DNA of 43,060 bases from Thermithiobacillus tepidarius DSM 3134 (GTDB lineage: Bacteria > Pseudomonadota > Gammaproteobacteria > Acidithiobacillales > Thermithiobacillaceae): positions 1 through 43,060 of the forward strand of contig NZ_AUIS01000024.1 in the NCBI RefSeq assembly GCF_000423825.1, in the 5' to 3' direction. The notes beneath the pieces are model-generated. The model ran no database searches and had not been told where the DNA came from. It was given only the letters and a program-made list of their open reading frames with translations. A program made the translations under genes and the position numbers. Of the stretch, positions 1 to 43,060 are shown piece by piece. How positions within the stretch are numbered: the stretch's first letter is position 1; each line of letters opens with the position of its first letter.

Positions 1-869
1 CCGCACAAATAGACCTCGTGCTGCCCCCAGGGCCCGCATTCGTCCACGGTGGGCAGCAGCATCTGCGTGCCGCCGGTATCGACGGCAGTGGTAAACCGGA
101 AGTTAGGGTAGCGCCTGGCCCAATCGGCCAGCAGGTCGAGATGATAGAGATCCTGCTCCTGGCGCGCACCGAAAAAGAAGTGGATGCGCCGATCGAAACC
201 CCGGAAAAAAGCCTCTTCCAGGATGCCCTTGATGGGCGCGAAACCAGTGCTGGCGGCGACACACAGTACGTCGCGTGGGCTATCCTCGCGCAAGAAGAAC
301 TCGCCGATGGGACCCCTGATGCGCAGGCGGTCTCCGGGCTGCAGCGCCTCGAAAAGCTGCGTGCTGAAAAGCCCGTTCGGCGCCCGGCGGATGTGGAACT
401 CCAGGGTACCGTCGTCCGCCGGCCGGTTGGCGATGGAATAGGAGCGCATGACGCCGGGATGGCCGGGCACCTCCACCTGCACATACTGCCCGGCCTTGTA
501 GGCGAAGGGGGTTTCCGGCCGCAGCCACAGCCCCATCACGTCCGGCCCCAGGCGGAGCAGGCGCCGGATCTCGGCGTGTTGGAAGGATTCAGTGTGCACC
601 GACGCTGCAATGCACAGGTCGCTGGTCGGCTTGAACTTGCAGAGGATGGCCGCGCCGGCCGCCTTTTCCTCCGGAGTGAGCAGCAGGGGCATGTAGATGC
701 CCTGCTCGCCCTGGCCTTCCAGCACGGTGCCCTTGCAGTCGCCGCAGGAACCGTTGCCGCAGCCGTGCTGCAGGGCGACGCCGTGGGCCAGCGCCGCCTC
801 CAGCACCGTCTGTCCGGCCTCGGCCGTGAAGGACACCCCGCTCGGCTCGACGGTGATGCGATAGGACAT
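1..869 (-). CDS. 2Fe-2S ferredoxin/FAD/NAD(P) reductase, partial (C-terminus off the window)
   Basis: This is the electron-transfer partner of the haemoglobin encoded just upstream. The first 289 codons are present. An N-terminal plant-type ferredoxin domain has cluster ligands C37, C42, C45 and C77. A ferredoxin-reductase-like FAD domain follows (RSYS flavin motif near residue 145), then the start of the NAD domain (a GFAPIKGIL-like stretch). Known relatives (AscD/CDP-glucoseen reductase, MmoC, phenol-hydroxylase reductases) are about 335-345 residues, so roughly 50 residues lie outside. The ATG at 869 follows the globin stop by 11 bp, and its GAGGAG ribosome site overlaps that stop, so translation is probably coupled. 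The NAD-to-FAD-to-FeS-to-acceptor role is family knowledge; the globin as acceptor is inferred from linkage. Confidence 0.88.
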   Translation of the reverse strand, partial: MSYRITVEPSGVSFTAEAGQTVLEAALAHGVALQHGCGNGSCGDCKGTVLEGQGEQGIYMPLLLTPEEKAAGAAILCKFKPTSDLCIAASVHTESFQHAEIRRLLRLGPDVMGLWLRPETPFAYKAGQYVQVEVPGHPGVMRSYSIANRPADDGTLEFHIRRAPNGLFSTQLFEALQPGDRLRIRGPIGEFFLREDSPRDVLCVAASTGFAPIKGILEEAFFRGFDRRIHFFFGARQEQDLYHLDLLADWARRYPNFRFTTAVDTGGTQMLLPTVDECGPWGQHEVYLC

Positions 870-880
870 GAACCGGCTCC

Positions 881-1294
881 TCAGGCGGCCGCCTGCTCTG
901 CCGCCTCGATCATGACCTGGGCTGCCACGTTGTAGGCTGCGCTCCAGGCTTCGGCCACTGCCGGGGTCCAGGCGGGGCCGGCGAAATGCGCCAGGGTCGC
1001 CAGCAGGCTGGCGCCGACGATGGGATAGTGTTCGGGCTGGGTGTGGTACTTGTTGTGGCCCGCCCCCAGCTCCTGCAGATACGGCACCAGGGCGTCGAGC
1101 TGGTCGATGTGGGTCACGATCTGCACGATGGAGTTGAGCAGGCGCTCCTTCTGCGCGTCCATCTGCGCCGGGAACATGGCGCGCACCTCGGGGTAGTGGC
1201 TGAACATGTAGTTGTAGAAGTAATCGGTGACGGCAACGCCATGCGGCGCCACCACGGCAAAACTTTCCCTGATCAGGGCGGGATTGAGGCTCAT
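881..1294 (-). CDS. Single-domain bacterial haemoglobin (Vitreoscilla/flavohaemoglobin globin type)
   Basis: A 137-residue globin equal to the N-terminal domain of flavohaemoglobin Hmp and to Vitreoscilla haemoglobin. Visible haem-pocket residues are Tyr27 (B10), Phe41 (CD1), Gln48 (E7) and the proximal His80 (F8), all as in Hmp. There is no attached reductase domain; a separate reductase gene follows 11 bp downstream. The likely role is O2 binding and NO dioxygenation (NO to nitrate) in the cytoplasm with electrons from that reductase. The ATG at 1294 has a good AGGAGA ribosome site. An NsrR-like palindrome over the promoter supports NO control. Family assignment is firm; NO function is inference. 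Confidence 0.93.
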   Translation of the reverse strand: MSLNPALIRESFAVVAPHGVAVTDYFYNYMFSHYPEVRAMFPAQMDAQKERLLNSIVQIVTHIDQLDALVPYLQELGAGHNKYHTQPEHYPIVGASLLATLAHFAGPAWTPAVAEAWSAAYNVAAQVMIEAAEQAAA

Positions 1295-1319
1295 GTTTCA
1301 TCTCCTGTACCGATTGAAA

Positions 1320-1338
1320 GATGCATCCATAATACATC
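1320..1338 (-). promoter_or_regulatory. NsrR-like operator upstream of haemoglobin gene
   Basis: On the minus strand the sequence reads GATGTATTATGGATGCATC, an imperfect palindrome with GATG(T)AT and AT(G)CATC arms. This resembles the known NsrR half-site pattern (GATGYATTT and its complement). It overlaps the predicted -10 box at 1329-1334, where NsrR would block transcription until its Fe-S cluster meets NO. No nsrR gene is in the window. The site is inferred from pattern only. Confidence 0.55.
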
Positions 1339-1356
1339 AATAATATTGTGATTCAA
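1329..1356 (-). promoter_or_regulatory. Predicted sigma70 promoter of haemoglobin-reductase unit
   Basis: On the minus strand, TTGAAT (1356-1351) and TATTAT (1334-1329) are separated by 16 bp, about 35 bp upstream of the haemoglobin ATG. The stretch is locally AT-rich in a GC-rich genome. Confidence 0.6.
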
Positions 1357-2128
1357 TGAATCTGGTCATGAGAAGCGAGGCCGACGCGGCACTCCAGGGA
1401 ATCAAGCCTGATGGATAGAACCCGGCGTACCCGCTTCCGGGCCATGCTGGACACACGCTTGGGAGATCGCCCTGGTCTTCGCATCTGCGAACATCTTCAA
1501 TCCCACACGCGGCCAGGCGCTTTGCTTATCCAAGAACGGCTCCTGAGGCGACTGCTCGCACGAGCGAAATTTCATGGCCTCGCGTGAGCAGCCGGCGAGC
1601 ACAAGCGAAAACATTGCCGATGCTGGAAGGACATGCTCGACTCGGGAAGCGTTCAGGCGCCACGATGGCCAACAGTGCATGTCGGCCGTCACGCTGAGCG
1701 CGCCGGATGTGGTGCGGAACACTTCCCGCATTCGGCGCAGGGTTCAGCAGTCATCGCAGGCATGCTCGCGCGCCTGAAGATCCCGTCCATTGCGGCGCAC
1801 GATGCCCTGCCCGGGCAGATCATCGCGGAACTGGCGGTGCCGGCACCCCGATCGGGCCATATGACAGGATACGTGTGGATCTCGACAAGTTTGGCAACAA
1901 GCGGAGTACGCCGAAAATCACGGCAAGACGTGCAAAACAAGCATAATCAGCTGCATTTATCCTTGAATCATCGCCATCCGTTCTGCATCGACGCAACGGA
2001 AACATCGCTCCGCAGGCGTCGCGCGAAGGCGATCGACGTTTCCACCATGCAAAAAATCCCGGCAAAGGCGGCCATCCCCCAGAAAATACAAGTTCTTGGA
2101 GCGCCCAGCCAGACAGTCCGCCACTTAG
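1357..2128. other. Long region without a convincing gene
   Basis: About 770 bp between the haemoglobin promoter and the efflux-operon promoter. Base composition is less GC-rich than the neighbours. Open frames exist on both strands but none has a ribosome site plus a recognisable product. A minus-strand frame ending at 1402 contains a lipobox-like LVLAGC stretch but lacks a normal charged signal peptide. A divergent regulator (MarR, TetR or LysR) would be expected beside the efflux operon; I do not recognise one, so the region may be a decayed gene. Confidence 0.4.
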
Positions 2129-2157
2129 TTGACAGCCCCTGCCCAAATAAGTACTTT
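2129..2157 (+). promoter_or_regulatory. Predicted sigma70 promoter of MFS efflux operon
   Basis: TTGACA at 2129-2134, a 17-bp spacer, then TACTTT at 2152-2157. The -35 is perfect and the -10 moderate. The predicted start of transcription would lie only a few bases before the ATG at 2169. Confidence 0.55.
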
Positions 2158-2170
2158 CCATACTACTTAT
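2147..2170. promoter_or_regulatory. Inverted-repeat operator candidate at the MFS gene start
   Basis: Perfect 7-bp arms ATAAGTA (2147-2153) and TACTTAT (2164-2170) are separated by 10 bp. The repeat covers the predicted -10 box and touches the ATG at 2169. Its size and position suit a dimeric winged-helix (MarR/HxlR) or TetR repressor. No such regulator gene adjoins it. Confidence 0.5.
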
Positions 2171-3797
2171 GCAGGCGCCAAGAAAAAACTTCCGGGGCAT
2201 TCCTTCCATCCCCTACCCACCCTCACTATCCACGCGCCCGCGGCTGGCCGCTCCCGGTTGGGGCGTGGCGGGATTCGCGCTCTTCAACGTGGCCATCGGC
2301 ATTGGCCATTTCCTCGTGCTCTTCAATGCCGGGGCCTATCTGGCCATGTTCCCCTACGTCGGCGGCGACCTGGGCATACCCCTCAGCCACGTCACCTGGA
2401 CGCAGACGGATTATTTCGTGGGCATGGCTCTCGCCCTGCCGTTTGCCGGACGTCTGGCGCGGCGCGTCGGCGATGCGCATCTGCTGACCGGGGCCTTTCT
2501 CGCCGTTGCCGTCACGTCACTGGTCTGCGTGGTCAGCCGCGACCAATCGATATTCCTTGTGGCCCGCGTGCTGCAGGGATTCGCAGGCGGCTTGACCATT
2601 CCCGTTTCACAGAACCTGCTCATCAAGCATTATGCCGAGGATCGCCGTTCCGTGGCGGTGGCCCTCTGGGGCATTGCCAGCTTTACGCCTTTCACCTTGG
2701 CTCCGGTCACCGGCGGATGGATTGCCGAGACGCTGGGCTGGCACTGGTGGTTCATTCTAGGGACTGCAATCGCCTTCCTGATCGCCCTGACCTTGGGCAT
2801 TACCCTGCACGGCCGCAGCAGCCGGGCCGAGCGGACCTCGCTGGACCTGGTCGGGTTCGTGCTGCTTGCCGTGTTCATGGGCTGTCTGCAAACCCTCCTC
2901 AACCGCGGTCATGATGACGACTGGATGGCTTCGCACCTGCTTTGGGTGCTCGGAATCACGAGCCTGCTGAGCTTTGTCGCTTTCGTGATCTGGGAGCTCG
3001 GAGAACAGGATCCCTTGTTGGAATTACGTCTCTTCGCCCGACGCACCTTCGCTGTCGGCGCGCTGGGCCTCTTCCTGGGCTTTCTCGTCTTCCAAGGCCT
3101 CTTTTCACTTTTTCTGGTCCGCATGCAGACGGCTTTCGGCTACAGCGCATTTCTGGCGGGCACGCTCTTCCTGCCCATGCTGCTGGCCAAGCCCCTGAGC
3201 TTGGTCGTGCACAAGCTGCTCAGGCGTTTCCAGGCGCGGGAGCTGGCCGCCATCAACTTCCTGGGCTTCGCCGCCTCCTGCGCGTGGGTCGCCTCCTATG
3301 ACCGGCTGGCCTCCTACGACACCCTCTTCTGGCCGCAACTGCTGGCGGGACTTTTCCTGGGGGCCTTTTTCGCTCCCCTCACGGTACTGCTGTTCAGCGG
3401 GCTTCCTCCCGAACAGCAGACCCGGGCCGTGGAGCTCGGCAACATCCTGCGAGTCTTCGGCGGCAGCCTCGGCATTACGTTGATTGCTACCTTCTGGTTG
3501 CGCCGCAGCGTCGCACATCAGCATGAATTGGTGCAACAGTTGACGGCATACAACCCGGTCACCGACGCGGCCCTGTCCGCTTTGCACTCGCGCGGCGTGG
3601 TTGACGGCGCCTGGGCCGTGCTCGCAAAGCATGTCGAGCGCCACGCCGCCATGGTGAGCTTCAATGAAATGTTCTGGCTGGCCGCCTGGATCTTCGGCGC
3701 CCTCGGACTCTTCGTCTGGCTGGCGGGCGCGGCGCCCCCGCCGGGCGGCGACCCGGTCCGCGAGGAAGCCCTGGAAGAGTTGGCGGAACAACCATGA
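2169..3797 (+). CDS. DHA2-family MFS multidrug transporter (EmrB-like)
   Basis: A 542-residue polytopic protein with the 14-helix DHA2 layout. Helix 1 starts near residue 33; motif A-like GRLARRVGD lies near residues 97-105 and an RVLQGFAGG motif C-like stretch near 137-145. It should be the proton-driven inner-membrane pump of an EmrAB-type tripartite exporter, since a NodT channel and an EmrA adaptor follow in overlapping frames. The start is uncertain: ATG 2169 has no ribosome site and sits inside an inverted repeat just after the predicted transcription start, so translation may be leaderless or begin later. The N-tail is longer than usual for EmrB, which also allows a later start. Substrate unknown. 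Confidence 0.9.
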   Translation: MQAPRKNFRGIPSIPYPPSLSTRPRLAAPGWGVAGFALFNVAIGIGHFLVLFNAGAYLAMFPYVGGDLGIPLSHVTWTQTDYFVGMALALPFAGRLARRVGDAHLLTGAFLAVAVTSLVCVVSRDQSIFLVARVLQGFAGGLTIPVSQNLLIKHYAEDRRSVAVALWGIASFTPFTLAPVTGGWIAETLGWHWWFILGTAIAFLIALTLGITLHGRSSRAERTSLDLVGFVLLAVFMGCLQTLLNRGHDDDWMASHLLWVLGITSLLSFVAFVIWELGEQDPLLELRLFARRTFAVGALGLFLGFLVFQGLFSLFLVRMQTAFGYSAFLAGTLFLPMLLAKPLSLVVHKLLRRFQARELAAINFLGFAASCAWVASYDRLASYDTLFWPQLLAGLFLGAFFAPLTVLLFSGLPPEQQTRAVELGNILRVFGGSLGITLIATFWLRRSVAHQHELVQQLTAYNPVTDAALSALHSRGVVDGAWAVLAKHVERHAAMVSFNEMFWLAAWIFGALGLFVWLAGAAPPPGGDPVREEALEELAEQP

Positions 3798-5236
3798 TCA
3801 AATCGTACCGATTTCTCATTCTCGGTATCGCGCTCGTTGCCGGATGCGCGTTGCCGCCGGCAACCCACATGCCCCAGCCGCGGGCCGCACCCGATCTGGG
3901 CATCGTGGCAGATCCGACTCCGTTGCCAAAACCGGGCTCCTGGCCTTCCAGCGAGTGGTGGCGCCAGTTCGCCTTGCCGGAACTCGACAGAATCGAGGCC
4001 CATGCGTTGCGCCGCAACCCCAGCCTGGCGATCGCCGCATCGCGGGTCCGCGCGGCCGAAGCCCTCGTCGACGCGCGGGCGGCCGCGTCCCGCCCGCGGC
4101 TGGGCGCCGAGGCGGCGACAGACACGGTGCGCTTCTCCGAGCACGGCACCCATGGTCCGCTGAATGGGCGCAGCCTGACGATCGGCATTCTGCATCCGCT
4201 CGCCCTGCGCTGGCACCTGGACTTGTGGCAGCGGGATGCCGCAGCGCTGGCGGCCGCCGGCGCAGAGCAGCAGGCGCAGGCGGCCGCCAGCGCCGAAGCC
4301 CGCCTCTTGGTGAGTGCAGCCCTGGCACGGACCTACTTCGCCCTGGCGGCAACGGAAATGCAATTGGCGGAGGCAAAGGCACTGCAGCGCAATGCCGAAG
4401 CGAGGCTCGCCCTGGCAAAGACACGCTTCGGCGCCGGCCTTGGCACCGACCAGGCCGTGCAGCAGCAGTCGGAACAGGTCGCAGCGCACGAAACCACCGT
4501 CATTGCCCTGCAGGACCTGGCCACCGTGCTGCGGCACGCCTTGGCGGCGCTCGCCGGTGAAGGACCGGCATGGGGCGCCAGCATCACCGTCCCTGCCCGC
4601 CTACCGTCGCCAGCATTGGGCCTGCCTGCGGACCTGCCTCTGGACTGGGTAGCCCACCGGCCGGATGTCACGGTTGCACGCTGGCGGGTCGAAGCCCGGT
4701 CCCAAGGCATTCGCGCCGCGCGGGCCGCGTTTTATCCCGACATCAATCTGCGCGCCTTCACCGGCTGGGAGAGCATCAGCCTGGCCGACCTCGTCAATCC
4801 CGCCAATGCCGTTTACGCGCTGGGACCGGCCGTACACCTGCCTCTCTTCGAGGGCGGGCGGCTACGCGCCGACCTGCGCGCCCGGGAAGCGGAATACGCG
4901 ATGGCCGTGGCGGCCTATGACGACGCGGTACTCGGCGCTGCCCAGGACGTGGCCGATGCGCTGACACGCTGGCAGTCCGCCGGGGAAAGCCTGGCCGTGC
5001 AGCAACGGGCTCTCGCCGCCGCGAAGAGAACGCTTTCGCTCGAATCCGGGCGCGCCGCCGCAGGCTTGGTGCCGCGGGACGCCGTACTGGCGGCGGACGA
5101 TGCCGCCCGTCAGGCACAGCTCCGACAAATCACCATGACCACCGCGCAGCTGGACGCCGCCGCCGACCTGCTGACGGCGCTCGGCGGCGGCTTTACCGAT
5201 CCGCAGCTGGAGTCTCACCGTGACCGCAGCCAATAA
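3794..5236 (+). CDS. NodT-family outer-membrane efflux lipoprotein
   Basis: A 480-residue outer-membrane factor, the TolC-like exit duct for the preceding MFS pump. The signal peptide ends in a lipobox with lipidated Cys18. The LPKPGSWPSSEWWRQF-type start of the mature protein and two long alpha-helical OEP repeats are typical of NodT/OprM lipoproteins, as is the length. Its ATG overlaps the stop of the MFS gene (ATGA at 3794-3797), so expression is coupled. The gene order pump-channel-adaptor differs from E. coli emrAB, which lacks a channel gene. Confidence 0.92.
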   Translation: MIKSYRFLILGIALVAGCALPPATHMPQPRAAPDLGIVADPTPLPKPGSWPSSEWWRQFALPELDRIEAHALRRNPSLAIAASRVRAAEALVDARAAASRPRLGAEAATDTVRFSEHGTHGPLNGRSLTIGILHPLALRWHLDLWQRDAAALAAAGAEQQAQAAASAEARLLVSAALARTYFALAATEMQLAEAKALQRNAEARLALAKTRFGAGLGTDQAVQQQSEQVAAHETTVIALQDLATVLRHALAALAGEGPAWGASITVPARLPSPALGLPADLPLDWVAHRPDVTVARWRVEARSQGIRAARAAFYPDINLRAFTGWESISLADLVNPANAVYALGPAVHLPLFEGGRLRADLRAREAEYAMAVAAYDDAVLGAAQDVADALTRWQSAGESLAVQQRALAAAKRTLSLESGRAAAGLVPRDAVLAADDAARQAQLRQITMTTAQLDAAADLLTALGGGFTDPQLESHRDRSQ

Positions 5237-6374
5237 CCAAGCTCACATCCGACGGAAGCGCTTTGGCATGCTTGCCGTAGCCACCCTGGCCACCATCCTC
5301 CCCGCGGGAGGCTACTGGTCCCAGTTCGCGCGTTATCGGGTCGAGACCAACGACGCCTATGTCACCGGCAATCTGGTGCCGCTCGTCGCCCAAAGCACCG
5401 GCACCGTGATCGAAGTCGCCGCCGACGATACGGAATTCACGCCGCCTGGGCGCACCCTGGTCCGACTCAACGGCGCCCATGCACGGCTTGCGCTGGAAGC
5501 CGCCGAAGCCCAGCTCGGCGAGACGGTGCGCACGGTGGCCAACCGCTTCGCCACGGTGGAGGAATTGCGCGCCCGCATGGATGCGCGCCGGGCGGCGCTG
5601 ATCCGCATCGAGCACGACCTGGCCCGCTACCGGGAAGTGTCCGATAGCGGCGCAGTGCCCGAGCAGCAAATCCAGAATGCCGAGGACCAGCATCGGGAAC
5701 TGACGGCCCAGCTACGCGCCGATGCGGCGGCGCTCCAGGCCGTGAAAGCCCAAGTGCGCGGCGCGGACATTGGTCACAACCCCAGCGTGCTGCGTGCCGC
5801 CAGCACCGTGCGCGCGGCTTACCTGGAATTGCAGCGCTGCGAGGTCAAGGCGCCGGTGGCGGGCTTCATCGCCAAGCGCAGCGCCCAGCCGGGCCAACGC
5901 GTCACGCCGGGCACTCCCCTGCTGGCCATTGTCCCCCTGCAAGAACTCTGGGTGGACGCGAACGTCAAGGAGGATCGCCTCGGCCGGGTCCGGCCAGGGC
6001 AGGCGGTCACCATGACGGCCGCCCTGTACGGCAAGCAGGTGGTCTACCATGGTCGCGTGCTCGGCCTGGGCGCCGGCACCGGCAGCATCTTCGGCCTGCT
6101 GCCGCCGGAAAACGCCAGCGGCAACTACATCCACATCGTCGAGCGCCTGCCCGTGCGCATCTCCCTGGATGCGGCCGAATTGCGGGCCCATCCGTTGCGC
6201 CCCGGCCTGTCCATGGAAGTCAGCATCGATACCCGCGGCGGCGGCCCGGTGCTCCAGCCGCTGACCACCACCCCCGGCGGCGCTTGGCGCACCGCCGTAT
6301 ATAAGCGAGAGCTGGCCAATGCCGATACGCTGGTGCATCGCATCATCGCCGCCAATATCGGTGACCGCCGCTGA
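5220..6374 (+). CDS. EmrA/HlyD-family periplasmic adaptor
   Basis: A 384-residue membrane-fusion protein joining the MFS pump to the NodT channel. It has one N-terminal membrane segment (about residues 17-36), a split biotinyl-lipoyl domain (a TNDAYVTGNLVPLVA-like first half and a VKAPVAGFIAKR-like second half near residue 215), an intervening coiled coil, and the ELWVDANVKE stretch characteristic of EmrA. A GTG start at 5220 lies inside the end of the channel gene (17-bp overlap). It is the last gene of the operon; a hairpin follows at 6401-6428. Confidence 0.92.
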   Translation: MTAANNQAHIRRKRFGMLAVATLATILPAGGYWSQFARYRVETNDAYVTGNLVPLVAQSTGTVIEVAADDTEFTPPGRTLVRLNGAHARLALEAAEAQLGETVRTVANRFATVEELRARMDARRAALIRIEHDLARYREVSDSGAVPEQQIQNAEDQHRELTAQLRADAAALQAVKAQVRGADIGHNPSVLRAASTVRAAYLELQRCEVKAPVAGFIAKRSAQPGQRVTPGTPLLAIVPLQELWVDANVKEDRLGRVRPGQAVTMTAALYGKQVVYHGRVLGLGAGTGSIFGLLPPENASGNYIHIVERLPVRISLDAAELRAHPLRPGLSMEVSIDTRGGGPVLQPLTTTPGGAWRTAVYKRELANADTLVHRIIAANIGDRR

Positions 6375-6400
6375 AGTGCCGACAGGCGATCAGCCACCCG

Positions 6401-6428
6401 CGGCGCTCATCCTGAGGCATGAGCGCCG
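6401..6428 (+). terminator. Strong hairpin after EmrA-type gene
   Basis: A perfect 10-bp stem, CGGCGCTCAT and ATGAGCGCCG, encloses an 8-nt loop. The six-T run (6460-6465) is about 30 bp further on, so it is not a textbook intrinsic terminator. Its place between two same-strand operons suggests transcript ending or 3'-end protection. Confidence 0.5.
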
Positions 6429-6477
6429 GTCGCATACGCTCCTCCAGCCATCCTGATAGTTTTTTACCCGAAGATCA

Positions 6478-6504
6478 TTGACAGGATGCAAACCCACCTA
6501 TAAG
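6478..6504 (+). promoter_or_regulatory. Predicted promoter of the RND/ABC efflux operon
   Basis: TTGACA at 6478-6483 with TATAAG at 6499-6504 (15-bp spacer), or TAAGTT at 6501-6506 (17-bp spacer). The stretch is AT-rich against a GC-rich background. It lies about 45-70 bp before the cytochrome c' ATG and abuts a palindrome at 6506-6521. Confidence 0.55.
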
Positions 6505-6505
6505 T

Positions 6506-6521
6506 TAGTTATCAATAACTA
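6506..6521. promoter_or_regulatory. Palindromic operator candidate, probably for the TetR regulator
   Basis: TAGTTATCAATAACTA is a perfect 7-bp inverted repeat around a CA centre, at or just after the predicted -10 box. A TetR-family regulator is the second gene of the operon starting here, and TetR dimers often bind such palindromes in their own promoters. Pairing this site with that regulator is inference. Confidence 0.6.
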
Positions 6522-6546
6522 TCTATTATCACCAAACGGAGGCCTC

Positions 6547-7002
6547 ATGCCGACACGCAAGCAGCACACCCGCAGCACCACCATCGCCGCCATCTTGGGC
6601 TTGTCGCTCTGCAGCGCAGTGGGCAGCGCCCAGGCCGCGGAGACCAGCTTCCTCAAGGACGCCATGCGCGGCCTGAACCAGAAAATGCAGGTCATCGTGG
6701 ACGGCCTGGCGCGCGAGGACTACGCCCAGGTGGAAAAGACCGCCGCCGCCATCGCCACCCATCCGAAGCCGCCCCTGCAGGAGCGCATGCGCATCATGGG
6801 CTTTGTCGGCACGCGAATGGGGGAGTTCAAGGGCTATGACGACAAGACGCACCACGCCGCCGAGACCCTGGCCGCGGCGGCACGGCGCAAGGACGGCCGG
6901 CGCGCCATCGAGGCCTTCAAGGAGCTGCAAACGGGCTGCCTGGAGTGCCACCAAGCCTTCCGCCAGGACTTCGTCGCCCATTTCGGCGGCAAGGCCAAGT
7001 AG
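6547..7002 (+). CDS. Cytochrome c' (class II c-type cytochrome)
   Basis: A 151-residue exported haem protein. The signal peptide ends at about SAQA (residue 30), a four-helix-bundle sequence follows, and the haem-binding CLECH lies at residues 131-135 near the C-terminus, the class II hallmark. Cytochrome c' proteins are periplasmic, usually five-coordinate, and bind NO or CO. The ATG at 6547 is chosen because GGAGG precedes it by 6 bp; the upstream in-frame start would have no ribosome site. It is the first gene of the efflux operon, 15 bp before the TetR gene. Why a cytochrome c' leads a drug-efflux operon is unknown. Confidence 0.9.
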   Translation: MPTRKQHTRSTTIAAILGLSLCSAVGSAQAAETSFLKDAMRGLNQKMQVIVDGLAREDYAQVEKTAAAIATHPKPPLQERMRIMGFVGTRMGEFKGYDDKTHHAAETLAAAARRKDGRRAIEAFKELQTGCLECHQAFRQDFVAHFGGKAK

Positions 7003-7017
7003 CCGGAGCGCCGCGCC

Positions 7018-7680
7018 ATGAGCGACCAGAATGCACCCCAAAAGCCGGGCGGCCGCCGCCGGCTCAGCGCCGAGGAGCGCCAGCAGGAGATCATGGAGGC
7101 GGCGCTGGACCTCGTGGCCGAGAGCGACGTGGACGCGGTGACCACCCAGGACATGGCCACGCGCATCGGCCTGACTCAAGGCGCGATCTTCCGCCACTTC
7201 GCCAGCAAGGAGGCCATCTGGGAGGCGCTGGTGCGCTGGCTGCAGCGGCGGCTGACCAAGGTGCTGAGCGAGGCCGCCCAGGGCGGGCGCGACCCGCTCG
7301 ACGCGCTGGAGCGCACCTTCTTCGCCCACCTCGACTTCATCGCCAAGCATCCCGGCCTGCCGAAGCTGATCTTCTCCGACCAATTGCTGCGCAAGAATCC
7401 GCGCCTCAAGGGCTTGGTCCAGGAGATCCTGCGCGCCTACGAGGGCTCCATCGCCGGCCTCATCGCCGAGTCGCAGCGCCAGGGCCTGTCCCCCCGCAAT
7501 CTGGACCCAGAGGCGGCGGCGGTGCTCTTCGTGGGCATGATCCAGGGACTGGTGGTGCAGTCCACGGTGCTGGGCTACCGCAACTCGCTCGGCGCCGAGG
7601 CCAGAAGCATCTTCACCCTGTATCTGAACGGCATCCGCACGCGGCCGGCCGAGGATGGGGAGCCATGCGCCGGCGCCTGA
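7018..7680 (+). CDS. TetR/AcrR-family transcriptional repressor
   Basis: A 220-residue TetR protein. The N-terminal helix-turn-helix covers roughly residues 22-68, with a DMATRIGLTQGAIFRHFASKE recognition region of the classical type. The remaining all-helical part is a ligand-binding/dimer domain. It lies inside the operon, so it probably controls its own transcription through the palindrome at 6506-6521. The inducer is unknown; a pump substrate is the usual case. The stop overlaps the next gene's start by 16 bp. E. coli ybhGFSR is likewise controlled by a TetR protein (CecR), but this one looks more AcrR-like. Confidence 0.92.
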   Translation: MSDQNAPQKPGGRRRLSAEERQQEIMEAALDLVAESDVDAVTTQDMATRIGLTQGAIFRHFASKEAIWEALVRWLQRRLTKVLSEAAQGGRDPLDALERTFFAHLDFIAKHPGLPKLIFSDQLLRKNPRLKGLVQEILRAYEGSIAGLIAESQRQGLSPRNLDPEAAAVLFVGMIQGLVVQSTVLGYRNSLGAEARSIFTLYLNGIRTRPAEDGEPCAGA

Positions 7681-8951
7681 GCACGCGCCTGCTGTTCCTG
7701 GGTTTGGGTTTGGCCCTGGCCACCATGCCGCCGGCGGGCGCGGGCGAGCTCCGGGACATCCTGGAGGCCACCCTGACGCATCCGCAGCTGCGGGCGCGCG
7801 CCGGCGAGGTGGACGCCGCCCGGGCGGAACAGCGCGCGGCCGGCAGCCGCTATCTCGGCCAGGGCAGCCTGTCGGCCGGCTGGCAGCGCTACGAGGGGGA
7901 GCGGGTGGTGGGCGTTTTCGTCCCCACGCCCAACTCGACCGTGCCTCTGGCGCGCGAGATCGGCCAGTACGGCGTCAGCTACAGCCTGCCGGTGGACGTT
8001 TTCGGCGTGATCGCGGCGGCGCGGGCGCGGGCCGCCGGGGATCTCGGCGCCGCCCGGCTGCTGGCGCGGCAGGAAATGCTGCTCAAGCTGCACCAGGCCG
8101 CCAGCGCCTACGCCACGCTGCAGGCCCTGCAGCGGCAGCAGGAAGCGCTGGCGCGGCTGCGGGACAGCGTGACCGCCAGCCACCGGCGTGTGCAGGAGGA
8201 ATTCGTTCTGGGCCGGGCGGCCGGCGTCGACCTCCGCCTGGCCGAGAGCGAGCTGGCGCGGGTGCAGGCGGACGAGGCCGGCCTGGCGGCCGCCGTCGCC
8301 AATGCGCAGGCGGAATTGCTGGAGGCCAGCGGCCGCGAGGCTGGCTGGCCCATGACAACGGCCATCCGCGTGCCGGCCTGGCATGACGGCCCGCTTCAGC
8401 AGAGCTTGCCGGTGCGCCTGGCCGAAGCCCGCGAGGCATCGAGCGCGGCCCAGGCCCGGGAGCGGCGCCGCGCCCTGTGGCCGGCCCTGAGCCTGGATGC
8501 CAGCTACTACACCTACCAGGGCGGCGGCGCCACCAGCGATGTCTGGTCGCTGGGCGGCAAGGTGGCGCTGCCCCTGGACGCCAGCGCCTGGCATCGGGTC
8601 AGCGCCCAGGACGCTCGCGCCCAGGCCGCCCGCGACGAAGCGCGCGCCGCCGAGCGCGACGCCCGGCGCCAGCTCCAGGCCCTGCGGGCCAACTACGACG
8701 GCGCGCTGGCGGATGCCCGCGCGCTGGAGCAGGAAGTCCGCTACCGGCGCGAGGTGCTCGCCGTGCAGCGCGAGCGCTGGCGCCTCGGCGCCCTGACGCT
8801 GGAAAACCTGCTGCGCCAGGAGCGCGATCTCCTGGATGCCGAATACCGGCTGGCCAACGCCCAGGCGCGTGCCGCCGATGCCTGGTCAGCCGCCCAGGTC
8901 ATCGCCGGCCTGCCGGCCGCCGCCTACATCGCCCAACTGGACGCCCCATGA
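7665..8951 (+). CDS. TolC-family outer-membrane efflux protein (RND unit)
   Basis: A 428-residue outer-membrane factor with a cleavable signal peptide (about residues 1-26, ending PAGAG) and two OEP domains rich in Ala/Arg/Glu helices (AEQRAAG..., ARDEARAAERDAR...). There is no lipobox, so it is TolC-type rather than NodT-type. It is the exit duct for the RND pump two genes downstream. The ATG at 7665 lies within the last codons of the TetR gene; its own stop overlaps the adaptor start (ATGA). Confidence 0.9.
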   Translation: MRRRLSTRLLFLGLGLALATMPPAGAGELRDILEATLTHPQLRARAGEVDAARAEQRAAGSRYLGQGSLSAGWQRYEGERVVGVFVPTPNSTVPLAREIGQYGVSYSLPVDVFGVIAAARARAAGDLGAARLLARQEMLLKLHQAASAYATLQALQRQQEALARLRDSVTASHRRVQEEFVLGRAAGVDLRLAESELARVQADEAGLAAAVANAQAELLEASGREAGWPMTTAIRVPAWHDGPLQQSLPVRLAEAREASSAAQARERRRALWPALSLDASYYTYQGGGATSDVWSLGGKVALPLDASAWHRVSAQDARAQAARDEARAAERDARRQLQALRANYDGALADARALEQEVRYRREVLAVQRERWRLGALTLENLLRQERDLLDAEYRLANAQARAADAWSAAQVIAGLPAAAYIAQLDAP

Positions 8952-10114
8952 AAAAGATGAAAAAGCCACTCATCCTCCTGCTCCTGGCGCTGCTTCTGCT
9001 GGGCGGCGTCGGCCTGGTCAAGCACAAGCAGCGCCAGCTGAGCCGCGAAACCCCGCCCCGGCCCGCGCCGGTGCTGGTGGAAGTCCGGCAGCTCCAGGTG
9101 GCGCCGGTCAGCCTCAGCCTGCATGCCACCGCCGAGGTCCAGGCCGTGCAGGACAGCGTGGTCGCCAGCCGCCTGAGCGCTTACCTCACGGCACTGCCCT
9201 TCTTCGAGGGCGACCGCTTCCGGCGCGGCGCCGTGCTGGCGCGTCTGGACACCAGCCAGGCGCAGGCGGAGCTGCAGCAGGCCGAGGCCAGCCTGGCGCA
9301 GAGCCGCCTGCAGGCGGGCACCCTGGCCGCCGAACTGGCCTCCGCCGCCAGCACCCTCAGGGCCGAGCAGGAGCGCTACGGGCGCCTGCAGGCGCTGTAC
9401 CGCATCCAGGGCGTGTCCCTGGAGCAAGTGCAGGCGGCCGAGGCGCAGCTGGCCGGCGCGCGGGCGCGCTTCGCCGCCGCCCGCGCCGCGCAGGACGGCC
9501 ACCGGTCGCTGCTGCGCGCCAACCAGGCCGCCGTGGCGGCGGCGCGGGAGAATCTCCGCTACGGCGTCATCCTGGCGCCCTTCGACGGCGTCGTCAGCCA
9601 GCGCCTGGCCCAGCCCGGCGACATGGTCACGCCGGGCAAGCCGCTGCTCAAGATCACCAATCCCGCCACCGGCGTGCGCCTGCTGATCAGCGTGCCGGCC
9701 GGCCTGCAGCCGGTGGCGCTGCGCCTCGACGGCCGCACCCTGCCCCTGCGCCCCTGGCCCGAGGCCACGGTCCAGGGCCTGCGCCGCTACGAGACCCGGC
9801 TGCTGGAGGCCGCGCCGCTGCCCGGCACCCGCCAGGACGTGCAGGTGATCGTGTTCCAGAGCGCCCAGGCCATTTCCCTGCCCCGCCACTGCCTGCTGAA
9901 CGAGGACGGCCGCAGCGCGACGGTGCTGCGCCTCACCGCCCAGAACCGGGTGGAACCCTGGCGGGTGGCCCTGGCCGCCGCCGGCGACGAGGGCGCCGCC
10001 ACCCTGGACGAGCGCCTGCCCGGGCAGCGCATCGCCTGCGGCAGCCCGGACCTCCTGACGCGCCTGGCCGCCGGGGCGCCGTTCCAGACCCAGCCGACGC
10101 CGCGCCAGGAGTAA
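8948..10114 (+). CDS. RND periplasmic adaptor (membrane-fusion protein)
   Basis: A 388-residue adaptor. A hydrophobic N-terminal anchor (residues 5-22, very Leu-rich) is followed by a lipoyl domain split by an alpha-hairpin rich in Gln/Ala/Glu (about residues 100-205). The second lipoyl half carries an APFDGVVSQRLAQPGD motif near residue 215, and a beta-barrel plus membrane-proximal domain completes it. It joins the upstream TolC channel to the RND pump, which starts 2 bp after its stop. No lipobox Cys is evident. Confidence 0.91.
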   Translation: MKKMKKPLILLLLALLLLGGVGLVKHKQRQLSRETPPRPAPVLVEVRQLQVAPVSLSLHATAEVQAVQDSVVASRLSAYLTALPFFEGDRFRRGAVLARLDTSQAQAELQQAEASLAQSRLQAGTLAAELASAASTLRAEQERYGRLQALYRIQGVSLEQVQAAEAQLAGARARFAAARAAQDGHRSLLRANQAAVAAARENLRYGVILAPFDGVVSQRLAQPGDMVTPGKPLLKITNPATGVRLLISVPAGLQPVALRLDGRTLPLRPWPEATVQGLRRYETRLLEAAPLPGTRQDVQVIVFQSAQAISLPRHCLLNEDGRSATVLRLTAQNRVEPWRVALAAAGDEGAATLDERLPGQRIACGSPDLLTRLAAGAPFQTQPTPRQE

Positions 10115-10116
10115 GC

Positions 10117-13100
10117 ATGCTCTTTCGCCTCTTCCACGAGCGTCCGCTGCTGCTCGGCATCATCCTCACCATCGCCACCGTGCTCGGCGTCATCGGCTAC
10201 CAGCAGATGCCGCGCAACATGTTCCCGGACGTGGAGCGCCCGCAAGTGACGGTGATCACGCTGCTGCCGGGCGCCGCCGCCCAGAGCGTGGCCCAGAAGG
10301 TGTCGCGCCCCATCGAGCAGGAGCTCTACAGCCTGAGCCACGTGCGCGACGTGCAGAGCACCAACAAGAACGAAGTCTCCATCGTGCGCGTCGAGTTCGA
10401 CTACGAGAAGGGCCTGGATGCCGCGCTGCTGGACGTGAACAACGCCCTCTCGCGGGTGCGCGGCCGGCTGCCCGCCGATGCCCCGCCCTCCAGCGTCTAC
10501 GCCGTGGGCGGCTTCACCGCGCCGGTGATGGTGCTGGCCGTCTCGCCCAAGCCCGGCAGCGGTCTGGACCTGATGCAGACCAGGCTCCTGGCGGAAAACG
10601 ACATCCGCACGGCCCTGATCACCCAGCCCAACATCGCCAACGTGGAAGTCTTCGGCGGCCACGAGCCCGCCGTGCGCGTGGACTTCGACCCGCTGAAGCT
10701 GGCCCGCTACCGCATCACCCAGGCCCAGTTGCAGGAGCTGATCAGCAAGATGGACCGCGACTGGCCGCTCGGCACCGTGCAGGGTCAGGGCAGCAGCACC
10801 ACGCTGACCATCTACGGCGAGCGCGCCGGGGTGGAGGCGCTGCGCCGGCTGCCCGTCGCCGACGGCATCACCCTCGGCGACGTGGCCGAACTGCGCCTGG
10901 CGCCCGCCGAGCGCTTCTCCGCCTATCACGGCAACGGCAAGCCGGCCATCGCCGTGTCCATCCTGCGCGCCCCCGGCGGCGCGGTGCAGGCCGCCATCCG
11001 CGATGCCCAGGCGCAGCTGCCGCTGCTCGAGGCCCGCTATCCGCAGCTGGATTTCGCCGTCAGCGACACCCAGGACGAGCTGATCGAGGACTCCAACCGC
11101 AACATGGTCGACGCCCTGCGCGACGCCATCATCTTCGTGGCCCTGGTGATCCTGCTCTTCCTGGCCAACTGGCGCGCCGTGCTCACCGCCCTGCTCAGCA
11201 TCCCGCTGGTCTTCCTGCTGACCTTGGCCGTGCTCTGGCTGATGGGCAAGGAGCTCAACATCCTGGTGATGACCGGCATCATCCTGGCGCTCGGCATGCT
11301 GGTGGACGACGCGGTGGTGGTGCTGGAGAACATCGAGCGGCACCTGGAGGAAGGCGCGCGGGACGTGCGCGACGCCATCCGCCGCGGCACCGAGGAGGTG
11401 CTCTTCCCCATCTTCCTCGGCACCATCGCCACCGCGGCGGTGATCGCGCCGCTCATGTTCATCGGCGACTTCCCCGAGGAAATGTTCAGCCATCTGGTGC
11501 TGCCGGTCATCATCGCCGTCTTCATCTCCTACTTCCTGGCGGTGACCTTCATCCCGCAGATCTCGCTCTTCTGGTACCGCAAGGGCCTGCCGCCCAAGAA
11601 CGCCTTCGAGCGCTGGCTGGAGCGGCTGTATCAGCGCCTGCTGGCGCCGGGGGCGGGCCTCTACACCGGCATGCTGCGCACCGCCCTGGCGGGGGGCGTC
11701 CTGCGCCGGCTGCTCTTCGTGCTGCCGGCGGTGATTCTCCTGCTGGTCAGCCTGCGCACCATCGCGCCCCTGATCGGCCGGGATGCCATGCCGCCCATGG
11801 ACACCGGCATCGTCAAGGTGCACGTCAGATTCAGCGCCAACGAGCCGGTGGCGGTGGCGGAGGAGCGCCTGCGCGACTTCGAGCGGCGCCTGGCGGCGGA
11901 CCCGCGGGTGACGCGCATCAGCGCGGTCTTCGGCTCCGAGCCCGGCGTCATCTCCCTGGGCTCCGGCCAACTGCCCGCCGAGGCGACCTTCACCATCAAC
12001 TACATCAATCGCCTGGAGCGCGAGCAGAGCAGCTGGGACATCGAGGCGGACCTGCGCCGCCAGCTTGCCGCCCTGCCCGGCGTGAGCGCCGTCGACGCCT
12101 TCGACTACGGCGCCACGGCGCTCAGCACCATCAAGGCGCCGGTGAACATCCGCCTGAGCGCGGAGGACTGGCGCCTGCTGCCCGGCGCGGCGACCGCCGC
12201 CGCGGCGGCCCTGGGCGAAGTGCCGGGCCTAACCTCGGTGTCGGCCACCTGGGACCGGGACGGCAGCGAGGCCAGCCTGGTACTGGACGAGCACAAGCTG
12301 CGCACCCTTGGCCTCACCCCCGACGCGGTGGCGGCGCAACTGCCCCTCAAGGGCCTGCCGCTCGCTTCCCTGAGCAAGCTGCCGACGGTGAGCGCCATCC
12401 CTGTGCGCAGCTACTTCAGCGAACCCTACCGCGCCAATCCGGCCACCCTCGGCCTGCTGCCCATCCAGACGCCGGACGGCGGCAGCGTCAGCCTGGGCGA
12501 GATCAGCCGCATCCACTACCAGCCCAACGCCTCGCTGCTGACCACCTACGGCCTGCGCTACAGCCTGGACCTGCTCGCCTACCGCAACACCGCCCCCATC
12601 AGCCTGCTGAGCGAGCGGTCGCAGGCGGCGGTGCAGCGGGTGCTGCCGGCCGGGGTGAGCATGAGCGAGCAGGGCGACAACGCCAACGCCCAGGACTCGG
12701 GCCGGCGCATGCTCATGGGCCTGGGCCTCGGCGTGCTGCTGCTCTTCGGCGTGCTGGCGCCGGCCTACGGCAGCGTGGGGCTCGCGCTGCTGTCCATCCT
12801 GATCCTGCCCCTGTCGGTCATCGGCGCCCTCTGGGGCCTGCTCGCCTTCGACAAGGCGCTGGCGCTGCCCGCCATCCTGGGCATCGTGCTGCTCTTCTCC
12901 ATCATCATCAAGAACTCCATCCTGATGGTGGATTTCATCCAGGAGCGGCGCCGCGCCGGCGCCGGCGTCACCGAGGCGGCCCTGGGCTCGGTGGCCCTGC
13001 GCTACCGCCCCATCCTCATGACCGCGCTCGCCACCATCGCCGGCATGATCCCCATCGCCATGGAGCGCGCCGTGGGCCTGGAGCGACTTTCGCCCCTTGC

Positions 13101-13221
13101 GGACGCGGCCATCGGCGGATTACTGGTAGGCACCGTGCTGAGCCTCTTCTACCTGCCCCTGTTCTATATTTGGGTGATGAGGGGACGCGACGCACCCACC
13201 GGCCAGGGAGGGCAGCCATGA
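10117..13221 (+). CDS. RND-superfamily efflux pump (AcrB/MdtB-like inner-membrane permease)
   Basis: A 1034-residue proton-driven pump of normal family length with 12 predicted helices in two halves, each with a large periplasmic loop after helices 1 and 7. The helix-4 proton-relay pair is Asp397-Asp398 in GMLVDDAVVVLENIERH. Helices 10-12 include LLFSIIIKNSILMVDFIQ and RPILMTALATIAGMIP, standard RND motifs. With the preceding adaptor and channel it forms a complete tripartite exporter. Substrate class is not readable from sequence; the Asp pair and motifs fit drug-type (HAE) pumps at least as well as metal pumps. The stop overlaps the next ATG. Confidence 0.95.
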   Translation: MLFRLFHERPLLLGIILTIATVLGVIGYQQMPRNMFPDVERPQVTVITLLPGAAAQSVAQKVSRPIEQELYSLSHVRDVQSTNKNEVSIVRVEFDYEKGLDAALLDVNNALSRVRGRLPADAPPSSVYAVGGFTAPVMVLAVSPKPGSGLDLMQTRLLAENDIRTALITQPNIANVEVFGGHEPAVRVDFDPLKLARYRITQAQLQELISKMDRDWPLGTVQGQGSSTTLTIYGERAGVEALRRLPVADGITLGDVAELRLAPAERFSAYHGNGKPAIAVSILRAPGGAVQAAIRDAQAQLPLLEARYPQLDFAVSDTQDELIEDSNRNMVDALRDAIIFVALVILLFLANWRAVLTALLSIPLVFLLTLAVLWLMGKELNILVMTGIILALGMLVDDAVVVLENIERHLEEGARDVRDAIRRGTEEVLFPIFLGTIATAAVIAPLMFIGDFPEEMFSHLVLPVIIAVFISYFLAVTFIPQISLFWYRKGLPPKNAFERWLERLYQRLLAPGAGLYTGMLRTALAGGVLRRLLFVLPAVILLLVSLRTIAPLIGRDAMPPMDTGIVKVHVRFSANEPVAVAEERLRDFERRLAADPRVTRISAVFGSEPGVISLGSGQLPAEATFTINYINRLEREQSSWDIEADLRRQLAALPGVSAVDAFDYGATALSTIKAPVNIRLSAEDWRLLPGAATAAAAALGEVPGLTSVSATWDRDGSEASLVLDEHKLRTLGLTPDAVAAQLPLKGLPLASLSKLPTVSAIPVRSYFSEPYRANPATLGLLPIQTPDGGSVSLGEISRIHYQPNASLLTTYGLRYSLDLLAYRNTAPISLLSERSQAAVQRVLPAGVSMSEQGDNANAQDSGRRMLMGLGLGVLLLFGVLAPAYGSVGLALLSILILPLSVIGALWGLLAFDKALALPAILGIVLLFSIIIKNSILMVDFIQERRRAGAGVTEAALGSVALRYRPILMTALATIAGMIPIAMERAVGLERLSPLADAAIGGLLVGTVLSLFYLPLFYIWVMRGRDAPTGQGGQP

Positions 13222-14099
13222 CAGCAGCGGTCTCCAGCACACCACGCGCGCGGCTCGCGGCGGCCGGCACGGCGCTGACGCTTCTGGCGGGCGGCGGCAC
13301 CGCCCTGGCCGACGCCGTCGCCCTGCCGCGCGGCGACCTCTTCGCCCCGCTCCTGGCCGATCCGAAGCAGCCGCGCTTCTCCGGCAGCATCGGCCACAGC
13401 ACCAGCGACGTGGTCGACGCCGCCGTGGCCTCGGTCGCCTTCGGCGAGAACCTCGGCATCATCCGCTGGCCGGGCAGCACGCCGGGCGACGGCGTGCAGC
13501 TCAACCTGGCCGGCGCCGTCTTCGCCCAGTTCGACCTGGGCGCGCCGTCCAGCGATCTCATCAACGCCGATTACGTGATCGGCCTGCCGCTCACCTACCG
13601 GCGCGGCGACTTCTCCGCCCGCGCCCGCATCTACCACCAGAGCTCGCACCTGGGCGACGAATTCCTGCTGCGCACCCGCACCGACCGCATCAATCTCAGC
13701 TTCGAATCCGCGGAGCTGCTATTGTCCTACGACCTCGGCGACTGGCGCGCCTATGGCGGCGGCGAATACATGCTGCGCCGCGACCCCGGCGACCTGCGGC
13801 CGGGGCTGTGGCACGCCGGCCTGGAGTATCGCCGCGCCAAGCCGCTGCTGCACGTGGGCGAGCTCGGCGTCGGCCGCTGGGTGGCGGGGCTCGATCTCAA
13901 GTCCTGGCAGGAAAACAACTGGACGCCGGCCTGGTCCTGGAAGGGCGGCGTCGAGTTCGCCTCCCTGAGCCGGGACCCGGGGCGGCTGGACCGCCGCCTG
14001 AGCCTGCTCCTGGAGTACTACAACGGCTTCGCGCCCTATGGACAGTTCTTCGCCGATGACATGGCGTTCCTGGGGCTGGGCTTGCAGCTCAGCTTGTGA
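13218..14099 (+). CDS. DUF1207-family exported protein
   Basis: A 293-residue protein of unknown function. A signal peptide of about 32 residues ends at ALA. The PRGDLFAPLLADPKQPRFSGS opening and the alternating beta-rich pattern ending in a terminal LGLGLQLSL strand fit DUF1207 and suggest an outer-membrane beta-barrel or surface-associated protein. Its start overlaps the RND stop (ATGA) and it is followed after 25 bp by another TolC gene, so it is embedded between two export machines. A role as an accessory channel is only inference. Confidence 0.8.
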   Translation: MTAAVSSTPRARLAAAGTALTLLAGGGTALADAVALPRGDLFAPLLADPKQPRFSGSIGHSTSDVVDAAVASVAFGENLGIIRWPGSTPGDGVQLNLAGAVFAQFDLGAPSSDLINADYVIGLPLTYRRGDFSARARIYHQSSHLGDEFLLRTRTDRINLSFESAELLLSYDLGDWRAYGGGEYMLRRDPGDLRPGLWHAGLEYRRAKPLLHVGELGVGRWVAGLDLKSWQENNWTPAWSWKGGVEFASLSRDPGRLDRRLSLLLEYYNGFAPYGQFFADDMAFLGLGLQLSL

Positions 14100-14124
14100 A
14101 CGGCGGCAGACAAGGGGGATAGAG

Positions 14125-15501
14125 ATGACCCTGCGGCGTTTCCTAGCTGGCATCCTGGCGCTCGGCCTGCACTGGGCCCCGGCGGGCCATGCCGCGGACC
14201 AGCCGGCGCTGGATCTGCCCGAGGCCATCCGCCAGGCCCTGGCGCAGAACCCCCGGCAGGCGTCCCAGCGCCTGGACGTGCGCAAGGCGGAGCTGGAACA
14301 GCGGGTGGCGCGGGGCGCCCGGCTGCCGGCGGTGGATTTCAGCGCCTCGGCCACCTACTACGGCTATCCCACCTTCGTGGTGCCGATCCGGCAGGTGCCG
14401 CAGCCGCCCAATTTCGCGTTCCCGCCCCTGGACCGCAGCATCTACGACCTGGGCGTGACCCTGCGGCTGCCCCTTTATACCGGCGGGCGGCTGCAGCAGG
14501 GCATCGTCATTGCCGACCTTGGCCGCAGCATCGCCGTGGAGCGGGAGCGGCTCGGCACCCAGGCGCTGACCTACAATGTCAGCTCGGTCTATCTGAAGAT
14601 CTTGCAGCTCTCGGCCCTGGACCGGGCCTACGCCGCCCGCATCGACTCCCTGCAGGCGCAGGCGCGGCGCGTGCAGCTGCTGGTCCAGGAAGGCAAGGCC
14701 CCGCGCCTGGATCTGCTGCGGGTGCGCGTGCAGGTGCGCAAGGCCGAGCACGACCGCCTGCAGATCGAGAACCGCCGTCAGGAGGCGGTGACCCTGCTCT
14801 ACAGCCTCATGGGCAGCGCCACGCTGCCGGACGCGGTGCGCCTCGTCGCCTACGGCGCCGCCCCCGTCCCCGACCGGCGCCTGGCCGAGCTGCGGGCGGA
14901 GGCCAGCGCCCGCCGCGCGGAGCTGCAGATCGCCGAGGAGGAAATGGCGGTGGCCCGCGCCCGCGAGCGCCTCGCCCGCGGCGAGCGCCTGCCCAGCCTG
15001 TCCCTGCTCGGTGCCTACCGGGAGCGCAGCGGCGCTGATCTCACCTTCTTCGACGACTGGAACATCGGCGCGCAGCTCTCCGTGCCGGTCTTCGACGGCG
15101 GCGTGCGCCGCTACCGGGTCGCACAGGCGGAGCTGGCGCGCCAGCAGGCCCTCGAAGGGCTGCGCCAGGCCCGGCTGGACGTGGACAAGGAGCTGCAGGA
15201 TGCCTGGAACGCCGTCGGCGAGGCCGCCTCCCGCCTGCAGGTGGCCGGCGCCAGCGTGGGTGAGGCCGCCGAGACCCTGAAGATCGAGCGGCTCAAGTAC
15301 GACGAGGGCGTCGGGCTCATCACCGACCTGCTCTCCGCCGAGAGCGCGCTGCTCACGGCCGAGGCCGACCGGCTGCAGGCCGAATTCGACCTGATCGTGG
15401 CGCGCCTGAACCTGCTGCGCGCCAGCGGGCAACTGACGCCGGCGCAGGTGGAGGCGCTGGTGGTGGCGCGCGTCGCCGACCCGGGGGAAGCCATACCATG
15501 A
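14125..15501 (+). CDS. TolC-family outer-membrane efflux protein (ABC unit)
   Basis: A 458-residue outer-membrane factor, the second in this operon. The signal peptide ends around residue 25 (GHAAD). OEP repeats run to the C-terminus, with the LYTGGRLQQGIVIA and PVFDGGVRRYRVAQAE helix-start motifs that mark the equatorial repeats. Ribosome site AAGGGGGATAGAG precedes the ATG at 14125. It is probably the outlet for the HlyD-ABC transporter encoded next; its stop overlaps that adaptor's start. E. coli ybhGFSR has no dedicated channel gene, so this version is self-contained. Confidence 0.91.
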   Translation: MTLRRFLAGILALGLHWAPAGHAADQPALDLPEAIRQALAQNPRQASQRLDVRKAELEQRVARGARLPAVDFSASATYYGYPTFVVPIRQVPQPPNFAFPPLDRSIYDLGVTLRLPLYTGGRLQQGIVIADLGRSIAVERERLGTQALTYNVSSVYLKILQLSALDRAYAARIDSLQAQARRVQLLVQEGKAPRLDLLRVRVQVRKAEHDRLQIENRRQEAVTLLYSLMGSATLPDAVRLVAYGAAPVPDRRLAELRAEASARRAELQIAEEEMAVARARERLARGERLPSLSLLGAYRERSGADLTFFDDWNIGAQLSVPVFDGGVRRYRVAQAELARQQALEGLRQARLDVDKELQDAWNAVGEAASRLQVAGASVGEAAETLKIERLKYDEGVGLITDLLSAESALLTAEADRLQAEFDLIVARLNLLRASGQLTPAQVEALVVARVADPGEAIP

Positions 15502-16487
15502 AAAAACGCGTGCTCGTCATCGTCGCCCTGGCCGTGCTCGCGGGCATCGCGCTCCTGCTGTGGAGCGGGCGCTTCGGCCAACGCCAGGAAGCGGACGTCA
15601 TCACCGCCTCGGGCACCGTGGAGGCCACCGAGTCCCAACTGGGCTTCCAGGCGCCCGGCCGCATCATCGACCTGAACGTGCGCGAGGGAGAGCGGGTGCG
15701 GGCGGGCCAAGTGCTGGCCGCCCTCGACGCCGCCGAGGCCGGCGCCCGGCGCGATCAGGCCGCGGCGCAGGTGGCCGCGGCGCGGGAGATCCTGCGGGAA
15801 CTGGAGCGCGGCTTCCGCCCGGAGGAGATCGCCCAGGGACGGGCGGCGCTGGCGGCGGCCGCCGACCGGCTGCGCGACGCCCAGCGCGACCTGGCGCGCA
15901 GCCAGCGCCTGCTGGCCGGCGGCGCCATCAGCCGCGAGGCTTACGACAAGACGCAGCTTGCCCTGCAGCTCGCCCAAAGCCAGCACGCCCAAGCGCGGGA
16001 GCAGCTTCGGCTGCTGGAAAGCGGCCAGCGCCGCGAGCGCATCGCCGCGCAGCGGGCGCAACTGGCCCAGGCGCAGGCGGCACTGCGGGCCAGCGAAACG
16101 GTGCTCGACAACATGGTCCTGCGCGCGCCGGCTGACGGCATCGTCACCGTGCGCCACCGCGAGCCGGGCGAGACGGTGCCGGCTGGCGCGCCGGTGCTGA
16201 CGGTCATGGCCCCGCAGGACCGCTGGGTGCGCATCTACATCCCGGAAAACCGGCTGGCCGCCGTGCGCCTGGGCCAGCCGGCCGCGATCAGCACCGACAC
16301 CTATCCCGGCAGGCGCTATGGCGGCCAGGTGGCCTTCATCGCCTCGGAGGCCGAATTCACTCCCAAGAACGTGCAGACCACCGAGGAGCGGGTGAAGCTG
16401 GTCTATGCGGTCAAGGTGCGCATCACCGACGATCCCCGCTTCGAGCTCAAGCCGGGCCTGCCCGCCGATGTCCGCCTCCAGCCCTGA
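15498..16487 (+). CDS. HlyD/YbhG-family adaptor of ABC exporter
   Basis: A 329-residue membrane-fusion protein with an N-terminal membrane segment (about residues 4-22). A TVEATESQLGFQAPGRI lipoyl half, a long coiled coil (FRPEEIAQGRAALAAAADRLRDA region), the second lipoyl half near residue 210 and a beta-barrel follow. Length and the FRPEEI stretch match YbhG-type adaptors. ATGA overlap with the TolC gene; its 3' end overlaps the first ATPase gene by 20 bp. Confidence 0.91.
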   Translation: MKKRVLVIVALAVLAGIALLLWSGRFGQRQEADVITASGTVEATESQLGFQAPGRIIDLNVREGERVRAGQVLAALDAAEAGARRDQAAAQVAAAREILRELERGFRPEEIAQGRAALAAAADRLRDAQRDLARSQRLLAGGAISREAYDKTQLALQLAQSQHAQAREQLRLLESGQRRERIAAQRAQLAQAQAALRASETVLDNMVLRAPADGIVTVRHREPGETVPAGAPVLTVMAPQDRWVRIYIPENRLAAVRLGQPAAISTDTYPGRRYGGQVAFIASEAEFTPKNVQTTEERVKLVYAVKVRITDDPRFELKPGLPADVRLQP

Positions 16488-17399
16488 TGCCGTGCGCGCC
16501 GAGGCGCTGACGCGCCGCTTCGGCGACTTCACCGCCGTGGACGGGCTGAGCTTCACGGTGGCGCCCGGCGAGCTCTTCGGCCTGGTGGGCCCGGACGGCG
16601 CCGGCAAGACCACCACCCTGCGCATGCTCGCCGGGGTGCTGCGGCCCAGCGCCGGCGACGCCTTCATCCGCGGCATCGGCGTGGCGCGCGACCCGGAGGG
16701 CGTGAAGCACGAAATCGCCTACATGTCCCAGCGCTTCGGCCTCTACGCCGACCTCACGGTGATGGAAAACCTCAGCTTCTACGCCGACCTCTACCGGGTC
16801 CCCAAGCGCGAGCGCCCGGCCCGCTTCGAGCGCCTCTTCCACTTCTCCAATCTCGCTCCCTTCAAGGACCGCCTGGCCGGCAAGCTCTCCGGCGGCATGA
16901 AGCAGAAGCTGGGGCTGTCCTGCGCCCTGGTGCACCAGCCCCAGGTGCTGCTGCTGGACGAACCCACCTTTGGCGTCGATCCCATCTCGCGCCGGGACCT
17001 GTGGCTCATCGTCCACGACATGGTCGCCCAGGGCATGACCGCCGTGGTCAGCACCGCCTACATGGACGAGGCGGAGCGCTTTGACCGCGTGGCCCTGCTG
17101 CATCAGGGCCGCCTGCTGGCCCTGGACACGCCGGCGGCCCTGCAGCGCGGCCTGCCGGGCGAGATCCTGCTGGCGCAGGTGGCCGACGTGCGCCGCGCGC
17201 GCGACCTGCTCGCCCGCCATCCGCGGGTGCGGCGGGCGGCCATCTTCGGCGATGCGCTGCACCTGAACGTGGCCGACGCGGCGGCGGACGCCCCGCCGCT
17301 GGAGACGGCGCTGCGGGATGCGGGACTGGCGCCGGCGGCGCTGCGACCCATCGCGCCCAGCATGGAAGACGTCTTCATCGAGCACATGACGGAGGCGAC

Positions 17400-17403
<4 letters not shown>
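16468..17403 (+). CDS. ABC transporter ATPase, equivalent to the N-terminal half of YbhF
   Basis: A 311-residue nucleotide-binding subunit. Walker A is GPDGAGKTT (41-49), signature LSGGM (140-144), Walker B LLLDE (161-165). The H-loop histidine is replaced by Ala197 in STAYMDEAE. The GPDGAGK spelling and the missing H-loop His also occur in the first half of E. coli YbhF, a single fused protein there. Here the halves are separate genes, the second starting in the ATGA overlap at 17400. The start is ATG 16468 (overlapping the adaptor); GTG 16492 is an in-frame alternative. It likely hydrolyses ATP poorly at its own Walker site. Confidence 0.93.
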
Positions 17404-18353
<950 letters not shown>

Positions 18354-18363
18354 GGGCAGCGCC

Positions 18364-19479
18364 ATGGACCGCACCCGCCTGCTCGCCGTCGCCCGCAAGG
18401 AGGTGATCCAGTTGCGCCGCGACACGCGCAGCCTGATCCTGGCCTTCCTGCTGCCCGTGCTGCTGCTCGTCATCTTCGGCTACGCCATCAGCTGGGACGT
18501 GCGCGACATCCGCACCGCCGTCCTCGACCAGGACCAGTCCGCCCGCAGCCGCGAACTGCTCGACACCTTCCGCGCCTCCGGCTACTTCACCCTGAGCCGC
18601 CACCTGCAGCGCCCGGCCGAGATCGCCCCGCTCCTGGAAAAGGGCACGGTGCAGGTGGCCCTGGTCATCCCGCCCGGCTTCGCCGCCGACCTGGACGCCG
18701 GCCGCAGCGCGCCGCTGCAGGCCATCGTGGACGGCTCCGACGCCAACACCGCCACCATCGTGCTGGCCTACACCCGCGCCATCGCCCAGTCCTATGCCCT
18801 GCGCGCGCAGCTGCAGGGCGTGCCGCTGCGCCCGCCGCTGCGGGCGGAAAGCCGCGTCTGGTACAACGAGGAGCTGCTCAGCCGCAACATGATCGTGCCG
18901 GGGCTGATCGCCGTGATCATGATGATCATCGCCGCCATGCTCACCTCGCTGACCATCGCCCGCGAGTGGGAGCGCGGCACCATGGAACAGCTGGCCGCCA
19001 CGCCGGTGACGCGGGCCGAGGTGGTCGTCGGCAAGCTGCTGCCCTACCTCGCCATCGGCTTGATCGACGTGGTGCTGAGCGCCCTTCTGGGCGTCCTGCT
19101 CTTCGGCGTGCCCTTCCGCGGCGATCCCTTCCTGCTGCTGATCCTGTCCGCCGCCTTTCTGATCGGCGCCCTGGGGCTGGGCATCTTCATCTCGGCGGTG
19201 GCCAAGTCGCAGCTGCTGGCCACCCAGATGGCCATGATCACCACCTTCCTGCCGGCCTTCCTGCTCTCGGGCTTCATGTACGCCATCGAGGTCATGCCCC
19301 GGGTGCTGCAGGCGGTCACCTACCTGATTCCGGCGCGCTACTTCCTGGTGGTCACCCGCGGCATCTTCCTCAAGGGCGTGGGCATCGAGGTACTGCGCGT
19401 GCAGGGCCTGCTGATGATCGCCTTCGCCGTGCTCGGCCTGGTGCTAGCCATCCACGTCTTCAAGAAGGAGCTGCAATGA
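18364..19479 (+). CDS. ABC-2 family permease (YbhS-like)
   Basis: A 371-residue membrane subunit. One helix lies near residues 21-42 after a KEVIQLRRDTRSL amphipathic stretch, then a periplasmic domain (about 45-175) and five C-terminal helices, with an REWERGTMEQLAATPV motif just after helix 2. This is the standard ABC-2/YhhJ-type exporter layout, and YbhS is the closest family I recognise. It pairs with the next gene, also 371 residues, to form a heterodimeric membrane channel driven by the two ATPases. The stop overlaps the next ATG. Confidence 0.92.
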   Translation: MDRTRLLAVARKEVIQLRRDTRSLILAFLLPVLLLVIFGYAISWDVRDIRTAVLDQDQSARSRELLDTFRASGYFTLSRHLQRPAEIAPLLEKGTVQVALVIPPGFAADLDAGRSAPLQAIVDGSDANTATIVLAYTRAIAQSYALRAQLQGVPLRPPLRAESRVWYNEELLSRNMIVPGLIAVIMMIIAAMLTSLTIAREWERGTMEQLAATPVTRAEVVVGKLLPYLAIGLIDVVLSALLGVLLFGVPFRGDPFLLLILSAAFLIGALGLGIFISAVAKSQLLATQMAMITTFLPAFLLSGFMYAIEVMPRVLQAVTYLIPARYFLVVTRGIFLKGVGIEVLRVQGLLMIAFAVLGLVLAIHVFKKELQ

Positions 19480-20591
19480 GGCTCGCCGCCAGCCTGGAAC
19501 GGATCCGGGAAATGCTGCGCAAGGAGTTCCTGCAGATCTTCCGCGACCCGCGCCTGCGCCGGGTGATCTTCCTGGCGCCGGTGATCCAGCTCGTCGTCTT
19601 CGGCTACGCGGTCTCCACCGACATCCGCCACACCGCCACCTTCGTGGTGGACCACGACCAGACCCAGGCCGCGCGCCGCCTCGTCGACGCCTTCACCGCC
19701 TCGGGCTACTTCCGCGTGGTGGGCTACTCGCAACGCCCGGCCGACCTGGTGCGCGCCCTCGACCACGGCGATGCCGTCGTCGGCCTGGAGATCCCGGCCG
19801 GCTTTGCCGCGGCCCTGCGCGACGGCAGCGGCGCCCGGGTGCAGCTCATCCTCGACGGCACCAACTCCAACACCGCCACCGTGGCCCAGGGCTACGCCGA
19901 ACGCATCGTGCAAAACTACGGCGCGCGCCTGGGCACGGCGGCGCCGGTCAGCCTCGACCTGCGCGAACGCGCCTGGTTCAACCCCGATCTGGCCAGCCGC
20001 GACTACAACGTGCCGGCGGTGATGGGCGCCATCATTCTGCTGGTCTGCCTGCTGCTGACCTCGCTGGCCGTGGTCCGGGAACGGGAGATCGGCACCCTGG
20101 AGCAGCTCATGGTCAGCCCGCTCACGCCCGGCGAACTCATCGCCGGCAAGACCATTCCCTTCGCCCTCATCGGTCTGGTCGACCTGGCGGTGGTCACCGG
20201 CATCGCCCTGCTCTGGTTCCGGGTCCCCTTCGTCGGCAGCTTTCCGCTCCTGCTGCTCGCCAGCGTGCTCTTCTTGCTCTCCGGCCTGGGCCTCGGCCTG
20301 CTCATTTCCACCGTCTCCCGGACCCAGCAGGAGGCCTTCATGGTGAGCTTCCTGGTCTTCATGCCCACCATCCTGCTGTCCGGCTTCATGTTCCCCATCA
20401 GCAGCATGCCCGAGCCCTTCCAGTGGCTCACCATCCTGAACCCCGTGCGCCACTATCTGGAGATCGTGCGCGGCATCTTCCTCAAGGGCACCGGCCTCAC
20501 CGCCCTGTGGCCGCAGTTCCTGGCGCTCCTGCTGCTCGGCACGGCTCTGCTCTGGTTCGCGGCCGGACGCTTTCGCAAGACCGCCGCCTGA
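19476..20591 (+). CDS. ABC-2 family permease (YbhR-like)
   Basis: A 371-residue membrane subunit with the same layout as its neighbour: RKEFLQIFRDPRLRR amphipathic start, helix 1 near residues 30-48, a periplasmic domain, then REREIGTLEQLMVSPL and five C-terminal helices ending LLWFAAGRFRK. It is the last gene of the twelve-gene run. ATGA overlap at 19476. In E. coli YbhR and YbhS are the two permeases of the YbhFSR exporter; by analogy this pair exports small cationic or hydrophobic compounds, but the substrate is unknown. Confidence 0.92.
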   Translation: MRLAASLERIREMLRKEFLQIFRDPRLRRVIFLAPVIQLVVFGYAVSTDIRHTATFVVDHDQTQAARRLVDAFTASGYFRVVGYSQRPADLVRALDHGDAVVGLEIPAGFAAALRDGSGARVQLILDGTNSNTATVAQGYAERIVQNYGARLGTAAPVSLDLRERAWFNPDLASRDYNVPAVMGAIILLVCLLLTSLAVVREREIGTLEQLMVSPLTPGELIAGKTIPFALIGLVDLAVVTGIALLWFRVPFVGSFPLLLLASVLFLLSGLGLGLLISTVSRTQQEAFMVSFLVFMPTILLSGFMFPISSMPEPFQWLTILNPVRHYLEIVRGIFLKGTGLTALWPQFLALLLLGTALLWFAAGRFRKTAA

Positions 20592-20593
20592 GC

Positions 20594-20620
20594 GGCCGCG
20601 ATCCCGCGCCCGGATCGGCC
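20594..20620 (+). terminator. Possible hairpin at end of the efflux operon
   Basis: GGCC plus GATCC pair with GGATC plus GGCC around a short GC-rich loop with a 2-nt bulge, directly after the last stop. No T-run follows, so intrinsic termination is doubtful. Confidence 0.3.
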
Positions 20621-20686
20621 AAGGGGCGCTACACAAGACCTGCCGATGTGGGACAATGGGGCCAAGCCCATGCCATCGAGGACGCC

Positions 20687-21613
20687 ATGAGCCACGCCCA
20701 TGCCCACGACCACGCCCATGCCCACGGCGCCAGCGCCGGCCGCGCCCTGCTCTGGGGCCTGCTGCTGACCTTCGGCTTCGCCGGGGTGGAAGCCCTGGCC
20801 GGCTGGTGGTCCGGCTCCCTGGCCCTGCTCGGCGATGCCGGCCACATGGTCACCGACGCCAGCGCCCTGGGCCTGGCGGCGCTGGCCGCCTGGATCGCCA
20901 AGCGCCCGCCCTCCGCGCGCCACACCTTCGGCCTGGCGCGCGCCGAGGTGCTGATCGCCTTGCTGAACGCCCTCTTCATGCTGGCCGTGGTGCTCGGCAT
21001 CGTGGTGGAGGCGGTAAAGCGCCTGCAGGCGCCGGTGCCGGTGCAGGGCGGCATGGTCATGGGCGTCGCCGCCCTCGGTCTGCTGGTCAACCTGGGCGTG
21101 GCCTACCTGCTGTCGCGCGGCGAGGAGAACATCAATACCCGCGCCGCCCTGCTGCACGTCATGGGCGACCTGCTGGGTTCGGTGGCTGCGCTCACCGCCG
21201 GCGCGGTGATCCACTTCACCGGCTGGACGCCCATCGACCCGATCCTGTCCATCGCCATCTCCCTGCTCATCCTGCTGTCCACCTTCCGCCTGCTGCGCGA
21301 GGCCCTGCACGTGCTCATGGAAGGCGTGCCGCTGCACCTGGATCTGGAGGAAATCGGCCGGGCCATGGCGCGGACCGAGCATGTGCAGTCGGTGCACGAC
21401 CTGCACATCTGGACCCTGAGCTCCGGCAGCATCGCGCTGTCGGCCCACGTGCTCCTGGACGATCTGAAGGACTGGCAGCGCTGCCTGGACAGCCTGCGGG
21501 AGATGCTGCACGAGGACTACGGCATCGACCACGTCACCCTGCAGCCGGAGCTGGCCACCTTCCCCATGACGCGCGCCGCCTATCCGCCCCGGCAGGAGCA
21601 CGGACGCGATTGA
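20687..21613 (+). CDS. Cation diffusion facilitator (ZitB/CzcD-like zinc exporter)
   Basis: A 308-residue CDF transporter. It begins with a His-rich tail (HAHAHDHAHAHG), followed by six helices. The two metal-binding HxxxD pairs are visible: His53/Asp57 in helix 2 and His157/Asp161 in helix 5, a zinc/cadmium-type arrangement. A cytoplasmic ferredoxin-like C-terminal domain follows, with a SVHDLHIWTL motif near residues 241-250. It should export Zn2+ or similar divalent ions by proton antiport. It lies 95 bp after the efflux operon and may be separately transcribed; no metal-sensor gene is adjacent. Confidence 0.94.
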   Translation: MSHAHAHDHAHAHGASAGRALLWGLLLTFGFAGVEALAGWWSGSLALLGDAGHMVTDASALGLAALAAWIAKRPPSARHTFGLARAEVLIALLNALFMLAVVLGIVVEAVKRLQAPVPVQGGMVMGVAALGLLVNLGVAYLLSRGEENINTRAALLHVMGDLLGSVAALTAGAVIHFTGWTPIDPILSIAISLLILLSTFRLLREALHVLMEGVPLHLDLEEIGRAMARTEHVQSVHDLHIWTLSSGSIALSAHVLLDDLKDWQRCLDSLREMLHEDYGIDHVTLQPELATFPMTRAAYPPRQEHGRD

Positions 21614-21645
21614 CCGTCGCCGGAACCCATCGGCTGGGCCGCAGC

Positions 21646-21717
21646 GATCGCGGGCCAGCCCGCTCCTGCGCCCGGGCGCCGCATCTTGGCTTGCAGGAGC
21701 GAGCCTGCTCGCGATCA
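21646..21717. repeat. REP pair (BIME) between CDF and hemH genes
   Basis: Two REP units: an inverted copy at 21646-21669 (complement reads CAGGAGCGGGCTGGCCCGCGATC) and a direct copy at 21692-21717 with GGAGCGAGCCTGCTCGCGATC. They lie between convergent gene ends, the usual location. Related copies occur elsewhere in the window. Confidence 0.8.
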
Positions 21718-21778
21718 ACGCCCCCGCAACGCAGCCGCCATGGACCGGGCGGAAAAACGCCGCCGGCCAGCGCGCCGC

Positions 21779-22864
21779 TCAGCGCTCCGCCCCCATCCCC
21801 AAGGCCCGCTCCCGGCTGGCCTGCAGCGCCGCCGCACCCAATGGCGGCGCCAGCCAGCCGCCCAGGTGCTCGCGGGCGATGGCGAGCATGGCGTCGATCC
21901 AATCGTCGCGGTCGTTGAGGGCGGGCAGATAGCGGAAACGCTCGCCGCCGGCGGCCAGGAAGGCCTCCCGGCCGCCGATGGCGATCTCCTCCAGGGTTTC
22001 CAGGCAGTCGGCGGCGAAGCCGGGACAGACCACGTCCACCCGCCTCACCCCCTCCCGCGCCCACGCCTCCAGGGTGGGCACCGTATAGGGCTGCAGCCAC
22101 TCGGCGCGGCCGAAGCGGCTCTGGAAGCTCACCGCGTAGCGCGCCGGCGGCAGTTCCAGCGCCTCGGCCAGCAGCCGGCCGGTCTTCTGGCACTCGCAGT
22201 GGTAGGGATCGCCCAGATCCAGCGAGCGCCGGGGCAGGCCATGGAAGGACATGAGCAGCCGTTCCGGCTCGCCGTGGGCGGCCCACTGCTCGCGCACGCT
22301 CGCCGCCAGGGCGGCGATGTAGGCCGGGTGATCGTGGTAGTGCATGATCATGCGCAGCTCCGGCAGGCGGCGGGTGCGCGTCAGCACCTTGCTGATGGCG
22401 TCGAAGGCGGAAGCGCCGGTGCTGGCGGCGTACTGGGGATAGAGCGGAAAGACCAGCACGCGCGTGCAGTTGGCCGCCTGCAGGCGCGCCAGCGCCGCCG
22501 GGATGTCCGGGCTGCCGTAGCGCATGGCCAGTTCCACCATCGCCTCCTCCCGCGCCAGCCGCGCCCGGAACTTGTCCGCCTGGCGCCGGGAATACACCAG
22601 CAGCGGCGAGCCTTCCGGCATCCAGATCTTGCGGTAGAGCTTGGCCGAGCGCGCCGGGCGCGTGTTCAGGATGACGCCGTGCAGGATCGGCCACCACACG
22701 GGCTTGGGAATCTCCACCACGCGCGGGTCGCTGAGGAACTCCTTCAGGTAGCGGCGCAGGGCCGGGGCGGTGGGCGCGTCCGGAGTGCCCAGGTTGATCA
22801 GCAGAATGCCCAGCTTCGGCTGGCTGCCGTGGGTATACGCAGGCGCGGGATTAAAGCGGGACAT
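21779..22864 (-). CDS. hemH: Ferrochelatase
   Basis: A 361-residue ferrochelatase that inserts Fe2+ into protoporphyrin IX, the last haem step. The [15 protein letters not shown] opening is diagnostic. The active-site His is in MSFHGLP and the distal Glu in [18 protein letters not shown] and [15 protein letters not shown] are family signatures. The ATG at 22864 (MSRFNPAP) is chosen for a GGAG ribosome site and family length; an upstream in-frame extension lacks support. Haem supply fits the haem proteins elsewhere in the window, but these are not in one operon. Confidence 0.96.
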
Positions 22865-22902
22865 GGAGGCTCCGGCATGGCAAGGGGAAAGAAATCCTCG
22901 CA

Positions 22903-22932
22903 AGCATAAAGAGCGACCCAAACGCAGATCAA
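22903..22932 (-). promoter_or_regulatory. Possible sigma70 promoter of hemH
   Basis: On the minus strand, TTGATC (22932-22927) and TATGCT (22908-22903) are 18 bp apart, about 40 bp upstream of the hemH ATG. Both boxes match the consensus at 4 of 6 positions. Confidence 0.35.
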
Positions 22933-22968
22933 GTTCATGCTTCCATCTTGCCTGGCGGGCAGTGACGT

Positions 22969-23550
22969 TCAGCGCCCGGCTCCCCACCCCCGCGGCGGCA
23001 CCATCCAGTAATAGAGGGTGCGGCCATCCATCTCCACCGTCCTGACCGGCTTCCAGTCGCCCATGTCGAAGCTGTGCGAGACGACGCGGGTCCCCGGCTT
23101 CAGCTCGCGCAGCAGCTTGGGGCGCAGGCGCTGGTTGACGTTGGGCAAGAGATAGAGCGTCACCACCGTCGCTTCATGAATATCGGCGTCGAAGAGATCC
23201 TGCTGGACGAACTTCACGCGGTCCGCCACGCCCGCCTTCCTGGCATTCTCCCGCGCCTCCTCGATGCGTTCCGGGTCGATGTCCACGCCGACCCCGCGCG
23301 CGCCGTACTTCTTGGCCGCGGCAATCACGATGCGCCCATCCCCCGAGCCCAGATCGTAGACCACGTCGCCCTTGCGTACCCCGGCCAACTGCAGCATGCG
23401 GTCCACCACGTCCTCCGGCGACGGCACGAACGGCACGTCGGTGGAAAGCGGCGGCTCGAAGGCCTGGGCCGGCACGGCGGCCGGCTGGCCGCCCCAGGCC
23501 GTTGCCGCGATCAAAGCCGATACCAGCGCATGGAGCGTCTTTCCCAACAT
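22969..23550 (-). CDS. SAM-dependent methyltransferase with an apparent signal peptide
   Basis: A 193-residue class I methyltransferase. Motif I is [14 protein letters not shown] (about residues 67-80), followed by [16 protein letters not shown] (motif II) and an [13 protein letters not shown] post-motif stretch. The fold resembles DOT1/RrmJ-like Rossmann methyltransferases; the substrate is unknown. Oddly, residues 1-29 ([21 protein letters not shown]... ending PAQA) look like a Sec signal peptide, which would place a SAM enzyme in the periplasm. It has its own ATG with GGAGG upstream. It lies 104 bp before hemH on the same strand and 33 bp after the permease stop. Confidence 0.88.
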
Positions 23551-23583
23551 GGCATCCCTCCTTTTTGGAGATCGATGGCTGCC

Positions 23584-24897
23584 TTACCGACGGCGATTCA
23601 ACAGCAAAAGCGGCACGCCCGCCGCCAGCACCGCCACCCCGAAGAGCGCGCCGATGCCCGTGTAGGCCAGGCTGGCGTACAGCAGATAGGCGCTGCTGGC
23701 GCAAAAGATCAGCGGGGTGAGCGGATAGAGGGGGACGCGGAAGGGCCGGGGCGCCGCCGGCTCGCGGGCGCGCAGCACGAAAAGCGCGATGCCCGTCAGC
23801 AGGAAGAAAAACCAGAACACGGGCGCCGTGTACTCCACCATGGTTTCAAAGCCCCTGCGGGTCAGCGTGCCCAGGCCCACGAGCAGCAGCGCGACGGCGC
23901 CCTGCGCCAGGAGGGCGTTGCCGGGCGTGCCCGCCCGCGCGTGCCAGCGCCCCAGGGCGGCGAAGCGCGGGAAGTCGCGGCCGAGCGCGTAATTGGTGCG
24001 CGCCCCGGTGAGGATGGTCGCGTTGATGGAGGTCAGCGCGGCCAGCGCGATCAGCGCGCTGATCAGGCGCGTGCCGTCCTCCCCGGCCACCCGCCGCATC
24101 AGGTCGGAGGCGACGGCTTCCGAGCCGGCCATGCCGGCCAGCCCGAGCCCGTGCAGAAAAGCCCAGTTGGCCAGCAGGTACAATGCCGTGACGATGCCGA
24201 TGCTCCAGATCAGCGCCCAGGCGATGCCGCGCCTGCCACCGCGCAGCTCCGCCGACACATAGGCCGCCTCGTTCCAGCCGCCGTAGGTCAGGAGCACGAA
24301 GACCATGACCAGCCCCGCGGCGCCCTGGGCGGCGCCGGCCGCCGGCGCGGCGGGCAGGGGCTCCGCCGGCGGGGCGGCGAAGGCCAGCCCCGCGGCGATG
24401 ACCAGCAGAAGGCCCGCGACCTCCATGGACGTCAGCAGGTTCTGCACGCCCTTGCCCTGCCGGATGCCGAGCACGTTCACGCCCGTGAAGAGCGCGACGA
24501 CGAGGGCGGCGTAAATGGAGGCGGAATGCTCGCCGAGCCGCCACAACTGCGAGGCGTAATCCCCGAAGACGAAGGCCAGCAGCGCGATGGAGCCGGTGGG
24601 AATGACCGTGAAGCGCGCCCAGGCGAACAGGAAGGCCAGGTTCCTGCCGAAGGCGCGGGCCAAGTAATGATAGTCGCCGCCGGGATGGGGGTAGGCCGAC
24701 GCCAGCTCCGCATAGCACAGGGCGCCGATCAGCGACACGACGCCGCCCAGCAACCAGGCCAGCAGCACCAGTTCGGCGCTGCCGGCGTGGGCGGCGACCA
24801 GGGACGGGGTCTTGAAGATGCCCGCGCCGACCACGATGCCCACGATCAGGGCGATGGCATCGAGCAGGCGCAGCTTCGGTTGAGGCCCTGCCGTCAT
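23584..24897 (-). CDS. APC-superfamily amino-acid permease
   Basis: A 437-residue inner-membrane transporter with about 12 helices. IALIVGIVVGAGIFKTP is the classical APC helix-1 motif and CYAELASAYPHPGGDYHYL marks the helix 2-3 region. Helices continue to LLLLNRRR at the C-terminus. It resembles LAT/serine-threonine exchanger-type APC proteins; substrate specificity is not evident. The ATG at 24897 (MTAGPQPK) puts the first helix at a normal distance; the frame stays open upstream but does not look coding. It lies downstream of xthA after 161 bp, so it may have its own promoter. Confidence 0.9.
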   Translation of the reverse strand: MTAGPQPKLRLLDAIALIVGIVVGAGIFKTPSLVAAHAGSAELVLLAWLLGGVVSLIGALCYAELASAYPHPGGDYHYLARAFGRNLAFLFAWARFTVIPTGSIALLAFVFGDYASQLWRLGEHSASIYAALVVALFTGVNVLGIRQGKGVQNLLTSMEVAGLLLVIAAGLAFAAPPAEPLPAAPAAGAAQGAAGLVMVFVLLTYGGWNEAAYVSAELRGGRRGIAWALIWSIGIVTALYLLANWAFLHGLGLAGMAGSEAVASDLMRRVAGEDGTRLISALIALAALTSINATILTGARTNYALGRDFPRFAALGRWHARAGTPGNALLAQGAVALLLVGLGTLTRRGFETMVEYTAPVFWFFFLLTGIALFVLRAREPAAPRPFRVPLYPLTPLIFCASSAYLLYASLAYTGIGALFGVAVLAAGVPLLLLNRRR

Positions 24898-25058
24898 GTG
24901 CGTAGTCCGCGCTTGCCAGAAAGCTGTCCACGGCCGCCGCGTGCCCGGCCGGAGCCCCCGGAACCCGGCCCCGCGCATGTCGGCGGCAAACGCCCTACGA
25001 TAAGGCATCGGCCGCAGCCGCAGATCATGCCAAAGTTGGAGTCGGGCGCGACCCGCCG

Positions 25059-25826
25059 CTACGGTTCGAAGCTCGCCCACACCGGGGCATGATCCGAAGG
25101 CCGCTCGTGGCGGCGCGGCTCGACGTCGATGGCGCAGTCCAGGCAGGCCGCCGCCATGGCCGGGCTGGCCAGGATGAGGTCGATGCGCAGGCCGAGCTTG
25201 CGCCGGAACATGAAGGCCCGGTAATCCCACCAACTATACAATCCGTCCTCCGTGTGGCGCAGGCGGAAGGCGTCCGTCAGGCCGAGATCCAGGATCTCCC
25301 GCAGGGCGGCGCGCTCGGCGTCGGACAGCAGGACCTGCCCGGCCAGGCCGGCCGGATCGTAGACGTCGCGGTCGTCGGGAGCGATGTTGAAGTCGCCCAG
25401 CAGCACCAGGCGCTCATGGCGGCGCAGGGCCTCGCCCAGATAGTCGCGCAGCCGCGCCAGCCACTGCAGCTTGTAGGCATACTTGTCCGAACCCACCGCC
25501 TGGCCGTTGGGCACGTAGACGTTCACCACGCGCACGCCGTTGACGGTGGCGGCCAGCAGGCGCCGCTGCGGGTCCTCGCCGTTGCCCAGCTCCGTCTCCA
25601 CGTCGTGCAGGGGCAGGCGCGCCAGGGTGGCGACGCCGTTGTAGGTGGACTGGCCGCTGAAGGCCACGTGGTAGCCGGCGGCCTCGATGGCTGCCACCGG
25701 AAACTGGCCGTCGGCCAGCTTGGTCTCCTGCAGGCAGAGCACGTCCGGCCGCTGCGCCGCCAGCCAGTCGAGCACCTGCGGCAGGCGCACCTTGAGGGAG
25801 TTGACGTTCCAGGTGGCGATCTTCAT
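25059..25826 (-). CDS. xthA: Exodeoxyribonuclease III
   Basis: A 255-residue EEP-fold nuclease for base-excision repair (AP-site incision, 3'-end cleaning). Signature blocks in order: KIATWNVNSLKVR, LCLQETKLAD (metal-binding Glu), GDFNIAPDDRDVYDP, SWWDYRAFMFRR, RIDLILAS and the catalytic SDHAPVWASF at the C-terminus. Length is standard. The ATG overlaps the stop of the glutathione S-transferase gene (25823-25826), so they share a transcript. A second exonuclease III-type gene is at 29054. Confidence 0.95.
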   Translation of the reverse strand: MKIATWNVNSLKVRLPQVLDWLAAQRPDVLCLQETKLADGQFPVAAIEAAGYHVAFSGQSTYNGVATLARLPLHDVETELGNGEDPQRRLLAATVNGVRVVNVYVPNGQAVGSDKYAYKLQWLARLRDYLGEALRRHERLVLLGDFNIAPDDRDVYDPAGLAGQVLLSDAERAALREILDLGLTDAFRLRHTEDGLYSWWDYRAFMFRRKLGLRIDLILASPAMAAACLDCAIDVEPRRHERPSDHAPVWASFEP

Positions 25827-26428
25827 TGCGGCGGCACGGTCTCGGCAAAGGCGGAACGCTCACCTAGGCGCGCACAGAGCGCCGCCAGGGCGGGGTGCGC
25901 CTCGCGCCAGGGCTGCGGCAGGCGCAGGTCCAGATAACCGAGGGCGCAGCCCACGGCGATGTCGGCCAGGCTGAAGCTGTCTCCCACGCACCAGCGCCGC
26001 CCGGCCAAGTCCCGCTCCATGGCCGCCAGGGCGCGGGCGATCTTGCCCTGCTGGCGGGCGATCCAGGCGTTGTCCTGCATGGCCGCGGGCCGTTTGCGCT
26101 CCAGGAAGACGGTCGCGGCGGCGTCGACGAGACCATCGGCCAGCGCCTCCCAGCGCAGCACGGCGATGCGCGCCGCCGCGTCGGCCGGCATCAGGGCCGG
26201 CGCCGGCCGGACCTGCTCCAGGTATTGCACGATCACGCGCGAGTCATAGAGCGTGCTGCCGTCGTCCAGGCGCAGGACCGGGATCTTGCCCAGCGGATTG
26301 AAATCCGGCACGTGGGTGTCGTCGTTCCAGGGAATATCCACCACGGGCTCGAAGGGCAGATCCTTTTCCCGCAGCGCGATGCGCACCTTGCGCGCGTAAG
26401 GGGAGGTGGGCGACATGATCAGTTGCAT
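25823..26428 (-). CDS. Glutathione S-transferase family protein
   Basis: A 201-residue GST. The N-terminal thioredoxin-like domain has the SPTSPYARKVRIAL start (catalytic Ser region) and the NPLGKIPVLRLDDGSTLYDSRVIVQYLE glutathione-binding segment with its cis-Pro and Ser. The helical C-terminal domain includes GDSFSLADIAVG. Likely a cytoplasmic detoxification enzyme; substrate unknown. It heads a two-gene unit with xthA (4-bp overlap). Upstream is a REP-rich spacer. Confidence 0.93.
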   Translation of the reverse strand: MQLIMSPTSPYARKVRIALREKDLPFEPVVDIPWNDDTHVPDFNPLGKIPVLRLDDGSTLYDSRVIVQYLEQVRPAPALMPADAAARIAVLRWEALADGLVDAAATVFLERKRPAAMQDNAWIARQQGKIARALAAMERDLAGRRWCVGDSFSLADIAVGCALGYLDLRLPQPWREAHPALAALCARLGERSAFAETVPPQ

Positions 26429-26463
26429 GGAGTTTTCCTTGTTGTCGGAGTTGTTGGATTCGA

Positions 26464-26940
26464 GTGGGAGCGGGCTCGGCCGCGCTGGTTACTGGACTGC
26501 AGGAGCGAGCTGGCTTGCGATCCATCGTGCCGACAGTAGGCAATCGCGGGCCAGCCCACTCCTACCGCCGGTGGCGGCAGCGCGGCCCAAGGGCACTGCC
26601 CGGGCGCCCGCCCTGTCGGCCCTCACCCGGCGGAAGCGGGTAGCCGGGACGACTGCGGTGCCGTGCAAAACCCTGGCGGTCCAGCAGCTCAGCTTGCAGG
26701 AGCGAGCTCGCTCGCGATCCGCCGTGCCGATAAGCGAATGATCGCGAGTTCGCTCCTACGGCCGGCGGCGACAGCGGGGGCCCTGCTCTTTGCCTACTTT
26801 CCCTTGGGCCAGCCAGAGACAGCGAGCGCAGCGAACGGCGAATAGATTACTGTCGAGCAATCCCCGACACCCAAGCACCCGCGGGCATAGCCCGCTCCAA
26901 CCCTAAAACCGTTGGGCTACACAAGCTCAGCCCACTCCCC
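26464..26940. repeat. REP/BIME cluster
   Basis: The 512-bp gap between the GST and Sel1 genes holds at least six REP-type units and no gene. Direct units lie at 26464-26484 (weak), 26498-26523 and 26695-26720; inverted units at 26541-26566, 26740-26761 and 26878-26901; a degenerate unit at about 26910-26936. The core of the best unit (26695-26720) is GGAGCGAGCTCGCTCGCGATC. Direct/inverted pairs 26498/26541 and 26695/26740 have similar spacing, as in BIMEs. Confidence 0.8.
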
Positions 26941-27750
26941 CTAAGCCCGCCCCGCCCGCTCCCGCCAATACTCGGCCCGCGCCGGGTCCGGAAAGAAGCC
27001 GAGCTGGCCGCGCTCCAGGGCGGTGGCCAGCACTTCCATGGCGTCCTGGTGGCCGGCCTCCGCGGCCCGCTCCAGCCATTGGCCGCTGGCCTTGAGGTCG
27101 AGCTCGCGGCCGAGCTTGCCCGTGCCCAGGGCCAGGGCCACGTTGAACATGGCGCGCTTGTTGCCGAGCTCGGCGGCGTGCAGGAACCAGTCGAAGGCGT
27201 AGTCGTCGCTTTGCGGCACGCCGCGACCATCCGCGTAGAGCACGCCCATGGCGAAGGCGCCGTCGGCGTGGCCGTGCTCGCCTGCCCGGGCATACCAGTA
27301 GGCCGCTTTGGGGTAATCGCCCAGTTGCTCGAAGACCACGCCCAGGTGGTACATGGAGTCGGCGAAGCCCTGCTCGGCCGCCTGGCTGAACCAGTGGATG
27401 GCCTGGTCGGGCTGCACCGCGGTGCCCTGGCCCTCGAAATACATGGCCCCCAGGTTGTGCATGGCCGCCACCACGCCCTGCTCCGCCGCCCGTTTGTACC
27501 AGTTGAGCGCCCACTTCTCGCTCTTGGGCACGCCATAGCCCTTGTGCAGCAGGATGGCGTAGTGCAGCTGCGCCTCGGCGTCGCCCGCCTCGGCCGCCGC
27601 CTTCAGCCAGCGCGCCGCTTCCGCGTAGTCGCGCGGCACCATTTCGCCGGCGGCGTGGGCCAGGCCCAGCAGGCGCATGGCCTCCACGTCGCCCGCCGCG
27701 GCCTGCGCCTGCAGGATCTGCAACTCCTCGGCCGTCAATTCCGTGCTCAT
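26941..27750 (-). CDS. Sel1-repeat (TPR-like) protein
   Basis: A 269-residue protein made almost wholly of seven Sel1-like repeats of about 32-37 residues (for example AEAQLHYAILLHKGYGVP and VAAMHNLGAMYFEGQGTA). They form an alpha-solenoid for protein binding. No signal peptide or membrane segment is seen at MSTELTAEEL, so it should be cytoplasmic. Partner and role are unknown. The ATG at 27750 has GGGCGGGGC upstream as a weak ribosome site. It is divergent from rlmJ across 74 bp. Confidence 0.9.
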   Translation of the reverse strand: MSTELTAEELQILQAQAAAGDVEAMRLLGLAHAAGEMVPRDYAEAARWLKAAAEAGDAEAQLHYAILLHKGYGVPKSEKWALNWYKRAAEQGVVAAMHNLGAMYFEGQGTAVQPDQAIHWFSQAAEQGFADSMYHLGVVFEQLGDYPKAAYWYARAGEHGHADGAFAMGVLYADGRGVPQSDDYAFDWFLHAAELGNKRAMFNVALALGTGKLGRELDLKASGQWLERAAEAGHQDAMEVLATALERGQLGFFPDPARAEYWRERAGRA

Positions 27751-27824
27751 GCCCCGCCCTCTCGCGCGAATCGCGCGCCCAAAGATGCTAAGATGCCGTT
27801 GAACCCCGTATTTTAACCGCAAGC

Positions 27825-28655
27825 ATGAACTACGACCACAGCTATCACGCCGGCAATCTGGCCGACGTCTTCAAGCACCTGGCCCTGACCCTGGCCGTGC
27901 AGGCCATGGGCCGCAAGGACAAGGGCTTCGTCTACATCGACACCCACGCCGGCGCCGGGGCCTACGCCCTCGACCCGGGCGGCGAGCACGAGGGCGGCAT
28001 CGGCCGCGTCTGGCCCAAGCGCCGCGAGCTGCCCAGCGCGGCAGCCTACTTCGACGCCGTCGCCGGCCTCAACCCCGCCGGCGCGCTCCGCCATTATCCC
28101 GGCTCGCCGCTGTTGGCCAAAGCCCTCCTGCGCCCCCAGGACCGCCTGGTGCTCTTCGAGACCCAACCCCTGGTGCTGCAGCGCCTCGGCCAGAATCTCG
28201 GCGCCGGCAAGGGCGTCCAAGCCTTCCAGAAGGACGGCCATCAGGGGCTGCTGGCGCAGATCCCGCCGCCGGAGAAGCGCGGCCTCATCCTCATCGACCC
28301 GCCCTTCGAGGCCCGCGACGAGTTCGAGCGGCTCACCCGCACCCTGGCCGGCGCCTGGAAGAAATGGCCGCAGGGCGTGTATCTGGCCTGGTACCCCATC
28401 AAGGCGCGCGGCATCATCGCCGCCTTCCATCGCAAGCTGCGCGAAAGCGGCGTGCCCGCCACCGCGGTGGAGCTCCTCAACCGTCCCGAGGACAAGCCCG
28501 AGCGCCTGAACGGCAGCGGCCTCATCGTCGTCAATCCGCCCTGGCAGTTCCTGGACCAGCTCCTGCCCCTGCTCGCCCAGCTCGCCCCCCTCTGCGCCGA
28601 CCCGAAGACCGGCAGCCGCTGGTCCGTGCGCCTGGAAGGCTGGCCCGGGAGCTGA
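27825..28655 (+). CDS. rlmJ: 23S rRNA (adenine2030-N6)-methyltransferase
   Basis: A 276-residue RlmJ (YhiR) protein that methylates A2030 of 23S rRNA. The MNYDHSYHAGNLADVFKHLAL opening is diagnostic, followed by YIDTHAGAGAY (SAM-binding region). The catalytic motif IV is LIDPPFE (about residues 154-160), and GLIVVNPPWQFL near the end is also conserved. Length is standard. First gene on the plus strand after the Sel1 gene. Confidence 0.96.
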   Translation: MNYDHSYHAGNLADVFKHLALTLAVQAMGRKDKGFVYIDTHAGAGAYALDPGGEHEGGIGRVWPKRRELPSAAAYFDAVAGLNPAGALRHYPGSPLLAKALLRPQDRLVLFETQPLVLQRLGQNLGAGKGVQAFQKDGHQGLLAQIPPPEKRGLILIDPPFEARDEFERLTRTLAGAWKKWPQGVYLAWYPIKARGIIAAFHRKLRESGVPATAVELLNRPEDKPERLNGSGLIVVNPPWQFLDQLLPLLAQLAPLCADPKTGSRWSVRLEGWPGS

Positions 28656-28684
28656 TTGTTGGGCAAAATAGCGCCTGCATTTTC

Positions 28685-28710
28685 ACAGGAGCGAGCCTTC
28701 TCGCGATCAG
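28685..28710 (+). repeat. Single REP unit after rlmJ
   Basis: The 79-bp gap holds GGAGCGAGCCTTCTCGCGATC, a direct REP copy closely matching those at 21692 and 26695. It lies 25 bp before the next gene and could form a hairpin between rlmJ and the downstream genes. Confidence 0.75.
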
Positions 28711-28734
28711 CGCAGCCATACACAAGGAAAGACC

Positions 28735-29049
28735 ATGACCTTCGCGGAAAACCTCGCCAAGCTGCCCAAGGTGGACAAGATCCAAAAGCTGCAGCTCTAC
28801 GGCGGCACCCACTCCGAACTCCTCGGCGAAATCGAGAACAAGCCCGGCCAGTCCGGCTCGGTGGCGGTGTACTACCACCTCGGCGTGAAGTACGGCGCCA
28901 TCAGCCCCAAGGCCGCCAAGGAGGGCCTGGAACTCTACGCCGAGCACACGGACGATGCCCGCGCCCATCCCGGCAAGCACCCCAACATCGACCGGCTCTT
29001 CCAGATCATCGAGTCGGGCGACTTCGTCTCCGTGCGCGTCGTCGAGTAA
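28735..29049 (+). CDS. Small conserved protein, DUF2322-like
   Basis: A 104-residue soluble protein beginning MTFAENLAKLPKVDKI and containing GSVAVYYHLGVKYGAISPKAAKEG and HPGKHPNIDRL. I recognise this pattern as DUF2322, a family of unknown function; the match is from memory. No signal peptide, membrane segment or catalytic motif is visible. The ribosome site AAGGAAAG precedes the ATG. The next gene starts 4 bp after its stop, so it is co-translated with an exonuclease. Confidence 0.8.
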   Translation: MTFAENLAKLPKVDKIQKLQLYGGTHSELLGEIENKPGQSGSVAVYYHLGVKYGAISPKAAKEGLELYAEHTDDARAHPGKHPNIDRLFQIIESGDFVSVRVVE

Positions 29050-29053
29050 ATCC

Positions 29054-29821
29054 TTGCTGATCTACTGCTGGAACATCAACGGCATCCGCGCCGCCGAAAA
29101 GAAGGGCCTGCTCGCCTGGCTGACGCAGACCGCCCCGGACGTGCTCTGCCTGCAGGAGACCAAGGCCGATCCAATCGAGCTGTCAGACCAGCTGCTCCGT
29201 CCGCCCGGCTACCGGAGCTACTGGGCCGCGGCGGAAAAGAAGGGCTACAGCGGCGTGGCCACCTACTGCAAGCAGGCGCCCACCGCCTGGCGGGTCGGGC
29301 TCGGCATCGAGCGCTTCGACCGCGAGGGCCGCGTGCTCATGACCGAGCACGGCGACTTCGAGCTCTACAACGTCTACTTCCCCAACGGCAAGGCCAGCCC
29401 CGAGCGCCTGGCCTACAAGCTCGACTTCTACGACGCCTTCCTGGCCCACGTCGACGCCCGCGTCCAGGCCGGCAAGCAAGTCATCTTCTGCGGCGACGTG
29501 AACACCGCCCATCAGCCGGTGGACCTCGCCCGCCCCCGGGAGAACGAAAAGATCTCCGGCTTCCTGCCCGAGGAGCGCGCCCACCTGGACAAGTGGCTCG
29601 CCCACGGCTGGGTGGACGTCTTCCGCCACCTGCACCCGGATGCCCGCGACGCCTACACCTGGTGGAGCCTGCGCACCAACGCCCGCGCCCGCAACGTGGG
29701 TTGGCGCATCGACTACTTCTTCGTGCACCAGCGCTGCCTGCCCCGGATCAAGGCCGCCGGCATCGCCGCCGATGTCATGGGCGCCGACCACTGCCCCCAC
29801 TGGATCGAAGTCCATGACTAA
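29054..29821 (+). CDS. Exodeoxyribonuclease III family nuclease (second copy, ExoA-like)
   Basis: A 255-residue EEP nuclease. Motifs: YCWNINGIRAAEKKG, LCLQETKAD (Glu), GDVNTAHQPVDLARPRENE, WRIDYFFVHQ and the terminal GADHCPHWIEV with catalytic Asp-His. The DLARPRENEK and DHCPHW spellings are the ExoA type, distinct from the XthA-type copy at 25059. It begins with a TTG codon at 29054, 4 bp after the previous stop, because the nuclease fold starts there (LLIYCWNINGI) and no ATG fits. The last codons overlap the start of prmB. Likely AP endonuclease/3'-exonuclease. Confidence 0.92.
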   Translation: MLIYCWNINGIRAAEKKGLLAWLTQTAPDVLCLQETKADPIELSDQLLRPPGYRSYWAAAEKKGYSGVATYCKQAPTAWRVGLGIERFDREGRVLMTEHGDFELYNVYFPNGKASPERLAYKLDFYDAFLAHVDARVQAGKQVIFCGDVNTAHQPVDLARPRENEKISGFLPEERAHLDKWLAHGWVDVFRHLHPDARDAYTWWSLRTNARARNVGWRIDYFFVHQRCLPRIKAAGIAADVMGADHCPHWIEVHD

Positions 29822-30827
29822 AACCCCCAGGCCCCCCAAGACCAAGCAGACCTCTCCCGCAGCCCCACAGGGCAGGCGCGCGCCTGCTCGCGAGTCCCAC
29901 GCCGGCGATGCCTCCAGTTACGGCGCCGAGACCCTGGCCCACTTCGTCACCATCCGCGACTACCTGCGCTGGGCCGTCACCCGCTTCGAGGCCGCCGGCC
30001 TCGACTACAGCCAGGGGCGCCAGACCGCCCGCGCCGAGGCGGAATACCTCCTCGCCCGCAGCCTGGGCCTGCAGCCCGAGGAACTCGGCGACTTCCTCGA
30101 CACCCGCCTGCTGCCGGAGGAAAAGACCCGCGTGCTCGCCGCCCTGCGCCAGCGCGAGATCGAACGCAAGCCCGCCGCCTACATCACCCACGAAGCCTGG
30201 TTCTGCGGCCTCAAGTTCTACGTGGACGAGCGCGTGCTCATCCCGCGCAGCCTGCTGGAGGAGTTCATCGAGGAAGGCTTCCAGCCCTGGGTCGATCCCA
30301 ACCACGTTCACCGCATCCTCGACCTCTGCACCGGCAGCGGCTGCATCGCCATCAGCTTGGCCTACGCCTTCCAGGGCGCCCAGGTGGACGCCGCCGACAT
30401 CTCCGCCGACGCCCTGGAAGTCACCCGCCGCAACATCGCGGCCCACGGCGTGCAGGACTACGTCCACCCGGTCCAGTCCGACCTCTTCGGGAACCTGCAG
30501 GGCCGCCGCTATGACCTCATCGTCAGCAACCCGCCCTACGTGGACGCCGCCGCCATGGCCGAGCTCCCCGCCGAGTATCATCGCGAACCAGCCCTGGCCC
30601 TGGCCGCCGGCGACACCGGCCTGGACTGCGTCATCCCCCTCCTCCGCCACGCCGCCGAGCACCTCACCGAGCACGGCGTTCTGGTGGTGGAAGTGGGCGA
30701 CAGCGAAACCGCCCTGCAGCAGCGCTACCCGGACGTACCCTTCCTGTGGCTGGAGCACAGCGCGGGAGGCTCGGGGATTTTCCTGCTGACGGCAGAACAG
30801 CTGCGGGAGCATGCGGGGCGGTGGTAG
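29814..30827 (+). CDS. prmB: Ribosomal protein uL3 glutamine methyltransferase
   Basis: A 337-residue PrmB/HemK-family enzyme that methylates Gln of ribosomal protein uL3. The N-terminal helical domain (VTIRDYLRWAVTRFEAA, about residue 47 on) precedes the Rossmann domain with ILDLCTGSGCIAISLA and the catalytic NPPY motif (IVSNPPYVDAA). The fold-spanning part matches PrmB length; the extra first 45 residues are Pro/Lys/Ala-rich and partly encoded by a REP-like repeat. The ATG at 29814 overlaps the exonuclease stop. A later start is possible but no good codon with a ribosome site is apparent. Confidence 0.92.
   Translation: MTKTPRPPKTKQTSPAAPQGRRAPARESHAGDASSYGAETLAHFVTIRDYLRWAVTRFEAAGLDYSQGRQTARAEAEYLLARSLGLQPEELGDFLDTRLLPEEKTRVLAALRQREIERKPAAYITHEAWFCGLKFYVDERVLIPRSLLEEFIEEGFQPWVDPNHVHRILDLCTGSGCIAISLAYAFQGAQVDAADISADALEVTRRNIAAHGVQDYVHPVQSDLFGNLQGRRYDLIVSNPPYVDAAAMAELPAEYHREPALALAAGDTGLDCVIPLLRHAAEHLTEHGVLVVEVGDSETALQQRYPDVPFLWLEHSAGGSGIFLLTAEQLREHAGRW
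29867..29896 (+). repeat. REP-like sequence within the 5' end of prmB
   Basis: The stretch containing ACAGGGCAGGCGCGCG followed by CCTGCTCGCGAGTC resembles the window's REP units and falls in frame inside the non-conserved N-terminal tail of prmB (encoding roughly QGRRAPARESHA). It is more degenerate than the intergenic copies. Confidence 0.45.
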
Positions 30828-31088
30828 GCAGCGCCGGAGCAAACCCTTTTGGCACATGGTGAGGGCTGGCTTTCGAAGAAATAACATGGCCAAAAGCGGG
30901 TACAATTCGGCCGTCATACTCAATCGCTTGCTAAAGTTTGAGAGCATCTTCCCGACATAGTAGCAATACCGATCTGACCATTCGAAGCTGGCGCAGCAAC
31001 AGTGTCTGCAAAGCCGCTACGCTGCCTTGTGCAATACGCAAATTCGTGAAACACCACACTTGAATGATGCAGCCGAACTCAAGCGGCC
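30828..31088. other. Intergenic region without a visible gene
   Basis: About 260 bp between prmB and the promoter of the lipoprotein operon. It is AT-richer than the housekeeping genes on its left, so the composition change begins here rather than at the CsgG start codon. No open frame with a ribosome site, no RNA gene and no REP unit was recognised. Confidence 0.4.
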
Positions 31089-31117
31089 TTGACTCCTTTC
31101 ATACTCCCGCCTATAAA
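31089..31117 (+). promoter_or_regulatory. Strong predicted sigma70 promoter of the CsgG lipoprotein operon
   Basis: TTGACT at 31089-31094, a 17-bp spacer, then TATAAA at 31112-31117: 5 of 6 consensus bases in each box. Predicted transcription start near 31124 gives a 5' leader of about 58 nt before the ATG at 31182. A small CCTGC-TTTG-GCAGG hairpin (around 31145-31158) lies in the leader. Confidence 0.7.
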
Positions 31118-31181
31118 CAACAGCAACCACAAGAAACATGCTGACCTGCTTTGGCAGGATACAAAAACAATAAGGTGTCCA

Positions 31182-32156
31182 ATGAAATCTGGTATTCGCC
31201 CATTATCCATGGCTTGCGCTGTTTCATTGCTCGCAGGCTGCGCCACCGTCCCTGCTTCACCCACCAAAGTTGATGCACCCGTATCGCGCATGGCGCAAGA
31301 AGAGGCGCAGAAAAACCTCAGCGTGCCTCCTACCAAGACCCTCAAGCGCAAGGTTGCCATAGCCAGGTTCAGCAATGAGACCCGTTACGGCAGATCCCTC
31401 CTGCGGGACTCAGACCTGGATCCATTGGGGAAGCAAGCATCGGATATGCTTGCTAACCGACTGGTTGCGTCAGGCAACTTCCTGGTTTTCGAGCGCCCAG
31501 ACATCGAAAAGATCAAGCGGGAACAAGCGGTCTCGAGCAAGGCGGATCTGATCGGTGTGGACACCCTGATCGTGGGGTCGGTAACTGAGTTTGGAAGATC
31601 CACCACTGGCAAAGCCGGCTTCCTAAGTTCCACCAAGAGACAGACAGCCAAAGCAAAGGTTGAAGTCAGGCTGGTCGATGTCAAAACCGGCCACGTCTTC
31701 TTCTCTACCACCGGTTCCGGAGAAGCCAGCACCGAATCGGGAGAAGTGGCCGGCTTCGGTAGCCGCGCAGATTACGACGCCACGCTCAACGACCGGGCGA
31801 TTGCGGCAGCCATTTCGGACGTTTTGACCGGATTGATCACCAAGATGGAAGAACGGCCATGGCGGACCGACATTCTGCAGATTAACGGGAATCAGGTGTT
31901 CATCAGCGGCGGTCAACACCAAGGACTGAAGGTTGGCGATACGCTGGCCATCATGCAGGAAGGCAAGAAGGTAAAGAGTAAGCAATCCGGGTTCGAGATC
32001 ACCTTGCCTGCTACGGAAGTAGGCAGCATCCGGGTCGTCAGCCTGTTCGGCGAATCGGAAACGAACGAAGGAGCCATCTGCGAACTCGTGGCAGGCACAC
32101 TCACAAACTATCCGCTCAACGAGCTTTTCGTGTCCGAAAAGAAGGGTAAGTCATGA
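31182..32156 (+). CDS. CsgG-family outer-membrane lipoprotein
   Basis: A 324-residue CsgG-domain protein. The signal peptide ends in lipobox LLAGC with Cys20. The CsgG core spans roughly residues 55-225 (KRKVAIARFSNETRYG, ASDMLANRLVASGNFLVFERPD, DTLIVGSVTEFG, VEVRLVDVKTGHVF). A C-terminal extension of about 90 residues (ISGGQHQGLKVGDTLAIM) looks like a flagellar-T/curli-assembly style tail. CsgG in curli systems forms a nonameric secretion pore; no curlin genes occur here. Ribosome site AAGGTG. The stop overlaps the next ATG; three more lipoproteins follow. Base composition is clearly less GC-rich than the flanks. Confidence 0.92.
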   Translation: MKSGIRPLSMACAVSLLAGCATVPASPTKVDAPVSRMAQEEAQKNLSVPPTKTLKRKVAIARFSNETRYGRSLLRDSDLDPLGKQASDMLANRLVASGNFLVFERPDIEKIKREQAVSSKADLIGVDTLIVGSVTEFGRSTTGKAGFLSSTKRQTAKAKVEVRLVDVKTGHVFFSTTGSGEASTESGEVAGFGSRADYDATLNDRAIAAAISDVLTGLITKMEERPWRTDILQINGNQVFISGGQHQGLKVGDTLAIMQEGKKVKSKQSGFEITLPATEVGSIRVVSLFGESETNEGAICELVAGTLTNYPLNELFVSEKKGKS

Positions 32157-32473
32157 GGAACCTCGCCCTGTTTACCCTGACTATCGTACTGCTCGGTGGT
32201 TGCGCTTACCCTACGAGCGAAGTCAAGACCACCGACAATCGGGCAAGCATTGCTGTACAAGGTGCTCCCGAGGATGCTGTCTTGTACATTGACGGCCTCT
32301 CCATGGGAAGGGTGGCTCATTTCGATGGCAAATCCAAAGTACTCCTCATAGAACCGGGGATCCACAAAGTGGAAATAGTAAACCACAACAAAGTGCTGCT
32401 ATCAGAAAAAGCTTTCCTCGGGACCGGAGAATTAAAAACCTTCACCATGACAGGGGTAAACGATAACCAATGA
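32153..32473 (+). CDS. Small lipoprotein, PEGA-like
   Basis: A 106-residue lipoprotein with lipobox LLGGC and Cys17. The mature part is beta-rich and contains a PEDAVLYIDGLSMGRVAHFDG segment and an IEPGIHKVEIVNHNKVLL segment, like PEGA-type surface beta domains; the family match is tentative. Overlapping starts and stops on both sides (ATGA at 32153, and again at 32470) tie it to CsgG and DUF4810 in one transcript. Function unknown; probably a subunit of the same envelope complex. Confidence 0.85.
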   Translation: MRNLALFTLTIVLLGGCAYPTSEVKTTDNRASIAVQGAPEDAVLYIDGLSMGRVAHFDGKSKVLLIEPGIHKVEIVNHNKVLLSEKAFLGTGELKTFTMTGVNDNQ

Positions 32474-32868
32474 AAGCAAAGCAAATCCCCGTAGCCATCG
32501 GCCTGCTCTTAGCCATGACCGGGTGCGCGACCAACCCGCAAAAGTACTCCTGGGGCGGTTATGAGAAAGGGCTTTATCAATATTATAAAAATCCTGCGAG
32601 TTCAGAAGATCTTGCCGAGAAGCTAGCGCAAGCGATCGAATCTGGAGAGCAGAAGGGGAATGTACCCCCAGGCATTTACGCCGAGTACGGCTATCTGCTT
32701 TACACCTCCGGAAAGAAGGCTGAAGCGGTAGCGTATTTTGAAAAGGAAAAGGCAGCATGGCCGGAGTCCAGCATACTGATGGACAAGATGATCAAAAACG
32801 CACAAACCGCCTCAAGCAGCACTCTTACCAAAGCCGAGGACAAACAAGCCGGGGTGGCTTCACGATGA
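32470..32868 (+). CDS. DUF4810 lipoprotein
   Basis: A 132-residue lipoprotein with lipobox MTGC and Cys19. The mature N-terminus YSWGGYEKGLYQYYKNP and the later VPPGIYAEYGYLLYTSGKKAEAVAYFEKEKAAWPESSILM stretch are characteristic of DUF4810, a TPR-like small lipoprotein. This family is regularly encoded between CsgG and DUF799 genes. It overlaps the preceding gene by 4 bp and the following one by 4 bp. Role unknown; likely periplasmic face of the outer membrane. Confidence 0.9.
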   Translation: MKAKQIPVAIGLLLAMTGCATNPQKYSWGGYEKGLYQYYKNPASSEDLAEKLAQAIESGEQKGNVPPGIYAEYGYLLYTSGKKAEAVAYFEKEKAAWPESSILMDKMIKNAQTASSSTLTKAEDKQAGVASR

Positions 32869-33530
32869 CTACAAGCGCCAAACTTATTATTGCCTTTGGG
32901 CTCGTGCTCCTCACCACTGGATGTGCGACTACCCCGCCTTCCAATGACTACACCCAGTTCCGCCAAGCCGATCCCAGGTCCATTCTTGTCGTTCCCGTTG
33001 TAAACCGAAGCGTCGATATCAATGCTCCGGATTACTTCCTCTCGACTATCACTCGCCCCGTGGCTGAGCGCGGCTACTATGTTTTCCCGGTCAACTTGAC
33101 CAAACACCTGCTAGAAGACGATGGTCTCTCGGACGCCGACTTGGTGCATGAAGCAGATCCGAAACGGGTGGCTGAACTATTCGGCGCAGATTCCGTCCTG
33201 TACATCACTATCGATAGATGGGACGCCAAATACGTTCTTCTCTCCACCACGGTTACGGTGAAGTTCAATTACAGTCTCAAGAGTGCCAAGACTGGAGAAG
33301 AGATATGGCACTCGTCCGAAACGATGGTTTACCAGCCACAGAACAACTCAACTGGCAATCCTTTGGGTGATCTCATCGCCGCTGCAGTATCTGCTGCAAT
33401 AACGAAGGCTGCCCCCAATTACATTCCTCTTGCCCAGCAAGCCAACGCCCTTGCTGTTGCCAGACCACACCGCGGGCTCCCTGCAGGGCCTCACTCGGCA
33501 GTGTACAAGAAGGATATGAATCTATTTTAA
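32865..33530 (+). CDS. DUF799 (GNA1162-like) lipoprotein
   Basis: A 221-residue lipoprotein with lipobox TTGC (Cys20). Conserved DUF799 blocks: RSILVVPVVNRSVDINAPDYFLST, RGYYVFPVNLTKHLLEDDGL, ELFGADSVLYITIDRWDAKY, TGNPLGDLIAAAVSAAITKAAPNY and GLPAGPHS. The Neisseria homologue GNA1162 is an outer-membrane lipoprotein with a TolB-N-like fold. It ends the operon and is followed by a terminator at 33557. With CsgG and DUF4810 it forms a recurrent but functionally uncharacterised module, inferred to be an outer-membrane complex. Confidence 0.92.
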   Translation: MTTSAKLIIAFGLVLLTTGCATTPPSNDYTQFRQADPRSILVVPVVNRSVDINAPDYFLSTITRPVAERGYYVFPVNLTKHLLEDDGLSDADLVHEADPKRVAELFGADSVLYITIDRWDAKYVLLSTTVTVKFNYSLKSAKTGEEIWHSSETMVYQPQNNSTGNPLGDLIAAAVSAAITKAAPNYIPLAQQANALAVARPHRGLPAGPHSAVYKKDMNLF

Positions 33531-33556
33531 CCCAGTTGCTTACCGACCCTCTCATG

Positions 33557-33584
33557 GAACCCGGCCGCCAAAGCGACCGGGTTC
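33557..33584 (+). terminator. Hairpin terminator of the lipoprotein operon
   Basis: GAACCCGG-C-CGC pairs with GCG-A-CCGGGTTC around a CAAA loop, 26 bp after the DUF799 stop, followed by a short TTAT tract. Stem is strong; T-run is short. Confidence 0.7.
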
Positions 33585-33699
33585 TTATGCCTTGACGAAC
33601 AACCAAAAGGCGGTATAGCTTACCGCGCCGCTTCACACCACCCATACCCAGAGAAATTCAACGGCGACTCGCGAGCCATGCACAGGCGGATTATGATCG

Positions 33700-34290
33700 T
33701 TAGTCCTGCGAGCTCTCCTCCCGCCTCCGGCGCTTTCCTTTTGACCATTCCGCACTCTCGAAGCGCTGCCGCGTCTCGTCCATCTTGTCCAGCACCGCTT
33801 CCGGCGCCACGTCCTGGGCCAGCTCGTCCAGCTCCGGGTTTTTCGATTCCTCCACGCCCATGCGTTCGGCCATGGCGGTGACGAGCTGGATCAGCCGGGT
33901 GATTTCATGTTCGGCCAGCAGGCTGATCTGCAGGTCGAGGTCGGCGCGCTTGTCGGCCAGGGCGGCCATGCGGTTCTGGCTGATCAGCACGAAGGTGGAC
34001 AGGAAGATTGCCTCCACCGAGGCGACCATGGCCAGCTTGACGAAGGAGGCGTCGAACTTCGGGATGAAGGGCAGCCAGCCCAGATTGATGGCAATCCACA
34101 AGCCGTAGACGACGAGGTGAATATAGACGAAGCGCATGCTGCCGGTGAAGCGGGTGATGGCGTCGGCGATGCGCTCCTGCATGCCCTTGCGCCGTTCCTC
34201 CGCCCGGCGGCGAGCGAGGAGCGTGCTGATGTTGCGCTCGACCACGTCGGCGAGCTCCGATTGGGCGGATGCTGGCGTCTTGTCGTCCAT
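33700..34290 (-). CDS. DUF1003 inner-membrane protein
   Basis: A 196-residue DUF1003 protein. A cytoplasmic N-tail is followed by two helices near residues 52-75 (FVYIHLVVYGLWIAINLGW) and 84-105 (MVASVEAIFLSTFVLIS). Then comes the conserved QNRMAALADKRADLDLQISLLAEHEITRL amphipathic block and a charged, Lys/Arg-rich C-tail. Function unknown. The ATG at 34290 is preferred because AGGAG lies 5 bp upstream; an ATG seven codons earlier (34311) lacks one. It sits 27 bp downstream of the small thioredoxin/NHL-derived gene. Confidence 0.9.
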   Translation of the reverse strand: MDDKTPASAQSELADVVERNISTLLARRRAEERRKGMQERIADAITRFTGSMRFVYIHLVVYGLWIAINLGWLPFIPKFDASFVKLAMVASVEAIFLSTFVLISQNRMAALADKRADLDLQISLLAEHEITRLIQLVTAMAERMGVEESKNPELDELAQDVAPEAVLDKMDETRQRFESAEWSKGKRRRREESSQD

Positions 34291-34317
34291 CCCTGCTCCT
34301 GTATCGGCCATCGTGCT

Positions 34318-34590
34318 TCAGCGCAGCGTGAATTCGCTGACGGTGCCGCTGTGCCGGTCGAAGCGCAGCAGCCGGCCGTGGTTGGGGTCGGCGACCAGCA
34401 CGAGTTCCTGCCAGGCGGCGACGCCCGGTTCGGCGGGGACGGCCTGCCGGTCGCCGTACTTGGCCTCCGGCCTGTGCAGGTCGGGAACCACGTGCATGCA
34501 GGCCACCTTGCCGCGCAGGCTCAGCGGCCGGCTGAAGTTCGGCCAGGGCAGTTCGGGGCCGAAATCGGGAGCACGCACGCGGGCTGCCAT
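34318..34590 (-). pseudogene. Shortened thioredoxin-like/NHL-repeat protein (internal deletion derivative)
   Basis: A 90-residue frame with a strong ribosome site (AAGGAG) and ATG at 34590. Residues 4-46 (RVRAPDFGPELPWPNFSRPLSL, then CMHVVPDLHRPEAKYG) look like the thioredoxin-like N-terminus of NHL-repeat proteins. Residues 57-90 (VAAWQELVLVADPNHGRLLRF...) look like the last NHL blade. The segment that normally carries the WxxCC redox motif (between RGKV and CMHV) and almost the whole propeller are missing, yet the frame is open. It is either a decayed gene with in-frame deletions or a retained mini-protein. Family comparison is from memory. Confidence 0.65.
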
Positions 34591-34724
34591 GGGGTCTCCT
34601 TTACGCACGCGGATACCCATTGGATTGCCGGGCCCGGGCCAGGTTCAGGCACTCGGCCTTGCGGCCCTCCTGCCCGGCAGGAGAGGTGCTATAGTAAGGC
34701 AAATCCGCCAAGAGGGGGCTCGCC

Positions 34725-35096
34725 ATGGCATCGCGTCTCTGGACTGTGCTGGGTGTCGGACTGCTGCTGAACCCGGGGCTGGCGCCGCCGGCCCTGGCCC
34801 ACACCCACCTGGTGCGCTCCGAGCCGGCCGCGCAGGCGGCCCTGGCCGCGCCGCCCCGGCGCTTCGCCCTGTACTTTGCCCAGCCCATCGAAGGGGCCTT
34901 CAGCCGCTATCTTCTCATTGCCGGGCAGGATAGCCGGCAGTGGCCGCTGGCGGCGGACCAGCCCGCCGTCCGTCATCCGGTGGCGGTGAGCGGGCCGTTG
35001 CCCGAGCTGAAGCCCGGCCGCTATGTGCTGCGCTGGAGCGTGGTCTCCCTGGACGGCCACCGCCAGGAGGGGCGCATCCCCTTCACCGTGCGCTGA
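34725..35096 (+). CDS. copC: CopC-family periplasmic copper-binding protein
   Basis: A 123-residue CopC. The signal peptide is cleaved after PALA to expose an N-terminal His-Thr-His, the usual Cu(II) ligand end. The second ligand group is visible in SLDGHRQEGRIPF near the C-terminus (Asp and His). The mature domain of about 98 residues is normal for single-domain CopC. It binds periplasmic Cu(II) and hands it to CopD, whose gene starts 2 bp after its stop. The Met-rich Cu(I) site of some CopC proteins is not seen. Confidence 0.92.
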   Translation: MASRLWTVLGVGLLLNPGLAPPALAHTHLVRSEPAAQAALAAPPRRFALYFAQPIEGAFSRYLLIAGQDSRQWPLAADQPAVRHPVAVSGPLPELKPGRYVLRWSVVSLDGHRQEGRIPFTVR

Positions 35097-35098
35097 GC

Positions 35099-36148
35099 AT
35101 GGCCGACCCGCACCTGCTGGACGGCATGCTGGCCCGGGCGCTGGCCTACGCCGGCACGGCCGCCATGACCGGGCCGGCCACTTGGCGGCTGCTGACCGGC
35201 GCCGTCGCCGCCCACGCGCGCGCCCTGCGGCTCGGCGGCCTGGCGGCGGCCTGCGGCGGCGCGGCGCTGGCGCTGCACGCCACCACGCTCATGGCCTTCA
35301 CCGCCTTCGTGCCCGACGATTCGGGGCTGCTGGAGCTGGCGGAAACCCGGATCGGCCCGGGCGACTACGCCACCGTCCTGCGCGACACCGCCTACGGGCA
35401 TGCCTGGCTGGCCTATGTGGGCGCCTTGCTGCTGCTGACCGGCTACGGGCGGCTGAGCCGGGCTTGGCCGCGCGCGCAGGCGTGGGGAACCTGGCTCTTG
35501 GGGCTCGGCGCCCTGGGCGCGCTGGCCCTGATGGGCCATGCCGGGGAATGGGGCGCGGGATCGACGCTCTTTGCCGTGGACCTGCTGCATTTGACGGCGG
35601 TCACGGCCTGGCTGGGCGGCTTCATGGTCCTGGTGCTGGGGCGCTTCGGCACCGGCGAGCGGGTGCTGCCGCCGGCCCTGCGCGCCTTCTCGCGCTTCGC
35701 CGCGCCCGCCATGCTGGTGGCGGTCGGCAGCGGGATCGGGCGCTTGGCGCTGCAGGAGGTGGGCCTGGATGCTCTCGCCCACAGTGCCTACGGCTGGGTG
35801 CTGGCCGGCAAGCTGCTGGCGCTGCTCGGCGTGCTGCTGAGCGCCTACGGCCTGCGCCGCTGGCTGCGCGCCGTCCATGAGCCGGCGGCCGCGCAGTGGC
35901 GGACCTTCGATGACCGCCTCAGCGCCGAGATCTTCTTCGCCGCGCTCCTGCTGCTGGCCGCCGCCCTGCTCACTCAGCTCCCACCGCCGCCATCGTATCC
36001 GGCGTCATCCGCGGCTCGATTCCACCCCACTGATGCAGTTGCGCGGCTATGCGCTCCGCCTCGGGCGGCGGACGCAGATGGACGAGCAGCAGCGGGATGT
36101 CGCGCTCCAGGGCCCGGTAATGCTCCGGCTTGGGGTGCGAGCGCCTGA
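35099..36148 (+). CDS. copD: CopD-family copper import protein with run-on C-terminus
   Basis: A 349-residue frame; the first about 292 residues are a standard CopD with eight helices (for example LALMGHAGEW and DLLHLTAVTAWLGGFMVLVLG, the latter with conserved His). CopD moves copper across the inner membrane with CopC. The natural end would be near TQLPPPP (about 35990), but no stop occurs and the frame continues 57 residues through low-complexity sequence antisense to the convergent gene ending at 35970. This suggests loss of the original stop by a 3' deletion or junction. Confidence 0.88.
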   Translation: MADPHLLDGMLARALAYAGTAAMTGPATWRLLTGAVAAHARALRLGGLAAACGGAALALHATTLMAFTAFVPDDSGLLELAETRIGPGDYATVLRDTAYGHAWLAYVGALLLLTGYGRLSRAWPRAQAWGTWLLGLGALGALALMGHAGEWGAGSTLFAVDLLHLTAVTAWLGGFMVLVLGRFGTGERVLPPALRAFSRFAAPAMLVAVGSGIGRLALQEVGLDALAHSAYGWVLAGKLLALLGVLLSAYGLRRWLRAVHEPAAAQWRTFDDRLSAEIFFAALLLLAAALLTQLPPPPSYPASSAARFHPTDAVARLCAPPRAADADGRAAAGCRAPGPGNAPAWGASA

Positions 36149-36518
36149 GCAGGCCATAGAGGCCACCCAAGGCGCCGCCCATCATGACGCCGATGTTGGG
36201 CCCGAGCAACTGGACGTAGGCCAGCAGGCCGGGGGATTCGAAGCCGGGCATGAGGGTCAGGCCGATGGTGAAGGCGGCGGCGAGCACCAGGCCGGCCAGC
36301 GCGCCGCGGCCGGCGAAGGAAAAGATGCTGTCCCGGTACGGTTGCCCCTGGCCGTCGAAGAAGCGCTCGCGGGCGCGCGCGGCCAGGGCCACGTCGATGA
36401 GGTCGCGCGGAATGCCCTGGTTCACCAACTGCGTGACCGCCCGGGTCACGGCGGCTTCCGTTTCGAAGAAGGCCGACACGGTGAAGGTATGCCTGGGTGC
36501 CGATCTGCTCGGGCTCAT
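35970..36518 (-). CDS. Small membrane protein of unknown function in the oxidase operon
   Basis: A 182-residue protein. A soluble N-terminal part (residues 10-60, TFTVSAFFETEAAVTRAVTQLVNQGIPRDLIDVAL) resembles short regulatory/ferredoxin-like folds. Two Gly/Ala-rich hydrophobic segments follow (about 72-93 and 104-125, GVMMGGALGGLYGLL). I do not recognise a named family with certainty. It is the last gene of the cbb3-type operon, with its ATG in a 4-bp overlap with the cytochrome c stop. Its 3' end overlaps the copD run-on by 179 bp. A role in oxidase assembly is only inferred from position. Confidence 0.8.
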   Translation of the reverse strand: MSPSRSAPRHTFTVSAFFETEAAVTRAVTQLVNQGIPRDLIDVALAARARERFFDGQGQPYRDSIFSFAGRGALAGLVLAAAFTIGLTLMPGFESPGLLAYVQLLGPNIGVMMGGALGGLYGLLRRSHPKPEHYRALERDIPLLLVHLRPPPEAERIAAQLHQWGGIEPRMTPDTMAAVGAE

Positions 36519-37162
36519 GCGCCGCTCCGCTGGGCTTGCAGCTCCGGCATGGTCCAGGGCTGGGTGCGGGCGCTGTCGGCCTGGCGGATCTTCGCCACCA
36601 GCTGCGGGTCGACGGGCCCGGCCCGGTTGCCGCCCATGCTGCGGATGTGGGTGGCGACGGCGGCGATCTCTGCGTCGCTCAACTGGTTCTTCCAGGCCGG
36701 CATGTGGCCGTTGTAGCTGCCGCCCTTGACCGTGACTGGCCCCTGCAGGCCGTCCAGGATGATGCGCACCACGGTCTCCGGATCGCCCTGCACGATGTCG
36801 GAACCCGCCAGCGGCGGAAAGGTGCCGGGCACGCCCATGCCGTTGGCCTGGTGGCAGGTGGCGCAATGGGACGTGAAGACCGCCGCGCCCGAAACGGTCT
36901 TCGCCGCGGGCGCCGTCTGGCCCGGCCCGACGCCCACGGGCAGATAGCCGGTGTAGGGGGCGGTGCCGAAGGGCCCCACGTGCTTGCCCAGGTAAAAGCC
37001 GCCGACGAAGACGGTGAGCACCACCGCCGCCCACAGCCACCAGGGACCGGTGTGCGCGGCTTCATTGGGTTCCTCCGCCTCGCGCAACAGGGCGCCGTGG
37101 ATGCGCAGCGTGCTCTTCTCGTGCTGGCGCGGGTCATGCCCGCCGGCGCTCTGCCGATCCAT
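36515..37162 (-). CDS. Membrane-anchored mono-haem cytochrome c (CcoP-like position)
   Basis: A 215-residue protein. A cytoplasmic N-tail precedes one helix (about residues 41-59, WWLWAAVVLTVFVGGFYLG), followed by a single class I cytochrome c domain with haem motif CATCH (100-104) and axial Met154 in NGHMPAWKNQLSD. It occupies the place of CcoP, but CcoP normally has two haems. Its start directly follows the CcoO stop (TGAATG). Likely electron entry to the oxidase on the periplasmic side. Confidence 0.92.
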   Translation of the reverse strand: MDRQSAGGHDPRQHEKSTLRIHGALLREAEEPNEAAHTGPWWLWAAVVLTVFVGGFYLGKHVGPFGTAPYTGYLPVGVGPGQTAPAAKTVSGAAVFTSHCATCHQANGMGVPGTFPPLAGSDIVQGDPETVVRIILDGLQGPVTVKGGSYNGHMPAWKNQLSDAEIAAVATHIRSMGGNRAGPVDPQLVAKIRQADSARTQPWTMPELQAQRSGA

Positions 37163-37795
37163 TCAGGACCCTCCCTGGGCCACCTGGCCCTTGGGCGGGC
37201 TGGTGCCCTCGGGTCGGGCCGATTCCGGCGACGGATAGGTGTGGTTCAGCGATAGCAGGTAGGCTACCAGGGCCAGGGCCTCGGGCTTGGCGACCACCAC
37301 TTGGCCGGGCGGCGCGTAGGGCGCCGGCACCTTGACCACCGTATCTCCGGGCGCCGCCTGGGCCTTCAGCTCGAAGAGGAAGGGGAAGGCCGGCATGATG
37401 GACCAGGGCACCAAGGCGCGCGGCTGGTACAGGTGCAGCAATTGCCACTGCGGGTCGGGCAGGCGCGCGCCGACGTTGAAGAGATCCGGCCCGGTGCGCA
37501 TGGTGCCGAGCAGATGCGGCTGGTCATAGTAGTAATCCGCCGGCACCGAGGGCCGCCCCCAGCCGCGCTGGGCGTCGGTGGTGATGGCCGGGTCACGGAT
37601 CTGCTGCGTATGGCAGTAGATGCAGCCGTTGGCCATGTAAACGGCGCGCCCGCGTGCCTGCTCCGCCGTGTAGGGCTTGAGCTGCGGCGGCGGCTTGACC
37701 TCGGCCAGCAGCGCCTTGGGGACGGCCACCAGCACCACCGCCGCGAAGGTCACCGCGGCCAAGGCGCCGATCAGCAGCATGAGCACCCGACTCAC
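37163..37795 (-). CDS. ccoO: cbb3-type oxidase subunit II (CcoO/FixO-like)
   Basis: A 210-residue mono-haem cytochrome c subunit. An N-terminal anchor (residues 4-27) leads to the haem motif CIYCH (58-62) in GCIYCHTQQIRDP, a strict CcoO signature. The GWGRPSVPADYYYDQPHLLGTMRTGPDLFNVG block is also conserved. The start is a GTG at 37795 that overlaps the CcoN stop (GTGA). It passes electrons from the cytochrome c subunit to CcoN. Confidence 0.95.
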   Translation of the reverse strand: MSRVLMLLIGALAAVTFAAVVLVAVPKALLAEVKPPPQLKPYTAEQARGRAVYMANGCIYCHTQQIRDPAITTDAQRGWGRPSVPADYYYDQPHLLGTMRTGPDLFNVGARLPDPQWQLLHLYQPRALVPWSIMPAFPFLFELKAQAAPGDTVVKVPAPYAPPGQVVVAKPEALALVAYLLSLNHTYPSPESARPEGTSPPKGQVAQGGS

Positions 37796-39285
37796 GGCCG
37801 TCCGCCTTCACGCAGCGCGGCGGGCGCCGGCTCGTCGATGAGGATGGGCTTGACGGCGTAGAAGGGCGGCGCCTCCAGCTCGGGACCGCGCCGCATCACC
37901 ATCAGATAGGTGTGATACAAAAACACCAGGTGCCCCAGCGTCAGCACCACCGCCGACGCGCTGCGCACCCACAGCCAGGGAATGGTCGCCTCCACGGAAG
38001 TCTGGAAGGACTTGGCCGGATCGAGCATGTCCAGGCCCTGGATCACCCCGCCGATGCTCAGACCGACCACGTAGACCACCATGCCCACCGCCACCAGCCA
38101 GAAGTGCAGGCGGATGAGCTGGGCGCTGGGCCATTCGCGGCCGATGAGGCGCGGCAGGATATAGTAGAGCGCGCCGAAGAGGGCGAAGGTGACGAACATG
38201 TAGACACCCACGTGCGAATGGGCGATGGTCCACTGGGTGAAGTGGCTGACGCGGTTGACCTCCACCAGCGCCGTCATGATGCCCTGCAGCGACACCGCCG
38301 TGTAGGACATGGCGGCCAGCACGATGAAGGTGAGCGTGGGCGAGTAGCGCATGGCGCCGAAGCGCCCCACCACCGTCATGTGCTGGTTCACGCCCACCGC
38401 CAGCACCGGGATGAACATCATGATGCTGGCGGTGATGGAAGTGGTGATCATCCACTGCGGCAAGGGCCCGCCGACCAGATGGTGCATGCCGTTCAGGGCA
38501 TAGAAGAAAGCCAGCGCCCAGAAGCCCACCAGCGACAGCCAGTAGGAATAGATGGGCCGCCCCACGATCTTGGGAATCAGGTAATAGATCACCCCCAGGT
38601 TGACGGTGGTCAGCCACAGCCCGAGGGCGTTGTGGGCATAGAACCAGTTCACCGCCGCCGACTCCACGCCGCGGTAGAAGGGCAGGTTGCCCACGGTGAA
38701 GATGACGGGAAACCACAGATAAGAGGCGGCCACGTACCAGACCGATACGTAGAGATGCTTCACCTGGCGGTCCATCAGCGTGCGCCAGATGCTCGCGCCC
38801 ACCAGTCCGGCGCCGAGCACCAGCAACGGATCGGCGAGGTAGCGGTCCATCTCCAGCCACTCGAGACCATCGGTCACGCCGGCCAGCATCAGCACGACGC
38901 CCACGACTACGCCCACGGTCCACACCAGGATGCCGGCACTGGCGAGATTGGCCCAGCGCAGCGGCGTACGCAGCAGGCGCGGCATCATCCACAGGGACAC
39001 CCCGAACATGCTGGTGGAGGCCCAGCCATAGATCATGGCGTTCAGGTGGGCCGGACGCACGCGCCCGAAGGTCAGCCAGTCCCAGTGCGACCACCAGTCG
39101 GGGAAGTTGAACTTGAAGCTGGCCACGTCGCCGAAGAAGGTGCCCACCAGCAGCCAGGCGAGGCCGATGTAGAAGCTGAGCAGCACCGGCCGGCGCCCGG
39201 AGGCGTCGTAGCGGGCCACTTCCTCGACGTTCTCCCGGATCTGCTGGTCTTCCTTGCTGAGCCGGGCCGCTGCGCTGTCGCTCAT
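37792..39285 (-). CDS. ccoN: cbb3-type cytochrome c oxidase subunit I (CcoN/FixN-like)
   Basis: A 497-residue haem-copper oxidase catalytic subunit with about 12-14 helices. Ligands line up with Pseudomonas stutzeri CcoN: His80 (low-spin haem b), His218 (CuB, WFYAHNALG), cross-linked Tyr262 (FFYALNG), His268/His269 (CuB), and His356/His358 (haem b3 and b, TIAHSHVG). The Tyr supports an oxygen reductase rather than a NO reductase. It reduces O2 to water with high affinity and pumps protons. The ATG at 39285 lies in a 4-bp overlap with the CcoS-like gene. Confidence 0.95.
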   Translation of the reverse strand: MSDSAAARLSKEDQQIRENVEEVARYDASGRRPVLLSFYIGLAWLLVGTFFGDVASFKFNFPDWWSHWDWLTFGRVRPAHLNAMIYGWASTSMFGVSLWMMPRLLRTPLRWANLASAGILVWTVGVVVGVVLMLAGVTDGLEWLEMDRYLADPLLVLGAGLVGASIWRTLMDRQVKHLYVSVWYVAASYLWFPVIFTVGNLPFYRGVESAAVNWFYAHNALGLWLTTVNLGVIYYLIPKIVGRPIYSYWLSLVGFWALAFFYALNGMHHLVGGPLPQWMITTSITASIMMFIPVLAVGVNQHMTVVGRFGAMRYSPTLTFIVLAAMSYTAVSLQGIMTALVEVNRVSHFTQWTIAHSHVGVYMFVTFALFGALYYILPRLIGREWPSAQLIRLHFWLVAVGMVVYVVGLSIGGVIQGLDMLDPAKSFQTSVEATIPWLWVRSASAVVLTLGHLVFLYHTYLMVMRRGPELEAPPFYAVKPILIDEPAPAALREGGRP

Positions 39286-39530
39286 CGCGCTTCTCCCCAT
39301 TCGCCCTTTTTCGGCGGAATCAGCTCGCCGTAGGCGGCGGCGCGCTCGGCCCGCTGCGCGGCGTTCTCCCACGGGCGCTCGTAGCGCAGGTCGGCACTGT
39401 CGAAGGGCAGCATGGCCTGGGCATCCATCTCGTCGAACTGCCCCGCCTTGAAGGCCCAGGCCAGCAGGGCGAAGCCGAGCAGGCCGAGCCCCAGCACCAG
39501 CAGGATGACGGTCAGGGACGCGTAGAACAC
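39282..39530 (-). CDS. CcoS/FixS-like small membrane protein
   Basis: An 82-residue protein with one membrane helix (residues 2-25, SLTVILLVLGLGLLGFALLAWAF), followed by the KAGQFDEMDAQAMLPFD segment that matches the GQFDD motif after the helix of CcoS. A GTG start at 39530 is chosen because GGAGG lies 5 bp upstream; the frame stays open further upstream without a ribosome site. CcoS is needed for cofactor insertion in cbb3 oxidase. The charged C-tail (RYERPWENAAQRAERAA) is longer than usual. It is the first gene of the oxidase operon, unlike the common position near ccoI. Confidence 0.82.
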   Translation of the reverse strand: MFYASLTVILLVLGLGLLGFALLAWAFKAGQFDEMDAQAMLPFDSADLRYERPWENAAQRAERAAAYGELIPPKKGEWGEAR

Positions 39531-39805
39531 GGGCGCCTCCGCAGGAAGAAACGATGGCCGGAGGATGACGCGCAACGGGAAGCGGAAGGACTGGGGAAAC
39601 CGAGATCTTTCATGCGTTTCTCTCCTCGCTGGAGCAGGAAAGCCTGAAAAGCGGACCCGGCGGTGCTGGCGGGAATTGAGCAAAGATAAAGACTGTGGCA
39701 GGCCGCGGAAATCAGACCAAGGTTTTAAGCCTGCGCTTGCCTCCCCGCCGCCCGCGGGCTTAAATGGATGACACCGCCCCGACCGGCCTTGCGCGAGACC
39801 CGCCG

Positions 39806-40951
39806 ATGCACATCCTGGTGATCAACGCCGGCTCCTCCTCCCTGAAAGCGGAGCTCTGGGACTCGTCCTCGGCGCAGGCGCTGCTGCGCTGGCACGCCCA
39901 GCGCATCGGCAGCGCCCACGGCGCCATCGTCAGCCAAAGCGGCAGCGCGCCCGCCCGCCGGCAGGTGCAAATGCTGTCCAGCCATGCCGACGCCTTTCAG
40001 GCGCTGCTGCGCGAGCTGGGCGGGCAGCCTGCCTTCCAGCGCGTGGGCCACCGGGTGGTGCACGGCGGCCCCGACTACGTGCGGTCCACCTGGCTGGACG
40101 ACCGCGTCTGCGCCGAACTGCGCCGCCTCGTGCCCTTGAGCCCCCTGCACCAGCCCCTCAACCTGCAGCTCATCGACGCCAGCCGGCAGGCCTGGCCCGC
40201 CATTCCCCAGGCCGCCGTCTTCGATACCGAGTTCCACGCCACCCTGCCGCCGGTCGCGCGCGAGTACGCCCTGCCCCAAACGTGGCGCGACTGGGGCGTG
40301 CGCCGCTACGGCTTCCACGGCATCGCCTGCGAGGACGTGCTACACCAGCTGGGCGCGGCTCGGGCGTCACGGCTGGTCATCTGCCACCTGGGCAGCGGCG
40401 CCTCGGTGACGGCGGTGCGCGACGGCGCGAGCGTGGACACCAGCATGGGCATGACGCCCCTGGAGGGGCTGGTGATGGCCACCCGCTCCGGCGACGTCGA
40501 CCCCGGCGCGCTCCTGTACCTGCTGCGCGAGCGCGGCGTCAGCCCCGCGGAACTCGATCGCGGCCTCAACGAGGCCAGCGGCCTGCTTGGCCTGGCCGGC
40601 GACCGCGACATGGCCCACCTGCTGGCCGCCGACACGCCGGCGGCGCGCTTTGCCGTGGAGCTCTTCTGCTACCGGGTGCGCAAGGCCATCGGCGCCTACG
40701 CCGCCGCCCTGGGCGGCCTGGATCAGCTCGTCTTCTCCGGCGGCATCGGCGAAAACGCGCCCGCCGTGCGCGCCGCCATCTGCGCGCCGCTGGACTTCCT
40801 TGGCGTGCGCCTCGACCCGGCGGCCAACGCCGCCAATGAGGCGCGGCTCGCCACCGGCCCGGTGGACGTGCACCGCATCGCCGTCAACGAAAACCGCGCC
40901 ATCACCCGGGCGGTAGCCGCCCTGCCTGCCCCGCCGGCCGTTGCGACTTAA
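39806..40951 (+). CDS. ackA: Acetate/propionate kinase
   Basis: A 381-residue acetokinase. MHILVINAGSSSLK is the phosphate-binding opening. Substrate Arg83 is in HRVVHGG, catalytic Asp140 in FDTEFH, and His171 in YGFHG; the MTPLEGLVMATRSGDVDPG and VFSGGIGENAP blocks follow. It converts acetyl-phosphate plus ADP to acetate plus ATP or the reverse. Two usually conserved sites differ: FDTAFH is FDTEFH and FHGTSH is FHGIAC. The ATG at 39806 gives the family start; an ATG 14 codons earlier is less likely. No phosphotransacetylase gene is nearby. Confidence 0.93.
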   Translation: MHILVINAGSSSLKAELWDSSSAQALLRWHAQRIGSAHGAIVSQSGSAPARRQVQMLSSHADAFQALLRELGGQPAFQRVGHRVVHGGPDYVRSTWLDDRVCAELRRLVPLSPLHQPLNLQLIDASRQAWPAIPQAAVFDTEFHATLPPVAREYALPQTWRDWGVRRYGFHGIACEDVLHQLGAARASRLVICHLGSGASVTAVRDGASVDTSMGMTPLEGLVMATRSGDVDPGALLYLLRERGVSPAELDRGLNEASGLLGLAGDRDMAHLLAADTPAARFAVELFCYRVRKAIGAYAAALGGLDQLVFSGGIGENAPAVRAAICAPLDFLGVRLDPAANAANEARLATGPVDVHRIAVNENRAITRAVAALPAPPAVAT

Positions 40952-40967
40952 GTCTTCCCGCTTAAGT
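40946..40967. repeat. Inverted repeat over the ackA stop
   Basis: ACTTAAG (40946-40952) and CTTAAGT (40961-40967) form a perfect 7-bp stem around TCTTCCCG, including the ackA stop codon. It lacks a T-run. It could be a weak terminator or an operator for the next gene. Confidence 0.4.
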
Positions 40968-41040
40968 GCTATGCAGCAAATCGGAACTTTTTCCTATCCT
41001 TGAGTCGCGGTCATTACAACAGCACAGATAGGGAGGATGT

Positions 41041-42684
41041 ATGGAGCGCGGCTCGCACGCCCTTCGGGCGCTTCCGTTCGTTTTGGCTTTGGGTCTGGCA
41101 GGCTGTGGCGGCGGCGGGAGCGGCGACAGCGCCAGCCCGACGTCCGGCGTGGCGCCGGACACCACGGCACCCTTCGTCGTCTCCACCACGCCCGCGAACA
41201 ACGCCGTCGGCGTGGCCGTCAACGGCGCCATTACCGTCACCTTCAGCGAGCCGGTAACCGGCATCGACGGGACCACCTTCCTGGTGAGCGCCAACGGTGC
41301 GCCGGTGGCTGGCCAAGTCACCTATGTGGGCCGAACCGCCACTTTCACGCCCAGCAGCCCCCTGGCCGCTGCCGGCACCACCTACACGGTCACCATCACC
41401 ACCGGCGTCAAGGACGCAGCGGGCAACGCACTGGCGTCCAACTACAACTGGACCTTCAGCACGCCGGCCGCCGCCGGCAATGCCGTCGCCCGCGCCGCCG
41501 ACGGCAGCATCTACGTGGTCGGCGACACCAACGGCAACCTGGGCGTCAGCACGTTGGTCAACCAAGGTGCCCGGGACATCTTCCTGATCAAGTATGACGG
41601 CAGCGGCAACGTGGCCTGGCGGCGCCTGATCGGCACCAGCGCCGACGAGTCGGCCGCCGGCGTGACCGTGGATGCCAGCGGCGGCGTCTACGTGGCCGGC
41701 GCCACCCAGGGCAAGCTGGGCGACAACATCGGTGCCAATGTCGGCAAGAGCGATCTCTTCATAATCAAGTTCGACGCCGGCGGCAACCGGCTCTGGGCCC
41801 AGCAGCTCGGCACCACCGAGGATGACGCCGCCACTGGCGTGGCGGTGGACGGCAACGGCGGTGTCTACGTAGCCGGCCATACCAGCGGCACGCTGGCCGG
41901 CGCCATCAGCGCTGGTCAGCGCGATGCCCTGCTCGCCCGCTTTGATGCGAGCAATGGCGCGCTCATCTGGACCCGGCAGTTGGGCACCGCCGCGAACGAC
42001 AAGGCCACCAGCGTGACGGCGGACGGTACCGGCATCTATGTGGGCGGCACCACCGGCGGCATCATGCCTGGCGTACCCGCTGCCACCACCTACATGGGCG
42101 CCACCGACTTCTTCGTGGCCAAGTTCGACGCCAGCGGCAATCAGACCTGGACCCAGCAGATGGGCACGCCGGAGGACGACATCCTCAGCGGCATCGCGGT
42201 GTTCAGCGGCAAAGTCTACGTGACCGGCCACACCAACTGCAACCTGGCCGGCACCAACGCCGCGGGCGATGTAGGCATTACCTATGATCTCTTCGCCGTC
42301 AGTTTCCGCATCGGCGATGGGCTCATGCAGTGGAAACAGGAGTTCGGCTCGAAGGGCAGCGAGTTCGCCACCGGCGTCGCCGTGGACGCCAGCGGCGTCT
42401 ACGTGACCGGCTATACCAACGGCAACCTGGCTGATCCCGGCGCCGCCATGCAGAGCAATCCTTATGATGCATTCCTGGTCAAGTACGATCTCAGCGGCGC
42501 TCGCCAGTGGGTGCAGCAGAAAGGCACGGCCGGCAGCGATCTGACCAACGCCGTGGCGGTGGACGGCAACGGCAACACCGTCATCACCGGCTACAGCAGC
42601 GAGCCGCAGAACCTGGCCGGCAGCACCGCCGTGGGCGACGGGGTCTTCCTGCTCAGGTACGACGGCAGCGGCAATCCCGTCTAA
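41041..42684 (+). CDS. Lipoprotein with Big_5 (Ig-like) domain and seven SBBP propeller repeats
   Basis: A 547-residue surface-type lipoprotein. Lipobox LAGC (Cys22) is followed by a Gly-rich linker. A Big_5/SbsA-type Ig domain occupies about residues 40-143 (VVSTTPANNAVGVAVNGAITVTFSEPV ... WTFSTP). Seven repeats of about 50-60 residues follow, each with a VYVAGxT-like strand, a DxFLxKxD-like strand and a WxxQxGT-like strand, ending at GSGNPV. Seven blades suggest a closed beta-propeller. Likely exported to the outer membrane; ligand unknown. Ribosome site GGGAGGAT. A hairpin terminator follows at 42716. Confidence 0.9.
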   Translation: MERGSHALRALPFVLALGLAGCGGGGSGDSASPTSGVAPDTTAPFVVSTTPANNAVGVAVNGAITVTFSEPVTGIDGTTFLVSANGAPVAGQVTYVGRTATFTPSSPLAAAGTTYTVTITTGVKDAAGNALASNYNWTFSTPAAAGNAVARAADGSIYVVGDTNGNLGVSTLVNQGARDIFLIKYDGSGNVAWRRLIGTSADESAAGVTVDASGGVYVAGATQGKLGDNIGANVGKSDLFIIKFDAGGNRLWAQQLGTTEDDAATGVAVDGNGGVYVAGHTSGTLAGAISAGQRDALLARFDASNGALIWTRQLGTAANDKATSVTADGTGIYVGGTTGGIMPGVPAATTYMGATDFFVAKFDASGNQTWTQQMGTPEDDILSGIAVFSGKVYVTGHTNCNLAGTNAAGDVGITYDLFAVSFRIGDGLMQWKQEFGSKGSEFATGVAVDASGVYVTGYTNGNLADPGAAMQSNPYDAFLVKYDLSGARQWVQQKGTAGSDLTNAVAVDGNGNTVITGYSSEPQNLAGSTAVGDGVFLLRYDGSGNPV

Positions 42685-42715
42685 GCCGGCGGTCACAGGC
42701 TGCTCAGCCAGCCGC

Positions 42716-42738
42716 GGGGGGCGCAATGCCCCCCATTT
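42716..42738 (+). terminator. Intrinsic terminator after the propeller lipoprotein
   Basis: GGGGGGC pairs perfectly with GCCCCCC around a GCAAT loop, followed by ATTTT. A textbook stem, 31 bp after the stop. Confidence 0.85.
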
Positions 42739-42794
42739 TGCCTCTTTTCAATTTCGAGTGGGTAAGCTGGACCTGAGCAGGTACGGGATCGGGT

Positions 42795-43060
42795 ATGACT
42801 GACAAGCTGTTTGAGGCTGCCTTGGGGGTCTCTCCGCCGTGGCAGGTGACGGGCGCGGACTTCGATTTGGCGGCCAAGACGCTCACCATCCGGGTGGACT
42901 TCATCGCCGGCAGCCGCTTCGCGCTGGCTGGCGTGGAGGGCCAGCATCCGGTTCACGACACCGTCGCCAAGCGTTACCGGCACCTGAACTTCTTCCAGCA
43001 CGAGTGCTTCCTGGAAGTGCGTGTCCCCCGGGTAAAGCTGCCCGATGGCAGCGTCCGCCA
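42795..43060 (+). mobile_element. ISL3-family transposase, 5' end (element continues off the window)
   Basis: The first 88 codons of a transposase: MTDKLFEAALGVSPPWQVTGADF, then TLTIRVDFIAGSRFA, HPVHDTVAKRYRHLNFFQHECFLEVRVPRVKLPDG. This is the conserved N-terminus of ISL3-family transposases (zinc-finger/HTH region follows in the full protein). The frame is intact as far as seen. The left terminal inverted repeat should lie between about 42739 and 42790, but I could not delimit it. Its right end and target duplication are outside. Confidence 0.85.

Follow-up and report, generated by a model that had tools for sequence, protein, structure and literature searches.

The closest described relatives of the locus analyzed here are the NMB1162–1164-type gene sets of Neisseria, also present in Haemophilus and Acinetobacter, in which lipoproteins of the same three families (CsgG, DUF4810 and GNA1162, or DUF799) are encoded in the same order and have no assigned function. 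The meningococcal members of these three-gene relatives appear among the hypothetical lipoproteins reported from outer membrane vesicles (PMC10097807), GNA1162 is a protein of unknown function with a TolB/LptE-like structure (PMC6497663), and biofilms of Haemophilus parasuis and Actinobacillus pleuropneumoniae show increased expression of lipoproteins like NMB1162 and NMB1164 (PMC4245831). In the open-access literature we found no paper on DUF4810 and none on the CsgG–DUF4810–GNA1162 set as a whole, in agreement with the first-pass annotation of this DNA, which had described the set as lacking an assigned function.

Further points of comparison come from proteins that resemble the CsgG component in fold. 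The E. coli CsgG channel shares with it the Pfam CsgG family, the lipoprotein nature and the core fold. PelC, which forms the dodecameric lipoprotein ring of Pel export, likewise has a CsgG-like core (Z ~12) and is a lipoprotein. In the Vibrio H-ring protein FlgT (3w1e, 8z5n) a TolB-N-like middle domain is followed by a C-terminal barrel, as in the protein described below, and TsaP is a LysM protein located around the type IV pilus secretin.

Organization of the four-gene lipoprotein operon

Thermithiobacillus tepidarius DSM 3134 is a sulfur oxidizer of hot springs with a genome of 2,958,498 bp in 43 scaffolds and a GC content of 66.84% (PMC5037610). The window, that is, the whole stretch of 43,060 nucleotides that was analyzed, carries on its forward strand four ORFs (operon 31182–33530) that overlap by four bases, ATGA, at every junction. 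They encode a long form of CsgG (31182–32156, 324 aa; PF03783, 121.9 bits versus a cut-off of 20.8), a PEGA-like protein without a Pfam match of its own (32153–32473, 106 aa), a DUF4810 protein (32470–32868, 132 aa; PF16068, 90.6 bits versus 34.7) and a GNA1162-like (DUF799) protein (32865–33530, 221 aa; PF05643, 153.9 bits versus 25.9). In all four proteins a lipobox cysteine at residue 17–20 is followed by Ala. Asp at position +2 was absent from every lipobox called, in keeping with sorting to the outer membrane. The ORFs, the ATGA overlaps and the lipoboxes thus all confirm the first-pass description of four overlapping lipoprotein genes forming one self-contained unit, and its CsgG, DUF4810 and DUF799 family calls lie far above the Pfam cut-offs.

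A probable σ70 promoter, TTGACT-17-TATAAA, precedes the genes at 31089–31117 (+), where position 31089 is the start of the −35 box and also the start of the operon region as first delimited. This was the sole site in the window with at most two mismatches to the σ70 consensus at a 17-base spacer (0.18 expected), although a stricter promoter scan passes over it on account of the A at its final position. As the best promoter-like site in the window, it is consistent with the earlier proposal of a promoter ahead of the operon. The terminator proposed at the other end was borne out in part: a good hairpin is located at 33557–33582 (+; fold z −2.81), but its U-tract is poor, so that it would be a weak intrinsic terminator. 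Rfam, searched over 30500–34200 for RNA elements, returned nothing at E 0.1.

Of the partner lipoproteins, the GNA1162 protein is related to a solved structure, 4hrv (E 1.2e-29). This structure also turned up when the CsgG model was compared with solved folds, so that two of the four products are related in fold, which is TolB-N-like. The DUF4810 protein showed weak similarity to TPR repeats (TPR_8, E 0.015). The PEGA-like protein was modeled (pLDDT 85) as a seven-stranded transthyretin/Ig-like sandwich, whose fold matches were generic (Z up to 6.8); a Foldseek search of the PDB returned no match reaching E 0.001. Pfam PEGA (PF08308) gave weak matches in 9 of 24 family members (best 6.9e-5) and none in the window protein, and the predicted sandwich is compatible with it.

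Two versions of the gene set

Loci were gathered by protein search and by means of the GNA1162 family in the class and phylum samples, and the ORFs of their surroundings were scored with four protein profiles. This yielded 49 loci from distant bacteria, so that the recurrence of the CsgG–DUF4810–DUF799 set, as first annotated, holds. The set exists in two versions. The commoner one has three genes (25 loci) and a CsgG of 220–233 aa (~225 aa), as in the Neisseria type. In the other (24 loci, including the window), CsgG is ~310–330 aa long and the PEGA-like gene lies right behind it. By contrast with the three-gene loci, where CsgG stops 2–6 aa past the shared core in 25 of 25 cases, the tail past the core measures 92–100 aa in 23 of the 24 four-gene loci. 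The PEGA-like gene was present in 24/24 four-gene loci, or 27/27 when plasmid copies are included, and in 0/25 three-gene loci; the three plasmid copies also combine it with the CsgG extension. The order CsgG–PEGA-like–DUF4810–GNA1162 was constant in the 24 loci, which come from different classes, and in the three plasmids. When 299 genomes were searched with the PEGA-like profile, all nine strong matches fell inside this operon and three more were partial and marginal.

In a tree built from the CsgG core, DUF4810 and GNA1162, the four-gene loci were set apart by one split with a support of 0.97. A single split argues for one event kept through deep divergence rather than for many independent gains, and we conclude that the pairing of the CsgG extension with the PEGA-like gene stems from a single evolutionary event and has since been preserved. 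The first-pass annotation had called the small PEGA-like member the least known of the four; this stands insofar as the window protein has no Pfam match, but the gene is not incidental, being tied to the CsgG extension.

A few loci deviate in detail. In the four-gene locus L092 (2232–3050) the CsgG tail is 44 aa long, the C-terminal domain looks truncated, and a 150-base gap, possibly due to a frameshift, separates CsgG from the PEGA-like gene. In L008 (5569–5968) DUF4810 is split across two reading frames, probably by a frameshift or an assembly error. The three-gene locus L082 (3894–5649), with a short CsgG, groups beside the four-gene loci and is a possible intermediate. Some loci come from metagenome bins, the names of which may be wrong: L009, from a MAG labelled Cytophagaceae, and L016, from a Henriciella MAG, have identical operon scores and coordinates, which suggests that one of the two taxon labels, if not both, is mistaken; the pair was counted once.

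Composition and probable mobility of the operon

Each of the operon genes has a GC fraction of 0.495–0.557, compared with 0.684 for the window. The operon as a whole stands at 0.534, whereas windows of equal size drawn from 360 kb of genome samples and from the rest of the window averaged 0.669 (sd 0.030), none of 316 being as low. Its tetranucleotide distance was 0.506, against 0.226 ± 0.043 in the controls, and was reached by none of 142 control windows. The lower GC reported earlier relative to the flanks is therefore real, and the comparison with the genome indicates that this level is not normal for the organism.

Among the 49 good-quality genomes of the relatives sample, GNA1162 was found in the host alone, and the host genome contains one CsgG copy. 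The neighbors of the operon in the window are rlmJ, xth, prmB, DUF1003 and copC/copD genes. In the sister genus the rlmJ–DUF2322–xth–prmB block (window 26965–30811) is collinear at 77–80% identity, after which synteny stops and a histidine kinase gene takes the place of the operon. A clean two-sided empty site was not demonstrable there, as sister-genus synteny ends at prmB and the DUF1003 gene is on another contig. In the window the DUF1003 gene (33703–34311, −) adjoins the operon, a second copy with 45% identity lies on host contig C2, and the sister-genus relative of the window gene sits away from prmB.

The four-gene unit is also carried by Novosphingobium plasmid pLA5, Polaromonas plasmid pPNAP04 and a Paraburkholderia megaplasmid. 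On pPNAP04 an IS5 transposase gene lies upstream of the unit, and a tellurite-resistance-like cluster of TerD, TerY, VWA and PP2C genes follows it directly (L157, 5706–10573). On pLA5 (L156, 1–10606) the unit is surrounded by surface polysaccharide genes (glycosyltransferases, kdsA, kpsF, kdsB) and by a gene for an outer membrane beta-barrel protein. At the operon itself, a search for mobile element ends found neither meaningful repeats nor a tRNA. Phages provided just two partial CsgG matches, both in Acinetobacter phage records. In the tree the window grouped with an Acidobacteria MAG at a support of just 0.29, which is too low to point to a donor.

Taken together, the composition, the absence in relatives, the stop of sister-genus synteny and the plasmid copies support horizontal acquisition well, and the operon, for which such an origin had been raised as possible, probably reached the T. 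tepidarius genome by horizontal transfer.

Predicted fold of the long CsgG and possible role of the complex

The AlphaFold model of the long CsgG (pLDDT 77) comprises a CsgG/TolB-N-like core (~52–227) and a separate C-terminal barrel (~228–322). The model matched FlgT 8z5n over core and barrel with Z 17.5 (4.3 Å over 234 residues, model 40–321) and FlgT 3w1e with Z 15.2, the FlgT matches spanning residues ~40–323. Curli CsgG matched over 156 residues (Z 12.7), and CsgG, PelC and TolB, at Z 11–13, covered only the core, 52–228. As far as the predicted structure goes, the middle and C-terminal domains of FlgT thus fit the long CsgG better and over a greater length than curli CsgG does. At the sequence level, all 24 four-gene CsgG proteins matched PF03783 (CsgG) and 10 of them TolB_N; matches to FlgT_C were weak (E 0.015 in the window protein and 0.0027 in one relative), and FlgT_M was matched in one four-gene relative at 1.6e-5. 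The LysM-protein chain 6ve2_O matched profile positions 241–289, in the C-terminal part of the barrel, at 6e-4, and TsaP itself at 0.27. Another resemblance of the barrel (Z ~9) is to the barrel at the N terminus of V/A-ATPase subunits. From the model, the extra ~95 aa of the long CsgG probably form a FlgT_C/TsaP-like barrel. The long CsgG differs from TsaP in having neither a LysM domain nor a pilus gene neighbor. Elsewhere in the host genome (G000:C13:35698–35796), a 378-aa frame outside the operon gave a weak FlgT_C match and is possibly the host TsaP.

Given that FlgT is the best structural match, the complex could be an accessory ring in the flagellar motor, replacing or supplementing FlgT, FlgO and FlgP as an equivalent of the H-ring. 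T. tepidarius DSM 3134 has a single polar flagellum (PMC5037610), and FlgH was detected in 20 of 21 four-gene genomes. Against the background of 248 out of 299 in the phylum sample, however, this frequency is no clear excess, and a flagellar link based on FlgH co-occurrence was rejected as unsupported. Moreover, one four-gene genome of 96% completeness is devoid of FlgH, the unit recurs beside no neighbor gene, and some of the genomes encode a real FlgT elsewhere (a clear FlgT_C match in three, a weaker one in a fourth). Unlike FlgT, the long CsgG has a lipid anchor in place of FlgT_N (the match starts at FlgT residue 95–106, and ~50 residues precede the core in the long CsgG), and no linkage to flagellar genes was seen. 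Considering the lack of FlgH excess, the FlgH-less genome and the separate FlgT, we retain FlgT as the closest structural relative without assigning its flagellar function to the complex; a flagellar role is improbable.

The first-pass annotation had pointed out that CsgG can form an outer membrane secretion pore. Accordingly, the long CsgG might be a curli-like outer membrane pore that secretes a cargo encoded elsewhere, its partner lipoproteins acting as chaperones or gates, and its PF03783 membership and the presence of two hairpins equivalent to the transmembrane hairpins of CsgG speak for this. Hairpin 2 has about the E. coli length (33 versus 32 residues), but hairpin 1 is shorter (26 versus 32), and both are far more polar, with hydrophobic fractions of 0.22 and 0.23 (four-gene means) versus 0.34 and 0.44 in E. 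coli CsgG. The constriction residues of E. coli CsgG, which we take to be Y51, N55 and F56 in mature numbering, are replaced by L, S and D in the window protein, and across the 24 four-gene loci the three positions are most often occupied by F/L, E/G and D/N. CsgF gave no match in the host genome and was absent from 19 of 21 four-gene genomes, being found in two, and, unlike in the E. coli curli system, no curli genes are linked to the operon. Flanks of up to 7 kb of the 24 four-gene and 25 three-gene loci were clustered all against all, and no neighbor or cargo recurred over the 49 loci beyond common families or close kin, which extends the earlier remark that no known cargo is present at the locus. 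PelC, which forms a ring without a transmembrane barrel, shows that lipoproteins of the CsgG fold can assemble into rings that do not cross the membrane. The long CsgG differs from PelC in its extra C-terminal domain, its three partner lipoproteins and the lack of recurrent export genes alongside. Although each is modest alone, the polar hairpins, the missing constriction triad, the absence of CsgF and the lack of a recurrent neighbor make a curli-type channel unlikely on the basis of sequence, as does the additional FlgT-like domain, and we regard secretion of an unlinked cargo as an unlikely function.

In a further candidate role, the complex would activate or position peptidoglycan synthesis from the outer membrane in the manner of LpoB. 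Pfam LpoB was matched by 7 of 24 long CsgG proteins (best 3.8e-5), and TIGR02722 gave weak matches on both CsgG and GNA1162. These reached 14.3 and 17.3 bits in the window proteins, however, against a cut-off of 110.55 for this equivalog family; the similarity may reflect the shared fold alone, and no penicillin-binding protein was among the recurrent neighbors. We consider an LpoB-like role to be improbable.

The reading that we favor, and to which we give an even chance, is that the operon encodes a horizontally acquired, outer membrane-anchored and periplasm-facing lipoprotein ring or scaffold of FlgT/PelC-like rather than curli-type pore character. By analogy with PelC, CsgG and FlgT, the core of the long CsgG would oligomerize as a ring, from which the FlgT_C/TsaP-type barrel would project, probably providing the surface on which the PEGA-like lipoprotein docks. 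The TPR-like DUF4810 protein and GNA1162, with its second TolB-N-like fold, would complete the complex, which may serve as a scaffold or stabilizer between the outer membrane and the periplasm. Such a role would not be specific to this fold, as TolB-N-like folds serve many roles, including PBP activation, LptE and TolB. More tentatively, the unit might be a relative of the H-ring that has no flagellar role and has so far not been described. It would then be a mobile outer membrane ring of four lipoproteins, serving many bacteria as an envelope scaffold, with an obligate sub-complex made up of a dedicated PEGA-like lipoprotein and a CsgG core to which a FlgT-type barrel is fused.

CsgG–DUF4810–GNA1162 sets are widespread in Gram-negative bacteria, including pathogens, where GNA1162 was once a vaccine candidate. 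The automatically assigned label "curli production assembly/transport component" is probably misleading for the long CsgG. By showing that the CsgG extension and the PEGA-like protein go together, the four-gene variant offers a sharp, testable clue and connects the set to the ring modules of FlgT and TsaP.
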